Below are positions 1 to 64,000 of a DNA stretch of 64,000 bases, one piece after another. Position 1 is the stretch's first letter; every line of letters starts with the position of its first letter. The translations under genes were made by a program, and so were the position numbers. Where the stretch lies: assembly GCF_000175575.2 (NCBI RefSeq), contig NZ_CP005986.1, forward strand, positions 1,994,615 to 2,058,614, read 5' to 3'. Origin of the DNA: Acidithiobacillus caldus ATCC 51756 (GTDB lineage: Bacteria > Pseudomonadota > Gammaproteobacteria > Acidithiobacillales > Acidithiobacillaceae). The notes under the pieces are model-generated. The model was not told the origin of the DNA, did not search any database, and saw nothing but the letters and a program-made list of their open reading frames with translations.

Positions 1-66
1 CAGTTCGGGATAGTCCTGCAGAAGCTCGCCGATGGGCCGATGCAGTTGGGCAGGTTCCAGGATCAT
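1..66 (-). CDS. Start of a downstream gene, cut by the window edge
   Basis: Only 22 codons are visible, beginning MILEPAQLHRPIGELLQD and open to the left edge. The ATG shares bases with the ridA stop in an ATGA overlap, so the gene is probably translationally coupled to ridA and belongs to the same operon. In related bacteria recG often follows spoT and ridA-type genes, which makes recG a reasonable guess from position. Nothing in these residues proves it. Confidence 0.5.
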   Translation of the reverse strand, partial: MILEPAQLHRPIGELLQDYPEL

Positions 67-455
67 CCGGCACTCGACAGGGCCACGATACCGTCGATCT
101 CCACCTGCGCTCCACGCGGCAGGGCCGCCACCTGAATCACTGCCCGCGCCGGGTACGGTGGCGAGAAGACCGCTTCCATGGCCTGATTGATTTCCGCGAA
201 ATGGGCGAGATCCGTCAGATAGACCTGCAACTTGACGGCCGCCTGCAGCTCGGTACCAGCTGCCTCACAGACCGCCTGCAGATTATCCAATACCCGCCGT
301 ATCTGGAGCCCGATATCGCCCTCCACCAGCTTGCCCGTCGCCGGATCCAGGGGAATCTGCCCAGACAGATAGAGCAGATCCCCGTGGATCATGGCCTGGC
401 TGTAGGCACCGATGGCCTGGGGTGCCTGTTTGGTGGTGATGGCTTGTGCTTTCAT
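63..455 (-). CDS. ridA: RidA family enamine/imine deaminase
   Basis: This 130-residue protein has the usual length and pattern of the RidA/YjgF/UK114 family, small trimeric cytoplasmic enzymes that hydrolyse reactive 2-aminoacrylate and other enamines released by PLP enzymes. The substrate-binding arginine of the family is visible as Arg104 in PARAVIQV, followed by Glu119 near the C-terminus. GAYSQA and YLSGQIP at the N-terminal side are also typical. A GAGGAAG ribosome site lies about nine bases before the ATG. It follows spoT by 73 bases and overlaps the next gene by four bases. Confidence 0.93.
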   Translation of the reverse strand: MKAQAITTKQAPQAIGAYSQAMIHGDLLYLSGQIPLDPATGKLVEGDIGLQIRRVLDNLQAVCEAAGTELQAAVKLQVYLTDLAHFAEINQAMEAVFSPPYPARAVIQVAALPRGAQVEIDGIVALSSAG

Positions 456-528
456 GGGACGATCTTCCTCGGTTGCTCTTGGTGGATTCCGGCGTGGGCA
501 GAGGCCCTGGGCTTAGGCTCCGCGCCCT

Positions 529-2793
529 TCATCCTTTGACGCGCTGTACCCGCGATATGCTGGGCAGGGTGCGGAGATTGCGCTCCACCCGGGCTAGATG
601 GGTGCGGTCGTGGACCAGGATGGTAAAGGTGATCCCGGTGTAGAGTCCATCCTGGGGCTCGATATCCACCCGATCGATGTTGGCGTCGGCATCGGCGATG
701 TGGGTAGCGATTCGCGCCAGAACCCCGCGACCGCTCTCTGCCACCACGCGGATGGTGACGGGAAATTCTCCCTGGACCTTGGGATCCCACTGCACGTCCA
801 CCCAGCGATCGCGGCGCTTGCGCCACTCGCGAATGTTGTGGCAGTCGTGGGTGTGCACCACGATGCCCTTGCCCGCGGTGATGAAACCCAAGATGGGGTC
901 GCCGGGGATGGGTCGGCAACAACGGGCCAGGGTGACGGGAAGACCCTCGGTGCCGCGGATGAGCAGGGGCTCCCGCACCGCGCCACTGGAGACGCGCCCC
1001 GGCAGCAGCTGACTGACCGCCTGCCCAAGGCGTCGGGCCGTCTGCTTGAGGCGACCCTGGTCTTCCACCGGCAGGAGCTTGTGGGCGAGTACCAGAGGGA
1101 AGATCTCGCCCATACCCACGGCTGCCAGGAGTTCACCCTCCGAGCCCTTGCCAAAGGCCTTGGGCATATCCCGAAGGGCCCCATCGCCCAGATCCGCGAG
1201 GCTGCTACCGAGGCCCTGCAGGGCTTTGTCCAGGAGATTACGGCCAAGCATCTCTGCCTCGTCCTGCTGGATGGTCTTGAGGTGGGCGCGGATACTCGTA
1301 CGCGCCTTGGCCGTGACCACCACATCGAGCCAGCCCGGTTGCGGCCGTGCCGATGCGGCGGTGATGATCTCGACCTTGTCGCCGTTGTTGAGCAGCGTAC
1401 GCAGGGGCGCGAACATATCGTTGATGCGCGCCGCCACCGCCCGATTGCCCACATCCGTGTGCACGGCGTACGCGAAATCCACCGCCGTGGCCCCCCGCGG
1501 CAGGCTGAGAATCTTGCCCTTGGGCGTAAAAACATAAACCTCGTCGGGGAAAAGATCGAGCTTGATGTTCTCCAGGAACTCCTGCGAATCTCCCCCTTGC
1601 GCCTGTAGCTCTAGCAGACGCTGAAGCCAGGCCCGCGCCTGGGCTTCGGCGTGGGCATTCTGGGCGCCGCTCTTGTAGAGCCAATGTGCTGCCACTCCCG
1701 CCTCCGCCACCCGGTGCATATCCTCGGTGCGTATCTGAATTTCCACCGGATGACCAAAGGGGCCCAGCAACACCGTGTGCAGGGACTGGTAACCATTGGA
1801 TTTGGGGATGGCGATGTAATCCTTGAAACGTCCCGGCAGCGGCCTAAAGAGGCTGTGGACGATGCCGAGTACGCGGTAGCAGGTGTCCACATCCTTGACG
1901 ATGATCCGAAAGGCATGCAAGTCGTGGATGGCACTGAAGGGCAGCCCTTTGGCCTGCATCTTTCGGTAGATGCTGTAGACGTGTTTCTCGCGGCCGCTGA
2001 CCTCACCGACTATGGCCTCCTGGCGCAGACGCTCGGCGATGATCTGCTCGATCTTCTGCACTGCCTCCTTGCGGTTGCCACGCGCAGCCTTTATCGCATC
2101 GCTTAGGGCATGCCAGCGCTTGGGATAGAGGTGGGAAAAGGCCAATTCCTCGAGCTCTATGCGGATGGCCTGGATGCCCAGGCGCTGGGCTATGGGCGCG
2201 TAGATATCGAGGGTCTCGCGGGAAATACGGCGGCGCTTCTCGGCACTCATCACGCCCATGGTGCGCATGTTGTGCAAGCGATCCGCGAGTTTGATGAGTA
2301 CCACCCGGATGTCGCGGGACATGGCGAGGAACATCTTACGGAAATTTTCCGCCTGCGCCTCTTCCCGAGTTTCGAAGCGCACCTGTCCCAGCTTGCTGAC
2401 CCCATCCACCAGCTCCGCCACCTCCGCGCCAAAACGCTCGGCGATCTCCTCCTTGCTGACTCCGCAATCCTCGATCACATCGTGGAGCAAGGCCGCCTGA
2501 ACGCTGGCGATATCCAACCGCAGTTCCGCGAGGATACAGGCGACGGCGACGGGGTGATGAATGTAGGGCTCACCGCTGCGCCGGGTCTGCTCACCGTGGG
2601 CCCCGGCCGCAAATTCGTAAGCCTCCCGCGCTCGCTGTACCTCGGCGGCGGGCAGATAACCGCGCAACAGCTCGCGCAGGGGCGCACACGGATCTTCCAG
2701 CACCGGCCGCACCGGCGGAAGGCGCAGCACCGCACCGGGCCCGTCCGCGACGGGCTCCGGTTCGGGGTCGCAACGCTCAGTCGCCGGTTGCAT
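529..2793 (-). CDS. spoT: Bifunctional (p)ppGpp synthetase/hydrolase SpoT (Rel)
   Basis: This 754-residue cytoplasmic protein makes and degrades the stringent-response alarmone (p)ppGpp. The HD hydrolase domain is intact, with HHPVAVA near residue 79 and the His-Asp pair in LLHDVIED at 104-105. The synthetase domain follows, with [11 protein letters not shown] around residue 340. Then come a TGS domain (VYVFTPKG) and a C-terminal ACT domain over roughly the last 75 residues. Both enzymatic halves look complete, so a bifunctional Rel/SpoT is expected. It overlaps rpoZ by 17 bases, in the order yicC-gmk-rpoZ-spoT common in proteobacteria. The ATG has only a weak ribosome site, consistent with coupling to rpoZ. 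Confidence 0.97.
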
Positions 2794-3052
2794 CCTCTAC
2801 CCGCAGGGCTTCACGGCGACTGGCGCCGGGGAAGCTGCTCAAGGGCGGTGGATCCTGCTCATCCAGAATCGAGCGACCCACCAGACCCTCGGCAATCTCG
2901 CGCAGGGCCACCACCGTATTCTTGTCCCGCCCCACCTCGACGTAGGGCGTCGCACCCCCAGCCAGCTGCCGCGCCCGCCGCGCCGCCACCAGGGTCAATT
3001 CAAAGCGATTGTCCAGATTGGCCAGACAATCTTCCACCGTGATTCGTGCCAT
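2777..3052 (-). CDS. rpoZ: RNA polymerase omega subunit
   Basis: The protein is 91 residues starting [15 protein letters not shown], the standard N-terminus of the omega subunit, which helps assemble the beta-prime subunit and takes part in the ppGpp response. The RRARQL segment and the [12 protein letters not shown] helix are typical. I chose the ATG at 3052 because a GGAG site sits about nine bases upstream and family members begin exactly here. A GTG five codons earlier (3067) is less likely. It lies between gmk and spoT and its end overlaps the spoT start. Confidence 0.95.
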
Positions 3053-3079
3053 GATCCACTGCTCCACAGATAGGGGTGG

Positions 3080-3709
3080 CTATTGACCACCCAGAAGATG
3101 TTTCAGACGTTCTCCCTCGGTGAACTGCTGCTGCTCGCGCCGCAGGTGCGCCGCCCGTAGGATGCTGCGCAGATCGGCGAGTGCCGCCGCAAAGTCTGCA
3201 TTGACCACCAGATAGTCGAACTCGTCGTAATGTAACAATTCTTCACGCGCCGCGGCCAGTCGCCGGGCAATCACCTCGGCGCTGTCCTGACCGCGCCCGC
3301 GCAGACGCTCCTCCAGGGTCGACAGGGACGGTGGCAGGATGAAGATGCTCTGGGCGTAGTCCGGGAGCCGCTCCCGCACCAGCCGCGCGCCCTGCCAGTC
3401 GATCTCCAGCAGGCAGTCGGCGCCCTGGAAAAGCTGCTGCTTGACCCAGCTCTCGCCCGTGCCGTAGCTGTTGCCGTGCACCTGGGCATATTCGAGGAAT
3501 TCGCCCCGCTCGGCCATGGCGGCAAAGGTCTCCTTGCTAACGAAATGGTAGTCGACCCCATCCTGCTCACCCGGACGTGGCGCCCGGGTGGTGAAGGAGA
3601 CGGAAGTGCGCAATCCCGGCACCTCCGCTACCAGCGCACGGGCCAAGCTGGTCTTGCCCGCACCGCTCGGCGCCGACAGTATCCACAAGATTCCCGCCGC
3701 GTGCGTCAC
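3080..3709 (-). CDS. gmk: Guanylate kinase
   Basis: This 209-residue enzyme phosphorylates GMP to GDP in purine nucleotide metabolism. The P-loop is clear (SAPSGAGKTSL, residues 12-22). It is followed by the GMP-binding signature with VSFTTRAPRPGE and the VDYHFVS segment. Initiation appears to be at a GTG preceded by GGAGG about ten bases upstream. It is 27 bases before rpoZ in the same direction and probably shares its transcript. Confidence 0.96.
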   Translation of the reverse strand: MTHAAGILWILSAPSGAGKTSLARALVAEVPGLRTSVSFTTRAPRPGEQDGVDYHFVSKETFAAMAERGEFLEYAQVHGNSYGTGESWVKQQLFQGADCLLEIDWQGARLVRERLPDYAQSIFILPPSLSTLEERLRGRGQDSAEVIARRLAAAREELLHYDEFDYLVVNADFAAALADLRSILRAAHLRREQQQFTEGERLKHLLGGQ

Positions 3710-3766
3710 AGCTCTGTAGCCTCCATAGCCGTCCTTACGCCAGCGACGGCTGAGCGTCCACGCCCC

Positions 3767-4630
3767 TCATTCCACATTCTGGATCTGCTCCCGTATCTGC
3801 TCGATCAAGACCTTCAGTTCCACCGCCGCGTGGGTGAGTCGGTTGTCACCGGCCTTGGCACCCAGGGTATTGGCCTCGCGATTGAGCTCCTGGACCAGAA
3901 AGTCCAGGCGCCGTCCCACGGGCTCCGCCCGCCGCAGGATGCGCGCCAATTCTTCCACGTGGGTATCCAGACGGTCCAGTTCTTCGGCGACATCTTGGCG
4001 CTGCAAGTAGAACAGCAATTCCTGCTCCCAGCGACCGGGCTCCACCTGCTGCGCCAGTTCCTGCAAACGCGCGCGCAGACGCTCGCGCAGGAGGGTTTCG
4101 ATCTCCGGCAGGACGGCGCGCAGCGCCGCACTCTGCGCGCGCATGGCGTCGAGACGCTGCAGGATCAGTTCCTCGAGGGCTTTTCCTTCGCGCGTGCGCG
4201 TCTCCTGCAACTGTGCGAGAGCCGCATCGAAGTAGCGTAGCGCGAGATCCGGAAGCTCGGACGACCCGGGATTCCCGGACTGCACGACTCCCGGCCAGCC
4301 CAGCACTTCCAGAGGCGACAGACGGTAGTCCGACAGATCCCAGAGATCCGCCAGCTCGCCCAGAAGCCCGCGCAACTCGGCGGCCAGGGCGGTATTGAGT
4401 TGCAAATGGACACCCGCCGCCGTCTGATGACGCAACCACACGTCCACCCGTCCGCGCGCCAAAGCCTTACCTACCCGGCTGCGCAGCTCTCCCTCCAAGG
4501 CATTGAGGGTCTCGGGCAGGTGCATGGAAACCTCCAGGAAGCGATGGTTGACGCTGCGCAGCTCCCAGGCAAGGCTTCCCCAGGAGCCTTGAGCCTCCAC
4601 TCGCGCAAAACCCGTCATACTCTTGAGCAT
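3767..4630 (-). CDS. yicC: YicC family endoribonuclease
   Basis: The protein is 287 residues and begins MLKSMTGFARVEA, the hallmark N-terminus of YicC proteins (family length about 287-290). The N-terminal YicC_N region contains ELRSVNHRFLE. The C-terminal DUF1732 region ends in the conserved ELKVLIEQIREQIQNVE. E. coli YicC is reported as an endoribonuclease, and no catalytic motif can be confirmed by eye here. The ATG at 4630 is preceded by AGGAG about ten bases upstream; a longer in-frame extension to 5002 is not supported. It is divergent from glnE and is the first gene of the gmk-rpoZ-spoT operon. Confidence 0.93.
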   Translation of the reverse strand: MLKSMTGFARVEAQGSWGSLAWELRSVNHRFLEVSMHLPETLNALEGELRSRVGKALARGRVDVWLRHQTAAGVHLQLNTALAAELRGLLGELADLWDLSDYRLSPLEVLGWPGVVQSGNPGSSELPDLALRYFDAALAQLQETRTREGKALEELILQRLDAMRAQSAALRAVLPEIETLLRERLRARLQELAQQVEPGRWEQELLFYLQRQDVAEELDRLDTHVEELARILRRAEPVGRRLDFLVQELNREANTLGAKAGDNRLTHAAVELKVLIEQIREQIQNVE

Positions 4631-4771
4631 TCCTGAACCACTCCTGAGGTCCGCTGGAACGCAAGAAGTTACCACAAGGCGAGGCGCGCCGGTATCGCCG
4701 GCAAACGCCAGCGAGATGCAATCGCGCGGCACGCGCCTTGCCTCTTGCCCACCCCGCGCCCGCCTGCGACC

Positions 4772-7669
4772 ATGGCTTCCATGACCACTGCTCACCCTCC
4801 TCTGCCAGAGCCCTGCCGTGTTGCCGCAGGGGCGCTCGTCACCGACGGGCCCCTGGTACTGGCGGCAATGCAGTCGGCCTGGGATGCGCTGGACGATACG
4901 GAGCGCGCGACCCTGACAGCGCGCCTCAGTACCGAGTTCTGCGCCCATTGGGCCCAGGTAGCCTGCGCCAGTCCCTACTGGCGTCGCCTTATGCAGCGCC
5001 ATCCGCAGTGGCTACTCGACCTCGACGCGGAACCCGTAGCCCTCGAGGCCGGTGCTGAGGCAGGCGACGAGGACAGATTCTTACGAGCACTGCGCCGCGA
5101 CCGGCAGCACGCCATGGCACGCATCATCTGGCAGGATCTGTGGGGGCCAGAGCGTCTGGACGCGACCCTGACCGCCCTCACGCGGCTCGCCGAGGCTTGT
5201 CTGGCCAGCGCCCTGGATTTTGGCCAGAAACTCCTCGCCCAACGCCATGGCCTGCCGCGCAATGAGGCCGGCGCCATCGTTCCCTTTGCCGTCCTCGCCA
5301 TGGGCAAGCTGGGTGGCTGCGAGCTCAACCTCTCTTCGGACATCGATCTACTCTTCGTCTACGGCGAGGGCGGGCAAAGCGACGGCCCTCTGCCCCTGGA
5401 CCTCGGCGAGTATTTTCAGCGCCTGGCGCGCTGGCTCATCCGCGCTCTGGACACGAACACCGACGAGGGCTTTGTCTTTCGGGTCGATACGCGCCTGCGA
5501 CCCTTCGGCGACGTCGGCCCCCTTTGTGTCAGTGCAGCCGCGCTGGAACAGTACTACCAAGCCCACGGTCGCGACTGGGAGCGCTTTGCCTGGATCAAGG
5601 CCCGACCCGTCGCCGGCGATCTGTCCTTCGGCAAACAAATCCTCGCCGATAACCTCCACTTTGCCTATCGCCGCTATCTGGACTTCACGGCCCTGACCGG
5701 CATGCGCGAAGTCAAGGCACTGATGGATCTGGAACAAGGGCCCAACAGTCGCAATCTCAAAAAAGGCCGCGGCGGGATTCGCGAAATCGAGTTCATCTGC
5801 CAGGCGCTCCAGCTCATTCACGGCGGTCGCCTGCCTGCCCTGCGTCAGCACAACACCCTGGCCGCCCTGGCGGCACTGCGCAGCGCAGGCCTCTTGACAC
5901 CGGCCGATGCCGATTTCCTGGAGTCCAGCTATCGCCTGTGGCGCCGTGTGGAACACGCCCTACAGATGGTGGAGGACCGGCAAACCCAACAGCTGCCGGA
6001 CAACGATGCCGCCTGGCAGCGCCTTGCCTGCGCCCTGGCATGTGGCGATCCGGCAAGGCTTCGGGAAGCGATTCGTACGAGGCGGGAGCAGGTCCACGCC
6101 CTTTTTCGCGATCTGCTGCTGGAGGACCCGGAACCTGAGGACAACCCAAAGAAAGCAGAACTCTGGCAGGCGGCGCAGGCAGCCGCCCCGGACTTCGACG
6201 CCCGTACTCTGCTGGCGCCCTGGCAGTTTGTGGATTCCGAAGCCGTCTGGGAACGCTTGCACCGCTTTGCGCAGTCGCGCAACGTCGCCGTGCGCTTGTC
6301 CCGGCGTGGACGCCAGCGGCTAGACCAGCTCCTGCCCCGCTATCTCGATCTCTGCCAAGGCTTCAGTCCCCCCGATGTGGGCTTGCAGCGCCTGCTCGAT
6401 CTCACCGAGGCCCTGCTGCCCCACGCCCACTACCTGGCGCTGCTGGCCGAAAATGCCGATTTTCTGGCAACCGTAACCCATCTCTTGCACAGCCCCTGGC
6501 TTGCCCAGGCCCTGGTGCGCCATCCCATCCTGCTGGACGATCTGCTCAGTCGACAGGACCGCAACCCCAGTCTGTGGCGCCAGGAGCTTGCCGCAGAGCT
6601 CGCCGGTGCGACGGACACCGAAGAACGCATGGACGCCCTGCGTCGCTTCAAGAATAGTGAAACCCTGCTGCTCGCCGCCGACTTCTGGACGGAAGGGCTG
6701 GATGCCGCAAGCCTTGGCGGGCACCTCAGTGAACTGGCCGAAGTGGCCATCCAGCAGGCGTTGCAATGGGCCGAGGCCGACATGCTGGAGCGACACGGAT
6801 CGCTACCTGGTGGCGATGGCAACTCCAGCACCGATCCGGTTCCCGCCTTTGCCGTCATCGCCTACGGCAAGCTGGGCGGGCGCGAGATGGGGCTTGCCTC
6901 GGACCTCGACCTCGTCTTTCTCTACGATGCCGCGGACGATGGCGAGAGCAACGGTCGCATCCCCCTCTCCAGCAGCGCATGGTTCGCGCGCCTGGGGCAA
7001 CGTCTGATCCACATCCTGACCCTCCCCACCCGCGCTGGGATTCTCTACGAGATCGACATGCGCCTGCGTCCCTCGGGGCAGTCGGGCCCCCTGGTCAGCT
7101 CCTGGACCGCCTTTGCTCGCTATCAGCGGGAGTCGGCCTGGACCTGGGAGCACCAGGCCTTGTGCCGGGCCCGGCCCATCGCGGGCAGCCCGGAGCTTTG
7201 TCAGCGCTTTGCCCAGCTGCGCCGCGAGATCCTCTGCCGGTCGCGCCAAACGGACGCCCTCGCCCGGGATATCGTCGCGATGCGCCAGCGCATCCACGCC
7301 ACGAAAAAGATCCCGGCCGGCCGGTTTGACCTCAAGCTCAGTCCCGGCGGACTCACCGATATCGAATTTCTCGTCCAGTTTGCTATGCTGTCGTCTTGCC
7401 CCACGGCGCCGCAGCTCAGTGAGCAACACAACACCGGGGTCCTCATCGCCGCATTGCGGGACGCGGGTATCTGGACGGCGGCCCAGGCAAAAATCCTGGA
7501 AGAGGCTCTGGGTCTTTTCCGTTACAGCGAGAATCGCCGCTGGCTCGCCTTGGCTAGCCGCAGCGTGGCCGATACCGATCCTGAGTCGGGCGCGTTGCAC
7601 GAAGCTGCCGAGGGTGTGCTCCGAGCGTGGCGCGAAATACTTGGCCTGCGGGCCGCACAGGAGAGTTAA
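4772..7669 (+). CDS. glnE: Glutamine synthetase adenylyltransferase/deadenylase
   Basis: About 965 residues, the usual length for GlnE, which adds or removes AMP on glutamine synthetase in response to PII. The tandem architecture is visible. An N-terminal nucleotidyltransferase half has AMGKLGGCELNLSSDIDLLF near residue 176, and a C-terminal half has AYGKLGGREMGLASDLDLVF near residue 697. Both keep the DxD metal pair, so deadenylation and adenylation sites look intact. The start is uncertain: ATG 4772, ATG 4781 and an in-frame TTG at 4745 are all possible, and none has a good ribosome site. It is divergent from yicC and is followed after three bases by ilvE. Confidence 0.96.
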   Translation: MASMTTAHPPLPEPCRVAAGALVTDGPLVLAAMQSAWDALDDTERATLTARLSTEFCAHWAQVACASPYWRRLMQRHPQWLLDLDAEPVALEAGAEAGDEDRFLRALRRDRQHAMARIIWQDLWGPERLDATLTALTRLAEACLASALDFGQKLLAQRHGLPRNEAGAIVPFAVLAMGKLGGCELNLSSDIDLLFVYGEGGQSDGPLPLDLGEYFQRLARWLIRALDTNTDEGFVFRVDTRLRPFGDVGPLCVSAAALEQYYQAHGRDWERFAWIKARPVAGDLSFGKQILADNLHFAYRRYLDFTALTGMREVKALMDLEQGPNSRNLKKGRGGIREIEFICQALQLIHGGRLPALRQHNTLAALAALRSAGLLTPADADFLESSYRLWRRVEHALQMVEDRQTQQLPDNDAAWQRLACALACGDPARLREAIRTRREQVHALFRDLLLEDPEPEDNPKKAELWQAAQAAAPDFDARTLLAPWQFVDSEAVWERLHRFAQSRNVAVRLSRRGRQRLDQLLPRYLDLCQGFSPPDVGLQRLLDLTEALLPHAHYLALLAENADFLATVTHLLHSPWLAQALVRHPILLDDLLSRQDRNPSLWRQELAAELAGATDTEERMDALRRFKNSETLLLAADFWTEGLDAASLGGHLSELAEVAIQQALQWAEADMLERHGSLPGGDGNSSTDPVPAFAVIAYGKLGGREMGLASDLDLVFLYDAADDGESNGRIPLSSSAWFARLGQRLIHILTLPTRAGILYEIDMRLRPSGQSGPLVSSWTAFARYQRESAWTWEHQALCRARPIAGSPELCQRFAQLRREILCRSRQTDALARDIVAMRQRIHATKKIPAGRFDLKLSPGGLTDIEFLVQFAMLSSCPTAPQLSEQHNTGVLIAALRDAGIWTAAQAKILEEALGLFRYSENRRWLALASRSVADTDPESGALHEAAEGVLRAWREILGLRAAQES

Positions 7670-7672
7670 ACG

Positions 7673-8596
7673 ATGTCGATGGCAGATCGCGACGGTTTCA
7701 TCTGGATGGACGGCAAACTGTTACCCTGGCGTGAGGCCACGGTGCACGGGCTCACCCACACCCTGCACTATGGTCTCGGCTGCTTCGAGGGCGAGCGTGC
7801 CTACGCAACCCCACGTGGCGCCGCCATTTTTCGCTTGACCGAACACACCAAGCGTTTGTTCAACAGCGCCAAGATCTTGCAGATGGAGATTCCCTTCAGC
7901 CACGCCGAAATCGATGCTGCGACCAAGGAAGTCGTGCGCGCCAACGGCCTGGAATCCGCCTACATACGACCGCTCGTCTTCTATGGCGCCGAAGGCATGG
8001 GTCTGGGCGCCAAGGGCCTCAAGGCGCACGTGCTCATTGCCGCCTGGCCCTGGGGCAGCTACCTTGGACAGGAAGCCCTGGAACACGGTATTCGCGTCAA
8101 GGTCAGCTCCTACAGTCGCCACCACGTCAATATACACCTGTGCAAGGCCAAGGCCACCGGCAATTACATGAACTCCATGCTGGCACACGGCGAAGCCCAC
8201 CGCGGCGGGTACGACGAGGCGTTGCTCTTGGACCGTGAAGGTTACGTGGCCGAGGGTTCGGGCGAAAACGTCTTCATGGTGCGGGACGGCGTGCTCTACA
8301 CCCCCACCCTCACCAGTGCTCTGGAGGGCATAACCCGCGATACCATCCTGCGCTTTGCCCGCGACGCGGGCCTGCCCATCGTCGAAAAACAGCTCACGCG
8401 CGACGAGTTCTATATCGCCGACGAGGCCTTTTTCACCGGCACCGCCGCCGAGGTCACCCCCATTCGCGAGATCGACGATCGCATCATCGGTAACGGCCGT
8501 CGCGGCGAGATCACGGCCCTCCTGCAGAGCCGCTACTTCGACACCGTTTCGGGTAAGCGCGACGATCATCCCGAGTGGCTGCACCACGTGGGCTGA
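7673..8596 (+). CDS. ilvE: Branched-chain amino acid aminotransferase
   Basis: This 307-residue class IV PLP aminotransferase catalyses the last step of valine, leucine and isoleucine synthesis. The family signature is complete, including KAKATGNYMNSMLA with the PLP lysine, GYDEALLLD, and EGSGENVFMV. The early HYGLGCFEGERAY segment is also typical. An AGGAGAG site just before the glnE stop serves the ATG at 7673. Close spacing with glnE and with the following small gene (one base) suggests a three-gene transcript. Confidence 0.97.
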   Translation: MSMADRDGFIWMDGKLLPWREATVHGLTHTLHYGLGCFEGERAYATPRGAAIFRLTEHTKRLFNSAKILQMEIPFSHAEIDAATKEVVRANGLESAYIRPLVFYGAEGMGLGAKGLKAHVLIAAWPWGSYLGQEALEHGIRVKVSSYSRHHVNIHLCKAKATGNYMNSMLAHGEAHRGGYDEALLLDREGYVAEGSGENVFMVRDGVLYTPTLTSALEGITRDTILRFARDAGLPIVEKQLTRDEFYIADEAFFTGTAAEVTPIREIDDRIIGNGRRGEITALLQSRYFDTVSGKRDDHPEWLHHVG

Positions 8597-8597
8597 C

Positions 8598-8801
8598 ATG
8601 GACCAGAACCTACGCTGCTGCGCCGAAAAACTGGTGGAGGTAGAACCCAGGGATCTCCCCCTGTATTGTCCGCGGCCACCGAGTTGGGACGGTCATCCTC
8701 GCGTTTTCCTTAAGATAGCCGAGACAGGCGAGGCACGCTGTCCCTATTGTGGCACGCTCTACGTCCTCAAGGGTGGAGTCATACCCAACAGCGGTCACTG
8801 A
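8598..8801 (+). CDS. Small CHCC-type zinc-finger domain protein
   Basis: This 67-residue protein starts at the ATG one base after the ilvE stop. It carries a zf-CHCC pattern: a cysteine in PLYCPRP, a histidine in WDGHPRVFL, and a CPYC pair in EARCPYCGTLYVL. The family resembles the small zinc-binding NDUFS6-like subunit of respiratory complex I, but its bacterial role is not established. Genes of this type commonly follow ilvE in beta- and gammaproteobacteria. Coding frame and zinc ligands are clear; function is not. Confidence 0.9.
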   Translation: MDQNLRCCAEKLVEVEPRDLPLYCPRPPSWDGHPRVFLKIAETGEARCPYCGTLYVLKGGVIPNSGH

Positions 8802-8902
8802 GGGACCGGCTGGAGCCGGATCGAGGCACCAGTCGCACCATCCATCTCCCAGTTCGGGTTTATCCCATTCAGCGAAAACGCTTTGGCCACGGACTCGACG
8901 GA

Positions 8903-10744
8903 TCAGGCATCCAGCCAGCGCAGGAAGGCCTCGGGACCGAGGTAGCCCTCCTGCACCTTCTCCACCTGCCCGCTGGCATCCAGGCGGATGAAGGCAGGCG
9001 GACCGACCAGATGGAAGCGCTGCAAGAGCGCCTTGCTCGCGGCGGTGTCGGCGGTAACGTCCACCCGAATCAAGGCATCGCCCGCCAGCGCCCGGCGCAC
9101 CTTGGCATTGGCGAAGGTCACCTTGTCCATGCGCGCGCACTCGATGCACCACTGTGCCCAGTAGTCTATGAGTACCGGCTTGCCATGGGCAGCGGCCAAG
9201 GCGCTTTCCAGCTCCCTCGGGCTTTTGACGACGGTAAAGTGCAGCTCGGCGGTGCCCGCGGTCTGGACCGCGGAGGTCGACGCTGGCACAGCGGTGGCAG
9301 GCCTTCCCAAGGGCTCCAAGGGATCGCCGTGGCCGGTGAGGGCACCGTATCCAGCCAACAGGCCATAGGCCAGAAGGAGCACGGCGATACCTTTGCGCAG
9401 ATAGTGCCAGCCAGGGGCGGCGGACGGTATGGGCTCCAGCGCGTGGAGATACACGGCACAGACCACGGCCAGAGTGGCCCAGAGCAGCAGGCTGATGTCA
9501 CCGGGCAGTATGCGCGCCAGCAGCCAGATGGCCACGCCGAGCATGAGCACACCAAAAACGGCCTTGGTGGCATCCATCCAGGGACCGGCCCGAGGCAGCA
9601 GGTGTCCCGCCGAGGTACCGATGACCAGCAGCGGCAGCCCCATGCCGAGGCTCAGCACCAAAAGCGACAGGGCTCCCAGAAGCACATTGCCCGTTTGAGA
9701 GATGAACAACAGCCCACCTGCCAAGGGCGCGGCGACACAGGGCCCGACGATGAGGGCCGAGAGAACCCCCATGACGAAACTACCCACGAAGTGCCCGCCC
9801 CTTCCCACCGTCGATAGACGACTCTGAATGCTGCTGGGCATCTGCAATTCGTAAAAGCCGAACATGGATAGGGCCAGAAGCACAAAGATCGCGGCAAAGG
9901 CAGCCAGAACCCAAGGACTCTGAAAAAAGGCCTGAAAGTAGGCACCCGTCAACGCCGCAAGGACGCCCGCCAGCGTGTAGGTCAGGGCCATGCCCAGCAC
10001 GTAGGCAAGGGACAGGAAAAAAGCCCGCGCGCGACCGGGGTGATCCTTCTGACCGACGATGAGGGCCGAGAGGATGGGGATCATGGGAAAAACGCAGGGG
10101 GTAAAGGCAAGTCCCAGGCCCGACAGAAAGAAGAGCCCCAGCGTCAGCCAGAAACGATCCTGCAGATCACCGGCCAGCGCCCTAGCATTGCTTTGCGCCG
10201 TGGGGGCGACGCGCGTGGAGGGGACTGCGGAGCTTGCCGAGGCTGCGGTAGCGCTGGCCGTCGGCGCCGCTGTTGCCGCACCCAGGTCGACGTCGATGGT
10301 CTCGTGTTGCTCGGGATAACAGACGCCGGCATTGGCGCAGCCCTGGAAGGTGCTGCTCACCGCGATCACCGAGGGCAGAGGGCCATCGCTGGTGTAGTGG
10401 GCGACGACGGTATTCTTACCCTCCAGCACACGTACCTTACCAAAGGCAGGGTCATCCAGCTCCTTACCCGGGGGCAGATCGATCTTTTGCAGGTGCAGCG
10501 TATCCGGCGCGATGGACACGCGGATGCGATCGCGGTAGAGGTGATACCCCGGCGCCACGGTCCAGGTCAGTTCCAGGCGCCCGGGTCCGTCGGCCTTGGC
10601 CGCAAAGCGAAAAGCCTGATCCGGAGGCAGGAAAGCGGCACTGGCAAAGAGCGGGATCAGCAGCAGAATCAGAAGGAGCAGCATCCCAAGCCCGTTGTGC
10701 CAAAAGGCACGCTCTCCATCCGCCCGAGATGCCATTACGCTCAT
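8903..10744 (-). CDS. dsbD: Thiol:disulfide interchange protein DsbD
   Basis: About 613 residues of inner-membrane protein that carries electrons from cytoplasmic thioredoxin to periplasmic DsbC/DsbG-type isomerases. A signal sequence precedes the periplasmic alpha domain with a cysteine pair (GCANAGVCYPEQ, about 136 and 142). The eight-helix beta domain contains cysteines in TPCVFPMIP and VGPCVAAPL. The C-terminal thioredoxin-like gamma domain has WCIEC at about 532-536. I chose the ATG at 10744 for its AGGAGG site; a longer in-frame extension has none. It lies downstream of cutA and may supply reductant to the DsbG-like protein at 32887-33744. Confidence 0.95.
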   Translation of the reverse strand: MSVMASRADGERAFWHNGLGMLLLLILLLIPLFASAAFLPPDQAFRFAAKADGPGRLELTWTVAPGYHLYRDRIRVSIAPDTLHLQKIDLPPGKELDDPAFGKVRVLEGKNTVVAHYTSDGPLPSVIAVSSTFQGCANAGVCYPEQHETIDVDLGAATAAPTASATAASASSAVPSTRVAPTAQSNARALAGDLQDRFWLTLGLFFLSGLGLAFTPCVFPMIPILSALIVGQKDHPGRARAFFLSLAYVLGMALTYTLAGVLAALTGAYFQAFFQSPWVLAAFAAIFVLLALSMFGFYELQMPSSIQSRLSTVGRGGHFVGSFVMGVLSALIVGPCVAAPLAGGLLFISQTGNVLLGALSLLVLSLGMGLPLLVIGTSAGHLLPRAGPWMDATKAVFGVLMLGVAIWLLARILPGDISLLLWATLAVVCAVYLHALEPIPSAAPGWHYLRKGIAVLLLAYGLLAGYGALTGHGDPLEPLGRPATAVPASTSAVQTAGTAELHFTVVKSPRELESALAAAHGKPVLIDYWAQWCIECARMDKVTFANAKVRRALAGDALIRVDVTADTAASKALLQRFHLVGPPAFIRLDASGQVEKVQEGYLGPEAFLRWLDA

Positions 10745-10837
10745 TCTCCACCCCTCCTGGAACCTATTCTGGCGACTATGCACGATACCCGCCTCTGCAG
10801 CAAAATCCACGCCAGCGCCCGACGAGTCCGCCAGCGT

Positions 10838-11161
10838 TCAGTGCAAGGCATCCCCCAGCCAGCGGGCATAGGCACCTAGTGCCGCGTCCGCACGGAAAGC
10901 GAGGATCTCCGGCACCGCATAGGGGTGCAGGGCCAGCAGGGTCTGTTCCAACACGGCATAACGCTCGGCCTCGGTTTTTATGAGCAGAATCCGTTCGCGC
11001 TGCTCCTCACGCTCCCCTTTCCAGACGTAGATCGAAAGCCCGGCGGGAAGGCAGTGCACACAAGCGGCAAGCTTCTGCTCCAAGAGCGCTCCGGCGATCT
11101 CCCGCGCCAGGGTATCGGAATCCGGAATGCTGCACAGCACCAGAAGTATCGATTCAGCCAT
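10838..11161 (-). CDS. cutA: CutA-type divalent cation tolerance protein
   Basis: This 107-residue protein has the CutA1 fold pattern: an N-terminal strand LLVLCSIPD, the AACVHCLPAG turn, YVWKGE, and HPYAVPEILAF near the C-terminus. CutA proteins are small, very stable PII-like trimers associated with copper and other divalent metal tolerance. The start overlaps the end of the upstream GGDEF gene by eight bases. dsbD follows after about 93 bases. Confidence 0.93.
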   Translation of the reverse strand: MAESILLVLCSIPDSDTLAREIAGALLEQKLAACVHCLPAGLSIYVWKGEREEQRERILLIKTEAERYAVLEQTLLALHPYAVPEILAFRADAALGAYARWLGDALH

Positions 11162-12314
11162 GGATGTCTAGATCTCCCTCATCTCCAGAGAAGGACGACA
11201 CTGCGGCACCCTGTTTCGGCGGCAAGTCCTCGGCATTGGCAAAGCACCAACTGCACTCACGCCGTCCCTTGGACGCCTTGGCCTTGTAGAGCGCCATATC
11301 CGCAAGTCGCAAAAGTCGCTCCGCATCCTGAGCAGGATGGTCCACGGCAAGGGCAACTCCCATGCTGGCCCGCATCGACCACTGTCGATCTGCCAGGGCA
11401 AGGGGGCGTGCCAGTGCCGCCTCCAGGCGAGAGAGCACCTCTTCCGCATTGCGCTCGGCGCAACCGTGCAGCAAGAGCACAAATTCGTCACCACCATAGC
11501 GCGCCACGAAATTCTCCCGCCGCAGACTGGCACAGAGGCGCTCCGCCAGAGCACGCAACATGGCGTCTCCGGCTTGGTGCCCCAACTCGTCGTTGATGGC
11601 CTTGAAGTCGTCCAGATCCAGCATCACCACAGCCGTGCGCCCCGCCCCATCGAGCGCCCTCGGCGTCACCAGCACACGTTGCAAGGCGCGCCGATTGGGA
11701 AGATCCGTCAGGGGATCCCGCTCGGCCACCTGCCGCAGTTGCCGGTGTAGGTCCTGGGTCCGCCGCTGCGCCTCCCACAGATCGAGACTATCGGCCATGA
11801 AGCGGGCAAGAATGGTGGCGGCCAGCTCCAACTCGGCGGGCGGCAGATCCCGGGTTCCGGCGAGCACCAGCACTCCCCAGGCAGTCCCCTGCCTTTCCAT
11901 GGGCGCGGCAGCCAGCCAGCGAATACCGATCCTCGCCAGAGTCTCGCGCCAGCCTGCGAGATTTGGGTGCTGCAGGTACTCGCTACGCGGGTAATCCGCC
12001 ACCACCAGGGTGCGGCCTTCATGCAGGGCGCGTACCGACACACTGCGGGCATGGGGATGATCCGGCGCAAAGAATACGCGGACGTCGCTCAGGATATGCT
12101 CGCGGAATGGCCCACCTGCAGCCACCGGCCGCAGGACACCATCGGCGTCAGCGCGCCCCACGGCTACGCTGTGCAGGAGCGGGTTTCCCTCCAGACAGTT
12201 GGCCATGCGCCCAAGCAGATCCAGATCGGTCGATTCCGCAAAACGCTCCGGTTCGGCAAAGGGAACACGGCTGACGCACGAAAAGGTTCCCAACCACGCC
12301 CGCAGATCATTCAC
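11154..12314 (-). CDS. GAF-GGDEF protein, probable diguanylate cyclase
   Basis: About 386 residues of cytoplasmic protein with an N-terminal GAF-like sensor half (roughly residues 25-180) and a C-terminal GGDEF domain with the active motif ARYGGDEFVLLLHG. It should make cyclic di-GMP. The inhibitory I-site just upstream, normally RxxD, reads RREN here, so product inhibition may be weak. No EAL domain follows. I chose the GTG at 12314 because AAAGGAG lies about eight bases before it; an in-frame TTG at 12350 gives 12 more residues. Its stop overlaps cutA, so a GGDEF-cutA-dsbD operon is likely. Confidence 0.9.
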   Translation of the reverse strand: MNDLRAWLGTFSCVSRVPFAEPERFAESTDLDLLGRMANCLEGNPLLHSVAVGRADADGVLRPVAAGGPFREHILSDVRVFFAPDHPHARSVSVRALHEGRTLVVADYPRSEYLQHPNLAGWRETLARIGIRWLAAAPMERQGTAWGVLVLAGTRDLPPAELELAATILARFMADSLDLWEAQRRTQDLHRQLRQVAERDPLTDLPNRRALQRVLVTPRALDGAGRTAVVMLDLDDFKAINDELGHQAGDAMLRALAERLCASLRRENFVARYGGDEFVLLLHGCAERNAEEVLSRLEAALARPLALADRQWSMRASMGVALAVDHPAQDAERLLRLADMALYKAKASKGRRECSWCFANAEDLPPKQGAAVSSFSGDEGDLDIHG

Positions 12315-12431
12315 CCAGTACGCTCCTTTTTGCTCCCTCTCGGGCCTCAAACCGGGTATTCCGCTGGCGCGACCGCCAACGTACCGTGCTTGAGCCTAGT
12401 GGCGCACCGTCAAGGTGGCAAGCGCCGGGAC

Positions 12432-12460
12432 AGAAAAAGGGATGCCCACAGGCATCCCTT
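12432..12460 (-). terminator. Rho-independent terminator after the HiPIP gene
   Basis: A perfect 10-bp stem (12437-12446 with 12451-12460) closes a 4-base loop. Read on the minus strand it runs into a short T tract (TTTTTCT). It lies 30 bases beyond the HiPIP stop and ends the DUF3034-globin-HiPIP transcript before the GGDEF gene. Confidence 0.87.
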
Positions 12461-12489
12461 CTTCGCGGCAAAATGGATGAAATCTTGTC

Positions 12490-12777
12490 TCAGCTGCCCA
12501 TGGGCGTGTAGGCGTAGCAGTAGCCGTGAGGGCTGATCTTGCCGGCCACCACCTTACAGGTGCCATCGGCCGTCGGCTTTGGCCCTGGGACGAAATGGGC
12601 GCAGTTGCTGCACATATCTTTGCCCTCGGGCTTGTCCTGGTAGCTCACGGAGGCCTTGCTCTGCAAGTCGCTGTCGGAGGCATCGGCGCGCGCGGTAAAG
12701 ACCAGAGGAGCGACGACAGCAACGGCGCTGATCTTGGCCGCGGACTTCAACCATTCACGACGGGATACGGATTTCAT
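12490..12777 (-). CDS. Tat-exported high-potential iron-sulfur protein (HiPIP)
   Basis: This 95-residue protein has a twin-arginine signal (SRREWLK, Arg6-Arg7, then a hydrophobic stretch ending near TARADA). The mature HiPIP domain has four cluster cysteines at 56, 59, 74 and 87 (CSNC, GTCKV, GYCYAY). HiPIPs carry one electron on a [4Fe-4S] cluster in the periplasm. In Acidithiobacillus such proteins (Iro/Hip) are linked to iron or sulfur respiration. AAGGAG precedes the ATG. It follows the globin gene after 138 bases with a terminator between, so it may also have its own promoter. Whether it is orthologous to iro or to hip cannot be settled here. Confidence 0.93.
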   Translation of the reverse strand: MKSVSRREWLKSAAKISAVAVVAPLVFTARADASDSDLQSKASVSYQDKPEGKDMCSNCAHFVPGPKPTADGTCKVVAGKISPHGYCYAYTPMGS

Positions 12778-12842
12778 GGCTATCTCCTTGCGGGTGTGTG
12801 GAAGAACACCAGTTACTACGCGGTGGCGCACATCGTGGATGC

Positions 12843-12866
12843 AAAAAAGAGGGCGCGAGGCCCTCT
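12843..12866 (-). terminator. Terminator between the globin and HiPIP genes
   Basis: A 7-bp stem AGAGGGC/GCCCTCT with a 5-base loop is followed on the minus strand by six T residues (12843-12848). It sits about 50 bases after the globin stop and about 65 before the HiPIP start, so it would end or attenuate the upstream transcript within the cluster. Confidence 0.8.
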
Positions 12867-12915
12867 GAAAACCCAAAATCAGCTCTGGGTGAGGAGGAGT
12901 TGCGTTCCGACTTCC

Positions 12916-13386
12916 TTAACCCAGCGGTCCATTGGCCGTGACGATCTCTGGCTCCATGGGAGCGAGGAGGGACAGCAGATAGTTCTGGGCGCCGATGGGA
13001 ATGCGGTGGGCGTCCATGGCATCGATCATGTCTTGCGCCAGGTAATTGAAGGCCGCCGTGGTAACCTGCAAGTGCTTGTGCGCCTCGACCATGGATTGAC
13101 CCGTATATTTGCAGGGACCACCCACAGCCATGCACACCTGCTGCACCAATTCGTACTTCAGGTGCGGAATATTGGTGTGGGCGAAGTAGTAGTTGATGTG
13201 CGGATCGTTGGCGACGTTGTCCACAAAGGTGTTGATCAAGGCGGTAATGCCGGCCTTGCCGCCAAACTGATCGTAGTAGTTCTGCGCCTGCGCCTGTCCG
13301 CTGTACAGAACACCGAACGCACTCAAACTCAAGGCCAGAATACCGCCCTGAAGCCAGCGTGCGGGCCGAAAGTGCTGCATTGTCAT
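12916..13386 (-). CDS. Exported group 1 truncated hemoglobin
   Basis: This 156-residue protein has a Sec signal peptide (WLQGGILALSLSAFGVLYSG, cleavage probably after AQA near residue 34) followed by a 2-over-2 globin domain. Family marks are FGGKAGI, the GGPCKYTG loop between helices E and F, and the proximal His103 in MVEAHKHL. By-eye alignment with mycobacterial HbN puts Val55 at B10 and Leu at E11, where Tyr and Gln normally bind ligand, so the distal pocket looks apolar. Export of this family is unusual. GGAGG precedes the ATG at 13386. It lies 41 bases after the DUF3034 gene, probably in one operon. Its role (NO, oxygen or electron transfer) is unknown. Confidence 0.9.
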   Translation of the reverse strand: MTMQHFRPARWLQGGILALSLSAFGVLYSGQAQAQNYYDQFGGKAGITALINTFVDNVANDPHINYYFAHTNIPHLKYELVQQVCMAVGGPCKYTGQSMVEAHKHLQVTTAAFNYLAQDMIDAMDAHRIPIGAQNYLLSLLAPMEPEIVTANGPLG

Positions 13387-13427
13387 GATGACCTCCATCA
13401 ATGGATAAAGGGACTGAACCGCGCCTC

Positions 13428-14525
13428 TTAGAAACTCGTGGTCAAGGAGAGATACAGACCGCTCTGGTTCTTCTCCGTGGCAATGGTCCCGAGGTTGACA
13501 TAAGCCGCCGTCAAGGAGAGCGCCTTGTAGGGGAACCAGGCCACATAGACATCCTTCCAGGCGCTGGTCTTGGATACCGCGTCGCCCACCGCCCCAAAGT
13601 TAAGCCCTTTGTACGGTCCCGAAGCGGGCACGAAACCCGACGGAGCAATCAACTGATTCTGGGGCATACTGCGATACTCCGCACCCAGTACGACGTGGCG
13701 ATTGAGGAATATCCCGACCGAGGCTGCCGGCTCTACGGAGTAACCCATTCCGTTGACACCGCCAAACCCCAGCAGACCCTGCTGATTGGCATTGGTGACA
13801 TCGATGTTGACGTTAGCAAGGGTCGTGAGGCCGAACAGACCATCCAGCCAGACCTTGGTGGCGGAAACGTAGTAGCTCACGCCATTACGCTTGACACCGA
13901 GGGTCGCGGCGAGGTTCTTGGGCATCTCGTTGTGGTGGAAATCCACCCCCACAGACACCTCTGGCTCCCACCAGTTCTGGTCATACACGATGTTGCCAAA
14001 GAGACGTACCTTCAGGCCCACGATATCTTGGTTCAGTTGGTAGTTGTCACCAAAAAATTGTGGCCCTGAAAGGCCCAACCCATTTGGTCCTGACGCCGTG
14101 TAAGGTGCGCCGTATGGAACCGGACCACCCGTTGCAGTTTCAAGTATGCGCTGGTCCAAGACTTGCCCGGTGCTACCGAGGCTAAAACTCTGGCGGGCGA
14201 AAGATAACTCAATCCGATTGAAAATGCCCAGCGAGGCACCGTAGGCGTCCATGTTGTAGTTGTTCAGCAGAACGTGGGAATAGAAAGCCGTGGCGCCGAT
14301 CTGCTGGTTGGTGCCATAGCCCGAGATGACCGCCCAGGGATTGATACCGCCACCGGCCGCACCATCCACCGCCGTCACCGCACCCGTGCCCAGAATCCGA
14401 CCCTGACCGAAAAGACTGGCAGCACCAATGGCGCCGTGTGCCGCGAAGGGAAGACTCAGCCCAAGCGCGCAGGTAATCGCCGCAAGTCGACAATGGCGCA
14501 CCCATTTTCTTTTAGGAATATTCAC
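13428..14525 (-). CDS. DUF3034 family outer-membrane beta-barrel protein
   Basis: This 365-residue protein has a signal peptide (cleavage near AAHGA, residue 31) and repeated amphipathic strands ending in a C-terminal phenylalanine (LSLTTSF), the outer-membrane barrel signature. Near the N-terminus AVDGAAGGGINPWAVISGYGT, then IELSFARQ further on, match what I know of the DUF3034 family. The family has no established function; a porin or an anchor for periplasmic partners is possible. Translation starts at a GTG preceded by GAGGAGG. It is the first gene of the cluster with the exported globin and HiPIP and sits behind a sigma-54-like promoter. Confidence 0.88.
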   Translation of the reverse strand: MNIPKRKWVRHCRLAAITCALGLSLPFAAHGAIGAASLFGQGRILGTGAVTAVDGAAGGGINPWAVISGYGTNQQIGATAFYSHVLLNNYNMDAYGASLGIFNRIELSFARQSFSLGSTGQVLDQRILETATGGPVPYGAPYTASGPNGLGLSGPQFFGDNYQLNQDIVGLKVRLFGNIVYDQNWWEPEVSVGVDFHHNEMPKNLAATLGVKRNGVSYYVSATKVWLDGLFGLTTLANVNIDVTNANQQGLLGFGGVNGMGYSVEPAASVGIFLNRHVVLGAEYRSMPQNQLIAPSGFVPASGPYKGLNFGAVGDAVSKTSAWKDVYVAWFPYKALSLTAAYVNLGTIATEKNQSGLYLSLTTSF

Positions 14526-14582
14526 GATGACCTCCTCATGGGTTGAAGTTCAGGAACAGCAAATGCTGCTCTACCCACCGTC

Positions 14583-14598
14583 AGCAATAGTCATTCCA
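14583..14598 (-). promoter_or_regulatory. Candidate sigma-54 (-24/-12) promoter of the DUF3034 operon
   Basis: On the minus strand the sequence TGGAATGACTATTGCT fits TGGCAYG-N4-TTGCW with the required GG-N10-GC spacing and two mismatches. The predicted transcript start is about 47 bases before the GTG of the DUF3034 gene. An IHF-type site and three dyads lie upstream at the usual positions for such promoters. Assigned by pattern only. Confidence 0.62.
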
Positions 14599-14647
14599 CG
14601 CCATGAAACAGAATCTCGAGACCACCCCAACATTCGCAAACAACTTT

Positions 14648-14660
14648 CAATACATTGATT
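14648..14660 (-). promoter_or_regulatory. Perfect-consensus IHF site
   Basis: The minus strand reads AATCAATGTATTG, which matches the IHF consensus WATCAANNNNTTR at every position and is flanked by an A/T tract (14659-14690). It lies between the candidate sigma-54 promoter and the enhancer dyads, where DNA bending is normally needed. Confidence 0.65.
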
Positions 14661-14704
14661 TTTTTATTATTTATTTTAAGGTTGACTGGTTGGCTCTGCA
14701 TTAT

Positions 14705-14749
14705 TTTGTCATGACAAACACCGCGGTCATGACTATCTCGGTCATGACC
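14705..14749. promoter_or_regulatory. Three GTCATGAC dyads, candidate enhancer
   Basis: GTCATGAC occurs three times, at 14708-14715, 14726-14733 and 14741-14748. The first extends to a perfect 14-bp palindrome TTTGTCATGACAAA and the third to GGTCATGACC. Centres are 18 and 15 bp apart. They are about 135-175 bases upstream of the predicted start of the DUF3034 operon, typical for activators of sigma-54. No regulator gene is adjacent. Confidence 0.6.
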
Positions 14750-14839
14750 CAAATACGCCATCGCAGATATTTTCCTACGAAGCCCGTCGACGACACCCAG
14801 ATGCCCAGCGCGCCGCCGCGGGTTCCGGTTGCCAAGGTC

Positions 14840-14865
14840 TGCATAAGTTCACAAACCTTTGGCAC
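14840..14865 (+). repeat. Left inverted repeat of the IS
   Basis: This 26-base end begins TGCATAAGTTCAC and finishes CCTTTGGCAC. It pairs with the right end with a few mismatches and one extra base. Confidence 0.75.
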
Positions 14866-14888
14866 TTCTTTGGCGAGGGAGGAGTGCC

Positions 14889-15864
14889 ATGCAGGTTCAA
14901 CATGTCGGGTACCGGATCCGAGGGTTTTACCGGGTAGCGGGCTTGGGGCATCGTTGGGAGATGACTCCGAAAGATGCGCAAGAGCGACTCAGAATTGTAC
15001 AGTTCTGGGACAAACACGGTTTGGTGGCCGCCTGCGATGCCTTTGGGGTGTCCCGAAGGACGCTCTATCGGTGGCGAGCGGCCTTGAAGGCCGAAGGCGG
15101 CAATCCCGCCGCCCTGGCCAGCCAGTCCAGCGCGCCCAAACGCCGACGCAGGCCCAAGACCGACCCCAGGCTGGTAGCGGAAATTCGGCGGCTACGTACC
15201 CTTCACCCCAATCTCGGCAAGGACAAGCTGCACGTCCTGCTGCGCCCCTGGTGTGCGGAGAAGGGTATCGCGCTGCCATCGGTGTCCACCCTCGGCAGAA
15301 TCATCGCCCGTGCACCGGATAAAATGCGCCACAGCCCCGCGCGCCTCGATGCCCGTGGTCGCGCCAAGCCTGTGCGGCGTTCTCGCAAGCCGCGCAAGCC
15401 CAAGGGGGTGGCCACCACTGCCTTGCAGTGCCTGGCGGTGGACACTATCGAGCGGGTTCGCGACGGGCTGAAACGCTACCTCGTCACCTTCATCGACCCA
15501 GCCAGCGCCTTTGCCTTGGCCGTCGCTTTACCCAGCAAAGCCACACGCCACACCCAGGCGGCCCTCGCCGCCGTCCCAAACCCTCACGGAACAGCAGATC
15601 GCCCGTTGGTATACCTACCCCAAGACCCCAAAAATGAATGCCCATGCCGAACGCTTCAATCGCACCATCCAGGAATCCTTCGTCGACTACCACGAAGACC
15701 TGCTCTTCACCGACCTCGCCCGCTTCAACCAAAAACTCGCCGAGTGGCTCGTCTTCTACAACGCCGAACGACCACACCATCGACTCGGCCAACAACCACC
15801 GCTATCCTTCCTCCTGCAACATCAGCCCCAGTGCCAAAGGTGGTGGACGCATACAAGGCGTTGA
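14889..15864 (+). pseudogene. Transposase (rve/IS481-like), internally deleted and frameshifted
   Basis: The first part reads from MQVQHVGYRIRG or from MTPKDAQERLRIVQFW (ATG 14961) through a helix-turn-helix (AACDAFGVSRRTLYRW) into the integrase core with the first catalytic Asp (CLAVDTIERV). Around 15570 the frame breaks. The C-terminal part continues one frame over (TEQQIARWYTYPKTPKMNA), with the catalytic Glu in NAHAERFNRTIQE and the usual ending FYNAERPHHRLG. The stretch that should carry the second Asp is missing, so this is a deletion rather than a single-base error. GGAGG precedes the first ATG. Confidence 0.85.
15831..15855 (-). repeat. Right inverted repeat of the IS
   Basis: Read inward on the minus strand this end begins TGTATGCGTCCACCA and finishes CCTTTGGCAC, mirroring the left end. 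It overlaps the last codons of the transposase remnant. Confidence 0.75.
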
Positions 15865-16374
15865 CAAAAATCGCATCCAGACATAGCCTTTCCAACGGCG
15901 ATGAGGTCCGCCTGGAACCGCCTTCGTGGCTAATGACTTCTACCGAATCCGCCAAAGCGGAAGGTAGAGGGTTCAAATGCGATGCAAGGGGGTGTTGTGG
16001 CCAAGGTGACGTTCATGCGGGTGACTTCCGTCGCTGCAACATTTTTCTACCCCCGGCAAGCACCGCATTTTCGAAGCCGTCCTGTACCCTACGCTTCCCG
16101 GCTTTCGGGAGCGTGCCCAGGGCGCGCGAACAGCCCCGTATCGTCTCCCGCTGGCATGGTGATTTTCGCTGCACCATACCCGGTGAGCAGGACAGTGTGC
16201 TCTTCCCCGTGCTTCGCACCCTTGCACCGCAGCGTTGCTGCGCCGCCGCTGCTGCCGAACCACAGCCACCCCCTCTGCGCAATGGTGCAAAGCATTCCTG
16301 TCCAAGATCTGGACGCCTTGTCGTCGCCCCCAGGCTGCGGGTATTTTTCTGTCGTGATACGAGGAGAATGATAC
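15865..16374. other. Gene-free stretch between the IS and crcB
   Basis: I see no convincing gene here; the open frames lack ribosome sites and family similarity. A strong two-part hairpin lies at 15939-15968 (TCTACC/GGTAGA outside, TCCGC/GCGGA inside, CAAA loop) without a T tract. A TTGACA at 15861-15866 has no good partner box. I looked for a fluoride riboswitch ahead of crcB and did not find its conserved segments. Confidence 0.6.
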
Positions 16375-16752
16375 ATGTTCGGGACCTTAGGGCTCATAGC
16401 GGTCTTCGCCGTGCTCGGTGCCTGGGCGCGCTATGGCCAATCGATTCTGGTACAGATGGTACTGGGCCGCGGCTTTCCCTGGGCAACCTTGAGTATCAAC
16501 GTGCTCGGCTGTTTCCTGATGGGATTTCTGTTCTTCGAAACCCTGGAGCGTAGCGCTCTATCGCCAGAGCTGCGCACCGGTATACTGACTGGCGGACTGG
16601 GGGCTTATACCACGTTTTCTACTTTTTCCCTGGAGACCCTGGTACTATTTGAAAACGGAGAGGCGATCAAGGCTTTCGCCTATATGTTTTCTTCACTGTT
16701 TCTCTGTGTGGCGGCAGCCTTCATGGGGGCTTGGGTAGCGCGCAGCATCTAA
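16375..16752 (+). CDS. crcB: CrcB/Fluc fluoride channel
   Basis: This 125-residue inner-membrane protein has four predicted helices and forms a dual-topology dimer that exports fluoride. Family features are GAWARYGQS at residues 15-23, WATLSINVLGCFLMGF with the key Asn, and TGGLGAYTTFSTFS carrying the phenylalanine/threonine track. GAGGAG lies about ten bases before the ATG. Fluoride defence suits an acidophile, because HF enters cells freely at low pH. A DUF190 gene follows after ten bases, a common pairing. Confidence 0.96.
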   Translation: MFGTLGLIAVFAVLGAWARYGQSILVQMVLGRGFPWATLSINVLGCFLMGFLFFETLERSALSPELRTGILTGGLGAYTTFSTFSLETLVLFENGEAIKAFAYMFSSLFLCVAAAFMGAWVARSI

Positions 16753-16762
16753 GGGATAAGCC

Positions 16763-17080
16763 ATGACAAAAGTCTCGGTAGTTCGTGTATACATCCAGGA
16801 AGGAGAAAAGCATGGGGGTCATAATCTCATGGAAGAAATCTTCCGCATGCTCCACGATCAGTACAAGGTGCACGGGGTAACGGCTTTTCGCGGCATTGCG
16901 GGTTTTGGCAGTAAAGGCGTCGTCCGCGCCGACGATATCCTTCGCCTCAATGTGCATCTACCCCTGGTGCTGGAATTCTTCGACAAGCCAGAAACGGTTG
17001 ATGCCGTCCTGCCTCGACTGCAGGAATGGGTTCCTGCCAACCATATCCTGCGATGGGAAGCAGAGTGCGGTTGTCCCTGA
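16763..17080 (+). CDS. DUF190 family protein
   Basis: This 105-residue soluble protein matches the DUF190 family, whose known structures have a PII/CutA-like ferredoxin fold. Visible marks are VSVVRVYIQEGEK, GVTAFRGIAGFGSKG and the final PANHILRWEAE. The function is not established. Its regular location next to crcB suggests a regulatory or accessory role for fluoride export, which is inference. It is ten bases after crcB and probably co-transcribed. Confidence 0.92.
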   Translation: MTKVSVVRVYIQEGEKHGGHNLMEEIFRMLHDQYKVHGVTAFRGIAGFGSKGVVRADDILRLNVHLPLVLEFFDKPETVDAVLPRLQEWVPANHILRWEAECGCP

Positions 17081-17466
17081 GATTCTGGCTTCGCACTTCC
17101 GCTGGACAAGTCAAACGAAGCTTGCGCTCCGCGACTGGGTAAAGATGGCACCCAACAGCTGGCTGATCCCAGAGGACTCCACCTCGAATGGTCCTGAGTA
17201 CTAGTCCCTAAGCCACAGCTTGCGACGGCGAGCAGTTTTCGCCCGCGACTCCGCCCAGAGGCACGCGGATACGTCGGTTCATGGTCGCAGGAGTCGCCAC
17301 ACCGGTTTAGTGTAACGCCCGGGAAAACGAAACCATCTGGCGCCGCCCGTTCTTGGAAGAACCACGCACGGGCCAATCCTTAGTCCCTGCCAGGCCGCGG
17401 CAGACCTGGACCCGTGTGAGGAGGTCTTGTGGGAACGAAATCCCTTTCCGGGCGTGAACATGGATC
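17081..17466. other. Gene-free stretch before the tRNA terminator
   Basis: About 390 bases between the plus-strand DUF190 gene and the minus-strand tRNA-Arg. I find no supported gene, RNA gene or repeat. No T-tract terminator is evident immediately after the DUF190 stop. Confidence 0.5.
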
Positions 17467-17509
17467 AGAAAAAATTAAAGGCACCTAGCTTGCTTCGCTA
17501 AGTGCCTGT
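17467..17509. terminator. Bidirectional-looking terminator beside tRNA-Arg
   Basis: A long stem (AGGCAC at 17479-17484 with GTGCCT at 17502-17507, extended inward by TAGC/GCTA with one mismatch) is followed on the minus strand by a T-rich run (TTTAATTTTTTC) and on the plus strand by GTTTTTATT. It lies seven bases beyond the 3' end of the tRNA and should end the tRNA transcript. Confidence 0.87.
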
Positions 17510-17515
17510 TTTTAT

Positions 17516-17592
17516 TGGTGCGCTCGGAGAGATTCGAACTCCCGACCTACTGATTCGTAGTCAGTTGCTCTATCCAGCTGAGCTACGAGCGC
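17516..17592 (-). tRNA. tRNA-Arg (anticodon ACG)
   Basis: A 77-base tRNA with encoded CCA. The acceptor stem GCGCTCG/CGAGCGC is perfect, with discriminator A. The D loop contains AGCTGGAT. The anticodon stem CTGA/TCAG encloses the loop CTACGAA, giving anticodon ACG, and the T loop is GTTCGAATC. ACG is normally edited to ICG and reads CGU, CGC and CGA. It lies 43 bases after the TPR-protein gene and could be processed from that transcript. Confidence 0.97.
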
Positions 17593-17635
17593 TTCGAGCC
17601 GCGAATCCTATCAAGACGGGGCGATTCGGTCAACA

Positions 17636-18466
17636 TCATCCCCAATCGCCGCCATCGCCACCATCGCCAAGGCCAAAGTCGTCGTTGCTGGCGACCTGGT
17701 TCTGGTCGCCCCAGTCATTGTTCAGTAGACCGAGATCGCCATTATCACCGGCAGGTGCGGAGGCATTGCCACCGTCTCCGTGGTGGAAAAGTCCATTGGC
17801 CAGGGCCGAGCCGGCGGCAACGCCGGCGCCGATCCCAAGGCCGGTGGCGAGCCCAGAGGCGAGTCCCGAACCCATGCCTGGCCCTGCCATGGGGGCCCCA
17901 CCTGGCATTCCGCCTGGGTTAGGACCCATGCCGGGCCCGTAGTTTGGTCCGTAGGGATTACCAAAACCCGTAGCGCCGTTGTTTCGTGCCATGAGGATCT
18001 GCTGCTGGCGGCGGCGGCGCATGAACCACGCAATGGCAGCAATGATGAAGACGAGTCCCAAGAAATAGACCAGAGCCCGTCCCGCCCCACCGCCTTGCCG
18101 AGTGGCCACGGGCAGGGTAGCCGTACTCGCGACCAGGGCACCATGCTTTTTCAGTTCGGCACGGTACTGAGCAAGCGCCTTGGGCGCCACAAAGGGCATG
18201 CCGGGCGACAGGGTTTCGGCCCGGTGCAGGGCCTGACCGGCGGCAGTCCACTGACCCTGGCGCGCGAGCACACGCGACTCCAGGTAATAGGCTTCGGCCG
18301 AGTTGGGGTGCTTGGCCAAGACCTCCTGAATCATGTTTTGGGCCTGATCCAGGCGCCCGGACTGGATGGCCTGGGTCACCTGGGTTACGCTGGGCTCCGC
18401 CAGAGCAACACCGGTTGCGGTCAAGAGGCCAATGCCCACAGCGAGTACCACACCGCGAAACTGCAT
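17636..18466 (-). CDS. TPR-like membrane protein with a Gly-rich tail
   Basis: This 276-residue protein is not a family I can name. A signal peptide (cleavage near ALAEPS, residue 24) leads into a TPR-like region of about 70 residues (AEAYYLESRVLARQGQWTAA). A transmembrane helix (ALVYFLGLVFIIAAIAWFM) is followed by an Arg/Gln-rich stop. The remaining 115 or so residues are low complexity, rich in Gly, Pro, Asn and Asp, and end GDGGDGGDWG. GGAGGAG precedes the ATG. The N-terminal part should be periplasmic and the tail cytoplasmic. It is divergent from the efflux operon. Confidence 0.8.
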   Translation of the reverse strand: MQFRGVVLAVGIGLLTATGVALAEPSVTQVTQAIQSGRLDQAQNMIQEVLAKHPNSAEAYYLESRVLARQGQWTAAGQALHRAETLSPGMPFVAPKALAQYRAELKKHGALVASTATLPVATRQGGGAGRALVYFLGLVFIIAAIAWFMRRRRQQQILMARNNGATGFGNPYGPNYGPGMGPNPGGMPGGAPMAGPGMGSGLASGLATGLGIGAGVAAGSALANGLFHHGDGGNASAPAGDNGDLGLLNNDWGDQNQVASNDDFGLGDGGDGGDWG

Positions 18467-18625
18467 ACGCTCCTCCGAGGAAGGTTGAGATGTTTGTCAT
18501 GATGGGGGCAAGCTCACTGGAATTCAAGAGCCTACACAGTTCGTTGGGGCACCAGCGGATTGACAGGTATCGCGCTTGCCGGCACTATACCGAACGGTCG
18601 GTCCAGCCCTGGAGGGGGGTCAGCT

Positions 18626-20158
18626 TTGTATAGTCTCCGAAAATCGACACTGGCAGCCCTTGGCACCGCGGGGCTTGCGTCACTCCTGGGCGGCTGCAGC
18701 TTTGAGCCTGCACTGCGTGTACCGCACAGCCCCTCGGACCAGGTGCCGTACACGGCGGGACCCAGCCCAAAACAAACGGCCACCGCACCTGGGCCGGCTG
18801 GACACGCCCAGACCCTAGAGTACGGCCAGGATCTGGATCGGGAGTGGTGGACCCTTTTCCACTCCAAGGCTCTGGACACCCTCATCGCCGTGGGCCTTAA
18901 GAATAGTCCTACCGTGGCCCAGGCCCAGGCACAGCTGGAAGAAGCGCGCGCTGTGGCGCGGGAAAATGCCAGTATATTTTTTCCCCAGGTCTCCGGCAGC
19001 CTGAGCGCGGAGCGGGCGAAGTCCTCATCCGCGGCCTTCGGAGGCAACAAGGGCGGGTTTCGCTATTCCCTGGTTACGGGCAGCCTCAATGTGAGCTACT
19101 ACCCAGACATCTTTGGGGTGAATCGTCTGGTGTACCGCAACAGTGAGGCTCTGGTGCGTTATCAGCAATGGGAGTTGGAGGCGGCACGACTCACCCTGAC
19201 GGGCAACATCGTCACGGCGGCCGTCAATGTGGCCGCAACGCAGGCGCAGATCGAGGCGACCCGGGCCATCATCGCCCAGGAGCAGAAGCTTTTGCAGTTG
19301 ACGGAGAACCAGTACCGCGCGGGTGCCATTACCTACCTGAGTGTCGTCAACCAACGCAGCCAACTGGCCGCGGAGATGGCCACGCTGCCGCCACTGGAGC
19401 AGCAATTGGCCGTGTATCGACACCAGTTGGCGGTACTGGTGGGCCAGTTTCCCGCCGAGGCCAAGGTTCCGGACTTCCGGTTGAGCGATCTGCACCTGCC
19501 CGAGAAGATTCCCGTGAGCCTGTCCTCCGAACTCCTCAAGCAACGCCCCGATATCCAGGCGGCGATGGCACAGATGCAGGCAGCCAATGCCGTCATCGGT
19601 GAGGCGCGGGCGCAGTTTTATCCGACGGTAAAACTCACGGCGGCGCTGGGCGACACCGCCAGCAACCCCAACCTGTTCTTCAACCCCATCAGCAGCATCT
19701 GGAGCCTGGTGGGGAGCCTGTCGCAGCCCATTTTTCAGGGCGGCAAACTCCGCGCCCAGGAAGCTCAGGCAAGAGCCGCTTATGAAGTGGTCTACCAACA
19801 GTATCGCAGCACGATATTGGGGGCCTTCGAGCAGGTGGCCAATGCCCTGCGGGCCCTGGAGCACGACGCCGAAACCCTGAAGGCGCAGCAGGAGGCACTG
19901 GAGTCGGCACGTAGCGCCCTGCACCTAGCGGAATCCAGCTATCGGGCCGGGGCGACGGATTACCTCAGCCTGCTGACCGCAGAAGTTCAGTACGACAACG
20001 CCAAGATCGCGGTCATCAAGGCGCAGTCCCAGCGCTATCAGGATACGGCTGCCCTGCTGGTCGCCCTGGGTGGGGGCTGGTGGACGCAGAAAAACGACAT
20101 GCCAGCGCCCGTCGCGGAACCTTCCAGCGCCGCCCAGGCCCCTGCCAGTACATCCTGA
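18626..20158 (+). CDS. RND efflux outer-membrane lipoprotein (NodT/OprM type)
   Basis: About 510 residues forming the TolC-like outer-membrane channel of a tripartite pump. I place the start at the TTG at 18626, which has GGAGG about ten bases upstream and gives a clean lipoprotein signal ending in the lipobox LLGGC (SLRKSTLAALGTAGLASLLGGC minus the first residues). An upstream in-frame TTG at 18560 has no ribosome site. The duplicated outer-membrane efflux domains show REWWTLFHS, LKQRPDIQAA and AESSYRAGATDYLSLL. The adaptor gene follows after 53 bases. Confidence 0.93.
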   Translation: MYSLRKSTLAALGTAGLASLLGGCSFEPALRVPHSPSDQVPYTAGPSPKQTATAPGPAGHAQTLEYGQDLDREWWTLFHSKALDTLIAVGLKNSPTVAQAQAQLEEARAVARENASIFFPQVSGSLSAERAKSSSAAFGGNKGGFRYSLVTGSLNVSYYPDIFGVNRLVYRNSEALVRYQQWELEAARLTLTGNIVTAAVNVAATQAQIEATRAIIAQEQKLLQLTENQYRAGAITYLSVVNQRSQLAAEMATLPPLEQQLAVYRHQLAVLVGQFPAEAKVPDFRLSDLHLPEKIPVSLSSELLKQRPDIQAAMAQMQAANAVIGEARAQFYPTVKLTAALGDTASNPNLFFNPISSIWSLVGSLSQPIFQGGKLRAQEAQARAAYEVVYQQYRSTILGAFEQVANALRALEHDAETLKAQQEALESARSALHLAESSYRAGATDYLSLLTAEVQYDNAKIAVIKAQSQRYQDTAALLVALGGGWWTQKNDMPAPVAEPSSAAQAPASTS

Positions 20159-20211
20159 ATGGATCGTCCCTTGCCCTCGAAGCCCCACTTGTCCGGTCGT
20201 GGAGACTGAGC

Positions 20212-21306
20212 ATGAAAAAAGCGTTCCTCATCGTCATTCTGGTCCTCGTCGTCCTCTTCGGCGGGATCTTTGGTTTCAAGGCCTTTGGCAATTACATGAT
20301 GCACAAGGCCCTGGATCATATGCCGCCGCCGACCTTCAGCGTGGATGCGGCCAAAGCGACGGTGCGGGAATGGCATCCGCGTCTTCAGGCGGTGGCCTCT
20401 CTGACGGCCATCGAGGGCACGGCCATCAGCACTCAGCTGGCGGGCAACGTCACGGGCATCTACTTCCACTCGGGCGAATTCGTCAAAAAGGGTAGCCTGC
20501 TGGTCCAGATCGACAACAGCAACCAGTTGGCCCAGTTGGCTTCGGATCGGGCCAGTCTGCATCTGGCAGAGGTCAACTTGAGACGTACGGAAAAACTCAT
20601 GGAGACGAACGCTGCGAGCCAGTCCCAGCTGGATACGGCGAAGGCGAATTTCGAGACCGCCCGTGCGGCCATCCGCAACGACGAGGCCACCCTGGGCAAG
20701 CTGGCCATCAAGGCACCCTTCAGTGGTTATCTCGGCATCCGTAAGGTCAATCTTGGGCAATACCTGACCCCCGGTACGGAAATCGTGGATCTGCAGTCCT
20801 GGGACCCGCTCTACGTCAATTTCACCCTACCGCAGGGAGATCTTCCCAAGCTGCAGGTGGGCACCTTGGTACGCGTCACGAGCGATGCGGCGCCGGGCGA
20901 GACCTTTGTGGGCAAGATCACGGCTTTGGGGGCGGCGGTGGACGGTACCACGCGCCAGATCGCCATTCAGGCGACGCTGCCCAACCCCAAGCACGTCCTG
21001 CGCCCGGGCATGTTTGCCGAGGCCGAGGCGGTCCAGAAGGCGACGCACAAGGTCTTGACCGTGCCGGTCAGTGCCGTGTCGTATAACACCTACGGCGATT
21101 ACGTCTACCTCATCCACTCGGAAAAGAAAGACGGCAAGACGGTGCAGGTGGCCACGCAGCAGGTGGTCAAGCCCGGCGAGCAGCGGGATGGGCAGGTGGA
21201 GATTCTGCACGGACTGAAACCCGGGGATCTGGTCGTCACGGCCGGTCAGGTAAAACTCAGCAACAACAGTCTGGTCACCATTCACCACAGCGATGCCAAA
21301 TCCTGA
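20212..21306 (+). CDS. RND efflux periplasmic adaptor (membrane fusion protein)
   Basis: This 364-residue adaptor is anchored by one N-terminal helix (KKAFLIVILVLVVLFGGIFG). It has the usual order of domains: a first lipoyl half (GNVTGIYFHSGEFVKKGSLL), a coiled-coil hairpin (residues about 105-165), a second lipoyl half (IKAPFSGYLGIRKVNLGQYL), then a beta-barrel and membrane-proximal domain. It bridges the inner-membrane pump and the outer-membrane channel. GGAG precedes the ATG at 20212. The pump gene begins ten bases after its stop. Confidence 0.95.
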   Translation: MKKAFLIVILVLVVLFGGIFGFKAFGNYMMHKALDHMPPPTFSVDAAKATVREWHPRLQAVASLTAIEGTAISTQLAGNVTGIYFHSGEFVKKGSLLVQIDNSNQLAQLASDRASLHLAEVNLRRTEKLMETNAASQSQLDTAKANFETARAAIRNDEATLGKLAIKAPFSGYLGIRKVNLGQYLTPGTEIVDLQSWDPLYVNFTLPQGDLPKLQVGTLVRVTSDAAPGETFVGKITALGAAVDGTTRQIAIQATLPNPKHVLRPGMFAEAEAVQKATHKVLTVPVSAVSYNTYGDYVYLIHSEKKDGKTVQVATQQVVKPGEQRDGQVEILHGLKPGDLVVTAGQVKLSNNSLVTIHHSDAKS

Positions 21307-21316
21307 GGGCCGGACC

Positions 21317-24300
21317 ATGAAATTTACCGATACCTTTGTCCGTCGACCGGTACTCGCCACCGCGCTGAGTCTGGTCATCTTCCTGCTGGGTCTGCACGCC
21401 TACACCATGATGACCGTGCGCCAGTACCCGGCGCTGGTGAATACCGTGGTGACGGTAACCACTCCCTACCCCGGCGCGAGCCCCAGCACCATTCAGGGCT
21501 TCATCACGACACGCCTGAGCAAGGTCATCGCCAGTGCCCCGCACATCGATTACATGACCTCCAACAGTTCCGAGGGTCAGTCCACCATCACCGTCTACAT
21601 GGATCTGAACACAGACCCGAGTTCGGCGGTGGCCAATATCCTGGCCAAGATCCAGCAAGTGTCGAATCAGCTGCCGGCGGGGGCGCAGCAGCCGACCGTC
21701 AATGTCACGGTGGGCAATACCACGGACCTCATGTACATCGCGTTCTATAGCGATAGCCTGAGTCAGCAGCAGATCACGGACTATCTGTTGCGGGTGGCGC
21801 AGCCGCGTCTGGCGACCATCCCGGGCGTGGGTGAGGCGCAGATCCTGCCTCCCGGTGCGGGCAATGGTAACACCTATGCCATGCGCGTCTGGCTGAATCC
21901 GCAGAAACTGGCGGCGCTGGGGGTGAGTGCGGCGCAGGTGGCGACCGCATTGCGGAACAACGATTTCATTTCCGCCGTGGGTCAGACCCGGGGCAAGATG
22001 GTGCAGAACACCATCGTCGCCACCACCAACCTCAACAACGTCCAGGAATTCCGGAATCTGGTGATCAAGCAGTCTGGGAACACCCTCATCCGGCTGAAGG
22101 ATGTCGCACGGGTCGAGTTGGGTGCGCAAGACTATACCTCCTACGCCTTTTTTGACGGCAAACCCAGCGCCTTCATCGGTATCCAGGAATCGCCCTCGGC
22201 CAACTCCCTGACGGTGGCGAGCAAGGTCCGAGCGGCCCTCAAGGAGTTGGACAAGAGTCTGCCTCCGGGGCTGCACGAAGCCATTCCCTACGACGCCAGC
22301 GTTTTCATCAAGGCGTCCCTGGATGAGGTGCTGCTGACCATCGGCATCACCCTGGCCGTGGTGGTCCTGGTCATCTTCCTGACGCTGGGCTCGCTGCGGG
22401 CCGTCATCATTCCCGGCGTGGCCATACCGCTATCCATCGTTGGTGCTGGCTTGGTCATGTGGGGCATGGGCTTTACCATCAATCTGCTCACCCTGTTGGC
22501 CATCGTTCTGGCCATTGGTCTCGTGGTGGACGACGCCATCATCGTCGTGGAAAACGTCCACCGCCACATCGACGAGGGTAAGTCACCCTTCGAGGCCGCC
22601 CTGATGACGGGTCGGGAACTGGGCGGCGCCATCGTCGTCATGTCGACGACCCTCATCGCCGTCTTCGCGCCCATCGCCTTCATGGGGGGGCTCACGGGCA
22701 GTCTTTTTGGTGAATTCGCCTTTACCCTGGTGGCGACGGTGCTGATTTCCATGATCGTCGCCCTCACCCTTTCGCCCATGCTCTCGAGCAAGGTGCTGCG
22801 ACCCAAGCAGGAGCACGGCTTCGAGCATTTCGTCGATCAGCGTTTCGACGGATTGCGTCGCTTCTACGATCGCCTGCTGCGCGGATCCCTGAACTTTGTC
22901 CCGGCAACCATGCTCTTCGCGGCGGTGGTCTTTGGCAGTATCTACTTTCTGTACAGCACCTCGAAGTCGGAACTGGCACCGCAGGAAGATCAGGGCGTCA
23001 TTTTCAATGCCGGTACCGGCGGACCCACGATCACCCCCCTCGAGCTCGTGAAATACGGCAAGGAAATCCTGAAGATCCTGGATCAGTATCCAGAGAAGGC
23101 AGCCACCTTCATGGTGACGGGCATTTCCGTGGGGGCTGGTGGTGGCTCCAATAGCCTCTTCGCTGGCATGCGCATGACTCCCTGGAGTGATCGCAGCACC
23201 ACGGCCATGGAGCTGCAGCCCAAGGTACAGCAGGCGCTGCAGGCCGTTCCGGGTCTGCAGGTGGCCTCTTTCTTGCCACCGCCCTTACCCGGATCTTCCG
23301 GAGGTCTGCCCGTGCAGTTCGTATTGCAGAGCCCGGGCAGCTACGCGCAACTGGACAAGGTCGCCGAGCAGGTCATGGGTGAGGCCTACAAAAGCGGACT
23401 GTTCTTCTATGTCACCAAGGATCTGCGCATCGACAATCCAGAGCTCGTCTTGAAGATCGATCGCAGTCTGGCGGGTACTCTGGGCATCAGCATGGCGGCC
23501 ATCGCCCAGGACCTGCAGCCCCTCTTGGGCGGCAACTACGTCAATCGCTTCGACATGGAAGGCCGCAGCTACAAGGTCATCCCGCAGGTTCCGGATAAAT
23601 TCCGCGCCGATCCCAATGCGCTCAAGCACTACTACATCACTACCGGAAGCGGTGCCTTGATTCCTCTGTCCACCATCGTTCGGGTAGAGACCAAGATCGA
23701 GCCGCAATTTCTGCCGCAGTTCGATCAACTCAACTCCGTCACCATTCAGGCGGTGCCCAAGCCGGGTGTGAGCATGGGTCAGTCCCTGCATTTCTTCCGC
23801 ACGGCAGCCGAGAAGATCATGCCCAAGGACTTCTCCATCAACTACGCCAGCCAGTCCCGCGAGTATGTGCAGGAATCGGGTGGTCTGCTGCTGACTTTCT
23901 TCCTGGCCATCCTGCTGATTTATCTTCTACTCGCCGCGCAGTTCGAGAGCTTTACCGATCCTTTGATCGTGCTCATCACCGTACCCATGTCCATCAGCGG
24001 CGCCCTGATCTTCATCAGCCTTGGGCTTGCCTCCATCAACATCTATACGGAGGTGGGCCTGATCACCTTGATCGGCCTGATCGCCAAGCAGGGCATCCTG
24101 ATCGTGCAGTTTGCCAATCAGATCCAGATGGATGAGGGCCTCGACAAGCGGGAGGCCGTGGAGAAGGCGTCGAGTATCCGTCTGCGCCCAATTCTCATGA
24201 CCACGGGTGCCATGGTCTTGGGCGTGCTGCCTCTGGTACTGGCCACGGGCCCTGGAGCGGTGGCGCGACAGCAGATGGGCCTGGTGATTTTCACCGGGCT

Positions 24301-24430
24301 TGCCATTGGCGCGCTCTTTTCCCTCTTCGTGGTGCCGGCCATGTACATGGTCCTGGCCAAGGACAAGCGGGCACAGGCGGCTCGCCTGAAAGGCACCGAC
24401 GGCTCTGGCGAGGAGCCGGTGGCGGGCTGA
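21317..24430 (+). CDS. RND efflux pump, HAE1-type permease
   Basis: This 1037-residue inner-membrane pump has 12 predicted helices and two large periplasmic loops, the usual length of the hydrophobe/amphiphile efflux family. The proton-relay Asp pair is present in helix 4 (VVDDAIIVVENVHRH). FVRRPVLATALSLVIFLLG is the standard first helix. Substrates cannot be predicted from sequence; organic toxicants, dyes or antibiotics are typical. I start it at ATG 21317 (MKFTDTF), because eight extra residues from an upstream in-frame codon lack support. No regulator gene is adjacent. Confidence 0.95.
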   Translation: MKFTDTFVRRPVLATALSLVIFLLGLHAYTMMTVRQYPALVNTVVTVTTPYPGASPSTIQGFITTRLSKVIASAPHIDYMTSNSSEGQSTITVYMDLNTDPSSAVANILAKIQQVSNQLPAGAQQPTVNVTVGNTTDLMYIAFYSDSLSQQQITDYLLRVAQPRLATIPGVGEAQILPPGAGNGNTYAMRVWLNPQKLAALGVSAAQVATALRNNDFISAVGQTRGKMVQNTIVATTNLNNVQEFRNLVIKQSGNTLIRLKDVARVELGAQDYTSYAFFDGKPSAFIGIQESPSANSLTVASKVRAALKELDKSLPPGLHEAIPYDASVFIKASLDEVLLTIGITLAVVVLVIFLTLGSLRAVIIPGVAIPLSIVGAGLVMWGMGFTINLLTLLAIVLAIGLVVDDAIIVVENVHRHIDEGKSPFEAALMTGRELGGAIVVMSTTLIAVFAPIAFMGGLTGSLFGEFAFTLVATVLISMIVALTLSPMLSSKVLRPKQEHGFEHFVDQRFDGLRRFYDRLLRGSLNFVPATMLFAAVVFGSIYFLYSTSKSELAPQEDQGVIFNAGTGGPTITPLELVKYGKEILKILDQYPEKAATFMVTGISVGAGGGSNSLFAGMRMTPWSDRSTTAMELQPKVQQALQAVPGLQVASFLPPPLPGSSGGLPVQFVLQSPGSYAQLDKVAEQVMGEAYKSGLFFYVTKDLRIDNPELVLKIDRSLAGTLGISMAAIAQDLQPLLGGNYVNRFDMEGRSYKVIPQVPDKFRADPNALKHYYITTGSGALIPLSTIVRVETKIEPQFLPQFDQLNSVTIQAVPKPGVSMGQSLHFFRTAAEKIMPKDFSINYASQSREYVQESGGLLLTFFLAILLIYLLLAAQFESFTDPLIVLITVPMSISGALIFISLGLASINIYTEVGLITLIGLIAKQGILIVQFANQIQMDEGLDKREAVEKASSIRLRPILMTTGAMVLGVLPLVLATGPGAVARQQMGLVIFTGLAIGALFSLFVVPAMYMVLAKDKRAQAARLKGTDGSGEEPVAG

Positions 24431-24574
24431 CGTCGCTACCTTGACAAGGGCCCCTCGGGGCCCGAAGAATAAAGCGCTTAGCGGCGCCCTCGGGTGCCAT
24501 CTCCAGACAAGGCAGGCCATCATCATGTGCGATATCCCCGCATGGAGCTCGTGGGAACCCCGGCGGGGGCTGGC

Positions 24575-25456
24575 ATGAGTGCCCAGATCATCGACGGAAA
24601 AGCCGTAGCGGCAGAGATCTTGGCGCAAACGGCCCGGCGCAGTCGGGAGTTCTCCGAGCGCTACGGTCGTCCACCAGGTCTCGCCGTGGTACTGGTGGGT
24701 ACGAATCCCGCTTCACAGATCTATGTCCGCAAGAAGAAGGATAGCTGCAGCCAGGTGGGCATCCGTTCCTTTGGCCGGGAATTCCCCGCGGATTGGCCTG
24801 CCGAAGCCTTGCTCGAGGAAATCGCCGAGCTCAATGGGCGCGCCGATGTGGATGGCATTCTCGTGCAACTGCCGCTGCCGCCACACATGGACCCCGAGAT
24901 CATCATCGAGGCCATTTCCGTGGATAAGGATGTGGATGGCTTCCACCCCTATAATGTCGGGCGCCTGGCCCTGCGTGCCCCGACCCTGCGTTCGTGCACG
25001 CCAGCCGGCATCATGACCCTGCTGGAGCGCTACCACATCCCGCGCAAGGGCAGCGAGGCGGTCGTCGTCGGCGCGTCCAACATCGTCGGTCGACCTCTGG
25101 CGCTGGAACTGCTGCTGGCTGGCGCCACGGTGACCGTCTGTCATCGCTTCAGCCGGAATCTCGAGGCGCATGTGCGCTCGGCGGAGATCCTGGTGGCGGC
25201 GGCCGGCAAACCTGGGCTCATTCCGGGGGAATGGGTGCGCGAGGGCGCCGCGGTGGTGGATGTCGGTATCAATCGCCTGGACGATGGGCGTCTGGTGGGT
25301 GACGTGGACTTCGAGCGCGCACGCGAACGGGCCGCGTGGATCACACCGGTACCGGGTGGAGTTGGGCCGATGACCGTCGCCACCCTCCTCCAGAACACGG
25401 TGCTGGCCGCAGAACGACGGCAGGAGCGCACCCATGCGGCCCAGCAGCCCGCCTGA
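24575..25456 (+). CDS. folD: Methylenetetrahydrofolate dehydrogenase/cyclohydrolase
   Basis: This 293-residue bifunctional enzyme interconverts 5,10-methylene-, methenyl- and 10-formyl-tetrahydrofolate for purine, fMet and one-carbon metabolism. Clear marks are the catalytic [14 protein letters not shown], the signature [12 protein letters not shown], the NADP loop [18 protein letters not shown] and the C-terminal [16 protein letters not shown]. The start at ATG 24575 (MSAQIIDGK) matches the family; ATG 24542 in frame would add 11 residues. Its end overlaps ppk1 by 23 bases. A GGGCCCC/GGGGCCC hairpin without a T tract lies upstream at 24448-24463. Confidence 0.96.
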
Positions 25457-27575
25457 GTCCGTGGCGCCTTCGCCCCCGGCTGTCCCCGAGACTGCGCGTG
25501 CGGAGGCGCTGGACCATCCTTCCCTGTATTTCAATCGCGACCTCAGTATCCTCGAATTCAATCGTCGCGTGCTGGCGCTGGCGGACGATCCGCAGGTGCC
25601 ACTTCTGGAGCGCCTGCGCTTTCTGACCATCGTCTCCAGCAATCTCGACGAGTTCTTTGAGGTTCGAGTGGCGGGCCTGATGCAGCGGCGCAAATACAAC
25701 GCCGGGCCTCTGGGCCCGGACATGCTTGGCCCCGAGGACGAGATTCGGGCCGTCGCCAAGGTGGCGCACGAGCTCATCCAGGCTCAGTACACCTGTCTCA
25801 ATGAACGCATACTCCCGGCGCTGGCGGCGGCGGGGATTCGTCTGCGCCGCCGCGATACTTGGCGGGCGACGCAACGGCGCTGGATCGCCCAGTATTTTCA
25901 GCAGGAGGTTCTGCCCCTGCTCACGCCCTTGAGTCTTGACCCGGCGCATCCCTTCCCCAAGGTCCAGAACAAGGGGCTCAACTTTGCCATCGTCCTCGAG
26001 GGGCAGGATGCCTATGGGCGGCATAGTCCCATCGCCATCGTCCAGGCACCGCGCATTCTCCCGCGCATCATTCAGTTGCCCACGGACATCGCTGGTCCTG
26101 CGGATTTCGTTTTCCTGTCTTCGGTGATTCACGAGAATATCGAGACCCTCTTTCCTGGCCTCCACGTCAAGGGTTTCTATCAGTTTCGTGTCACCCGGAA
26201 CAGCGAGCTCTTCGTCGATGAAGAAGAGGTGGACAACCTGCTGGACGCCCTGGCGGATGAACTCACCACCCGTCCCTTTGGCGAGGCGGTGCGTCTAGAG
26301 GTTGCCAGCAATTGCCCGGCAGAGGTCTATCAATACTTGCTGCGCCATTTCGATCTGCAGGAAGAGAGCCTCTACACCTTGCCGGGACCGGTGAATCTCT
26401 CACGCATGGCGGCCATCATCGATATGGCGGCGCGACCAGATCTGCTGTATCCGCCCTTCACGCCGGGCTTACCCGACCGCTGCCTGCGCAGCGAGGAGAT
26501 CTTCAGCCAGTTGCGCCGGGGTCCGATACTGCTGCACCATCCTTATCAGAGTTTCATGCCTGTGGTGGACTTCATCCGCCAGGCGGCCAGCGACCCAGCG
26601 GTCCTGGGTATCAAACAGACCCTCTACCGCACCACGCCCGACTCCCCCATCGTGCAGGCCCTGATGGATGCCGCAGTAGCCGGCAAGCAGGTCACCGCGG
26701 TCATTGAACTCAAAGCCCGCTTCGACGAGGCCAACAATATCCGACTGGCGGAACAGTTGGAGGAGGTGGGCGCGCAGGTCGTGTATGGGGTCGTCCACCA
26801 CAAGGTGCACGCCAAGATGGCTCTGGTACTGCGGCGTGAAACCGACGGCATTCGCCTGTATGGACATCTGGGCACGGGTAACTACCACGCCCGCAACGCC
26901 CGCATCTACACCGATCTCAGCCTCCTCACGGCGGATACCCAGATCACCGCCGACATGAATGCCCTGTTCATGCACATCACCGGCATGGGACGGGCCCCGA
27001 CCCTGACGAAGCTCCTGCAAAGCCCCTTCACCCTCTTCGCTGCCCTGCGCGAAAAGATTGCCGCCGAAACGGCCCTCGGCACTGCCGGGCGCATCATCGC
27101 TCGGGTCAATGCCCTGGTGGAGCCGGATCTGATCCGCGACCTCTATCTGGCGTCGCAGGCAGGAGTCCAGATCGATCTCATCGTCCGTGGTCCCTGTACC
27201 CTGCGCCCGGGCATTCCCGGCGTGTCCGAGAACATTCGGGTACGCTCCATCGTCGGCCGCTTTCTGGAACACAGCCGCGTCTATTACTTTGGCCGCAATG
27301 GCGACCCGGAACTGTGGATGGCCAGCGCCGATTGGATGAGTCGCAACCTTTTCCGTCGCCTGGAGACAGCCATCCCCATCGAGGATCCGGATCTGCGCCA
27401 GCGGCTCATACGGGAGACCCTGGAGTTCTATCTCGAGGACGACTGCAACGCCTGGGCCATGGGTAGCGACGGTTCCTACAGTCACCTGCGCGATCCCAGC
27501 CAGGAGCAGCCCTGTCGCTCCGCCCAGGATCGCCTGCTTGCCCTCTATGGTCGCGGCGGTGTGGGCAATGGCTGA
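25434..27575 (+). CDS. ppk1: Polyphosphate kinase 1
   Basis: This 713-residue enzyme makes polyphosphate from ATP. The N-terminal domain begins [16 protein letters not shown]. The first phospholipase-D-like domain contains the autophosphorylated histidine in [11 protein letters not shown], and the second has [15 protein letters not shown] with the partner residues. [18 protein letters not shown] between them is also family-specific. The C-terminal 30 residues beyond the catalytic core are variable. It overlaps folD at its start and the ParA-like gene at its end, so the ppk1, parA and CYTH-CHAD genes look translationally coupled. Confidence 0.97.
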
Positions 27576-28215
27576 GGCAGAACAGCACTCGGTCCTGGTC
27601 CTGAACAGCAAGGGCGGTGCTGGCAAAACCACCGTGGCCACCAATCTGGCAAGCCTGCTTGCCCTGCGCGCCTCGGTGCTCCTGGCCGATCTCGATCCCC
27701 AGGGTTCCAGCAGCCACTGGTGGCGGCGACGTCCGCCGCAGTTGCCGGCCATCTCCCTGGTGAGCGATCCCCAGCGCAAGTTTCGCGACTATCCGCCGGC
27801 ACAGTGGTTCATTCTGGATGCTCCGGCCGGATTAAAGCGCAGCCGGCTCGAGGAAATGCTGGATGAGGTGAGCACCCTCCTCGTGCCCATCACCGCCTCG
27901 GCCTTCGACATGGACGCCAGTCTCGTCTTCCTCGAGCGACTTCAGGAAATCAAGCGCTTTCGCAAGGGACGCGTCCGCATCGGCATCGTCGCCAATCGCG
28001 TGCACCAGGGCACGCGGGCGAAGCAGGCGCTGGAGGCCTTCCTCCGCGATCTGGATCTGCCCGTCATCGCCTTCCTGCGCGACAGCCAGATCTACGTGCA
28101 TGCCGCCGCCGCGGGCGTGGGCATAGCCGACCTGCGCGCCAGCGAGACCCGATCCGAACTGCCACAATGGACCCGTGTGCTGCAGTTTTTGGGAGAAGTG
28201 GACCGTGGAACGTGA
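27568..28215 (+). CDS. ParA/MinD-type ATPase in the polyphosphate locus
   Basis: This 215-residue orphan ParA has the deviant Walker A motif with signature lysine (NSKGGAGKTTVATNLA, near residue 13), Walker A' (LLADLDPQGSSSHWW) and Walker B (WFILDAPAG). There is no N-terminal DNA-binding domain and no parB next to it, which makes it resemble the small ATPases that space carboxysomes or other cargo over the nucleoid (McdA-like). The ATG at 27568 overlaps the ppk1 stop by eight bases. Its end overlaps the CYTH-CHAD gene by 11 bases. A role in placing polyphosphate granules is inference. Confidence 0.88.
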   Translation: MAEAEQHSVLVLNSKGGAGKTTVATNLASLLALRASVLLADLDPQGSSSHWWRRRPPQLPAISLVSDPQRKFRDYPPAQWFILDAPAGLKRSRLEEMLDEVSTLLVPITASAFDMDASLVFLERLQEIKRFRKGRVRIGIVANRVHQGTRAKQALEAFLRDLDLPVIAFLRDSQIYVHAAAAGVGIADLRASETRSELPQWTRVLQFLGEVDRGT

Positions 28216-29686
28216 ACTGAAACTGCAGGTGCTCGAAGCCGACGCCTGGGAAAACATCCTGAGTCACCCGCTGGTGGATCTGGCTGCGGTGACACCACGT
28301 CCGATGCATGCCCGCTATTTTGATACCAGCGACCACAGTCTACAGCGCGCCCGCATCGCCTACCGCGTGCGCCTGGAAGGCGAGCAGTGGGTAGCGACCT
28401 TGAAATTCGCCGGGGCAGCCAGTGGCGGACTGCATGAGCGTCCCGAGTGGAATGTACCGGTAGCCGGGCCCCAAGCGGATCTGGGCGTTTTCGACGACCC
28501 GGAGTTGGTCCAGATCCTGCGTCCCTACCTCCATCTACCCTTGGCGGTAGTGCTGGAAACGGTCTTTGAACGGCGTGAGCGCAGTCTGACCGGGAGTCAG
28601 GGGGAACATCTGCTCCTCGCCGCCGATCGCGGCGAGATCCGGGTCAAGGGAGAAACCCTGCCCATCCTGGAACTGGAGATCGAACTGGTCAGGGGCAGCG
28701 TGGCCGCGATTCTGAAGCACGGCGCCGACCTCTGCGCAGCACTGCCCCTCTGCCCCGAATCCGAAAGCAAGTTTCAACGGGGAATGGGCTTGCTACGGTC
28801 CACGACGCGCTCATCCCCAGAAACCCAGCAGCAGGCCCAGGCACCCAAATTACCGGGCCGCGAACCTGCTGCCAGCGCCCTGCGCGAGATACTCATTGTC
28901 GAGATCCAGGCCTGTCTGGCGGCCCTGCGGGTGGAGACGCGTGAGGGCAGCCGCAGCAATTTCCACGATCTGCGCCGTTGCGTCCGCCAGTTACGCGCCC
29001 TGCTGCGTTTTTGCAAACCGCTAGAGACGGACACGTCCACACACGCTCTACGTCTGGAACTTGCCACCTGGTTTCATCGGCAAAGTGGCCGCCGTGATCG
29101 CGACGCCCTGCTCGATCATTGGCAAAACCACGCGTCGGAGTTTCAGCTCTCGCCAGCGCCTTTGACCGACGCCTTGCTGAAAAGCGACGGCGAATCGGCA
29201 AATTCCGCCGGGAGCCTCGCCGCCACGCTCCTGCGACTCTGGGCGCATCTCGAGGATTCCGACGGGTTTTCTGGAAGTCTCAGCCTGCGGGAATTTGCCG
29301 AAAGGCATCTGGCCCAGATGGATCGTAAACTCCGACGCGCCGAGATCGATACCGACAGCGCCGAGGGTCGCGCCGAATTCCATCGGCTGCGCATCCAGAT
29401 CAAGAATTTCCGTTATGTACTGCACTGCCTTGCCGGCCTCTGGCCTGCCAAGGATAGCAAGGGCCTGATGAAGGTACTGAGTCACCTGCAGGAAAGTTCC
29501 GGCCTCATTCGCGATGCGCAGATGGCCGCCAGTCATCTCTTGCCCCTGGGGCTCGAAGCACCATCGGAGCTGGCACTGCATGCCGGCGTATTGTGGGGCT
29601 ACCTGGTGGCCCGCAAGCAGCGGGAAGCGAAGAAGTTTCGCAAGTCCTGGGCCCGGTTCCTGGAAGTCTCCCGGCCCTGGGACTGA
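28205..29686 (+). CDS. CYTH-CHAD domain protein, probable polyphosphate-binding
   Basis: About 493 residues. The N-terminal CYTH domain opens with the metal/triphosphate motif ExExK as Glu2, Glu4 and Lys6 (VERELK). This supports the GTG start at 28205, which also has GGGAG upstream. Basic and acidic strand residues typical of triphosphate tunnel enzymes follow (FDTSDHSLQRARIAYRVR). The C-terminal CHAD domain (from about 230) is helical with conserved histidines and basic residues (FHDLRRCVRQLRALLRF, FHRLRIQIKNFRYVL). CHAD domains bind polyphosphate and CYTH domains can hydrolyse tripolyphosphate. It is the last gene of the ppk1 cluster. Confidence 0.92.
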   Translation: MERELKLQVLEADAWENILSHPLVDLAAVTPRPMHARYFDTSDHSLQRARIAYRVRLEGEQWVATLKFAGAASGGLHERPEWNVPVAGPQADLGVFDDPELVQILRPYLHLPLAVVLETVFERRERSLTGSQGEHLLLAADRGEIRVKGETLPILELEIELVRGSVAAILKHGADLCAALPLCPESESKFQRGMGLLRSTTRSSPETQQQAQAPKLPGREPAASALREILIVEIQACLAALRVETREGSRSNFHDLRRCVRQLRALLRFCKPLETDTSTHALRLELATWFHRQSGRRDRDALLDHWQNHASEFQLSPAPLTDALLKSDGESANSAGSLAATLLRLWAHLEDSDGFSGSLSLREFAERHLAQMDRKLRRAEIDTDSAEGRAEFHRLRIQIKNFRYVLHCLAGLWPAKDSKGLMKVLSHLQESSGLIRDAQMAASHLLPLGLEAPSELALHAGVLWGYLVARKQREAKKFRKSWARFLEVSRPWD

Positions 29687-29696
29687 AGACGGAAGT

Positions 29697-29718
29697 CGGC
29701 GGACACCCCGCCGGTTTT
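29697..29718 (+). terminator. Candidate terminator after the CYTH-CHAD gene
   Basis: A 6-bp stem CGGCGG/CCGCCG with a 5-base loop is followed by GTTTT, ten bases after the stop. A second overlapping dyad CCGGTT/AACCGG spans 29711-29731. The T tract is short, so termination may be partial. Confidence 0.5.
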
Positions 29719-29842
29719 CACGGTCAACCGGTTTACCGAAAGGTGGTGGCAACTCACGGCTGCGGCGCCATCTTTCAGGGAAGCGCTCTGGGGCAGCTCA
29801 AGATAGCATGCCGGCGAGTGCCCCAGACTAGTTGCCGGACCC

Positions 29843-30190
29843 TTAGCAGGGGCCGAGTCTTTCCCGTTCGCGCTCGATCTTGTGCGCTACCAGGGCGATG
29901 GCCAGGGCGAGCTGGTACTGATCGCGGTCCAGTCCCCATTCGCGTGCCTGCTCGGCATCAAAGTGCTGGCCGGCGCAGCAATCCTGCAGGGCCTTGCAAT
30001 CCATGCTGTCCCACAGGAAACCCGCCAGTTCGCTAACCTGATCGGATCCAAAAACGGCGGCCGCCGCCTTGAGATCGGGGATATCCTTTTGTGCCAAAAG
30101 CTCCGCCACCGCCAGGGCGGCGGCGTCGAGGCACTTTTCGTCCTCTTTTTCCAGACCGTGCTTCACTGCGGATTCGATATCGACCTGCAT
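29843..30190 (-). CDS. Small protein of unknown function
   Basis: This 115-residue acidic, mostly helical protein resembles no family I recognise. It has no signal peptide or membrane segment. It contains ALQDCCAGQHF with two adjacent cysteines plus three others, including one as the last residue. AGGAG lies about nine bases before the ATG. Its coding status rests on this ribosome site, the codon pattern and its place 51 bases downstream of pepN in the same direction. It is convergent with the polyphosphate genes. Confidence 0.72.
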   Translation of the reverse strand: MQVDIESAVKHGLEKEDEKCLDAAALAVAELLAQKDIPDLKAAAAVFGSDQVSELAGFLWDSMDCKALQDCCAGQHFDAEQAREWGLDRDQYQLALAIALVAHKIERERERLGPC

Positions 30191-30241
30191 CTCGAGCGCT
30201 CCTCAAGGGTAAATGAAAAGGGATGGTTTTCCATGGTACGG

Positions 30242-32875
30242 CTATGCGGACGACGCCGCCGCGTCCTGACAACGGCTCAGCACCTCGGCAAGATCCCGGG
30301 ACAAGGCTGGCTTGCGGGCAAGCTCGGCAATGACCCCTTGCATGTGCCCACGCCGCTGCGCGTCCAGACGCGGCCAGCGGCTCAGTACCGTCGCCAGACG
30401 CGCGGCCGTCTGGGGGTTGATGCCGTCCAAATGACGGATCTGTTCTCCAAAGAAACGGTAACCGGAGCCGTCGGCCGCGTGAAAGACCGTGGGGTTGGCG
30501 GCAAAGGCTCCCAGAACGGAGCGCACCCGGTTGGGGACACGCCAATCGAAATCGGGATGCACGAGGAGGTTGGCCGCGCGATGGAGAGTCGCTGGCTCTT
30601 CCCGCCCGAGCTGGGTACTGAACCACCGATCCAGGACCAGGGGATGGTGTCGCCAAGTCTGGTAGAAGTCCATGAGCAGGTCCTCGCTGTCGTGGTGGAT
30701 GTCTTGCACGAGCAGCGTGTAGGCGGCCAGGCGCTCGCTCATGTTGTCGGCTTCAGCATATTGCAGGCGCGCCAGGGCGATGGCCTCCCAGCGCAGACGG
30801 TCGTTGACCAAAAGGTAGGACAGCATGACCTGGCGCAAGCGTCGACGTCCCATGGAAAGACCATCCAACTGGTAAGTACCGGCAAGGCCTTGGTACCAGG
30901 CCATGAAGGTATCGCCAAATACCATGGCGAGGGCCCGGCGCAGGCTTTCGCGCGCAGCGTGGATGGCATCCACCTGGATGATCTCCATCTGCTCGCCCAG
31001 GTAATCTTCCGTGGGCAGCGTGAGCAACTCGGCACAGAAGGCCGGGTCTTCCGGCCACTGGGAGGTCACGGCCGCTACGGCCTCGCGCAAGTCCCCGCTG
31101 GGCAGGGCTCGCGTCGGCTCGGCGATGTATCCGAGCAGCTCGCGGATGGCAAGAGCCTGAAAATTCTCCCAGCGGCTGAAGGGATCGTCGTCGTGACGGG
31201 CGAGGAAGGGTTCGGCAAGGACCGCATCGCTGCGCTCGAGGATGATGGGGGCGGAAAAGCCGCGAAAGAGTGAGGGCACACAGGGCTCGTGAAGCCCGGT
31301 GAAAGTCCAGTCTTGCTGCGGCTGCGTCAACATCAGGACCGTCTCGGTGCCAAGGTCATCGTTGCCTACGCGCAAGGGCTGACGTCTGCCAGCGCGGTCG
31401 AGGAGGGCCACGCGCACGGGAATGGGCAGCGTCGTCTTGTCGGCCTGGCCTGGTGTTGCCGGAGTGCGTTGGGAAAGCTCCAGACTCAGGCTACCGGTCT
31501 CCAGATCCTGTTGCCATTTGGCCTCGACGCGCGGGGTACCCGCCTGTGCGTACCAGCGCATAAAGGCTTGCAGGTCGCAGCCACTGCCGGCTTCGAGCGC
31601 CGAGAGAAAATCTTCGATGGTCACCGCCTGGCCATCGAAGCGGGAGAAATACGCATCCATACCGGCTCGGAAACGCTCCGGACCCAAGGTGGTATGGATC
31701 ATCCGCACGATCTCCGCACCCTTTTCGTAGACCGTCGCGGTGTAGAAGTTGTTGATCTCGGCATAGGCATCGGGTCGCACCGGGTGGGCCAGGGGGCCTG
31801 CGTCCTCGGGGAATTGCGCGGCGCGCAGTCGCCGCACATCGGCAATGCGCTGCACCCCCCGGGAGTTCTGATCCGCCGAGAATTCCTGATCGCGAAAAAC
31901 GGTGAGGCCTTCCTTCAGGCTCAGCTGAAACCAGTCGCGCAAGGTGACGCGATTGCCGGTCCAGTTGTGGAAATACTCGTGGGCGATGACCGATTCGACG
32001 TGCAGGTAGTCGTCATCCGTGGCGGTCTCGGGACTGGCCAGCACGTATTTCGTGTTGAATATGTTGAGGCCCTTGTTTTCCATGGCCCCCATGTTGAAGC
32101 TGTCGGTAGCGACGATCATGTAGCGTTCGAGATCGTATTCTCGCCCATAGACCCGCTCGTCCCAGGCCATGGCACGCTTCAAACTGTCCAGGGCCCGTTG
32201 ACAGGCATCGCGATAACGCTCGGCGACGTAGACTTCCAGAGCCACGGAGCGACCGGACTGGGTAGTGAAATGGTCGCGCTCCACCACGAATCGACCCGCC
32301 ACCAAAGCAAAGAGGTAGGAGGGCTTGGGGAAGGGATCGTGCCAACGCGCCCAATGCCCACCCTGACCGTCCGTGCCCGTCGCCTCGAGATTGCCGTTGG
32401 CCAGAAGCATGGGATAGTGCTCACGGTCGGCATGGAGGGTGACGGTGAAGGGCGCCAGGCAGTCGGGCCGATCCAGGTAGTAGGTAATGCGACGAAAGCC
32501 CTCGGCCTCACACTGGGTCAGAAGTACACCATCGGCGGCGTAGAGGCCGGACAATTGGGTGTTGGTCGCCGGATGGACGCGCACCCGACTGTTCAGGGTA
32601 AAGGCTTGGGGGGGATGGTGCAGACGCAAACCCTCGTCCAACAGATCGTAGCGGTCTGCACCAACCACCTGCCCATCGAGGCGCAATTCCAGAAGGTCCA
32701 GAGACTCTCCCTGGAATATCAGATACTCCGGCGGTTCGGGCAAGCGACAGCGCAGGCGCAGTTCCGCAAGGACTTCGGTGGTATCCGCATCCAGCCAAAA
32801 CTCCAGGGCGGTGGCGACGATTTCGTAATCTGGGGCTCGATAATCCTCATGCCGGACGAGCTGGATGCTGGCCAT
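30242..32875 (-). CDS. pepN: Aminopeptidase N (M1 family)
   Basis: This 877-residue cytoplasmic zinc aminopeptidase finishes peptide degradation by removing N-terminal residues. The exopeptidase loop GAMEN is at about 263-267. The zinc motif HEYFHNW with downstream Glu in LKEGLTVFRD is at about 299-325. The C-terminal half has the DUF3458 repeats of the PepN branch. I chose ATG 32875; an in-frame TTG at 32890 would add five residues. The start overlaps the end of the DsbG-like gene, so the two are probably coupled. Confidence 0.96.
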   Translation of the reverse strand: MASIQLVRHEDYRAPDYEIVATALEFWLDADTTEVLAELRLRCRLPEPPEYLIFQGESLDLLELRLDGQVVGADRYDLLDEGLRLHHPPQAFTLNSRVRVHPATNTQLSGLYAADGVLLTQCEAEGFRRITYYLDRPDCLAPFTVTLHADREHYPMLLANGNLEATGTDGQGGHWARWHDPFPKPSYLFALVAGRFVVERDHFTTQSGRSVALEVYVAERYRDACQRALDSLKRAMAWDERVYGREYDLERYMIVATDSFNMGAMENKGLNIFNTKYVLASPETATDDDYLHVESVIAHEYFHNWTGNRVTLRDWFQLSLKEGLTVFRDQEFSADQNSRGVQRIADVRRLRAAQFPEDAGPLAHPVRPDAYAEINNFYTATVYEKGAEIVRMIHTTLGPERFRAGMDAYFSRFDGQAVTIEDFLSALEAGSGCDLQAFMRWYAQAGTPRVEAKWQQDLETGSLSLELSQRTPATPGQADKTTLPIPVRVALLDRAGRRQPLRVGNDDLGTETVLMLTQPQQDWTFTGLHEPCVPSLFRGFSAPIILERSDAVLAEPFLARHDDDPFSRWENFQALAIRELLGYIAEPTRALPSGDLREAVAAVTSQWPEDPAFCAELLTLPTEDYLGEQMEIIQVDAIHAARESLRRALAMVFGDTFMAWYQGLAGTYQLDGLSMGRRRLRQVMLSYLLVNDRLRWEAIALARLQYAEADNMSERLAAYTLLVQDIHHDSEDLLMDFYQTWRHHPLVLDRWFSTQLGREEPATLHRAANLLVHPDFDWRVPNRVRSVLGAFAANPTVFHAADGSGYRFFGEQIRHLDGINPQTAARLATVLSRWPRLDAQRRGHMQGVIAELARKPALSRDLAEVLSRCQDAAASSA

Positions 32876-32886
32876 GATCGCCGCCG

Positions 32887-33744
32887 TCAACTGCCCTGGC
32901 AGCTACCGTGGTCGAGGGAATGGATTTCCTTGAGGAAAGACTCCAGATCCTTGTCCGGTAGCCCGTGCTTGAGCACCACGGTATTGTGATCATTGCAGTA
33001 GAGCAGGGTCGGAGTGGCCACCTCGCCGCTCTGCTCCAGCAGCTTGGTGTTGTTCTGCACCGCAGTGACCGTCGCAGTCGCAGGGTCCTTGGCCGGTTCG
33101 ATGCCGCCCTCCTCCGTCGCTTCATCAAAGCCTTTTTCATTCTCTGCCATGGCCGCCGCGGGATCCTTGGCTCCCAGAATGGCTTCGGCCTTACCGGCGC
33201 TGCTGGACTTGAGGAAAGCGACGACGACGAAGCGCACCCGCAACTTGCCAGCGGCAATCAGCGGCTTGGCCTCTTCGTAGAACTTGTGGCAGAAAATGCA
33301 GTTGGGATCGACAAAGGCCGTGATCTCCGGGCCTTTGGTGCCCAGCACGAAGCTATCCGCGGCCGCCGCCTTTTTGGCCAGGGCTTCCGGAGTCTCGGGC
33401 TTGGGGATGAGGCCGAGCTGGATCGCCTCCTCCCGCATCAGGTTCTCGCCAGCGGCATTGAAGACCGTGCCGGCGACCAGGTACTTGCCGTCCGGGGTGA
33501 GGTACAGGATGTTGGGGTGGCCATCGATCTGCACCAAGGCCCCCGTCAGGCCACCTGGACCGGCGAAGGTCTTTTCCACCTGTCCCTGGCCGTGGGCCAG
33601 CCCATCCACCAGTTTCTGCGCCTTCGCTTGCGAAACGACGGCCGCCTTGGCAACGGAAATGGGTAAATACCTACCGGCGAACACGCCTCCCAAGGCACCC
33701 ACCACGAGTAAACCCACCGCCAGCGCCACCGTTTTTGTCTGCAT
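32887..33744 (-). CDS. DsbC/DsbG-like periplasmic thiol-disulfide isomerase
   Basis: This 285-residue protein has an N-terminal hydrophobic segment (residues 5-24) that is a signal peptide or anchor. A cystatin-like dimerisation region follows with GHPNILYLTPDGKYLVAGTVF. The thioredoxin-like domain has active site CIFC at Cys149-Cys152 (FVDPNCIFCHKFYEEAKP) and the cis-proline loop VATPTLLYC. It should reshuffle or reduce disulfides in the periplasm, fed by DsbD (8903-10744). A further cysteine near the C-terminus is unusual. The pepN start overlaps its end. Confidence 0.9.
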   Translation of the reverse strand: MQTKTVALAVGLLVVGALGGVFAGRYLPISVAKAAVVSQAKAQKLVDGLAHGQGQVEKTFAGPGGLTGALVQIDGHPNILYLTPDGKYLVAGTVFNAAGENLMREEAIQLGLIPKPETPEALAKKAAAADSFVLGTKGPEITAFVDPNCIFCHKFYEEAKPLIAAGKLRVRFVVVAFLKSSSAGKAEAILGAKDPAAAMAENEKGFDEATEEGGIEPAKDPATATVTAVQNNTKLLEQSGEVATPTLLYCNDHNTVVLKHGLPDKDLESFLKEIHSLDHGSCQGS

Positions 33745-33826
33745 GCCATACCCTTTCTGTGTTCAGAATCCAGCCCGAAGCCCGCATAGTAACGCGCGGC
33801 GCTCCGTGCTTCCAGTCGCGGGCAAC

Positions 33827-33856
33827 GAAAACCCCCGGGCAATCATCGCCCGAGGG
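33827..33856 (-). terminator. Rho-independent terminator after clpB
   Basis: A 9-bp stem with one mismatch (33832-33840 with 33848-33856) and a 7-base loop is followed on the minus strand by TTTTC. It lies about 15 bases past the clpB stop and ends the long minus-strand block. Confidence 0.8.
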
Positions 33857-33871
33857 CTGCTCTCGTTCTGC

Positions 33872-36469
33872 TCAGTGCAGGGCGGAGGGACCGAAGACGA
33901 ATTGGCCACCCTGGGCATCGACGTGGATCACCTGACCCGGAGCGAATTCGCCCCGGAGCAGGCGCTGCGCCAGCGGATTCTCGATCTCTCGCTGAATCAC
34001 GCGCTTCAGCGGACGTGCACCATAGACGGGGTCGAAGCCCGTTTCCGCAAGCAAGTTCACCGCGGCGTCGCTGAGAACGATGTCCAGATCGCGTTCACGC
34101 AGGCGGGCGCGCAGGGAACCCATCTGGATCTCGGCAATGGCGCGCAACTGCTGTCGACTGAGGGGCTGGAAGATGACCAGTTCATCGATACGGTTGAGAA
34201 ACTCGGGTCGGAAGTGTCCCTGGACCACTTCCATGACCGCCCCCCGCATGCCTTCCACATCCCCGAGCCGCCCATACTCTTGAATCCGGTCGGAACCGAG
34301 ATTGGAGGTCATGACGATGACGGTGTTGCGAAAATCCACCGTCCGCCCCTGCCCGTCCGTCAGGCGCCCATCGTCCAGTACCTGCAAGAGGATATTGAAG
34401 ACCTCGGGGTGTGCCTTCTCCACCTCATCCAGCAGAATGACGGAATAGGGCTTGCGCCGCACCGCCTCGGTGAGATAGCCCCCCTCCTCGTAACCGACGT
34501 AACCCGGAGGCGCGCCGATGAGTCGGGCGACGGAGTGTTTTTCCATGAACTCGCTCATGTCGATGCGTACCATGTGGTCCTCGGAGTCGAAGAGGAACTC
34601 CGCCAGGGCCTTGGTCAGCTCGGTCTTGCCCACACCCGTCGGTCCCAGGAACAGAAAGGAACCGATGGGTCGCCGTGGATCCGCGAGACCTGCGCGGGAG
34701 CGGCGGATGGCGTTGGCTACTGCCGTGACGGCCTCGTCCTGGCCCACCACCCGAGCGCGCAGACGCTCTTCCATTTTTAGCAGCTTTTCCTTTTCTCCTT
34801 CCAGCATCTTGGAGACCGGGATGCCAGTCCAGCGCGAGATGACCTCGGCGATTTCCTCTTCGGTCACCTCGGTGCGCAGCAGTGTCGGCGCCTTACGCTG
34901 GCCGTCGGCTTCCTGCTTTTCCGCCTCGCGCAGCTTGGCCTCCAGGGCTGGAATCTGCCCATATTGGATCTGCGCCATGCGCTCGAGATCGTTGGCGCGC
35001 CGCGCATTGTCCAGCTCCACCCGCAGCCGATCCAGCTCCTTCTGGATCTGGGAGGTACCTTCGATGGCGAGCTTCTCGCTTTTCCAGATTTCCTCCAGTT
35101 CCTGGTACTTGCGCTGCAGTTCGGCAATCTGGCTTTCCAGGTTTTCCAGACGCTTGCGGCTCGCTTCATCCTTCTCCTTGGCGAGGGCGACCTTCTCGAT
35201 GTTGAGCTGAATCAGCCGGCGCTCCAGCTCGTCCAGTTCCTCAGGCTTGGAATCGATCTCCATCTTGATCCGCGAGGCCGCCTCATCCACGAGGTCAATG
35301 GCCTTGTCCGGCAGGTTCCGGTCGCTGATGTATCGGTGCGAGAGCTGGGCCGCCGCCACCAGAGCGGGGTCGGTGATACGTACGCCGTGGTGGGCCTCGT
35401 AACGCTCCTTGAGGCCACGCAGAATGGCGATGGTGTCCTCCACGCTGGGCTCGTCCACCAGGACGCGCTGGAAGCGCCGCTCCAGGGCGGCGTCCTTTTC
35501 GATGTACTTGCGGTATTCATCCAGAGTGGTGGCGCCAATACAGTGCAACTCGCCGCGGGCCAGGGCCGGTTTGAGCATGTTGCCCGCATCCATGGCGCCA
35601 TCGGCCTTGCCAGCGCCCACGAGGGTGTGGATCTCATCGATGAAGAGGATGATCTTCCCTTCGGCTTTGGCCAGATCGTTGAGGAGGGCCTTGAGGCGTT
35701 CCTCGAACTCGCCGCGAAACTTGGCTCCGGCGATGAGGGCGCCCAGATCCAGACCCAGCAGACGTTTGCCGCGCAGGGATTCGGGCACCTCCCCGTTGAC
35801 GATACGCTGGGCAAGGCCCTCGACGATGGCGGTTTTACCCACTCCGGGCTCGCCGATCAGCACCGGGTTGTTCTTGCTGCGGCGCAGAAGCACCTGAATG
35901 GTGCGCCGGATCTCGTCGTCGCGACCGATGACCGGATCCAGCTTGCCCTGGGCGGCGCGCTCGGTGTAGTCGAGGGTATATTTTTCCAGAGCTTGACGCT
36001 GCTCCTCGGCATTGGGGTCGTTGATCTTTTCGCCCCCATGCAGTTCCTGGACAGCCTGCTCCAGATCCTTGGACGACGCGCCCGCCTCCTTGAAAAGGCG
36101 TCCCGCCTCACCGCGGTCTTCCAGCAGTGCCAGCAGGAAGTGCTCCGTGGAGATGTAGCTGTCGCCCCGCTTCTGGGCGATCTTGTCGGCCAGATTGAGG
36201 AGGTTGCCGAGATCCCGCCCCATCTGGACCTCCCCCGGGACGCCCTCGACCTTGGGCAGGGACTCCAGCGCCCTGCCCAAGGCATTGCGCAGGGCGTCCA
36301 CGCGCACCCCAGCCTTGGCGAGGAGCGGTCGGGCGATGCCGCCGTCCTGATCCAAGAAGGCAAGGAGCAGGTGGACGGGCTCCATCTGCTGATGATCGCG
36401 GGCAAGGGCCAGACTCTGGGCCTCTTGCAGGGCTTGTTGAAATTTGGTGGTCAGTTTATCGACACGCAT
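33872..36469 (-). CDS. clpB: Disaggregase chaperone ClpB
   Basis: This 865-residue AAA+ hexameric chaperone threads aggregated proteins with help from DnaK. The order is complete: an N-terminal Clp repeat domain ([18 protein letters not shown]), AAA-1 with [16 protein letters not shown], the long coiled-coil M domain (about 400-525), AAA-2 with [17 protein letters not shown], and a C-terminal domain. I take ATG 36469, which matches the family length; upstream in-frame codons run into the MFS gene. Only 32 bases separate it from the MFS gene, so it may be read from the upstream operon as well as from a heat-shock promoter I could not identify. Confidence 0.97.
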
Positions 36470-36501
36470 GCGGTTTTTGGCTCCAAAAAAGGTCTCCCCC
36501 T

Positions 36502-37659
36502 TTAAATGATAGCCGCAACCCCCCTTTTCAAGGGGCGCAGGGCTGGAATAAGCCCCAGGAGACCGAGCCAGGCCAGGATGCCGGCGGCGGCAAAGGCCCA
36601 GAGGCTCCCCCAGTGCCCCCAGGCCCAGCCCGCCGCCAGCGCGCCGAGACCGCCACCGAGGCCGTAGACGAGGCTGGCGTAGAGGGCCATCCCACGGGAA
36701 CGCAGGTAGGCGGGGAAACGGGCAAAGATCCAGTGCACCGCAGCCAGATGAAACGCGCCGTAACTGAAGGCGTGCAGACTTTGGATCAGGAAGATGGGAA
36801 TGAGGCCGGGCCAGGCGGCGATCACCAACCAACGGGTTCCGGTGAGCACGAAGGCGCTGATGAGGACCATACGCAGGCCGAAGCGACGCAGGATGCGCTC
36901 GCCAAACCAGAAGAAAAGCACCTCACAGATCACGGCCCAAGACCAGAGCAGCCCTACCCAGCCCGCGTTCAGGCCATGGGCCTGGGCATCGATGGAAAAA
37001 AAGGCGTAGTAGACCCCATGGCTGGCCTGTTCCAGCGCTCCCGCCGCGAGAAAGGCCCACAGGCGCCAATCGCGCAGCTGCGGCCCGAGGGATACGCGCT
37101 CCGGTCCGGACGATCGGGGTGGATAGGGCAGGCGCCGGCTGAACCACCAGGCGACCGCCAGAAAAGTCGCGATACCCGGCAAGAAAACATCCAGGCCCCA
37201 GATCTGGACCAACAGTCCCATCCCCAGTGCCAGGGCAATGAAACCCAGAGAACCCCAAAGACGGATACGGCCATAGGCCCGCCCCTCGCGCTCGGCCCAA
37301 TCCAGAGTCGTGGCGTCCACGAGCGGCAGAGTCGCCGCCCAAAAGAAGGAGAAGGCCAGGGTGATGAACAGCAGGCCCCAAAAGTTGCCACGCACCAACT
37401 CCAGGGCCAGAAAACCCGCCGCCGTAAGCAGGGCCGCCAGTGGCACGATGCGGGCGCTGCCAAAGCCCTGAGCGAGCCAGCCCCATAGATTGGGTCCAAG
37501 GACCTTACTGAATTGCACGGCGGCGGTGAGGATGCCGATGGACAGCGCGCCCTGACCCACGCTGGCGAGCCACGGGCCCCAGTAGGGCATGAAGGCACCA
37601 AGGGCACAGAAATAGAAAAAATAGAAGGCGACGAGGGACCGGGCCTCGCGACCGACCAT
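36502..37659 (-). CDS. MFS transporter (MFS_1-like, HcaT/LacY group)
   Basis: This 385-residue inner-membrane protein has 12 predicted helices and the length of the small MFS_1-like group. [25 protein letters not shown] between helices 2 and 3 and [18 protein letters not shown] in the middle are characteristic. Relatives include putative 3-phenylpropionate and sugar permeases, but the substrate here cannot be named. Its ATG shares one base with the aroC stop (TGATG), so it is translationally coupled to aroC. Confidence 0.85.
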
Positions 37660-38753
37660 CAGCCTGCCGGAATGGGCGGAATGGGGGCCTGCACCTCGGC
37701 ATTCTGCGCCCGCTGGCGCAGGACGTGATCCATCAGAACCAGGGCCAGCATGGCCTCGACGATGGGTACCGCACGAATCCCCACGCAGGGGTCGTGGCGT
37801 CCCGTAGTAGAAACCTCCACCGGCTGACCGTGCACATCGATGCTCGGCCGCGGGATGCGGATGCTGGAGGTGGGCTTGATCGCCACGGAGACGCGCAGAT
37901 CCTGGCCGCTGGAAATGCCCCCCAGGACTCCCCCGGCGTGATTGCTGAGGAAGCCTTGGGGACGCATGCCGTCTCCGTGCTCGCTGCCTTTTTGCTCTAC
38001 CACGGCAAAGCCGTCGCCCAGGGCGACGGCCTTGACCGCATTGATGCTCATGAGGGCCTTGGCCACATCCGCTTCCAGGCGGTCGAAAACTGGCTCACCC
38101 AGTCCTACGGGCATGTGCCGCACCCGCGCATCCACCCGCGCACCAATGGAATCTCCCGCCTTGCGCAGTGCATCCAGATAGTCGGCCATCCGGGCAGCCG
38201 CCGAGGCGTCGGGGCAGAAAAAGGGATTGCGCTGGATCTCGTCGCCATCGAAATGCTGTGCTGCGATGGGGCCCATCTGCGCCAACCACGCCTGAATCTC
38301 CACGCCCAGACGATGGCGCAGGTACTTGCGGGCGATGGCTCCCGCCGCCACCCGAGTGGCCGTCTCCCGCGCCGAAGAACGCCCACCCCCCCGATAGTCG
38401 CGCCGGCCATACTTCATGAGGTAGGTGTAGTCGGCATGTCCGGGCCGGAAACGGTCGCGGATCTTGGTGTAGTCTTGGGAGCGTTGATCGACATTGCGGA
38501 TGAGCAGGCCGATGGGCGTACCCGTGGTCTCGCCCTCGAAGACCCCGGAGAGGATCTCCACCTGGTCCGCTTCCTGACGCTGGGTAGTGTGGCGGGACTG
38601 GCCAGGGCGACGGCGATCCAGATCCTGCTGGATATCCTCCACCGTCAGGGGCAAGCCTGGCGGACAGCCGTCGACGATACAACCTATGGCTGGCCCATGG
38701 CTCTCGCCAAAGGTCATTACCCGAAAACATTCGCCGATGCTGCTTCCCGCCAC
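37659..38753 (-). CDS. aroC: Chorismate synthase
   Basis: This 364-residue FMN-dependent enzyme performs the last shikimate-pathway step. Signatures are [12 protein letters not shown], the [14 protein letters not shown] region with [18 protein letters not shown], and [19 protein letters not shown]. Translation begins at a GTG three bases after the folE2 stop, giving the standard N-terminus [16 protein letters not shown]. Chorismate feeds the trp genes at 55.4-58.1 kb and folate synthesis. Confidence 0.97.
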
Positions 38754-38756
38754 GCC

Positions 38757-39551
38757 TCAGTTGTCCATGTGGATCTCGGCGTAGGCCGAATGGTTGTGGA
38801 TGGACTCGAAATTCTCCGAGGACACCGTAAAACGGCGGATGCGCGGATCCTTGTGCAAACGCAAGGCGACATCCCGAACCATGTCCTCGACAAATTTTGG
38901 ATGGTCGTAGGCGTATTCCGTCACGAACTTCTCATCGGGACGCTTGAGCAGACCATAGAGCTGACAGGAGGCGACGGACTCCACTACGTCGATGAGATCC
39001 TCGATCCACACCGTCTGTGCGAGCTGGGCACGCACCCAGACGTGGGAGCGCTGATTGTGAGCACCGTAGTCCGAGATGCTCTTGGAGCAGGGACAGAGGC
39101 TGGTGACGGGCACCATCACGCCCAGATCCAGCTGTAAGCCGCTGGCGTCGCGATCCGCCAGAATCTCCACCTCATAATCCAGCAGGCTCTCCACCCCGGA
39201 CACGGGCGCCCGCTTGTTGACAAAGTAGGGAAAGCGTAGCTCCACACGCGCCGCTTGCGCTTCCAGACGCTGGCGCACCTCCTCCAGAAAACCGGCGATG
39301 GTCCTCACCCCCAGCGGATCGGGATAGCGATTGAGGATCTCCAGGAAGCGGGACATATGTGTGCCCTTGAGGTGTGCAGGCAAAGCCACGTACATGTTGC
39401 ACAGAGCGATGCTGTGCTGGACCCGATCGTCGCGGTCGCTGATGCGCAGGGGGTGGCGCACCGCCTTGACGCCGACGCGCTGAATGGCGATGGCGCGGGG
39501 ATCGGCACGTCCCTGCACATCTTCCAGGGTTTCGGCAGCACAATCTCTCAC
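38757..39551 (-). CDS. folE2: GTP cyclohydrolase, type 2 (FolE2)
   Basis: This enzyme of about 264 residues makes 7,8-dihydroneopterin triphosphate, the first step of folate and of queuosine precursor synthesis. It belongs to the FolE2 (COG1469) type, which can use metals other than zinc. The active-site region TSLCPCSKSISDYGAHNQRS, the metal ligands near FVTEYAYDHPKFVEDMVRD, and the ending ESIHNHSAYAE are intact. I chose the GTG at 39551 with GGAGAGG about seven bases upstream; an in-frame TTG at 39590 overlaps a dyad and is less likely. No folE1 is seen in the window. aroC follows after three bases. Confidence 0.95.
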   Translation of the reverse strand: MRDCAAETLEDVQGRADPRAIAIQRVGVKAVRHPLRISDRDDRVQHSIALCNMYVALPAHLKGTHMSRFLEILNRYPDPLGVRTIAGFLEEVRQRLEAQAARVELRFPYFVNKRAPVSGVESLLDYEVEILADRDASGLQLDLGVMVPVTSLCPCSKSISDYGAHNQRSHVWVRAQLAQTVWIEDLIDVVESVASCQLYGLLKRPDEKFVTEYAYDHPKFVEDMVRDVALRLHKDPRIRRFTVSSENFESIHNHSAYAEIHMDN

Positions 39552-39574
39552 AGTGGGCCTCTCCGGATAAAGCC

Positions 39575-39589
39575 TGACCAAATTGGTCA
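39575..39589. promoter_or_regulatory. Perfect 15-bp dyad upstream of folE2
   Basis: TGACCAAATTGGTCA is a perfect inverted repeat (7-bp arms, 1-base centre) between the dxs stop and the folE2 start. On the minus strand it begins inside TTGACC, which could act as a -35 box, so a repressor site is plausible. It does not resemble the usual Zur box. Confidence 0.5.
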
Positions 39590-39593
39590 AATA

Positions 39594-41468
39594 TTACGCC
39601 TCTGGGGCGGGGGGGGCAAGGCGCTCCAGCAGCTCCCGGCCCGCGCCGACGATACCGGCGGCGTCCAGGCCAAGCTCCGCAAGCCAGGCTTCGGCATCCC
39701 CCTGCTCGATGAAGCGGTCGGGCAGACCAAGGATACGCATGGACGGTCGCAAACCCAGGTCCAACAGGGCCTCCGCAACCCCGGCACCGGCACCGCCCAG
39801 CGTGCAGCCTTCCTCCACGGTCACAAAGGCCTCATGATCCTGGGCAAGGGTGCTGAGCAGCTCCGTATCCAGGGGTTTGACGAAGCGCATATTGACGACT
39901 GTGGCATCCAGCGTCTCTCCGGCTTGCAGCGCCGCTGCGGCACGGGTCCCAAAGGAGAGAATGGCCAGACGCCGACCTCTCCGGAGCAGCTCCGCCTTGC
40001 CCACGGGAATGGTACGGCCGAGATCGCGGTCCAGGGGCACCCCCACCCCGGCACCTCGGGGGTAACGCACCAGCGCCGGGCCGGGGAGCGCAAAACCGGT
40101 ATTGAGCATGTCGCGCAGTTCCTGCTCGTCTTTAGGCGCCATGATGGTGAGATTGGGAATGCAGCGCGCGTAGGCCATGTCGAAGGCGCCCTGGTGCGTG
40201 GCACCGTCGGCTCCCACGAGCCCCGCGCGGTCGATGGCGAAGAGCACCGGCAGATTCTGGATGGCGACATCGTGCAGGAGCTGATCGTAGGCCCGCTGCA
40301 AGAAGGTGGAGTAGATGGCGACGACGGGACGCTGACCCTCGCAGGCAAGCCCGGCGGCGAAGGTAACGGCATGTTGCTCGGCGATACCGACATCGAAGTA
40401 ACGCTCGGGATACAGTTGCTGAAAACGCACGAGTCCGGAGCCTTCGCGCATGGCCGGGGTAATGGCCACGAGGGTACTTTCGGCCGCTGCCTTGTCGCAG
40501 ATCCAATCGCCAAAGACCTGGGTGTAGCTGGGCGCGCCACCGCTTTTCTTGACCATCCGCCCGTCCTGGCGATCGAAGGGGGTCACGCCATGGTAGGTGC
40601 AGGGATCCGCTTCCGCCGGGGCAAAGCCCTTGCCCTTGCGGGTGATCACGTGCAAAAGTCGCGGCCCTTTGATCTTCTTGAGATTTTCCAGGGTCGGGAT
40701 GAGCACGTCCAAGTCATGACCGTCGATGGGTCCGTAGTAGTGAAAGCCCATCTCCTCGAACAGCACTCCCGGCGATACCAGTCCCTTGACCCCCTCCTCT
40801 GCCTTGCGCGCCAGCTCGCGCAGAGGCGGTACGAGACTGAGGGCCTGACCAGCCCCCTCGCGCATGCTGTTGTAGAAACGGCCCGAGAGTATGCGCGTGA
40901 GATACTGCGACACCGCGCCCACATTGGGCGAGATGGACATCTCGTTGTCGTTCAGCACCACCAGGAGATCGGCATCCAGCACCCCGGCGTTGTTGAGGGC
41001 CTCGTAGGCGAGCCCCGCGGTCATGGCACCGTCGCCAATGATGGCCACCACCTGCCGTTGCCGCTGTGTGAGCTTGGCCGCCACGGCCATGCCCAGTGCA
41101 GCACTGATGGAGGTGCTGGAATGACCGGCGCCGAAGGCATCAAAGGGACTCTCGTCGCGTTTGAGGAAACCCGACAGCCCGTCCTTCATGCGCAGGCGCG
41201 GGAAGAGCGGCCCGCGCCCCGTCAGGATCTTGTGGGGATAGGCCTGATGGCCGACGTCCCAGACCAGGCGGTCTTCCGGCGTCGCAAAGACGGCGTGCAG
41301 GGCGACGCTGAGCTCAACGGTCCCGAGGCAAGAGGCCAGGTGACCACCGGTCTGACTCACCGTCTCCAGCAGAAACTGCCGTACCCACCGCGCCACCGCT
41401 TTCTGCTCGCTGCGGCTCATCCGCCGCAGGCCTTGGGGATCGGGTATCTGCTCCAGCAAAGGATTCAT
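39594..41468 (-). CDS. dxs: 1-deoxy-D-xylulose-5-phosphate synthase
   Basis: This 624-residue thiamine-diphosphate enzyme condenses pyruvate and glyceraldehyde-3-phosphate as the first step of the MEP isoprenoid pathway. Key regions are [17 protein letters not shown], the ThDP/Mg site [31 protein letters not shown], and the central [12 protein letters not shown] with the catalytic Glu. The ATG overlaps the ispA stop (ATGA), so the two isoprenoid genes are coupled. Confidence 0.97.
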
Positions 41469-42379
41469 CGGTTACGCTCGACGATAAGGCGGGCCAAGGC
41501 CCGCAAGTGATCGCCCTCGGCGCCCCAGGGGGAGAGGGCATCCAAAGCATCCTCCAGCAAACGCTGCGCGTACCGTTGCGCTTCAGTGAGGCCCAGGAGA
41601 CTGACGAAGCTGGGTTTCTGCCGACTGCGATCGGCCCCCTGGCGTGCCTTGCCCGTCTCGCGGATATCGCCAATCTCGTCTAGGATATCGTCCTGCACCT
41701 GGAAGGCGAGACCAATGCGATCGGCATAGCGGAGCAAGGCCGACGCCACCGAAGCATCCGGAGCGATGGCCGCCGCCTGCAGGGGAAGTTGCAGGGCGCA
41801 GCGGATGAGCATGCCGGTCTTTTGCAGGTGCATCTGCTCCAAGGCGGGCTGGGCCAGCTCATGACCGACGGCCGCAAGATCGATGGCCTGCCCCCCCACC
41901 ATGCCCCGTGAGCCCGCGGCGCGCGCAAGGTCCAGCGCCATGGCCAGCTGTTGTGCCGGAGCCAGGCCGGGGACGGGCTCGGCGAGCACCTGGAAGGCAT
42001 GGGTCAACAGCGCATCGCCCACGAGGATGGCCGTGGCTTCGTCAAAGGCCTTGTGGCAGGTGGGCCGACCACGCCGCATATCGTCGTTGTCCATGGCGGG
42101 CAGATCGTCGTGCACCAGGGAGTAGGCGTGGATCATCTCCAGGGCCGCCGCAGCCCGGTCCAGGAGTTCGTCGGCGAGGCCCAGGCATTGCCCACCCGCG
42201 TATACCAGCAAGGGGCGCACCCGCTTGCCGCCCCCCAAGGTACTGTAGCGCATCGCCTCGTGCAGGCGCCCCGGGAGAATATCCGCCGGCGGCAGGAGCT
42301 CATCCAGCACTTTTTCGATACGCTCGACCCGACGCTGGCGAAATTCGGCAAAAGACTCGACTGCAGGAGCGCTTGGCAA
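41465..42379 (-). CDS. ispA: Farnesyl diphosphate synthase (polyprenyl synthetase)
   Basis: This 304-residue prenyltransferase condenses IPP and DMAPP to farnesyl diphosphate. The first Asp-rich motif is DDLPAMD at residues 91-97 and the second is [24 protein letters not shown] near residue 51 binds diphosphate. The start is a TTG two bases after the xseB stop with GAGGAA upstream inside xseB. The order xseB-ispA-dxs is standard in proteobacteria and supports the assignment. Confidence 0.96.
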
Positions 42380-42381
42380 AA

Positions 42382-42645
42382 TCAGGGTTCCTCATCACTG
42401 ATCATGGGGACGGGCGTCTCTTCGGAGCCCAGAAGTATGGAAACTTTCTGCTGCGCATCCTGCAACTGCGCCTGCGCCCGACGCGCGAGTTCCATGCCAC
42501 GCTGAAAAAGCACCACGGAATCCTCGAGCCCCAGTTGCCCAGACTCCAAGCGGCGCACGGTCTCCTCCAGAGACGCCAGGGTAGCGGCAAAATCCGGCGT
42601 CGGCTGCGCCTCCGCCGTCTGCACTGGACCGGATTCTACTGTCAT
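42382..42645 (-). CDS. xseB: Exodeoxyribonuclease VII small subunit
   Basis: This 87-residue, largely helical protein has the XseB core FAATLASLEETVRRLESGQLGL and the following ELARRAQAQLQDAQQKV coiled segment. It binds several copies per large subunit XseA, whose gene is not in the window. ATG 42645 has GGAGG five bases upstream. It is the first gene of the xseB-ispA-dxs set, 78 bases after secF. Confidence 0.94.
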   Translation of the reverse strand: MTVESGPVQTAEAQPTPDFAATLASLEETVRRLESGQLGLEDSVVLFQRGMELARRAQAQLQDAQQKVSILLGSEETPVPMISDEEP

Positions 42646-42723
42646 CGTACCTCCATTAAACCGTAGTGCGCCGGAGCGAACAAGGGCACCACGCTGCACT
42701 GGCCGCGACCTTGGCGACCACCC

Positions 42724-43674
42724 TCAGAGCGTCGCACCGTCCTTCCGATCCTTGGCGCTGATAAACTGCCGTTTGAGAACGTGCTCGCGCTTGAGACCCA
42801 ACCACAGGGCAATGGGACTGGCGATGAAAATGGACGAATAGGTACCCACCACCACACCGATCACCAGCGCCGTGGCAAATCCATGAATGACGGGACCGCC
42901 AAAGAGGAAAAGCGACATTGCCACCATGAAGGTGATGAAACTCGTGATCAGGGTACGCGACAGGGTCTCGTTGATGGCGATATTGAATATCTCGGCCACC
43001 GAACCGCTGCGGCTTGCCCGCAGATCCTCGCGCATGCGATCGAAGACCACGACGGTGTCGTTGAGGGAATAGCCCATGACCACCAGCAGGGCGGCAATCA
43101 CCGTCAGGGAGAACTCCTGCTGCGTCAGGGCAAAGAAACCGACGACGAGAATGGGATCGTGCAACATGGCGGCCACACCCCCCACGGCAAAGCGCCACTC
43201 GAAGCGAAAACCGACGTAGATGAGAATCCCCAAGGTGACGATGATCAGGGCCATGATGCCCTGGTTGCGCAGGGCCTTGCCCACCTCCGGCCCCACATAT
43301 TCGGTGCGGCGCAGCTCTACTCCGGGAAACTGCCGCTGATCCTTCTGAAAAACCTGCAGGATACGGCTCGCCACGGCACTGCTTTCGCCCGGCTGGGTGC
43401 GCAGACGGATGAGCAGGTCGCGATCGCCGCCAAAGGTCTGCACCACGGCGTCGTGGTAACCGGCCTTGTCCAGGGTGCCCCGTACGGCGGCAAGGTCCGG
43501 AGTCCGGGTAAAGCCCAGCTCCACGAGGGTGCCGCCCGTGAAGTCGATGCTGTAGTCCAGGCCGCGCACCAGATAAGCGGCAATGGAGGCGACGATCAGG
43601 AGTGCCGAGATCCCCAGAAACAGGAAACGGCGCGACATGAAATCGACGTGGGTTCGGGTTTTGAGCAGTTCCAT
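42724..43674 (-). CDS. secF: Protein translocase subunit SecF
   Basis: This 316-residue inner-membrane protein has six helices and works with SecD to drive late steps of Sec export using the proton gradient. The start MELLKTRTHVDFMSRR and the first periplasmic domain with SIDFTGGTLVELGF are typical. So is the GYSLNDTVVVFDRMREDLR motif in the membrane core. I use ATG 43674; an upstream in-frame codon lies inside secD. It follows secD by seven bases. Confidence 0.96.
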   Translation of the reverse strand: MELLKTRTHVDFMSRRFLFLGISALLIVASIAAYLVRGLDYSIDFTGGTLVELGFTRTPDLAAVRGTLDKAGYHDAVVQTFGGDRDLLIRLRTQPGESSAVASRILQVFQKDQRQFPGVELRRTEYVGPEVGKALRNQGIMALIIVTLGILIYVGFRFEWRFAVGGVAAMLHDPILVVGFFALTQQEFSLTVIAALLVVMGYSLNDTVVVFDRMREDLRASRSGSVAEIFNIAINETLSRTLITSFITFMVAMSLFLFGGPVIHGFATALVIGVVVGTYSSIFIASPIALWLGLKREHVLKRQFISAKDRKDGATL

Positions 43675-43681
43675 CTTGGCC

Positions 43682-45466
43682 TCAGATCCAGAGTTTCTGC
43701 ACGCGCCGCCTGCCCAGGGCAAACTCGACGATGCCGCGACTCATGAGGGTGGCGGTGAACATGGATACGAGCACACCGATGGTCAGGACCAGGGCGAAGC
43801 CCTTGATGGCACCCGTGCCGAACTGGAACAAGGTCAAGGCGGCAATGAGCACGGTGATGTTGGAGTCGACAATAGTGGCAAAGGCCCGCTTGAAACCGGC
43901 ATCGATACTGGCCCGCGGGCTCATGCCCCGGCGCAGCTCCTCGCGGATGCGCTCGAAGACCAGCACGTTGGCATCCACGGCAAGACCAATCTTCAAAACG
44001 ATACCGGCAATGCCCGGCAGGGTCAGCGTGCCCCCCATGAGGGATAGGACCGCAAGGATGAAGAGGACGTTGACCAGGATGGCGAGGTCAGCGATGAGAC
44101 CAAAGGCGCGGTAGTAAAAGGTCATGAACAGGACGACGAAGAGCATGCCGAAGATCACCGCCATGACGCCATCGTGGATGGAATCCTGGCCCAGGGTCGG
44201 ACCCACGGTGCGCTCTTCCGAGACGTGGACCGGTGCCGGCAAGGCGCCGGCGCGCAGTTCGATGGCCACGTTGCTGGCGTCCTTGAGGCTGGAGAAACCG
44301 TCGATCTGAGCGCGCCCGCCGGTGATGGCCTCGCGGATGACCGGTGCCGTCACCACCTTGTTGTCCAGAAGGATGGCCATGCGCTGGCCCACATGCTTGC
44401 TGGTGAGGTCGCCAAAGATGCGGGTGCCGACGCTGTCAAAGCTGATGTTGACGATGGCCTGTCCCGTATTGTTGTCGATACCGGCGCTGGCGCCATTCAG
44501 ATAGCGGCCGGTGAGCACCGTCTCCTTGTGGAGTACATAGGGCGTACCGTCGACGCCGTAGTAGAGGGCATCCCCCGGCGGAATCTGCCCCTTCAACGCC
44601 GCCGCCATGTCGACCCGTTCGGCCACCATCTTGAACTCCAGCTGGGCGGTGGAGCCGATGATCTCCTTGGCACGCTGGGTGTCCTGCACACCCGGCAACT
44701 GCACGGCGATGTGTTCCTTACCCTGGCGCTGGATCTGCGGTTCCGCCACACCCAGTTCATCGATACGGTTGCGGATGACGACGATGGCCTGCTGCAGGGC
44801 GTCGTCCTGCATTTTTTGCGCTGCCGCCGGCGTCAGGCTCGCCTGAAGGATACCTTGACCCTCGGGCGCGAGCGCCAGATCCGGAAACTCCCGGGCAATG
44901 GCGGCCTGTGCCTCCCGCGCCAGCTGCTCGCTGGCCATCTGGACGGACAGGGTGTCGGGCCCCGTCTGCTCCACATTGAGATACTGCAGGTCCTTTCGGC
45001 GCAGGAAGCTACGCAGGCGATTGCGGTCCTCCTCCAGGGCGTGCTTGATCACCGCGTCCGTATCCACCTTGAGCAGCAGATACACACCTCCACGCAGATC
45101 CAGTCCCAGATTGACGGGCTGCGCGCCCAAGGCAGCCAGCCAGTCGGGTTCGGCCGGCTTCTGCGACAGAATGACCTGGGCATTACGGGGCAAACGGTTC
45201 TGCAACAGGGTCTCCGCAAGCCCCTGGGCGTTGTCGTTGGGAAAGAAAAAGGTAATCCCGGAGGCATCCGTGACCGTCCGGGTGACGGGGATGTGGGCGC
45301 TGGCAAGCCATCCCTGCATCGTAGCCACTGGCGGCAACTGCGTACCCACGGGAGCGCGCACTTCCACCGCCGCATGCCAGCCGAAAAAATTGGGCAGAGC
45401 ATAGAGGAAGGAGGGCAGCACCACCGCGAGGATGATGAGGTATTTCCACCAGGGGTAACGGGTCAT
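43682..45466 (-). CDS. secD: Protein translocase subunit SecD
   Basis: This 594-residue inner-membrane protein has six helices and a large periplasmic P1 domain between helices 1 and 2. Marks are the N-terminal LGLDLRGGVYLLL, the NRIDELGVAEPQIQRQG segment, and in the membrane core GLAVDANVLVFERIREELR. It forms SecDF-YajC with its neighbours. yajC ends nine bases before its ATG. Confidence 0.97.
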   Translation of the reverse strand: MTRYPWWKYLIILAVVLPSFLYALPNFFGWHAAVEVRAPVGTQLPPVATMQGWLASAHIPVTRTVTDASGITFFFPNDNAQGLAETLLQNRLPRNAQVILSQKPAEPDWLAALGAQPVNLGLDLRGGVYLLLKVDTDAVIKHALEEDRNRLRSFLRRKDLQYLNVEQTGPDTLSVQMASEQLAREAQAAIAREFPDLALAPEGQGILQASLTPAAAQKMQDDALQQAIVVIRNRIDELGVAEPQIQRQGKEHIAVQLPGVQDTQRAKEIIGSTAQLEFKMVAERVDMAAALKGQIPPGDALYYGVDGTPYVLHKETVLTGRYLNGASAGIDNNTGQAIVNISFDSVGTRIFGDLTSKHVGQRMAILLDNKVVTAPVIREAITGGRAQIDGFSSLKDASNVAIELRAGALPAPVHVSEERTVGPTLGQDSIHDGVMAVIFGMLFVVLFMTFYYRAFGLIADLAILVNVLFILAVLSLMGGTLTLPGIAGIVLKIGLAVDANVLVFERIREELRRGMSPRASIDAGFKRAFATIVDSNITVLIAALTLFQFGTGAIKGFALVLTIGVLVSMFTATLMSRGIVEFALGRRRVQKLWI

Positions 45467-45475
45467 GACCAGGCC

Positions 45476-45814
45476 TTAGAGTTTTTTGAGGGTACCCTTG
45501 GGAAGCATGAGCGACACGGCGTTGCGTTGCACCTTGACGACCACGCCCTCGGCCACCTCCAAGTGCAGGTACTCTTCACCGGCCTGCATGACCCGTCCCG
45601 CCAGGCCGCCATTGGTCACCACCTCGTCACCCTTGCTCACCGCCGCGATGAGCGCGCGCTGCTCCTTGGCCCGCTTCATCTGCGGCCGGATCAGCAGGAA
45701 ATAGAATATGCCAAAGATGACGATCAGCGGCAGGAACTGCACGATCATGGCTTCCGGGCCAGCCGGGGCCGCCGCGGTATCGGCATAGGCCGTGGCGATG
45801 GGGGACAGGTTCAT
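45476..45814 (-). CDS. yajC: Preprotein translocase accessory subunit YajC
   Basis: This 112-residue protein has one transmembrane helix (FLPLIVIFGIFYFLLIRPQ) followed by the family signature MKRAKEQRALIAAVSKGDEVVTNGG cut into a small SH3-like domain. It associates with SecDF. It lies between tgt and secD in the widely conserved queA-tgt-yajC-secD-secF order. Confidence 0.96.
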   Translation of the reverse strand: MNLSPIATAYADTAAAPAGPEAMIVQFLPLIVIFGIFYFLLIRPQMKRAKEQRALIAAVSKGDEVVTNGGLAGRVMQAGEEYLHLEVAEGVVVKVQRNAVSLMLPKGTLKKL

Positions 45815-45853
45815 GGGCGCTCCGATGGAATCCGAGGGCCGCCATTGTAGCCC

Positions 45854-48014
<2,161 letters not shown>

Positions 48015-48018
<4 letters not shown>

Positions 48019-49349
48019 GATCCAGAAAACCAGTCCTCGAGATCCGGCGCAGCATGGGGGAAAACCTGCACCAGCGCAATCCGCGGTCCCTGGCGCTCGC
48101 GCACCAGCACGTCGAAATCGCGAAAGGATACCCGCTCACCGCTTTCGGGCAGGCGTTCCAGACGTTGCATCAGCAGGCCGCCGATACTGTCCGCCTCCCC
48201 CGCCTCGTCGATGTCGCGTCCCAGGACCCGCTCCAGGGAGTAGATGGACAGGCTGCCGGCGCCGAGCCAGGAGCCGTCCGGCTGCGCCACCCACTCGCGC
48301 CGGCGATGCCCGAACTCATCGGGAATGGGCCCCAGCAGGGCCTCCAGCACATGATCCAGGGTAACGAAACCCGTGATGGTCCCGAGATCGTCCACGACCA
48401 GGGCAAAGTGGGGCTGACCGGAGCGAAAATGCGTCAGCAGATCCAGGGCCGGGAGGTCCTTGTGCACCGACGGCAGCGGTCGCAGTATGCGCTTCATGTG
48501 CAGGGTCGCCGTCGGTCGGCTCAGTTCCACCAGCAGGTCCTTGACGTGGACCAGCCCGACGATGTGCTGCCGATCGCCGGCGCAGACGGGATAGCGGGTA
48601 AAGCGGTGGGCAATGAGCTCGGCGCGAATGGCATCCATACTGGCGTCCTGCTGCAGGCAGACCATGTCGGCGGCTGGCCGGGCCAGATCACCGGCAGACA
48701 GCTCGTTGAAGTCCAGCGCGCGTTCCAACAGATCGCCGCTGCGCCGTCCCAACACGCCCTGCGCCTGGCTGAGCGCCAGAATCATGGCCAGTTCGTCGCG
48801 GGAGTGGGGCGCATCCCCCACGGGCTCCTGCCCGCGTAGGGAAAAAATGCGCAGAATCCACTGGCTGCTGGCGTTGAGGATCCAGATGGCCGGAAACATC
48901 AACCAGTAGAACGCGTACAGGGGTACGCTGACCCACAGGGCAACGGGCACACTGCGGCGGATGGCCAGGGATTTCGGTACCAACTCACCCAGGATGATGG
49001 TGAGAAAGGCGATGAGCGCAAAACCCACGGTCAGGGAGACCGAGTACAGCACGGCGCCGTCGCCAAAGCCCAAGGCAGCGAGCGCGGGGGCCAAAAGATG
49101 CGCCGTCGCTGGCTCGCCGATCCAGCCCAGGGCGAGGGACGCCAGGGTGATACCCAATTGGGTGGCCGAGAGGTACGCGTCCAGCTGCCGATGCATGCGC
49201 GCCAGAAGACGCCCGCGCAGGCCTTTGCTCTGCGCAAGGCTGCGCAACTGCGTGACCCGCAGGCGCACCAGCGCGAATTCGGCGGTGACAAAGAAACCGT
49301 TGAGCAGGATCAGGGCAGCAGCGAGGGTGAGCCCCCAGGCCTCAGTCAC
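48015..49349 (-). CDS. CNNM/CorC-HlyC family membrane protein
   Basis: About 444 residues. An N-terminal DUF21 (CNNM) membrane domain of three or four helices (LILLNGFFVTAEFALVRLR, TIILGELVPKSLAI) is followed by a CBS-domain pair (about 215-335) and a C-terminal CorC_HlyC domain. The family is called hemolysin-like for historical reasons and is linked to magnesium/cobalt efflux or ion homeostasis. Translation starts at a GTG. Its stop overlaps the queA start (ATGA), which puts it at the head of the queA block. Confidence 0.9.
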
Positions 49350-49392
49350 TGGCCCGCTCCATCCGAAAAGTCGAAGACCAAACCTCGGTGTT

Positions 49393-49986
49393 TCAGTGGT
49401 CGCCCTGGGTCAGGAATTTTTCCAGCTCGGCAAAGGTCTGCGCCGTTCCCGTCGTCTCGATCTTGACTCCCAGCTGTCGCCCAATCTGGCTGATGGAGAA
49501 TATGCCGCAGATCTCGGGGACACTCCCTTCCGCTTCCACCAGGGCATGCTGCCGCCCCACTTCCTTGAGGGTGACGACGATATCCCCGACGGTGGACCGA
49601 GCCACTTCCGCATAGGGGAGGACCTCGATGCGTCCACGACGGATCATGATGTCCTCCACCAGCACCTGGTCCCGCGGGATCTGTTTTTCGGCGGCGATCT
49701 GCACGGGCTTCTCACCAAGAATGTCGCGGGCGGTGATGATGCCCACCACGACACCGAAATCGTCCAGCACGAACAGCAGGCGCACGCCGACGTGGATCAT
49801 CTTCTGCATGGCCGCGTCGATGCTGACCTCGGGATGGGTGGTCGCCGCCGGTACCCGACGCAGATCGGTCATGACCTTGAGGGCATTGTCGTCCATCCCC
49901 ACGGGGCTCGAAAGACCACTATCGAAGACGCAGAGGCGGGTATCCGGCCGCAGGTGGCGATGGCTCAGGGGTCGGTATCTGGTCAT
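49393..49986 (-). CDS. Tandem CBS-domain protein
   Basis: This 197-residue soluble protein has two CBS motifs (residues about 35-95 with LLFVLDDFGVVVGIITARDIL, and about 110-175). CBS pairs bind adenosine nucleotides and act as energy or ligand sensors. The partner is unknown. I chose ATG 49986, which has GGGAG about nine bases upstream; an in-frame extension to 50115 runs into metZ. It lies between metZ and the CBS-containing CNNM gene. Confidence 0.87.
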   Translation of the reverse strand: MTRYRPLSHRHLRPDTRLCVFDSGLSSPVGMDDNALKVMTDLRRVPAATTHPEVSIDAAMQKMIHVGVRLLFVLDDFGVVVGIITARDILGEKPVQIAAEKQIPRDQVLVEDIMIRRGRIEVLPYAEVARSTVGDIVVTLKEVGRQHALVEAEGSVPEICGIFSISQIGRQLGVKIETTGTAQTFAELEKFLTQGDH

Positions 49987-50023
49987 TTTTCGTTCTCCCA
50001 AAGTAAGTTCAGAAAAAACCGGT

Positions 50024-51240
50024 TCAGGCGCCCGAAGACGCTGCAGCAGTTGCCGCCGCCTCAAGACCGCGCGCGAGATCCGCGCGCAGGTCGTCCACGT
50101 GCTCGAGCCCGACACTCAAACGCAGCAGCCCGTCGCCGATGCCCGCCGCCGCCCGCGCCTCGGCACTCACCCGGCCGTGGGTGGTACTGGCGGGGTGGGT
50201 GATGGTGCTCTTGGCGTCGCCCAGGTTGGCCGTGCGCGAGAAGATCTCCACGGCGTTCATGAGCGCCCAAGCGGCCGCCTGACCGCCGCGCAGATCGAAG
50301 GACAGGATGCCGCCCGGCAAGCGTTGCTGACGCTCGGCCAGCACTTGCTGGGGGTGGCTGGCGAGGCCGGGGAAATAGACCCGCGCCACCTCCTCACGCT
50401 GCTCCAGCCAGCGCGCCAGTTCCAGGGCATTGTGGCTGTGGCGCTCCATGCGCAGGGCCAGGGTCTCCAGCCCTTTGAGCTGGACCCAGGCATTGAAGGG
50501 GCTGAGGCTTGGGCCGGCGGTACGGACAAAGTTGCGCGGACCGGCCAGGAGTTCCTTGCGCCCGCAGATGGCACCACCCAGGGTACGTCCCTGACCGTCC
50601 AGATACTTGGTATTGGAATGGATGACGAGATCGGCACCCAGAGCCAGGGGCTGCTGCAGGACTGGGGTACAGAAGCAGTTGTCCACCACCAGGCTTGCGC
50701 CATGCTCCCGCGCCATGGCCGCCAGGGCGGAAATATCCCCGATCTCCGTCAGGGGATTGGATGGCGTCTCGAGGTAGAGCAGGCGAGTATTGGGACGCAG
50801 AGCGCGGCGCCAGGCCGCGAGGTCGTCCAGGGCGACGAAGGTCGTCTCCAGACCGAAACGGCCAAGGATGTTCTGCAAGAGCTGGATGGTAGAGCCAAAA
50901 ATGGAGCGCGAGGCGACGATGTGATCCCCTGCCTGCAACAGCCCCATGAAGGTCGTCAGACAGGCTGCCATGCCCGAGGCCGTGGCCACACAGTCTTCCG
51001 CACCTTCCAGGGCCGCCAGTCTTTCCTCCAGCGCCCGCACCGTGGGATTGGTGAAACGGGCGTAGATGTTTCCGGGACTGGTCCCGGCAAAACGCGCCGC
51101 CGCCTCCTCCGCAGAGTCAAAGACGAAGCTCGAGGTCAGAAACAGCGCTTCCGCGTGTTCCTTTTCCGCTGACCGGTGAACGCCGGCACGGATGGCGAGG
51201 GTTTCCGGGCGCCATTTGCCATGCGGTTCGCTTTTTTCCG

Positions 51241-51244
<4 letters not shown>
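50024..51244 (-). CDS. metZ: O-succinylhomoserine sulfhydrylase
   Basis: This 406-residue PLP enzyme of the Cys/Met metabolism family makes homocysteine from O-succinylhomoserine and sulfide. PLP lysine is Lys213 in SNTKYLDGQGRTLGG, with RFTNPTVRALEERLA, ATASGMAA and VDNCFCTPVLQQPL as family marks. The MetZ type is indicated by these segments and by its place after purF, as in Pseudomonas; a cystathionine gamma-synthase activity cannot be fully excluded. ATG 51244 overlaps the purF stop (ATGA). Confidence 0.93.
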
Positions 51245-52725
<1,481 letters not shown>

Positions 52726-53193
52726 GATGTTGCGACTCCCAATAGGAAACGGCCGGGGCCGTGATGGACTGCGACAGAGTGGTCACTTGCGGTGAGCCAA
52801 GCCAGGACGTCTGCCACCAACTGGATTGGGCAAAACCCGCCGCCCTGGCGATGAAGATGAGAACGAGCAGGATCACGCCCCCGCGCAGGAGACCGAAGAC
52901 CCCACCCAGAAGCCGGTCCGGCCCGGAAAAACCGATGGGATACAGGATTTTCCGCAAGAGAAAGGCCATCAGGGTGGTCAGGAACATCACCGCGAAAAAG
53001 AGCAGGAAATCGGCCAGGGGCACACGCCAGGGCTCCGGCAGGCCGGTGAGCGTGGGTGCGACCCACTGGGCACCATACTGCCAGGCCAGATATACCCCGC
53101 CCACCCAACCCATGAGCGAAAAGAATTCCCGCAACATACCGCGCAGAATTCCCCAGAGCAGGGACAGGGAAAGGATGACGAGGACGCCCACGT

Positions 53194-54564
53194 TCACCCA
53201 GGTTGGCATGCCGCTGTCCCTCCCGGAGCTTCCCCCGAGAGCAGTTCCTCGGGCAGTTGGGCGAGTACCTGGAAGGAGCCGAAGCACAGCACCAGGTCGC
53301 CCGCGCCAAGGCCGGCGCAAGCGGCTTCAAGGCTCGCGGAGCAGTCCCCACCCTCCACCGCGGTCCAGGTTAGCCCACGCGTATCCAGCGCCGCCAGCAG
53401 GTCCGGCCAGGGCCGAGTCCGCGCCGATTCGGGCAAGGCCACGGGAAACCAGTGCTGCACCAGTCCCGCCAGCGGGGCGAGGCAGGCATCCAGATCCTTG
53501 TCCGCCAGGAGATTGAAGAGGGCGTAGACACGCGCCCCGGGATGGCGCCGGAGCACGCTCGCCAGTTGCCGGACTGCCTGCGGATTGTGTGCCACGTCCA
53601 GAAGCAGGGTCGGTCCATCGCTTCCCCAGGGACGTAGACGCTGACAGCGGCCTGGCAATCTTGGTGGACAACGCCAGTCGGCACCGGGCTCCACAGCCGC
53701 GGCGGGCAGACGCTCGCGCAGCAGCCGGGTTGCGGCCGTCGCCAGCGCCAGATTGTCCCACTGTTCCCGCCCGCCCCAGAGCGGCTCGGGTAGGTGCCAG
53801 CACTCCCCGCCCATGTGCAGGACGCCCGCGACGGGATCCACCACAAGCTCCCGACCCAAAAGATAGATGGGTGCACCCGAAGCCCTGGCCGCCGTCAATA
53901 CGCTGGTACAGGGATCGTCGGCGTCGCCGTAGAGCAACGGTACGCCACGGCGCAGTATCCCTGCCTTTTCCCGACCGATGGCTTCACGACTGTCGCCCAG
54001 CCACTGCTGATGATCCATGTCCACCGTGGTGATGATGCTAAGGTCTGGGTGGACGGCGTTGACGGCATCCAGCCGTCCGCCCATCCCCACTTCCAGGATG
54101 AGCAGCTCCGGCGCGGCGGCCCGCACCAACAATAGGGCCGCCAGGGTAGCCAGTTCGAAATAGGTGAGGGGAATGTGGCCAGCGTCTTGGGCCACCTCCT
54201 CCAAGGCAGCAAGCCACTGCCCTTCGGTCAATACCGTGCCATCGATGCGCAGGCGCTCGACAAAACGCCATAGGTGCGGGCTGGTGTAGGCGGCAACGCG
54301 ATAACCCGCCTGCCGGTACAGGCTCTCGAGGTAGGCAACCGTGGAGCCTTTGCCATTGGTGCCAGCCACCGTGATCACCGGCCACGGCTGCCGCGGCGCG
54401 ATCTCGAGCTCGGCCATGGCTGCCCGCATGCGTGCAAGACCCAGCTCTATATGCCCCGGCGCTCCCGCAAGGGCCATGACCCGGGCATTGACACGATCCG
54501 CGGGCACGGCGCCGGGCGCTTGAACCAAGCGCGCCCGAGCCGCTTCAGACTGCACGCTCGCCAT
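53194..54564 (-). CDS. folC: Bifunctional dihydrofolate/folylpolyglutamate synthase
   Basis: About 456 residues. The Mur-ligase-type ATP loop is [18 protein letters not shown] (about 65-82), followed by [15 protein letters not shown], the [15 protein letters not shown] motif with catalytic Glu and the [10 protein letters not shown] histidine. The C-terminal domain contains [16 protein letters not shown]. It adds glutamate to dihydropteroate and folates. ATG 54564 overlaps the end of accD; GTG 54555 is an alternative. The SPOR-domain gene dedD, usual between folC and cvpA in Pseudomonas, is missing. Confidence 0.96.
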
Positions 54565-55429
54565 GGCCAAGAATGGCGATGATCTCGGCGATACGGTCGC
54601 GCAGTTCACGCCGATCGACGATCTGATCGATGGCACCGTGTTCCAGTAAATATTCCGAACGCTGAAAACCCTCGGGCAGCTTCTCGCGAATGGTCTGCTC
54701 GATGACCCGAGGACCGGCAAAACCGATGAGCGCCCGTGGTTCCGCGATGAGGATGTCGCCCAGGGTGGCGAGGCTCGCCGAGACCCCACCCATGGTCGGG
54801 TCCGTGAGCACCGAGATGTAAGGGATGCCCATCTTTGCCAAGCGCTCGACGGCCGCCGCCGTCTTGGCCATCTGCATCAGCGAGAGCAGACCTTCCTGCA
54901 TGCGGGCACCGCCGCTGGCGCTGAAACAGATGAAGGGACAACGTTCCACCATGGCCGCCTCGGCGGCTTTCACGAAACGCGCCCCCACCACGGAACCCAT
55001 GCTGCCCCCCATGAACTCGAACGCAAAGGCCGCCACCACCACGGGCTGGCCCTTGAGGAAGCCGCGCATGGCCACCAGGGCGTCCTTCTCGCCGCTCTTT
55101 TCCTGGGCCTCCTGCAAGCGCTCCTTGTATTTCTTTTGATCCCGAAAACGTAAGGGATCCACCGGGGTCAGTTCTGCGCCCAGTTCGAGCTGCGGCTCGG
55201 GGTCCAGAAAAAAGCGCAGACGCTGCCGTGCCGTGAGGCGCTGATGGTGGCCGCAGTGCGGACAGACGAACAGATTGGCCTCGAGCTCCGTCCGATACAG
55301 CACCGCCTGACAGGTGGGGCACTTGGACCAGAGTCCCTCGGGTACGGCACTGCGCCGCCCCTCTTTGGCCAGGGGCTGCTCTGGGCCCTTCTTGATCTTG
55401 GGTGGCAGTACGCGGTCGAACCAGCTCAC
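54545..55429 (-). CDS. accD: Acetyl-CoA carboxylase carboxyltransferase beta subunit
   Basis: This 294-residue subunit works with AccA to transfer carboxyl from biotin to acetyl-CoA. An N-terminal zinc ribbon has Cys37, Cys40, Cys56 and Cys59 (CPTC, CPHC). The crotonase-like core shows [29 protein letters not shown] and the ADPTMGG-like [13 protein letters not shown]. Translation starts at a GTG ([13 protein letters not shown]) whose last bases form the trpA stop (GTGA), so it is coupled to trpA. Confidence 0.97.
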
Positions 55430-56235
55430 GCCGACACCCGCGCGTGCTCTGCCAAGGCCGCCGCTATGGGAGCCAGAAAGGCCTGGGCCACCTGCGCGGC
55501 AGTGTCCGCCGCATCGGCGAGCCGCTCTACGAGAGCCGAGCCAATCACCACGGCATCGGCACCACCCTGGGCCAACACCCTGGCGGTGGCAGCATCGCGA
55601 ATACCAAAGCCGATGGCTACGGGCAGGCTCAGGGCAGCGCGCAACTGCTGCACCCGCTCCAGCACCCCGTGCCAATCCCGCTGCGTTGCCCCGGTGATCC
55701 CGCGCAGGGAGACGTAATAGACGAAACCACTGCCGAGCTCGCGCACCGCCGCCACACGTTCGGCACCGCTGGTGGGGGCCAGCAGGAAGATGGGATCGAT
55801 GCCAACCGAGCGCAGCACGGCGCTCTCCCGCCGTCCCTCTTCGGGCGTCAGGTCGACGATGATGGTACCATCCACACCCACCGCGGCTGCCTCCCGGGCA
55901 AAATCCTCGATCCCCATGGCCTCGATGGGGTTGAGATAGCCCATGAGCACGATGGGGGTATGCTGGTTCCCCTCACGAAATTCCGCGACCCAGGCCAGGA
56001 CCTGGCGCAGATGGACACCGCGGGACAGCGCCCGCTCGTTGGCGCGCTGAATAGTGGGGCCATCGGCCATGGGGTCCGAGAAGGGCACGCCGAGCTCGAG
56101 GATATCGGCCCCAGCGGCCACCAGAGCGTGGAGGATGGGCACGGTGGCTGCCGGGTCCGGATCGCCCGCCGTGACAAAGGGGATGAGCGCGGTGCGCCCG
56201 CGCAGCTTGGAAAAACAGTTCGTCAGCCGACTCAT
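55426..56235 (-). CDS. trpA: Tryptophan synthase alpha chain
   Basis: This 269-residue TIM barrel cleaves indole-3-glycerol phosphate to indole. Catalytic Glu is in [18 protein letters not shown], and the Asp is in [13 protein letters not shown]. The phosphate loop [10 protein letters not shown] and the ending [13 protein letters not shown] are intact. ATG 56235 overlaps the trpB stop (ATGA). Confidence 0.97.
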
Positions 56236-57431
56236 AGCGCGATGCCCTCCCGTGCCGCCACGGTGTGGATGTCCTTGTCGCCTCGGCCCGAGAGATTGAC
56301 GACGATACTCTGATCCCGACGCATCTGTGGCGCAAGCTTGAAGGCGTAGGCCAGGGCGTGGGCCGTTTCCAGCGCCGGGATGATCCCTTCGCGCCGACTG
56401 AGGGTGTGGAAGGCGGCCAGCGCCTCCTCGTCCGTGGCTACCACATATTCGGCGCGGCCGCTGTCTTTGAGATAGGCGTGTTCCGGGCCGACCCCAGGGT
56501 AGTCGAGCCCCGCCGAGATGGAGTGGGTAGGCAGTATCTGACCATTGCCGTCCTCCATGAGGTAAGTCCGGTTGCCGTGCAGTACGCCCGGTCGACCGGA
56601 ATTGAGAGGGGCAGCGTGCTTGCCGCTGGCAAGGCCGAGACCACCCGCCTCCACACCGATGAGGCGCACCTCGGGATCGTCGATGAACGCGGCAAAAAGC
56701 CCAATGGCGTTGCTGCCACCACCGACACAGGCGATACAGGCCGACGGCAGACTGCCGGTCTGCTCCAGACACTGGGCGCGGGCTTCATCACCGATGACCC
56801 GATGAAAATCCCGCACCATGGCCGGATATGGGTGCGGCCCCGCCACGGTACCGATGACGTAGAAAGTATCCTCCACTCGGGTCACCCACTCGCGCAGGGC
56901 CTCGTTGAGGGCATCCTTGAGGGTGCGCGTGCCGCTATCCACCGCCACCACCTGCGCCCCCAGCAAACGCATGCGATAGACGTTGCTGGACTGACGCTGG
57001 ATATCGTCGGCACCCATGAAGACCGTGCATTCCATACCATAGCGAGTGGCCACCGTCGCCGTCGCCACCCCATGCTGCCCTGCACCGGTTTCGGCAATGA
57101 GACGCCCCTTGCCCATGCGCCGCGCCAAGAGCGCCTGCCCGACGGCATTGTTGATCTTGTGGGCGCCGGTGTGGTTGAGATCCTCGCGTTTGAGGTAGAT
57201 CTGCGCTCCCCCCAACTCACGGGAGATCCTCGCGGCATGGTAAAGGGGATTGGGGCGACCGACGAACTGCCGCAGTTCGCTGTGCAGTTCCCCGCGAAAC
57301 TCCGGATCCTGCTGCGCGGCAGCGTAGGCCGCCTGCAATTCGTCCAGAGCCGGTACCAGGGTCTCGGCGACAAAGCGACCGCCGTAGGGGCCATAGTGTC
57401 CATGCTCGTCCGGCTGGTGATAGTTGGCCAT
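56232..57431 (-). CDS. trpB: Tryptophan synthase beta chain
   Basis: This 399-residue PLP enzyme condenses indole with serine. The PLP lysine is Lys92 in [29 protein letters not shown] and the PLP phosphate loop [15 protein letters not shown] are present. The enzyme forms the alpha2-beta2 complex with TrpA. Its ATG follows the trpF stop with no intervening base. Confidence 0.98.
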
Positions 57432-58058
57432 TCAGGTCTCCTGTAGAGCCGCGCGGGCGCAGTGAATGAAATTCCTTATTTTGCCACGATCCTTCTGCCC
57501 CGGCGATACTTCCACGCCGCTACTGACGTCCACGGCATAGGGGCGCGCCAGACGCACCGCTTGGGCAACGTTATCCACCCGCAGACCGCCCGCAAGGATC
57601 AGGGCCACACCCAGATCCGCGGGCAGCGGCCACCACGCAAAGGCCTCGCCGGAGCCACCATAGACCCGCTCGTTTTCCTTATCCAATAGCAGCGCCTGGG
57701 CCCCGGGAAAGCGCCGACGCCAGGGGTGCAGGTCCGTGGGACCCGATAGCCGTAAGGCCTTGATGTAGGGCCTTCCGAATCCGCTGCAGAACTCGTCCGT
57801 CTCGTCGCCATGAAACTGAAGCAGGTCCAGCAGACATTGCTCCGTAACCGCACGCACCCAGTGCGCCTCGGGGTTGACGAACAGACCGACACGGGTGACG
57901 AAGGGCGGTAGGGCCGCGAGAATGGCCTGCGCCGTCGCGATCTCCACGTAGCGCGGGCTCGGCGGATAAAAAACCAGACCGATGGCATCCGCGCCCGCCT
58001 CGGCGGCGGCAAGGGCGTCTTCGACTCGGGTGATCCCACAGATCTTGATACGCAGCAT
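57432..58058 (-). CDS. trpF: Phosphoribosylanthranilate isomerase
   Basis: This 208-residue TIM barrel catalyses the Amadori step of tryptophan synthesis. The N-terminus KICGITRVEDALAAAEAGAD has the catalytic Cys, AIGLVFYPPSPRYV follows, and VDVSSGVEVSPGQKD ends the barrel with the catalytic Asp region earlier (LQFHGDE). The trpF-trpB-trpA set is separate from trpE, trpG, trpD and trpC, none of which is in the window. Confidence 0.97.
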   Translation of the reverse strand: MLRIKICGITRVEDALAAAEAGADAIGLVFYPPSPRYVEIATAQAILAALPPFVTRVGLFVNPEAHWVRAVTEQCLLDLLQFHGDETDEFCSGFGRPYIKALRLSGPTDLHPWRRRFPGAQALLLDKENERVYGGSGEAFAWWPLPADLGVALILAGGLRVDNVAQAVRLARPYAVDVSSGVEVSPGQKDRGKIRNFIHCARAALQET

Positions 58059-58067
58059 GGCCCTAAT

Positions 58068-58892
58068 CTAACACGATGGCGGGAAGAGGGTATGCAATTG
58101 GTGGAAATCCAGGGTAGGCAAGGCAAAGGCAGGCGGATAGAGGGCGGCGACGAAATAGAGCCCTTCGGCCGGAGCGGTTACCCCCGCCAGCGCGCGCTTG
58201 CGCGACGCCAGCACCTCCGCCGCCCAGTGGGGCGGTCGGTCACCCCAGCCAATGCCCAGCAGCACGCCGACGAGGTTGCGCACCATGTGGTGGAGAAAGG
58301 CATTGGCCTCGGCATCCACGAAAACCCAGTCGCCCTGACGGCTCACCCGCAACTGGCGTAATTCCCTGATGGGGTGTTTGGCCTGACAGGCAGCGGCGCG
58401 AAAGGCCGAAAAATCGTGTCTGCCCAAGAGCAGGCTGGCGGCTTCCTGCATGGGCTCCACCGCCAGAGGCCGCGGCACCCAGGCCGCGCGCCCGGCATAC
58501 AGTGCCGAGCGTTCGCTGCGATTGAGAATGCAATACCGATAACGCCGCCCAACGGCAGCAAAGCGCGCGTGAAAATCCCGGGGGACGGGCCGCGCCCAGA
58601 GCACACTGATACTGGAGGGAAGATAGCGGTTGACCCCCCGCGTCCAGGCGAGGGCCGGACGGGTCACCGGAGCATCGAAATGCACCACCTGACCGAGGGC
58701 ATGGACCCCCGCATCGGTCCGGCCGGCAACGGTGGTGGGAACCGCGCACTGGGCAATCTCGCGGAGCGCACGCTCGAGGCTTTCCTGAACGCTCGCTGGT
58801 CCATCCTGACGCTGCCAGCCGCTGAAGTCGCTACCCCGATACTCCAGGCCGAGGGCCCAGCGTGCCCCCGGCGAAGCCTGTCCCGCTAGCGT
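58068..58892 (-). CDS. truA: tRNA pseudouridine synthase A, non-standard start
   Basis: About 274 residues. TruA makes pseudouridine at tRNA positions 38-40. The catalytic Asp is in TVAGRTDAGVHALGQVVHF (about residue 60). RRYRYCILN and ANAFLHHMVRNLVG follow as expected. The conserved N-terminus (RWALGLEYRGSDFSGWQ) is encoded, but the frame back to the fimV TAG stop (58905-58907) contains no ATG, GTG or TTG. I place the start at ACG 58890-58892, with AGAAGG about eight bases upstream, as the best guess. The first standard start is the GTG at 58688, which would remove the catalytic Asp. Confidence 0.85.
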   Translation of the reverse strand, partial: TLAGQASPGARWALGLEYRGSDFSGWQRQDGPASVQESLERALREIAQCAVPTTVAGRTDAGVHALGQVVHFDAPVTRPALAWTRGVNRYLPSSISVLWARPVPRDFHARFAAVGRRYRYCILNRSERSALYAGRAAWVPRPLAVEPMQEAASLLLGRHDFSAFRAAACQAKHPIRELRQLRVSRQGDWVFVDAEANAFLHHMVRNLVGVLLGIGWGDRPPHWAAEVLASRKRALAGVTAPAEGLYFVAALYPPAFALPTLDFHQLHTLFPPSC

Positions 58893-58904
58893 ATCGACAC
58901 CCTT

Positions 58905-61382
58905 CTAGAGGCTTTCCAGCAGGCTGTGCGCCTCGCTGCGCTGCTGGGGATTGCCCTCCCGGGAGACCTCCTCCAGCAGCTCTCGTGCCGAATCGGCATC
59001 GTCCATTTCCAGATAGGCCTTGGCCAGGTCGAGCTTGGTCCCGACGGCATCCCAGTCGCCTGCGGCCTCCGCGGCGGCATCCTGGGACGGCGCCGACGGA
59101 TGCGGTTCATCCCTTGCAGCGTCGGGGTGATGAGCAAAGTCGGATTCCAGCGGCGTAGTCCCGGAGCGGGTTGGGGACTCGGTCCTTGACTCCGCCTCCA
59201 GGGCGCGGAACTGTTCATCGACCGAGTCCAGGAGCCGCTGCTTCTCCGCCGCCGGAATCTCGTGCTGAGGCATTGCGCTGTCCTTTTCCGCGTCCGCGCT
59301 GCCCAGCAAACTGTCCAGATTGAAATCCAACAAATGGTCGGTCTCGTTGGCGCCGACGTGGTGCTCTGCTTGCGGCTCATCCGTGGATGCCGCTGCCGAC
59401 AGCGCCGACACATCGAAGGCGTGATGCGAGTCCGGCGCCGACTGCGCGGTCGTCGACGGCGTGGCCGCCGACTGGGGCGGGGTCGAAGCGACGGCGCTGG
59501 CATCCGCAAACAAGCTGTGCCCCGGGAAAAGCTGAGCGCCCTGGGCCGCAACCTGCTGCCAGGCACCATTCACGGGACCGAAGCGACCACGCATGCGCTC
59601 CGCCAGCTCCAGAAAGGCATCGCGACGATCCAGCTGGGCATAGAGATCCAGTAGCTTGACGTAAAGCTCCTTGCGCCGCGGATTCTCTTCCAGAGCCTCC
59701 TGCAATACCGTCACTGCCGAGTCGGACTTGCCGTAGGTCAGATAGAGATCCGCCTGCTCCAGGGGATCCACCTGCAGCGGATCGGATGGATCGGCACCAA
59801 GGGTGCCCGTCGACTGGCCACCGGCGACCGCAGCCGTCCCGGAAAAATCCGCTGCCTCGCCTGCGGCCGGGGCGCCGTCGGCGGCACTCGGCGAGAAATC
59901 CAAGCCGCCGGTCGCGGCAGCGGCCGCCACGGTCGGTTCCGCCGCAGCCTGCGGTTCTGCCACCGCCGCTTTGGGCGTAGGCGCCTGCGGGGCAGACGCC
60001 GGTGCCACCGTGCCCGGCGTCAAGAACGGCTCAGGCCGGGGCGGCGGCGCGAAGGCCGCGGGCGATTCTCCCGATGATGGCGGCGGTGGCGGCGGTGGCG
60101 GCGGTGTCGGCCTCGCGCCCGCGCCGTTGCCATTGCCGGCCAGCATGGTCAGCTTCTGCGATACTTCGCGCTGGCGTCGCGCCGCTTCCTGCTGCCTCTG
60201 ATAGACCCAGAGGAACAGCAGGAGCAGCAGCAGGTTGCCCCCAAGGGACAGCCACAGCAAGGGATTGCTGCGCGGGTGTGCCTGCGCCGATGCCTGGGAC
60301 AAACGGGCGAGTTCCGCAGCCTGCGAAGCCACCTGCGCCTGCGTCTGGGTCAGGCGCGTGTTGAGAGCCTGAAGCATGGTCTGCAGATGGGCATTGTCCG
60401 ACCGCAGGGCGGCAACGCTACTCTGGGCAGCGGCAGTGCTGACCGTGCTAACCGCAGCCGCCGTACTCGCCGGAGCCGCTGCTGCGCTGCTGGCAGCCGC
60501 GGCCACGGAGCTGGGCGCACTGGAGAGTACCAGACGGGTCGCCGGTGCCCCCGCATTGGTGGTCGCGTTTGCCGGGACCGCTTGGTTTGCCGCGACGGGC
60601 GTGGACTTGGCGGAAACTCCGAGCCGTTGGCCACGTAACCAGGCCCGCGCCTGGGCCGGTGTCATGGCCTGAACCTGGGCCAGACTGGGCGTCTCAAGGT
60701 AGGTACCCGCATAGAGCAGATTGGGATTACCATTTTTGAACGCCCCGGGATTGGCCTTTACCAGGGCAGCCATGACCTGATCCAGGCTCACCCGGTTGCT
60801 GCGACTGAGCTTCCGGGCGATATCAAAGAGGGTCTGATGCTCCGGGACGGGGCCATAGCGCGAGGCGCTGGCCCAACCAGCAACCTCGGTACGTGGCGAC
60901 CGCGCCGGCATGGGCGGGTAAGGCATGGCCTCAGCGGACGGACGCGGGCTGGGGGATGGCGTCGCCAGGCGAGTTGCCGGCACCCCATAGGTCGTGGCCG
61001 CCGCGGAGGAGGCCCGATATTCGCGAACGATCTGCCCACCGGACCAGTCCAGCTGTACCAGGAAGGGTAGACTGGCCTGCGTCAGGGGCAGGGGGCTCGA
61101 GATCAGGATGGCCGGCTGACCGCCCTCGCGGACGCTGAAGTGCCACTGGCTGAGGGTTGGGTCCACCGGTAAATGGATGAGGCTGAAGGCGGAGGCCGGC
61201 GCAAGTCCCGCCTGAGCGCTGGTCAGTTCCCGTGGGTGTTCGCTGCGAATGGGGATCTCGGCGCGGAAGGGTTCACCCGGGCCCGAAAGCACGATCAGTT
61301 CACCCAGACCCATAGCCTGTGCCAGGCCGGGAACCCCAACGCCCAGGGCCAGGAACACCTGCACCCACGCTTTTCTGTCCAT
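58905..61382 (-). CDS. fimV: FimV-type peptidoglycan-binding pilus assembly protein
   Basis: About 825 residues. A signal peptide (cleavage after AQA, residue 23) is followed by the conserved FimV N-terminal domain (GLGELIVLSGPGEPFRAEI), a LysM domain (VPEHQTLFDIARKLSRSN), a coiled segment and one transmembrane helix (LLWLSLGGNLLLLLLFLWV, about 380). The acidic cytoplasmic tail ends in the TPR-like FimV C-terminal domain. The tail includes a run of ten prolines coded by a 9-bp tandem repeat. In Pseudomonas FimV organises type IV pili and polar signalling; here that role is inferred. It lies between asd and truA, as in pseudomonads. Confidence 0.9.
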   Translation of the reverse strand: MDRKAWVQVFLALGVGVPGLAQAMGLGELIVLSGPGEPFRAEIPIRSEHPRELTSAQAGLAPASAFSLIHLPVDPTLSQWHFSVREGGQPAILISSPLPLTQASLPFLVQLDWSGGQIVREYRASSAAATTYGVPATRLATPSPSPRPSAEAMPYPPMPARSPRTEVAGWASASRYGPVPEHQTLFDIARKLSRSNRVSLDQVMAALVKANPGAFKNGNPNLLYAGTYLETPSLAQVQAMTPAQARAWLRGQRLGVSAKSTPVAANQAVPANATTNAGAPATRLVLSSAPSSVAAAASSAAAAPASTAAAVSTVSTAAAQSSVAALRSDNAHLQTMLQALNTRLTQTQAQVASQAAELARLSQASAQAHPRSNPLLWLSLGGNLLLLLLFLWVYQRQQEAARRQREVSQKLTMLAGNGNGAGARPTPPPPPPPPPSSGESPAAFAPPPRPEPFLTPGTVAPASAPQAPTPKAAVAEPQAAAEPTVAAAAATGGLDFSPSAADGAPAAGEAADFSGTAAVAGGQSTGTLGADPSDPLQVDPLEQADLYLTYGKSDSAVTVLQEALEENPRRKELYVKLLDLYAQLDRRDAFLELAERMRGRFGPVNGAWQQVAAQGAQLFPGHSLFADASAVASTPPQSAATPSTTAQSAPDSHHAFDVSALSAAASTDEPQAEHHVGANETDHLLDFNLDSLLGSADAEKDSAMPQHEIPAAEKQRLLDSVDEQFRALEAESRTESPTRSGTTPLESDFAHHPDAARDEPHPSAPSQDAAAEAAGDWDAVGTKLDLAKAYLEMDDADSARELLEEVSREGNPQQRSEAHSLLESL
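60079..60105 (-). repeat. 9-bp tandem repeat (3 copies) in fimV
   Basis: GGCGGCGGT is repeated three times on the plus strand and encodes most of a ten-proline tract in the cytoplasmic tail of FimV. Such repeats can change copy number by slippage without shifting the frame. Confidence 0.75.
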
Positions 61383-61457
61383 ACCTTCCCCTTTCTGGCG
61401 GATCTACCGCGGCCCCAGTCCACCGACGGACCGGGTTGTCTGTATCACACCACAAAC

Positions 61458-62480
61458 CTATAGATAGTCGCGAATGAGCAACTCCGCAATCTGTATACTG
61501 TTCAGGGCAGCGCCTTTGCGGATGTTGTCGGCTACCACCCAAAAATTCAATCCACGCTCGTGGGAACAATCCTCGCGGATGCGTCCTACCCAGGTAGCGT
61601 CCTGGCCAGCGGCGTCCAGGGCCGTGGGCCAGCCGCCGGCGGTGCGCTCGTCCAGCACCCGGACCCCCGGCGCGCGCTGGAGCAGGCTACGCAGTTCCTC
61701 GGCACGCATCTTCTCCCGCGTTACCACGTTGACCGCCTCGGAGTGCCCATAAAACACCGGTACCCGCACGCAGGTGGCCGTCAGGGCAAGCTCCGGGCGT
61801 TCGAGTATCTTGCGCGATTCCCAGAGCATCTTCATTTCTTCCTTGGTGTAACCGTTATCCTGGAAGACGTCGATCTGGGGCAGGCAATTGAAGGCGATGC
61901 GCTTGGGGAAGACCGCTGGCGCAACTTCTTGCTGGGTAAAAACCGCCCGCGTCGTTTCACCCAGCTCGTGGATGGCGCGGCTGCCGGCACCGCTGACGGC
62001 CTGATAGGTGGCCACCACGACCCGCTCGATGCCCACGGCGTCGTCAATGGGTTTGAGGGCAAGCAACATCTGGATGGTGGAGCAGTTGGGGTTGGCGATG
62101 ATGCCACGCTGCCGATAATCGGCAATGCGCTGGGGATTCACCTCGGGCACCACCAGGGGGATGTCGTCGTCGTAGCGAAAGCGTGAGGTGTTGTCGATGA
62201 CCACCGCACCCGCCGCCACCGCCCGGGGCGCGAAGATCTCACTGGCGCGGGCACCGGCGGAAAAGAGCCCGATATCCACGCCCGTCCAGTCGAAGTACTC
62301 GGCGTCCTGGACGCGCACGGACTTACCCCGAAAGCGGAAGGCCTGCCCAGCGGAGCGTTCACTGGCGAGCAGGACCAGTTCCTCCACCGGAAAATCCCGT
62401 TCCTCCAAGATTTCCCGCATGACCTCACCCACGGCACCCGTGGCACCCAGGATGGCGACGCGATAACCTTCTTTTTTCAT
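61458..62480 (-). CDS. asd: Aspartate-semialdehyde dehydrogenase
   Basis: This 340-residue NADPH enzyme makes aspartate semialdehyde for lysine, threonine, methionine and diaminopimelate synthesis. The nucleotide motif is [13 protein letters not shown] (residues 9-21). The active-site cysteine is Cys133 in [13 protein letters not shown], and [12 protein letters not shown] follows. The length and motifs fit the Gram-negative/actinobacterial asd branch rather than the longer enterobacterial form. ATG 62480 overlaps the leuB stop (ATGA). Confidence 0.97.
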
Positions 62481-63559
62481 GATGTCGCCTGCTCCCGCAG
62501 AGCTGCGGCGACGGCTTCACCCATGGCCTGGGTCCCCACCACGGGCTCGCCCACGGCGGCGATGTCGGCCGTGCGCAGACCCTGATCCAATACCCGCAAC
62601 ACCGCCGCCTCGATACGCTCCGCTAGCGGCGCCTGATCCAGGGAGTGGCGCAGCATCATGGCGACGGAGAGTATGGTGGCCAGGGGATTGGCGCGGTCCT
62701 GCCCGGCAATGTCCGGTGCCGAACCGTGGATGGGTTCGTACATGCCCCGCCCCTGCCCCAGGGAGGCGGAGGCCAGCATGCCGATGGATCCCGTCAACTG
62801 GCTGGCCTCGTCCGAGAGGATGTCCCCGAACATGTTGCCCGTCAGGATCACGTCGAATTGCGCCGGCGCCCGCACCAGCTGCATGGCCGCGTTGTCCACA
62901 TACAGGTGCTGCAGTTCCACGTCGGGATAATCGCGCCCCACCTCCGTCACCACTTCCCGCCATAGGCGAGTGGTTTCCAGCACGTTGGCCTTGTCCACGG
63001 AGCAGAGCCGGCGGCGGCGGTCGCGGGCGGCGCGGAAGGCCACCTCGGCAATGCGGCGAATCTCATCCTCGTCGTAGACCATGGTGTTCCAGGCCCGACG
63101 CTTGCCCTGCACCACCTCGGCTCCGCGCGGCTCGCCAAAATAGATGTCGCCGGTCAATTCACGCACCACCAGGATGTCTACGCCTTCGATGAGTTCCGGG
63201 CGCAGCGGGGAGGCCGCGCGCAACTGCGGAAAGATCTGCGCCGGACGCAGATTGGCAAAAAGCTCCAGTTCCTTGCGCAAACGCAACAAACCCTGCTCCG
63301 GACGCTTCGCTGGCGGCAGGCCGTCCCATTTCGGCCCCCCCACCGCTCCCAGCAGGACGGCATCGGCGCGGCGTGCCAGCTCCAGGGACTCCGGCGGCAA
63401 GGGATCGTCGTGGGCATCCAGGGCAGCGCCGCCCACCAGACCCTCCACCACCGTCAAAGGCAGCTCGGCCTGTTCCTGCACCGTCTCGAGGACGCGGCGG
63501 GCGGCGGCACAGATTTCCGGGCCGATCCCGTCACCCGGAAAAAAGACTACGGTCGTCAT
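62477..63559 (-). CDS. leuB: 3-isopropylmalate dehydrogenase
   Basis: This 360-residue NAD-dependent enzyme carries out the third step of leucine synthesis. [10 protein letters not shown] at the N-terminus, [14 protein letters not shown], the [17 protein letters not shown] segment and [23 protein letters not shown] are all diagnostic. I use ATG 63559 ([10 protein letters not shown]); an extension to 63829 covers the neighbouring gene in another frame. leuC and leuD are not in the window. The ATG overlaps the stop of the preceding gene (ATGA). Confidence 0.97.
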
Positions 63560-64000
63560 TGGCTTAGATCCTTTTTGGTGACTATCTGGATGATGAATGG
63601 ATGCTCTCGGCCCGGTTCGGGATTCTCGGGTACGGCGTTCAAGGGATAGATACCCGGACCAAGGCCATGGGCATCGTCGCTCACCAGCGCCTGGGCCGCA
63701 CTGCCCGCCGTGGCCGGGTCGCGCAGACGCAAACGTATGCCCACCACCCCCTCGCGATGGCGAGCTCCTTCCAGATACATGCGCCGCGTGATTTCCGAAT
63801 GCAGCACCTTGAAGAAGGCCGTCAGGCACTGCTCCTCGACACTCCCGGCAGCGCCCTGCGCACGCGCCAGAAAGCGTCGCGCACTCTGACGCGGCAGGTC
63901 ACGGAGAAAGTCCGGCGAGCGTGCCCAGGCCAGCAGCGCAGACATCAGTTCCGGATCGTCCGGAAGATCCGCAAAGGCGTGATAATGACGGGCGAAGAGG
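63556..64000 (-). CDS. C-terminal part of an unknown protein, cut by the window edge
   Basis: The frame is open to the right edge, so at least 148 residues are visible, beginning [20 protein letters not shown] do not recognise the family. The visible part is soluble and Arg/Ala-rich, with a helical stretch ([20 protein letters not shown]) and a beta-rich end ([15 protein letters not shown]). An internal ATG at 63945 is possible but the upstream codons look coding. Its stop overlaps leuB, so it heads or belongs to the leuB-asd-fimV transcript. Confidence 0.72.

Follow-up and report, generated by a model that had tools for sequence, protein, structure and literature searches.

Globins and c-di-GMP signalling are combined in DosC and other globin-coupled sensors, in which the globin and the cyclase form one cytoplasmic protein. 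Signalling by c-di-GMP across the envelope is known from YfiBNR, which consists of an outer-membrane lipoprotein, a periplasmic protein and an inner-membrane cyclase. In PioABC and Cyc2 systems, a barrel is combined with c-type haem and with a periplasmic HiPIP or copper protein. HbN, a group-1 truncated haemoglobin of M. tuberculosis, is of the cytoplasmic type and carries TyrB10 and GlnE11. In cable bacteria, a periplasmic truncated haemoglobin has been proposed to reduce O2 (PMC12093952).

A locus that resembles each of these systems in part was analyzed in a stretch of 64,000 nucleotides from Acidithiobacillus caldus ATCC 51756 (the window), where genes for a DUF3034 protein, a globin, a HiPIP and a GAF-GGDEF protein follow in turn on the minus strand. 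The window globin shares the fold, the proximal His and PheCD1 with HbN, but it is exported and has an apolar distal pocket and a Cys pair. As in DosC, a globin is linked with GGDEF/EAL proteins, whereas here the globin is separate and exported; a DosC-like single globin-GGDEF chain was rejected, the two being separate ORFs in the window. The likeness to YfiBNR lies in the general layout, with an outer-membrane part, a periplasmic part and an inner-membrane GGDEF protein in most hosts of the module described below. The parts themselves differ, being a barrel, a globin, a redox carrier and a dCache-GGDEF-EAL protein, among which no YfiB, YfiR or YfiN family matches were seen. The inner-membrane GGDEF protein with a periplasmic sensor domain that marks YfiBNR may have its counterpart in dCache_3-HAMP-GGDEF-EAL in most hosts; the window has GAF-GGDEF only. 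The cable-bacteria globin is likewise exported, with proposed periplasmic redox chemistry, while DUF3034, a carrier and a c-di-GMP gene are unmentioned in the passage on it. Finally, PioABC and Cyc2 share with the module a barrel, a haem protein and a periplasmic HiPIP or copper protein, but differ in haem type (c-type against globin), in hosts and in the c-di-GMP gene, which belongs to the module. In a search that left most subscription journals outside, no literature linking exported truncated globin, cupredoxin and c-di-GMP was found; the gene combination and the carrier swap appear to be new, each part being of a known family.

Genes, export signals and transcription units in the window

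The initial annotation had described the first three genes as encoding a DUF3034 barrel, a Sec-exported globin and a Tat-exported HiPIP, and this was confirmed with Pfam profiles, signals and, for the barrel, an AlphaFold model. ORFs were called mechanically, and signal peptides were assigned by eye and with a simple script instead of a trained predictor. The DUF3034 gene (13428-14525, minus strand) has a GTG start behind AGGAGG, and its product matched PF11231 with 324 bits (cut-off 25 bits), which places it in the family, and carries a Sec-like signal, MNIPKRKWVRHCRLAAITCALGLSLPFAAHG-A. The AlphaFold2 model, based on an alignment of 62 relatives, was a 12-strand barrel (pLDDT 81) with a Gly-rich conserved N-terminal segment (T47, G49, G55-G60, W64) ahead of the first strand. 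The nearest solved folds were all 12-strand barrels, FapF (Z 18.2) followed by KdgM, NanC, COG4313 and autotransporter barrels; since such barrels all score alike, the FapF match says nothing on function. The protein is thus predicted to be an outer-membrane 12-strand beta-barrel, a prediction that settles the fold and leaves the function aside. A sequence search against solved structures returned designed proteins only. In literature with most subscription journals outside, DUF3034 was named in two papers, and its function was the subject of neither title nor abstract. The family occupies at least 591 genomic places, and its hosts include Caballeronia, Xanthomonas, Methylophilus and Caulobacterales.

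The globin gene (12916-13386, minus strand; ATG start, GGAGG) encodes a protein with a Sec-like signal ending AQA-Q, which matched PF01152 with 44.9 bits (cut-off 21). Its top PDB matches were M. tuberculosis HbN, GlbN and other group-1 truncated globins; by profile and by HisF8, it is a group-1 truncated haemoglobin, with ligands for b-type haem. In a residue table of 36 globin relatives, set against an HbN reference row most of which the PDB match shows, the proximal HisF8 was kept in 36/36 and PheCD1 in 35/36. At the TyrB10 position an aliphatic residue stood in most relatives (Val in the window protein), and at the GlnE11 position Leu, Ile, Phe or Val in all 36 (Leu in the window protein). 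The residue set of an HbN-type NO dioxygenase was absent, with TyrB10/GlnE11 replaced by Val/Leu in the window globin. By established globin chemistry, an apolar distal pocket makes O2 binding less stable, so that NO, CO or a function in redox chemistry is favoured. Because the distal pocket has no hydrogen-bond donor, NO would be a more likely ligand than O2. Two Cys residues were both present in 34 of the 36 relatives and both missing in the other two, a single one never occurring; being kept or lost together, they suggest a disulfide. An export signal was found by the simple script on 100 of 101 globins paired with DUF3034. About 28 of the 101 (~30%, about a third) bear a lipobox, with Asp at +2 in none of these. 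According to the Lol rule, lipoproteins without Asp at +2 go to the outer membrane, so about a third of the paired globins look like proteins lipid-anchored there.

A second exported group-1 globin is encoded outside the window (G000:C1:957193-957564, plus strand; L047, L147), with no DUF3034 gene nearby. It has 73% identity to the window globin over the mature part and a longer N-terminal segment, and this solo copy is also present in several relatives. A transposase-like ORF (14859-16550, plus strand) begins just upstream of the DUF3034 gene, and a near copy of it (L147 6779-7852) lies ~1.3 kb from the solo globin. Genes for CrcB, of the fluoride channel family, and then DUF190 were seen at 16375-17080 (plus strand). 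Phage or plasmid cargo was considered and rejected: no phage match was obtained, and the plasmid records were 13, mostly megaplasmid-size replicons of Caballeronia and Novosphingobium.

The HiPIP gene (12490-12777, minus strand) encodes a protein with the Tat motif SRREWLK, which belongs to the HiPIP family by its PF01355 match (23.6 bits, cut-off 22) and by four Cys spaced CX2CX14CX12C. It matched the HiPIP structures 1ISU and 3H31, and PioC weakly. An assignment as Iro iron oxidase was rejected, the NF041615 score of 71.2 bits being below the equivalog cut-off of 100 bits. HiPIP paralogues are present elsewhere in the genome. The next gene downstream (11154-12350, minus strand) encodes, by Pfam-type domain match, a soluble GAF-GGDEF diguanylate cyclase with no periplasmic sensor domain match.

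The initial annotation had called the three genes operon-like. Between globin and HiPIP, a hairpin resembling a terminator and bearing a T run was detected (12848-12866, minus strand), which is to be read with care, and a stronger one was detected behind HiPIP (12433-12464, minus strand; -23.9 kcal/mol, z -5.9); such sites numbered 3 in 4 kb against 3.0 expected from shuffles. No sigma-70-like promoter was found at the locus. Because of the hairpin ahead of HiPIP, the three-gene operon was not upheld: DUF3034 and globin likely form one operon, HiPIP, although linked, is probably transcribed on its own, and the GGDEF gene likely forms a further unit.

Partners of DUF3034 across genomes

The initial annotation had named a lack of co-occurrence in other genomes as one finding that would refute its proposal. 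In 299 Pseudomonadota genomes searched with a profile of paired globins, a globin above the 140-bit line was found in 25/25 DUF3034 genomes compared with 1/274 others (Fisher p about 1e-35); the sole exception was G154, and the next score was 101 bits. The globin gene adjoined DUF3034 in all 25 DUF3034 genomes, in 24/24 unbiased loci and in 77/80 further loci from named genomes, while none was nearby in L066, which ends at a contig edge, L089 and L136. In control regions 100 kb away, the globin was found in 0/16. DUF3034 and the exported globin were thus genetically inseparable throughout these samples, which bears out the expectation strongly for barrel and globin; for HiPIP it held only in Acidithiobacillaceae and some Caulobacterales.

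Duplicated and decayed pairs were also observed. In G321, two DUF3034-globin pairs point in opposite directions on either side of a GGDEF-EAL gene, all within 10 kb (L150 6450-16265), and a third pair is located elsewhere; judged from this arrangement, the extra pairs are a recent duplication. In G313, DUF3034 and globin each have a second, broken copy just behind the HiPIP gene (L156 12131-12601). In G078 C3, both genes of one pair have decayed together (L217 7883-8733), with an intact pair elsewhere in that genome.

Clustering of neighbours, without prior choice, revealed a usual third and fourth gene. The third encodes an exported protein of ~210 residues annotated as 'methylamine utilization protein', in which H93, C129, H132 and M135 were invariant in 39 sequences. 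Its profile matched cupredoxin domains of copper nitrite reductases, amicyanin and pseudoazurin, and its model, built without one plasmid row, had a cupredoxin fold (pLDDT 94); by the His-Cys-His-Met set on this modelled fold, it is a type-1 copper protein. The fourth gene, which the initial annotation lacks and which belongs to the module in the majority of hosts, encodes a membrane protein with the domain order dCache_3-HAMP-GGDEF-EAL in most of them. Within 6 kb of the unbiased loci, copper protein was found in 19/24, dCache in 17/24 and GGDEF in 18/24, with copper protein and dCache-HAMP-GGDEF-EAL together in 16/24; the corresponding control counts (n=16) were 0, 0 and 2. Genome-wide, the copper protein occurred in 23 of the 25 genomes with DUF3034, compared with 18 of the 274 without; the two DUF3034 genomes that lack it were the window genome and G078. 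On Caballeronia plasmids all four lie in one operon, each gene overlapping or almost touching the next. The copper protein and GGDEF-EAL pair also exists without DUF3034-globin, and by this distribution the module is made of two pairs that join. As a stand-alone two-gene unit, copper protein and dCache-GGDEF-EAL were seen in L201, L204, L205 and L209-L213.

No copper protein was found in Acidithiobacillaceae by profile search of 8 genomes, the same profile being positive in 41/299 genomes. Instead, HiPIP genes lie beside DUF3034-globin in 10 Acidithiobacillaceae genomes, in the orders DUF3034-globin-HiPIP and HiPIP-globin-DUF3034, and these HiPIPs fall in two separate HiPIP clades. A Tat-type HiPIP also follows the globin in four alphaproteobacterial loci where the copper protein is absent (L070, L091, L104, L132); the titles of three of these name Caulobacterales or Caulobacteraceae. 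No locus had both carriers, and well supported branches of the DUF3034 tree, which includes the L098 and L124 rows in wrong frame, force at least 2 carrier switches. Other rows in wrong frame stood in alignments A3 (L130) and A4 (L063, L070, L074, L118), and were left out of A5 and A6. HiPIP thus takes the place of the copper protein in Acidithiobacillaceae and some Caulobacterales. Nothing hints more strongly that the module needs an electron carrier than this exchange, at one position, between two periplasmic one-electron carriers of different chemistry, and on gene linkage the DUF3034-globin-carrier set is not a chance cluster. A carrier nearby was absent in about a third of loci from genome contigs, and a CXXCH scan of neighbours at loci with neither HiPIP nor copper protein gave one match, which was unconvincing. 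In L157 (G319; 10651-12210), L153 and L149, genes for an OmpA-family lipoprotein, a small lipoprotein and a Peptidase_C92-like protein lie between globin and HiPIP.

The sister genome has the same GAF-GGDEF neighbour as the window, and this protein is a possible but weak candidate for the c-di-GMP partner in Acidithiobacillus. A related GGDEF-EAL gene lies near the DUF3034 locus in G321 and G302, but with long flanks searched it was absent at L149 (the other locus of G321), G305, G313, G319 and G300 C3, so the c-di-GMP link of the module in Acidithiobacillaceae is only suggestive.

Proposed mechanism and alternative explanations

The initial annotation had proposed a joint gas-handling or redox device. 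This gained support and was extended by the copper-protein swap and the c-di-GMP gene, and the redox part is better supported than by HiPIP alone because a type-1 copper protein holds its place elsewhere. With a probability of about 50%, the locus would represent, in Acidithiobacillus, a widespread envelope module that senses gas or redox state, has an exchangeable carrier and, in most hosts, acts on c-di-GMP. From the linked parts we infer a gas ligand, an electron exchange and a relay to dCache as follows. The barrel would hold the globin at the outer membrane; the globin would bind a small gas, with a change in haem redox state; and the copper or Fe-S carrier would exchange one electron with the globin and carry the signal of its state through the periplasm. 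The dCache domain of most hosts would read this state and set c-di-GMP, and in Acidithiobacillus the output may be respiration or the GAF-GGDEF protein encoded next to the locus. The fuller proposal of a new type of envelope-spanning sensor, in which a barrel-presented globin gas receptor sets c-di-GMP through a swappable copper or HiPIP relay to dCache-GGDEF-EAL, is tentative. The sensor reading is weakened because the two pairs can work apart, because so many genome-contig loci have no carrier nearby, because the GGDEF neighbour in Acidithiobacillus is of another type (GAF) and not always present, and because hairpins part globin, HiPIP and the GGDEF gene in the window.

Its main rival, which we consider rather doubtful, is a periplasmic enzyme: the globin would reduce or oxidise NO, O2 or peroxide with electrons from HiPIP or copper protein, the barrel would let the substrate in or out, and the c-di-GMP gene would be just co-regulated. 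A dedicated one-electron carrier, swapped yet kept, fits turnover, and O2 reduction by a periplasmic truncated haemoglobin is proposed for cable bacteria (PMC12093952), but the O2-activation residues of HbN, TyrB10 and GlnE11, are replaced by aliphatic ones, and the presence of dCache-GGDEF-EAL at 17 of the 24 unbiased loci also speaks against it. It is unlikely that the HiPIP is an unrelated respiratory carrier merely lying beside the barrel-globin pair in Acidithiobacillus. The intervening hairpin and the HiPIP paralogues would fit such a case, against which stand the linkage in either gene order across 10 related genomes, the second HiPIP clade at the same place, and the recurrence in Alphaproteobacteria at loci that lack the copper protein.

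Haem or metal handling, with the globin as haem carrier and the barrel as its export or import channel, would agree with the strict barrel-globin pairing and with FapF, a polypeptide transporter barrel, as nearest fold. It seems quite improbable, as haem supply needs neither a redox carrier nor a c-di-GMP gene and the FapF match carries no function, 12-strand barrels scoring alike. Very improbable is a conduit for electrons from an outside donor, like Cyc2-rusticyanin or PioABC, made of barrel, haem protein and periplasmic carrier. PioABC likewise pairs a barrel with a HiPIP, and the window HiPIP weakly matches PioC, but CXXCH occurs in none of the three window proteins, a globin with b-type haem would be unusual in such a role, and most of the hosts, a range that includes Caballeronia, Xanthomonas, Methylophilus and Caulobacterales, do not oxidise iron. 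The initial annotation had also suggested that an external donor supplies electrons; this found no support, and an iron-oxidation conduit was rejected for the missing CXXCH and the wrong hosts.

These results give DUF3034 an obligate partner and a testable role. If the sensor reading is true, haemoglobins would be seen to receive gas signals outside the cytoplasm, and a signalling chain would include an electron carrier for which one of different chemistry can stand in. Signalling by c-di-GMP would then be open to gas or redox inputs of a new class.
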